Shown: positions 1 through 8,220 of the stretch, piece by piece
Numbering within the stretch: position 1 is the stretch's first letter
Layout: every line of letters begins with the position of its first letter
Assembly: GCA_022865625.1 (NCBI GenBank)
Contig: JALHTB010000007.1
Coordinates: 1-8,220, forward strand
DNA from: Candidatus Bathyarchaeota archaeon
GTDB lineage: Archaea; Thermoproteota; Bathyarchaeia; 40CM-2-53-6; FEN-987
Length of the DNA stretch: 8,220 bases
Reading direction: 5' to 3'
Translations under genes and position numbers: made by a program
Notes under the pieces: generated by a model
The model's input: the letters and a program-made list of their open reading frames with translations, nothing else
Databases searched by the model: none
Told to the model about the DNA's origin: nothing

Positions 1-314
1 GGGCTTCCACCACTTGCCTACTTTGTGGCAGGTGCCGCATCATGCCTCATGACACAATACGCGAAACTTGCCATCGCGAAATCCGTCCCTCTGACCTCGA
101 TGAAGGCTGTTGCTCGTGGGCATTTCGACAGGCGAATGGGTGGAGCCTTCACGGATATGATCTACGATATCACGATAGAAAGCCCCGCCACTGAGGACGC
201 AATCAGGGAAATTGCTCGGAAGCAGAGTCGATGTGCTACGCACACAACACTCTAGAAAAGACGGTTCACATGCAGACAATCCTGACGTTGAACGGGAAAC
301 GTCTGAACTTCTGA
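1..314 (+). pseudogene. OsmC/Ohr-family protein, 5'-truncated by the window and apparently frameshifted
   Basis: This is the C-terminal part of an OsmC-like protein, a family of thiol-dependent hydroperoxide reductases acting in the cytoplasm. Reading from base 1, the protein shows the typical first-cysteine segment (GAASCLMTQY), a stretch resembling the conserved beta strands (ITIESPATEDAIREIA), and the second cysteine in RCATHTTL. These match the two redox cysteines of the family. The frame ends at TAG 253-255. The usual OsmC ending follows at once in another frame: bases 255-314 read EKTVHMQTILTLNGKRLNF and stop at TGA 312-314. One missing base near 252-254 would restore a full-length protein. 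I infer either a recent frameshift or a sequencing/assembly error. The gene converges on the iscU-like gene with 3 bases between the two stops. The N-terminus lies outside the window. Family assignment is fairly sure; whether the gene is functional is unknown. Confidence 0.7.
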
Positions 315-317
315 AAG

Positions 318-959
318 CTAGTCTTTGAATTTCAGGTCAAGCTCGATGTCTAGGCCTTCGAAGGCGTCGCGGATGTCTTCTCTGAGGCTCTTTGCGAGTT
401 CACTGTCAGTCTTCGCGTTCAAACCGAGCGATATCTTCTTGCCCTGTTCCACTGTGACGCTCTCAAGTATCTTGGCGGAGACTATGTCAACTCCCTGAAT
501 CGGATCAAGTACGCCGCGCAGAATCTTGTTGACGAATGCCTCGTCTATCTTAACGCGTCCTCTCTTCGCTTCGTACTTGAGGAAAGCAGTCTCGAGCCCC
601 TGCCGCGAGAGCACGGCGCAGTGCAGTTTGATTCGCGGCAGCCCGCCGAGAGTTTCTGATATGTCTTTGAAGGTGACTTTCCTAGCTTCGTCGATTGTTT
701 TGCCTTTCACCATCTCGGTCATCATTGAGCTTGTGGCAATGTTGGCGGCGCATCCATACGACTCGAACTTTATGTCCTTAATCTGATCTTTGTCGGGATC
801 GAACTTCAAGTACAGCTTGATCAGGTCACCACAGGCGACGCTCCCAACTTTAGAGGTGACGTCCGGATTCTCCATGACGCCGACATTTCTCGGGTTCTTG
901 AAGTGATCCATCACTTTCTCGGAATACCCGAACTTCTTCGCCAAAGTGCTTTCCGGCAT
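318..959 (-). CDS. iscU: IscU/NifU-type Fe-S cluster scaffold with a C-terminal DUF59-like domain
   Basis: This is a cytoplasmic scaffold on which Fe-S clusters are built with IscS. Residues about 11-132 are a clear IscU domain: YSEKVMDHFKNPRNVG at 12-27, then the three cluster-ligand cysteines Cys43 (in ACGD, with the conserved Asp45), Cys70 (in YGCAANIATSS) and Cys114 (in KLHC), and the GGLPRIKLHC segment. At 213 residues it is much longer than a classic IscU of about 130-150. The extra part (about 136-213) does not look like the NifU/Nfu CxxC domain. Its LRGVLDPIQGVDIVSAKILE segment and its ending GLDIELDLKF resemble the MIP18/SufT-like DUF59 fold, though without that family's cysteine. 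The gene follows the iscS-like gene by 5 bases, and a very strong Shine-Dalgarno fixes the ATG start at 959. It ends at TAG. The IscU call is secure; the DUF59 call is moderate. Confidence 0.9.
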   Translation of the reverse strand: MPESTLAKKFGYSEKVMDHFKNPRNVGVMENPDVTSKVGSVACGDLIKLYLKFDPDKDQIKDIKFESYGCAANIATSSMMTEMVKGKTIDEARKVTFKDISETLGGLPRIKLHCAVLSRQGLETAFLKYEAKRGRVKIDEAFVNKILRGVLDPIQGVDIVSAKILESVTVEQGKKISLGLNAKTDSELAKSLREDIRDAFEGLDIELDLKFKD

Positions 960-964
960 AGTTG

Positions 965-974
965 TTACCTCCTC
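965..974 (-). promoter_or_regulatory. Strong Shine-Dalgarno of iscU overlapping the iscS stop
   Basis: On the minus strand the bases read GAGGAGGTAA, a near-perfect anti-16S match, about 5-6 bases before the iscU ATG at 959. The last three bases are the TAA stop of the iscS-like gene, so termination of one gene and initiation of the next are physically linked. This supports translational coupling of the pair. Confidence 0.8.
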
Positions 975-2167
975 TGAGAGGCCTTTCTTGCAAGTGGGCT
1001 GTGAGCTCTTAGAGTCTCGACGACTTGCTTGACCGTTTCGGTTGCGTAGGCCACATCTTGCCTAGTCGTCCACTTCGAGAGGCTCAAACGGGTTGAGCTA
1101 TGGGATTCTTCAAGTGTTCCTCCGATGGCTCGGATGACATGGCTTGGTTCGAGTTTTTGACTGTAGCACGCTGAACCAGTGTTCGCGACAAGTCCCCTTA
1201 GGTCCAAGTGCATGAGAATCGCCTCGCCTTCCACGAATCTGAAAGAGATGTTGACGTTGTTGCAGAGTCTACCTTCGCCTCTCGGCCCGTTCAGACGGGA
1301 GTCTGAGATCGCCAAGAGCGACTCGATCAACTCATCTCTCAACCCTCGCATCCTAACCGTGTCCTGATCTGTCATGAACTCCGCGGCTTTTGCGAAGCCA
1401 ACAATTCCTGCGACGTTCGGGGTTCCAGGCCTCAATCCTTTCTCTCTGTCGTCACCGTAGAGAACGGGTTCGAGTTTGACTCCGTTTCTAACATAAAGCG
1501 CACCCACACCTTTCGGCCCATGAATCAAGTGCGACGACATCGAAAGCAGGTCAACCTTCATCGCTTGGACATCAAGCTTCTCTCTAGCGAACGACTGGAC
1601 TGCATCGCAGTGAAACAGAACCCCGCTTTCTCTGGCGATCCCTCCGATCGCGGCCACATCCTGCAGTGTTCCGATTTCTTGGTTGCCATGCTGCACGGAC
1701 ACTAGCCGCGCGTCGCCTAGGTTCGCTTTCACATTGGCCGGATTGACGAAGCCTTCGCGATCAACATCAAGCAGGACCTTTTCGAATCCTTGCGTCGTGA
1801 GCTTGTCAGTGATCCGGAGAACCGATGTATGCTCGATCTTGCTTGTGACAATACGTTTACCCTTGTGGTAGCTGGATCGTGCGGCTCCAAGGATCGCTAT
1901 GTTGTTGCTTTCGGTTCCGCCTGAAGTGAAGATGATTTCCTCTGGGCTCGCGTTGATTCTTCTGGCAATCCTCTCTCTAGCTTGCTCGATGGCTTCGCCA
2001 GCTTCTTCCTCAAGCCCATAGCCGAATTCGCCAGCGGGTACACCGTATTTGTCGACCATGAAATCCTTCATGAAATCGAGAACAGCCGGATCTAGTCTAG
2101 TCGTCTCTGCATTGTCTAAGTACACGAGTGATCGTCCTTCTGTCTCAGGATCGAGAGATTTCGACAA
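965..2167 (-). CDS. iscS: IscS/NifS-like cysteine desulfurase homologue lacking the PLP lysine
   Basis: This is a fold-type I aminotransferase-class protein of the NifS/IscS family, 400 residues long as usual. Visible family marks are YLDNAETT (16-23), SGGTESNN (82-89), His113 in EHTSVL, GNQEIGT (161-167), Asp188 and Gln191 in CDAVQSF, GPKGVGALYVR (217-227), LRPGTPN (245-251) and the persulfide cysteine Cys334 in TGSACYS. The Schiff-base lysine, expected after the His of the SxHK motif, is absent: residue 214 is Leu (SSHLIHGPKG, codon TTG at 1526-1528). Archaeoglobus fulgidus IscS is a known precedent, with Asp at this place and no PLP-dependent activity without restoration of the lysine. I infer that this protein is not a normal desulfurase and serves as IscU partner or cysteine ligand. 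The start given is TTG 2167; GTG 2125, directly before YLDNA and preceded by AGAAGGA, is a good alternative. It is co-transcribed with iscU. Confidence 0.9.
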   Translation of the reverse strand: MSKSLDPETEGRSLVYLDNAETTRLDPAVLDFMKDFMVDKYGVPAGEFGYGLEEEAGEAIEQARERIARRINASPEEIIFTSGGTESNNIAILGAARSSYHKGKRIVTSKIEHTSVLRITDKLTTQGFEKVLLDVDREGFVNPANVKANLGDARLVSVQHGNQEIGTLQDVAAIGGIARESGVLFHCDAVQSFAREKLDVQAMKVDLLSMSSHLIHGPKGVGALYVRNGVKLEPVLYGDDREKGLRPGTPNVAGIVGFAKAAEFMTDQDTVRMRGLRDELIESLLAISDSRLNGPRGEGRLCNNVNISFRFVEGEAILMHLDLRGLVANTGSACYSQKLEPSHVIRAIGGTLEESHSSTRLSLSKWTTRQDVAYATETVKQVVETLRAHSPLARKASQRR

Positions 2168-2197
2168 TTCAGATCGGGTGAGAGGAGCACGGAGCGG

Positions 2198-2207
2198 CGT
2201 TAAAACC
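2198..2207 (-). promoter_or_regulatory. Candidate archaeal BoxA for the iscS-iscU operon
   Basis: The minus strand reads GGTTTTAACG in the 137-base gap between adenine deaminase and iscS. A start of transcription about 25 bases downstream would fall near 2175-2180, just upstream of TTG 2167 and leaving a leader of about 50 bases to GTG 2125. It is called from composition and position only. The rest of the gap (2208-2304) shows nothing further. Confidence 0.35.
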
Positions 2208-2304
2208 TGTCCCCTTACAGAGCAGCAGATTTTCCGATCCCCTTCTGACTGTTCGATTTGATTGCAACTTCGACATTACGGCGTAAGCAGTATTCTGGTC
2301 AACA

Positions 2305-4068
2305 TCACTGGCAGACTACCGGGATGAACTTCGCTGCGCTCACATCTACAATGCCCTTGTCCGTCAGACGAACCTCAGGGATCACGGCAAGAGACAGGAA
2401 TGACATGACCATGAAGGGTGATGCAAACGCACAGCCCAAGTTCTTTGCTGCTTCGGACAACTGCTTCTCAACCTGGTTCACTTCCTCGATCGATTGCGTC
2501 GACATCAGACCTGCAAATGGCAAAGGTAGCTCTGCAAGTACCGTGCCATCCTTGACCGAGACTAGGCCGCCTTGAAGTCTCGCGACCTCGTTTGCCGCCG
2601 CAACCATATCGGAATCGTTGGTTCCGACAACGCATATGTTGTGGCTGTCGTGGGCGACGCTGCTCGATATTGCTCCAGCCTTGAGGCCGAAGCCTTTCAC
2701 GAATCCTCGGCCTATGTTGCCCGTGCGTTTGTGTCTCTCAATGACTGCGATCTTGAGAATGTCGCGTTCAAGATCGTTTTGAATCTGGAAGTCTCTGACT
2801 GGTAGGTCTTCGATTGTCTTCTTGGTCAGGACCTCGCCGGATGTCTCTATCACCAATGTTCGTGCAGAGCCGTTCTCTGTCTTGGATCTGGCAACGAAGT
2901 CTTTGGGCTGGAGACGCCGTTTCAAGTGAATTGTCCTGAGCGACCACGGTGGAAAGCGGGGTGAAGATATCTTGGCCAACAGGATGCCATTTCTTGCGAC
3001 AACTTTCCCGTCTGCGATCACGGCTTCGGCCCTCATCTTCGAGATGTCAGGTGTGAGGATGATGTCAGCGCGCTTGCCCGGGGCTATTCCACCGATCTCT
3101 GTGTCGACTCTGAAATGCTCTGCCGTGTTCAGTGTTGCCATCGTGATGGCGTCGATCGGGTCGAGGCCCTCCTCAATCGCTCTTCTTACATTGTAGTCCA
3201 TGTGGCCGAGCTTCATGAGGTCGCCCGCGTGACGGTCGTCAGAGACCAAGACAGCATGTCTCGTACTGAGGTTGTGACTCTTCAAGGCACGGATGAGGGT
3301 TGCGAGATTGTGTGAGGTGGATCCCTCCCTTATCTCCACAACACAGCCGAGACGCAGTTTCTCCACCAGCTCTTGCTCGGTTGTGCTTTCATGATCCCCG
3401 ACGATTCCTGCAGAAAGATACGCATTCAGTTCTCTTCCCAGCAGGCCGGGCGCGTGCCCTTCGACGACCTTCCGTACTTCTTGTGTTTCTTGTATCATGA
3501 GGCGAAGTTTGCGGTCGCCGGCAAGTACTGCTGGATAATTCATGACTTCACCGAGTCCGACGATCCTTGGCCACTTGAGCATCCTCTGGACTTCCTTTGG
3601 TCCGATCTTTGCGCCGGCTGTCTCGAGGTTGATCGTGGATGGGACGCATGATGGTGCTTGAACGTACGCTTTCAGAGGGATGCCCTCTGTCCGCGAGAGC
3701 ATGAGTTGAACACCTCCAACGCCGAGCACGTTGGCGATCTCATGTGGGTCAATCATGACCGCGGTGGTTCCTCTCGGAATCACGACTTTCGCAAACTCCA
3801 CGGGATCCAGCATCGTGCTCTCGATGTGTATGTGACCGTCAATCAAACCGGGAACAGCACAGAGCTGGCTTGCATCGATGACTACGGTGCTCGCGGCGAT
3901 CGACGGTTCGAGGTCGCCTACGGAGGCAATCCTTGAGCCCTTGACTGCTATCGTGGTCCTCGAGCATAGTTCCCGCGAATAGACGTTGACAAGTGTGGCG
4001 CCTCTGATGACAAGATCGGCAGGCGCTTTCCCCAACGCGACATCGATCAGCTCAGTGCCCTTGGGCAT
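2305..4068 (-). CDS. ade: Adenine deaminase
   Basis: This amidohydrolase-superfamily enzyme hydrolyses adenine to hypoxanthine and ammonia (EC 3.5.4.2) in purine salvage. From the ATG at 4068 it has 587 residues, the usual family length. The metal-binding amidohydrolase domain carries PGLIDGHIHIESTML (His79, His81), IDPHEIANVLG, GLGEVMNYP (Glu175), EGHAPGL (His206), GDHES (His227), EIREGS and SDDR (Asp278/279), then GGIAPGKRADIIL. The C-terminal adenine deaminase domain has ERHKRTGNIGRGFVKGFG, GAISSSVAHDSHNICVVG and SFLSLAVIPEVRLTDKG, all typical. No key residue appears to be missing. The frame is open up to GTG 4110, adding 14 residues with WW and Cys that look unlike the family. ATG 4068 is preferred because GGTGGA lies just upstream and because the candidate BoxA at 4121-4130 would place transcription start inside the longer version. 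The gene is divergent from alaX and ends at TGA, 137 bases before iscS. Confidence 0.95.
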   Translation of the reverse strand: MPKGTELIDVALGKAPADLVIRGATLVNVYSRELCSRTTIAVKGSRIASVGDLEPSIAASTVVIDASQLCAVPGLIDGHIHIESTMLDPVEFAKVVIPRGTTAVMIDPHEIANVLGVGGVQLMLSRTEGIPLKAYVQAPSCVPSTINLETAGAKIGPKEVQRMLKWPRIVGLGEVMNYPAVLAGDRKLRLMIQETQEVRKVVEGHAPGLLGRELNAYLSAGIVGDHESTTEQELVEKLRLGCVVEIREGSTSHNLATLIRALKSHNLSTRHAVLVSDDRHAGDLMKLGHMDYNVRRAIEEGLDPIDAITMATLNTAEHFRVDTEIGGIAPGKRADIILTPDISKMRAEAVIADGKVVARNGILLAKISSPRFPPWSLRTIHLKRRLQPKDFVARSKTENGSARTLVIETSGEVLTKKTIEDLPVRDFQIQNDLERDILKIAVIERHKRTGNIGRGFVKGFGLKAGAISSSVAHDSHNICVVGTNDSDMVAAANEVARLQGGLVSVKDGTVLAELPLPFAGLMSTQSIEEVNQVEKQLSEAAKNLGCAFASPFMVMSFLSLAVIPEVRLTDKGIVDVSAAKFIPVVCQ

Positions 4069-4120
4069 GGTCCACCAGTGAGGACACTCTCTGTTCAACT
4101 CGTATTTCACAGAAGCGCAA

Positions 4121-4136
4121 GCGGTAAACCTTTTCT
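4121..4136. promoter_or_regulatory. Candidate shared divergent promoter of ade and alaX
   Basis: The 102-base gap between the ade and alaX starts contains an AT-rich island, GCGGTAAACCTTTTCT on the plus strand. On the minus strand it reads GGTTTACCGC, about 55 bases before ade ATG 4068. On the plus strand its 3' edge is about 35 bases before alaX ATG 4171. Both distances suit an archaeal BoxA. One element may serve both genes, or two boxes may overlap. Called from sequence and spacing only. Confidence 0.35.
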
Positions 4137-4153
4137 TGTCGCCGAGCCGCCTA

Positions 4154-4162
4154 GGGAGGGTG
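4154..4162 (+). promoter_or_regulatory. Shine-Dalgarno deciding the alaX start
   Basis: GGGAGGGTG lies 8 bases before ATG 4171. It selects this ATG over the in-frame upstream start at 4078, which would overlap the ade start and lie upstream of the candidate promoter. Confidence 0.6.
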
Positions 4163-4170
4163 TCTGTCTT

Positions 4171-4869
4171 ATGACACGAAGACTATTCTGGGAAGATGCA
4201 TACGCCACGGAATTCGATGCAACAATCGCCTCAATCGACGGCAACCAAGTCGTACTCGATCAGACTGCGTTCAACCCTCGCGGCGGGGGCCTGGTGAGCG
4301 ATACAGGAACATTGGCAGGAGTGAAGGTCCTCGAAGCCATCAAGGTAGGCGAGGATTCCATTGCACACGTGCTTGAGTCAGCAGCATCCTTGGCGGTTGG
4401 AAGCGAAATTCACGGAGTCATCGAGTGGAGCAGGAGACACAGAATAATGAGGATGCACACTTCTGCACACCTCCTCAGTGCCATCTTTCACAAGCAGACC
4501 GGCGCACTAATCACAGGAAACCAGATAGAACCCGAGAAATCGAGAATCGACTTCAGCTTAGACGATTTCGATAGAGAGAAGATGCTGGTCTACTGTAGCC
4601 AAGCCAATGAAGCGATCACGAAGAACCCGCTCGTGAAGACGTATTTCATGAAGAGAGAAGAGGCGCTTCAAATTCCGGGTATCACGAAGCTTGCGAGCGT
4701 TATGCCACCTGACGTCAAGGACCTCAGGATAGTCGAGATCGAAGGTTATGATCTGCAAGCTGACGGTGGCGTACACGTCAAGAGCCTCGGTGAAATCAGC
4801 AAGATAGAGCCGCTGAAATTTGAGAACAAAGGCAAAAGCAACCGAAGAATGTACTTCACAATCCCGTGA
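4171..4869 (+). CDS. alaX: AlaX-type alanyl-tRNA editing protein
   Basis: This free-standing homologue of the alanyl-tRNA synthetase editing domain hydrolyses Ser-tRNA(Ala) (or Gly-tRNA(Ala)) in trans in the cytoplasm. At 232 residues it is of the medium (AlaX-M) size. The N-terminal beta-barrel part has VVLDQTAFNPRGGGLVSDTG at 27-46, matching the family's FYPEGGGQPSDxG. The editing site has the first zinc motif HxxxH at His96 and His100 (RMHTSAHLL), an ITGNQIEPEKSRIDF strand, and the second motif DLQADGGVHV at 194-203. In the latter, Asp198 stands where most members have the zinc cysteine of CGGTH; His202 is kept. Zinc could still bind through Asp. The longer reading from 4078 is rejected because the Shine-Dalgarno and domain start fit ATG 4171. 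The next gene starts 65 bases downstream with no clear promoter, so the two may be co-transcribed. Confidence 0.9.
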   Translation: MTRRLFWEDAYATEFDATIASIDGNQVVLDQTAFNPRGGGLVSDTGTLAGVKVLEAIKVGEDSIAHVLESAASLAVGSEIHGVIEWSRRHRIMRMHTSAHLLSAIFHKQTGALITGNQIEPEKSRIDFSLDDFDREKMLVYCSQANEAITKNPLVKTYFMKREEALQIPGITKLASVMPPDVKDLRIVEIEGYDLQADGGVHVKSLGEISKIEPLKFENKGKSNRRMYFTIP

Positions 4870-4934
4870 ATAGTGGAAGATTGACTGTTCCCGGAGTCAT
4901 TGGTGAATGATAGTTCGGTAACAGGTCGTGACAG

Positions 4935-6014
4935 ATGAGTCGCTCTCTTGAGCGAGATCGTTTCACGTGTCGAGAGCGAGTCCTGGCCGCGATGTCGATC
5001 AGTCGGCCCGATAGAGTCCCGATGGCGCTTTCCTTCTATCCGACCAAACTTCCTCAAACGGACGGAAGGGACACAGATGAAGAGCTCAGCACGGATGTTC
5101 GATTTGTGGAGTTCAGCCAGCCAGTAAGTCAAGTAGACTTCCTGGGATATTTGGAGACTCTACCGGCCAAGATTACTATTGGTGATCTGAGGACTCTACG
5201 GACCTATTTCGAGTGGGGATATCATCCAGAGAAGCCTGGACAGGAACCTCTGTCGGGCGCTCACGATATACATGACTTGGATTCCTTCCGTTTTCCGAAT
5301 CTTCTGGACGAGCGACGATATCGTCACTTGGCGGAGAGAGTCCAAGAGATTCATGAAAGAAGGTTGGCCGTGGCTGGTGGCCCGCCACATCTAGGTGGGG
5401 AAGTCTTCGAGACCGCTCAGAGGCTGAGGGGATTCGAACAGCTGATGTTCGATTTCTTTCACAACTCAGAGCTGGTTGACTATCTGTTCAGACAACTCGC
5501 CATGATCTCCTCAGAGAGCGTGGCAATTCTAGCGAGAGCTGGGGTCGATGTGATCTGTCTTGATGATGATGTGGGTGAACCGACCCGGATGATGATCGGT
5601 CCTGATCTCTGGCGTCGATTCCTGAAAGATCCGTTTACTCAGATGATCAGAACAGCACGCGCCGTGAACCCGACTATACAGATTCTCTATCACAGCGACG
5701 GCAACATTGAACAGATAATTCCGGATCTCATTGAGATCGGCGTGAACGCGATAAACCCTGTCCAACCAGACGTCATGGACCCGGCGAGACTCAAGGAGGA
5801 GTATGGCAGTAAACTCGCCTTTTGGGGAACCGTCGGAACCGCCTCAGACTGGACCTATGGCTCACCTGACACGATCACGTCGGAAGTGAAGGAACGCATA
5901 GAAACAGTCGGCGATGGGGGAGGACTCGTGATAGGTCCCGCTTACGATCTCGAACCCGGTGTCAAGTGGGAGAATGTCTTAGCTTTCATCGAAGCCGTGA
6001 GGAAATATGGCTGA
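4935..6014 (+). CDS. Uroporphyrinogen decarboxylase (URO-D) family protein
   Basis: This 359-residue TIM-barrel protein belongs to the URO-D superfamily (COG0407 type), which includes haem-pathway HemE and corrinoid/CoM methyltransferases such as MtaA and CmuA. Visible marks are FTCRERVLAAMSISRPDRVPM (10-30, the family N-terminus), GVDVICLDDDVGEPTRMMIGPDLWRRFLKD (203-232), LYHSDGNIEQIIPDLIEIG (251-269), INPVQPDVMDPARLKEEYG (273-291) and the C-terminal ENVLAFIEAVRKYG. The zinc HxC motif of MtaA-type methyltransferases is absent: the site reads His253-Ser-Asp-Gly. The loop that often reads FxGG(I/V)D is FWGTVGTA. The start at ATG 4935 keeps the conserved RERVLAAM helix; an upstream AGGT gives only weak ribosome-binding support. 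The gene lies 65 bases after alaX. Substrate is unknown. Catabolic methyl transfer or decarboxylation are both possible, and haem synthesis is less likely. Confidence 0.85.
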   Translation: MSRSLERDRFTCRERVLAAMSISRPDRVPMALSFYPTKLPQTDGRDTDEELSTDVRFVEFSQPVSQVDFLGYLETLPAKITIGDLRTLRTYFEWGYHPEKPGQEPLSGAHDIHDLDSFRFPNLLDERRYRHLAERVQEIHERRLAVAGGPPHLGGEVFETAQRLRGFEQLMFDFFHNSELVDYLFRQLAMISSESVAILARAGVDVICLDDDVGEPTRMMIGPDLWRRFLKDPFTQMIRTARAVNPTIQILYHSDGNIEQIIPDLIEIGVNAINPVQPDVMDPARLKEEYGSKLAFWGTVGTASDWTYGSPDTITSEVKERIETVGDGGGLVIGPAYDLEPGVKWENVLAFIEAVRKYG

Positions 6015-6021
6015 GGCCGGG

Positions 6022-6249
6022 CTATTGCACTCTGAGCATTGGTGACTGGTAGTAGTAGAGCTGGCCCGGTTGCTGAACGAGGCACATCTGAGGCGGCGGC
6101 TGATACACATAACCAACCGGTGGAGGCTGATAGACGTACCCCTGAGGAGGAGGCTGATAGTAGACCTCAGGAGCCTGAGGAACAACGTACTGCATTGGCA
6201 ACAGGTATGTGTACGCAAGCGGTGGTTTCGGGACGCAATAGTAAGCCAT
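6022..6249 (-). CDS. Small Tyr/Pro/Gln-rich repeat protein, possible substrate of the adjacent radical SAM enzyme
   Basis: A 75-residue protein with extreme composition: Tyr, Pro, Gln and Val dominate, and there are only two charged side chains besides the N-terminal Lys8 (Glu28 and Arg73). Its core (29-55) is three tandem nonapeptides, VYYQPPPQG, YVYQPPPVG and YVYQPPPQM, flanked by further YxxP segments (MAYYCVPKPPLAYTY, QLYYYQSP). It has two cysteines (5 and 56), no signal peptide and no membrane helix. I recognise no family. ATG 6249 has a candidate BoxA (GGTTTATCCC) about 38 bases upstream and a weak AGGGT. It lies 142 bases downstream of a radical SAM/SPASM gene on the same strand and converges on the URO-D-family gene with 7 bases between stops. 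Modified-peptide precursor is an inference. Otherwise it may be an unstructured adhesive or surface peptide. A spurious reading cannot be excluded, since frames on the other strand are also open. Confidence 0.5.
   Translation of the reverse strand: MAYYCVPKPPLAYTYLLPMQYVVPQAPEVYYQPPPQGYVYQPPPVGYVYQPPPQMCLVQQPGQLYYYQSPMLRVQ
6085..6165 (-). repeat. Three 27-bp tandem repeats encoding YxYQPPPxG
   Basis: Three consecutive 27-base units lie inside the small repeat gene. They share the plus-strand core GG(C/T/A)GG(C/A)GGCTGATA, the antisense of TATCAGCC(G/T)CC. The units differ at several third codon positions while the encoded YQPPP core is kept. This pattern fits selection on the minus-strand peptide. 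Confidence 0.7.
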
Positions 6250-6286
6250 TATCGACTACCCTAGTCGCAAGTTCATGCAGAAAAGA

Positions 6287-6296
6287 GGGATAAACC
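6287..6296 (-). promoter_or_regulatory. Candidate BoxA of the Tyr/Pro-rich gene
   Basis: The minus strand reads GGTTTATCCC. It resembles the GGTTTTAACG and GGTTTACCGC elements before iscS and ade. Transcription would start near 6267, about 18 bases before ATG 6249. A short dyad (CCCCA at 6300-6304, TGGGG at 6312-6316) sits just upstream. The remaining gap up to 6391 holds no other gene I can support. Confidence 0.4.
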
Positions 6297-6391
6297 TTCC
6301 CCCAAACATCGTGGGGCATTCCACTTGTTATGGCAAACGTGAGTCTGCGGCGAGCTAGGTTTCGCAGGAGATTGTTCACGAGGGCCGTCAG

Positions 6392-7594
6392 CTAGGGGAT
6401 AATCTCACAACTGTTGTATTTCGTATACTCGAAGTCCTGTAGCTGTATCTTTCCTTCTTGAATGAGGTGCCTGACCTCAGGCAGCGCTTCGTGCAGCGAG
6501 TCCATCATTCCTTTGACGGTGTCACAGACTTGTCGGAATCCTTCGTCTCCCCAGAGCTTGGTGGCGTTGGCGTAGAGGCATCGCCCACCACAGATCCCAT
6601 AAATATCGCAGCGAGTGCAGGGATCAGATACGAAGGCGGTATCTCTCAGACCTTCTGACGAGGTCTCTCGAATGTTGCCCAAGTAGAAGTCCTTCATGCC
6701 AGCCATGACCGGGCAGGGGGTTATGTTCCCATCTGTTTGGATGTTGAACATGATCCAGCCAGCGCCGCAGCGGAGGGGGCTCGTTTCATTCACCAGAAGA
6801 GACTGCATGACCCCGACTAGGGGATAGAGTCTCAAGACTTCCCCATCGGTTCGCATGTGTTCCACCCATGCCTGTATGAGGCTTCTCAGCCGAGGATTGT
6901 AACTCTCCGTGGCCCATTTAGCGAACTGTCGTCTCGGGAAATCATTCTGCCAAAACAATGCGTCAAGCTGCCAGTGAACTGATGAGACCGGCAGATCTTT
7001 GCCGTGAATCAACGCGAGGACCTGACGATCGATCTCGGTTTCCTCTCCGACCGTCATTCGAGCGATGATCTCGCCTCTGAATCCATTCGCGAGGATTCTT
7101 TGCACATTGTTTGCCACTCTCCGGTATGTCCCGTTTCCTCTGTAGTGGTCCGTTAATGCCTCGTCGCCGTCTACAGAGACGAGGATTGTCTCAAACTTGT
7201 TCACATACTCGGGTTCCAGTCTATCAAGCAAGAGCCCGTTCGTCTGAATCATGAATCTGCTGTTCCTCGCTCGATCCATGATCTCTCTTAGCTTGTCTAT
7301 TCGAAGGAGCGGCTCGCCGCCGTAGAATACGAGAACTGTATCTCGATCTTTCTCCAGAAATGCCTGCAATGCGTCTGTGTCGTAGGATATGGAGCTGGGC
7401 AACGAGTAGTCGACTGTAAGGTCATGAAAGTCGCTGCCGAAATCCTCGCAGGCTTTTCCGTAGCAGTATCTGCACTTGAGATTGCAGTTGTTGGTCAGTG
7501 TCACGTAGAAGTGCATCATGAATCTCTTCTGATGTCGTTGTGGCGGCGGTTGCATAAGGCGAGCTTGCAGTTGATCGTCAAGGCATTTAGGCAT
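6392..7594 (-). CDS. Radical SAM/SPASM-type putative peptide-modifying enzyme
   Basis: This is a radical S-adenosylmethionine enzyme. The SAM-binding 4Fe-4S motif is CNLKCRYC with Cys37, Cys41 and Cys44 (CX3CX2C), followed by the SAM-contact GGEP at 92-95. The C-terminal part is a SPASM/twitch-like auxiliary-cluster region with Cys276 (CGAGW), Cys294 (PCPV), Cys326 and Cys329 (CTRC), Cys335 and Cys339 (CGGRC), Cys357, and Cys396 near the end (NSCEIIP). This layout and length resemble the archaeal 'putative peptide-modifying radical SAM' group typified by A. fulgidus AF1577; the exact family is from memory. Such enzymes usually modify ribosomal peptides. The start given is ATG 7594. ATG 7519 (MMHFYVTLT) is a likely alternative because the domain begins there and the first 25 residues (Gln/Pro-rich) look unlike the family. 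It ends at TAG. A small Tyr/Pro-rich gene lies downstream, and a racemase-family gene is divergent. Confidence 0.88.
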   Translation of the reverse strand: MPKCLDDQLQARLMQPPPQRHQKRFMMHFYVTLTNNCNLKCRYCYGKACEDFGSDFHDLTVDYSLPSSISYDTDALQAFLEKDRDTVLVFYGGEPLLRIDKLREIMDRARNSRFMIQTNGLLLDRLEPEYVNKFETILVSVDGDEALTDHYRGNGTYRRVANNVQRILANGFRGEIIARMTVGEETEIDRQVLALIHGKDLPVSSVHWQLDALFWQNDFPRRQFAKWATESYNPRLRSLIQAWVEHMRTDGEVLRLYPLVGVMQSLLVNETSPLRCGAGWIMFNIQTDGNITPCPVMAGMKDFYLGNIRETSSEGLRDTAFVSDPCTRCDIYGICGGRCLYANATKLWGDEGFRQVCDTVKGMMDSLHEALPEVRHLIQEGKIQLQDFEYTKYNSCEIIP

Positions 7595-7677
7595 TGCATC
7601 GTGCAGAGTCCAAGGATATTGACGGAAACGATTGTTGGTTCAAGTTCTCATCAGGTTAGCAAGGATGGCGTGGTTCG

Positions 7678-8220
7678 GTGACCGTGCCCAGAAAGAAACT
7701 CGCACTTCTTCACACAGTAGCCGGGCTCACCACAACTTTTCAGCAACTGTGTGTGGAACTCATGCCGAATGTTGAGATCTACCATATTGTTGACGAAAGT
7801 CTGCTGAGGAACACGATTCGAGAGGGAGCACCTAGTCCCGCGACCTACAGGCGTCTCGCAGACTATCTGCGTGGTGCCGAAGAAGCCGGCGCAGATGCTG
7901 TCTTAGTGACCTGCTCCTCAATGGGACCGTGTGTCGAAGCGGCTCGCCCTATGGTTGGGATACCCGTCGTTCGTGTCGATGAACCAATGGCAGAGAAGGC
8001 AGTGCAGACGGGCACACGAATCGGCGTTGCGGCAACACTGGCGACAACTCTCAAGCCTACAACGGAACTCATCTAGAGAAAAACAGCCCAGACCGGGAAG
8101 AAGCATACTATCGAGTCCAGACTCTGCGAAGGAGCCTTCGAGGCTGTGGTTAGCGGAGACGCATCGACCCACGACAGAATAGTCAGTCAATGCCTGCGTG
8201 AACTTGACGCGAAGACGGAC
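7678..8220 (+). pseudogene. Asp/Glu racemase-family protein with an in-frame TAG, 3' end outside the window
   Basis: The protein belongs to the aspartate/glutamate/hydantoin racemase superfamily, cofactor-independent enzymes using two cysteines. The first half has LALLHTVAGLTTTFQQL, GAEEAGADAVLVTCSSMGP with the probable catalytic Cys, PVVRVDEPMAEKAV and TRIGVAATLATTLKPTTELI. TAG 8074-8076 then interrupts the frame. The same frame continues with RKTAQTGKKHTIESRLCEGAFEAVV... and DASTHDRIVSQCLRELD to the window end, matching the family's normal second domain. So no frameshift is involved, only one stop codon. The second catalytic cysteine would lie beyond 8220. Possible reasons are a nonsense mutation, a base-call error, or UAG read-through. 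The start is GTG 7678 (GTG 7684 possible), with only weak ribosome-binding signal. It is divergent from the radical SAM gene across 83 bases in which I see no clear promoter. Confidence 0.75.

Follow-up and report, generated by a model that had tools for sequence, protein, structure and literature searches.

What can an IscS protein do when the lysine that binds PLP is missing? The question is raised by a stretch of 8,220 nucleotides from Candidatus Bathyarchaeota archaeon (assembly GCA_022865625.1, contig JALHTB010000007.1), hereafter the window, in which an IscS/NifS-like protein carries leucine at the lysine site and is encoded next to an IscU scaffold (Table 1).

The iscS-iscU pair and its leucine

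The window protein has the class V aminotransferase fold of the IscS/NifS family, as judged by its match to PF00266 and by its predicted structure, and it retains the loop cysteine of the family, while Leu214 stands in place of the PLP-binding lysine. Its scores lie below the cut-offs of TIGR03402 (415.6 vs 530.75) and TIGR02006 (350.8 vs 643.2), values obtained for the window protein alone. The predicted model (pLDDT 88.7, pTM 0.88) is confident except at the N-terminus and in the Cys loop, where residues 333-336 fall below a pLDDT of 50, and it superposes with a TM-score of about 0.9 on Nfs1, E. coli IscS and A. fulgidus IscS, the last of which also provides the best PDB sequence matches (4r5f and 4eb5). 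With E. coli IscS, a group I cysteine desulfurase, the protein shares the fold, the Cys loop, most residues of the PLP site and an adjoining IscU; it differs in having Leu for K206 and Gln for N155.

The iscU gene begins 5 bases past the iscS stop codon, and its product keeps the assembly residues C43, D45, C70, H113 and C114 and is of a long type, extended by a C-terminal domain without cysteines (residues 143-202). No other isc family was found in the seven window ORFs scanned, and the adjacent pair stands alone, as in the minimal MIS system (MisS-MisU), which is likewise described as an IscS-IscU pair in PMC12442378. An OsmC-like gene (PF02566) at 1-255 on the plus strand, truncated by the left edge of the window, is convergent with iscU.

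Table 1. Features of the iscS-iscU locus, with positions in the window
Feature	Position	Strand	Evidence
IscS/NifS-like protein, 400 aa, TTG start	965..2167	-	PF00266, 5.7e-71
TTG codon, Leu214 at the PLP lysine site (E. coli K206)	1526..1528	-	
Gln163 at the E. coli N155 site	1679..1681	-	Gln in best 120/120 listed homologues
His113 (E. coli H104), retained	1829..1831	-	best 120/120 listed homologues
Asp188-Gln191 (E. coli D180-Q183), retained	1595..1606	-	D180 and Q183 each 120/120 listed homologues
Cys334, loop cysteine (E. coli C328), retained	1166..1168	-	299/299 listed Lys-less proteins
IscU scaffold, 213 aa	318..959	-	PF01592, 7e-46
FeS_assembly_P domain, C-terminal in the long IscU	354..533	-	PF01883, 1e-6

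Two further observations concern the rest of the window. A frame resembling Asp/Glu racemases (7678-8220, plus strand) contains an in-frame TAG at 8074-8076, and reading through it lengthens the match to PF01177 and raises its score from 55 to 64 bits; the TAG may be a nonsense change, an error or a pyrrolysine-type reading. On the minus strand, a 75-aa ORF rich in Pro, Tyr and Gln (6022-6249), with YVYQPPP repeats and no Pfam match, lies 142 bases downstream of a radical SAM/SPASM gene (6392-7594, TIGR04084), and the two are a possible modified-peptide pair.

The preliminary description, made from the letters of the window, had stated that leucine replaces the PLP lysine, that His113, Asp188, Gln191 and Cys334 are retained, and that a sequencing error is unlikely. 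All three statements hold. The plus strand reads CAA at the codon in question, which is TTG on the minus strand; the motif is SSHLIHGPKG, residue 214 aligns with E. coli K206, and the four retained residues correspond to E. coli H104, D180, Q183 and C328. Among the best 120 of at least 7,989 homologues, the lysine site is occupied by Leu in 119 and by Met in one, and never by Lys. These relatives include P0002, which is 96% identical to the window protein and is named Candidatus Bathyarchaeia archaeon by NCBI; Leu is likewise found in P0156, Korarchaeota by name. In the further genome groups searched, two of which comprised 394 genomes each and seem to overlap widely, no close relatives of the window protein were found, the best match being 61% identical.

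Another search, made with a related Leu-type protein, brought in 59 further ones (Leu 58, Met 1, Lys 0), bringing Leu or Met to 179 of the 179 proteins in the Leu-type lists, and a Methanolobus query of the Thr type gave Thr 115, Ile 4 and Asn 1 in its best 120 listed matches. The preliminary description had proposed tabulating this residue across homologues, and the outcome is that Lys is absent from all 299 proteins listed by the three queries, all of which have the loop cysteine; as best-match lists of 120, 59 and 120 proteins, these tallies describe conservation within each type and not frequency among all IscS proteins. In an alignment of 165 rows, the site is K in 122, L in 23, T in 10, D in 4, R in 4, M in 1 and S in 1, and Cys328 is found in 165/165 rows. 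L062, which had been misaligned at the site, is excluded from the Lys-less tally.

Five different Leu codons (TTG, CTT, CTC, TTA and CTA) are used at the site across the window and ten other Leu loci, and of five Leu-type pairs compared, three have a dN of 0.09-0.14 and a dS of 1.75-2.34, while for the remaining two dS could not be computed. Because nearly all listed relatives share the leucine, with several codons and with dN far below dS in the computable pairs, a sequencing error or a decaying gene, for which no supporting point was found, can be dismissed with near certainty. The leucine itself seems, from these comparisons, to be kept by selection.

Lysine-less branches and their TusA and DsrE neighbours

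A tree of 79 rows, from which eight PLP-site columns were removed and in which three of the four Arg rows were used, places the window protein in a core Leu branch of 16 rows (15 Leu and 1 Met; support 100/99). Also within this branch are the proteins of Thermococcus sp. SY098 (P0121; L118) and Palaeococcus pacificus (P0130; L116), which likewise accompany a long IscU, and which differ from the window in having tusA between iscS and iscU and in the changes H104 to Arg and N155 to Phe. Together with a Thr/Ser branch, the core Leu branch forms a superclade of 27 rows (100/98). Two proteins of this superclade have lysine, L090 (1495-2652, plus strand), with SADK in place of SxHK, and L004 (773-1936, plus strand), both with a long IscU, by reversion or because the residue was lost repeatedly elsewhere in the superclade. 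A. fulgidus IscS and three more Asp types, the Arg types and three further Thr types fall outside it, and the Leu row L113 is found among Lys types in the 79-row tree and with the Leu types in another tree.

A single clade for all 36 Lys-less rows was rejected (AU p 2e-5), while one for all Leu/Met rows was not (AU p 0.13). Lys-less IscS proteins also occur in bacteria, namely in Acetobacterium (L014), Anaerotalea (L028) and a Eubacteriaceae bacterium (L033). The earlier idea of one archaeal branch joining the window protein and A. fulgidus IscS therefore had to be given up: the two sit on separate branches, and a shared origin was rejected by the same test.

A. fulgidus IscS (4eb5, 4hvk and 4r5f) likewise has no lysine at the site, an IscU partner and the loop cysteine, and it is reported to be inactive as a desulfurase, with its Cys as a ligand to the IscU cluster (as cited in PMC7585200). 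Its residue at the site, however, is Asp, and it has changed R354 to Leu, H205 to Asn and Q183 to Ala, all three of which are kept in the window protein; the other three Asp-type genes adjoin a short IscU, in contrast to the long IscU of the window. Neither the residues of the A. fulgidus type (Asp at the site, R354 lost) nor its clade thus includes the window protein. The IscS1-IscU1 pair of M. acetivorans is also without the lysine and includes a long IscU1 of 24 kDa, but has Thr (P0260) in place of Leu and the changes H104 to Asp and Q183 to His; in PMC7585200, IscS1 is noted as Lys-less and as clustered with four further genes of unknown function. A relative of IscS1 in Methanolobus (L021) belongs to a branch adjoining the Leu branch and has TusA and DsrE genes upstream.

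A profile seeded with E. coli TusA and applied to equal flanks of 1.4 kb finds same-strand TusA-like genes at 20 of 28 Lys-less loci, compared with 6 of 116 Lys-type IscS loci and none of five SufS-type loci; four of the six Lys-type cases are partners in tandems of the order IscS(R)-TusA-IscS(K), where the letter is the residue at the lysine site, and the other two (L031 and L057) are plain. A broader count, which reached out to 3 kb, had longer flanks at some of the Lys-less loci and relied on a profile from Lys-less neighbours, gives 22/28 vs 5/121, or by type D 3/3, R 4/4, S 1/1, T 9/10 and L 5/10. The 28 and 121 loci leave out the window, database proteins and E. coli, and the 121 include five SufS-type rows; L114 carries two Lys-less genes and is counted twice, and close relatives are found among the counted loci (L069-L072; L109 and L110; L149 and L151). 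Only three independent tree pairs bear on the association, with 1.8 on average in the same direction and none in the opposite one, which is not significant, and the Fisher p of 8.6e-13 is not relied on because it treats the loci as independent.

DsrE-like genes, three of them identified by Pfam, were found at 11/28 vs 0/121 loci in the 3-kb count and at 10/28 vs 0/116 in the 1.4-kb flanks, a contrast that is one-sided, because the profile was built from Lys-less neighbours and a seed from E. coli TusD matched neither Lys-less nor Lys-type loci. The gene orders include TusA-DsrE-IscS(T or S)-long IscU (L014, L021, L033 and L151), TusA-DsrE-IscS(D)-IscU (L142), IscS(L)-TusA-long IscU (L099 and L100) and IscS(L)-IscU-TusA-SufS(K) (L179). 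At L063 (1501-3816, minus strand), tandem Lys-less IscS genes of the Leu and Thr types follow TusA and a long IscU. A long IscU accompanies 14/28 Lys-less vs 3/64 Lys rows in the tree, a difference that is not independent of ancestry. No TusA match was obtained among the window ORFs of at least 55 aa, near the three nearest outside relatives examined (L098, L176 and L177), or near L115 and L117.

We lean slightly towards regarding the window protein as a dedicated and conserved pseudo-desulfurase IscS, which would dock IscU and offer Cys334 as a relay or ligand for sulfur that comes from elsewhere. It keeps the fold and the Cys loop and still has an IscU as partner, and the Lys-dependent cycle of cysteine desulfuration would not be possible. 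An IscS dimer would dock the long IscU and insert Cys334 into its assembly site, where the cysteine would either carry a persulfide from another donor or serve as a temporary cluster ligand. A dock lending a cysteine to the scaffold is proposed because the loop cysteine is invariant, an intact IscU is adjacent and A. fulgidus offers a precedent. The preliminary description had likewise taken Cys334 as a cluster ligand or a docking residue for IscU, and the invariant cysteine and intact IscU are in keeping with this; the ligand idea was already published for A. fulgidus.

As to the sulfur, that description had named sulfide or another donor, which can now be narrowed for many lineages, though not from the window itself, where TusA was not found. 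Judging by the TusA neighbours, the cysteine may in many lineages receive a carrier persulfide; the donor in these would probably be the neighbouring TusA, in some together with DsrE, and TusA would obtain its sulfur from a distinct desulfurase that has the lysine, or from inorganic sulfur. For the bathyarchaeal lineage, the donor may be sulfide, or else a TusA or a desulfurase whose gene lies elsewhere. One dimer of E. coli IscS can hold IscU and TusA together (PMC11302665), and sulfur passes from E. coli IscS to TusA (PMC2854127); no report of the reverse transfer, from TusA to IscS, was found in the literature consulted. Against a role of TusA as donor, it could serve another pathway.

It is also conceivable, if rather unlikely, that the protein acts only as a structural ligand and dock, with Cys334 as a temporary ligand while IscU builds the cluster from free sulfide and no persulfide passes via IscS. 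A. fulgidus IscS sets the example, the same has been suggested for M. acetivorans IscS1 (PMC7585200), an iscS mutant of E. coli can draw on sulfide for Fe-S assembly according to PMC13015791, and a window without TusA agrees with such a role. It leaves unexplained, however, why TusA lies beside most Lys-less genes in several branches, and the A. fulgidus type sits on a branch of its own.

The remaining active site

Around the missing lysine, much of the PLP site is intact. In the best 120 listed proteins of the window's branch, H104, D180, Q183, S203, H205 and R354 are each present in 120/120 and T76 and T243 in 117/120, while N155 is Gln in all 120; this second active-site change was absent from the preliminary description. 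The ten other Leu loci have lost H104 in nine cases and N155 in all ten, and N155 is replaced in 24/24 Leu/Met alignment rows. Lys occupies the N155 position in the Leu-type loci L114, L115, L117, L119 and L128, possibly as a relocated active-site lysine. In the window's own branch, a search by sequence for a compensating lysine returned eight Lys-enriched positions, none of them an evident substitute; at one, S332K in the Cys loop, Lys is found in 14/14 rows.

Beside K206L, the Leu branch has a fixed signature (e.g., S38G, R39E, W45E, T329Y and H235R), whose residues cluster around the 38-45 loop, positions 233-235 and the Cys loop, and such a signature of its own fits a different function rather than decay. 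The equivalents of E49 and D52, which are among the TusA-docking residues named in PMC2854127, are Glu in 14/14 rows of the window's branch, but W45 is also Glu, and the pattern is suggestive only.

The E. coli variants K206A, H104Q and Q183E are without desulfurase activity (PMC9978102), and because K206A is inactive, the window protein is expected by analogy to have lost this activity. According to the same source, some PLP remains bound to K206A, which also forms adducts with cysteine. The relatives seem to have an eroded PLP site, whereas binding looks possible in the window protein, and the term PLP-independent used in the preliminary description is not borne out: in the window's branch, the PLP residues checked are kept except for the lysine and Asn155, and since the eight others are there, PLP or PMP could still bind. 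These residues, R354 included, leave room for some PLP/PMP chemistry, which counts against a pseudo-desulfurase. A lysine-free PLP/PMP enzyme, acting on cysteine or on some related amino acid either slowly or by another chemistry, is nevertheless improbable. The six residues kept in 120/120, the PLP and adducts held by K206A and the lysine that may have moved to position 155 in half of the other Leu loci speak for it, but K206A does not desulfurate, N155 is replaced throughout the Leu/Met rows and H104 in most other Leu loci, and the window's branch has Gln where a moved lysine would be.

More improbable still is a role in regulation or stabilisation, in which the protein would, for instance, pair with a Lys-bearing desulfurase as a heterodimer or act as a brake on IscU. 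The tandems of L069-L072, IscS(R)-TusA-IscS(K), and of L063, IscS(T)-IscS(L), would suit a heterodimer, yet the window locus has a single IscS, and a mere brake would have no need of the loop cysteine, which does not vary among the proteins examined.

Possible iron-sulfur assembly without a desulfurase

Of eight Leu-type genomes, all of unstated completeness, five (G364, G205, G356, G003 and G036) encode an IscS or SufS that has the lysine, at a threshold of E 1e-20, and none was found at this threshold in the other three (G029, G001 and G002), in which the motif is present only in Thr and Leu types. Tentatively, and with less confidence than we place in a pseudo-desulfurase in the window, Lys-less IscS proteins may represent a recurrent, desulfurase-free form of Fe-S assembly, in which PLP chemistry was lost more than once and the protein turned into a cluster ligand that receives persulfide from TusA (in some lineages also with DsrE). 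Clusters would then be assembled with no desulfuration of cysteine by the ISC pair itself, and some archaea perhaps do without any cysteine desulfurase.

Lys-less IscS as such is already known from A. fulgidus and was noted for M. acetivorans IscS1 (PMC7585200). As far as our literature search shows, it is new that the Leu branch is broad, that a single origin is rejected, that the superclade of Leu and Thr/Ser types has a long IscU and that there is a link to TusA; for a link of TusA or DsrE with Lys-less IscS, nothing was found by title and the start of the abstract, many subscription papers lying outside the search.

Every ISC pathway is usually assumed to begin with a cysteine desulfurase, which the conserved Lys-less proteins cannot be by the usual route; sources that name these proteins mostly write cysteine desulfurase. 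Named hosts of Lys-less proteins include Thermococcus sp. SY098, Palaeococcus pacificus, Methanolobus, Methanosarcina and Acetobacterium. For some anaerobic archaea, the link to TusA offers a testable answer to the question of where the sulfur of their Fe-S clusters comes from.
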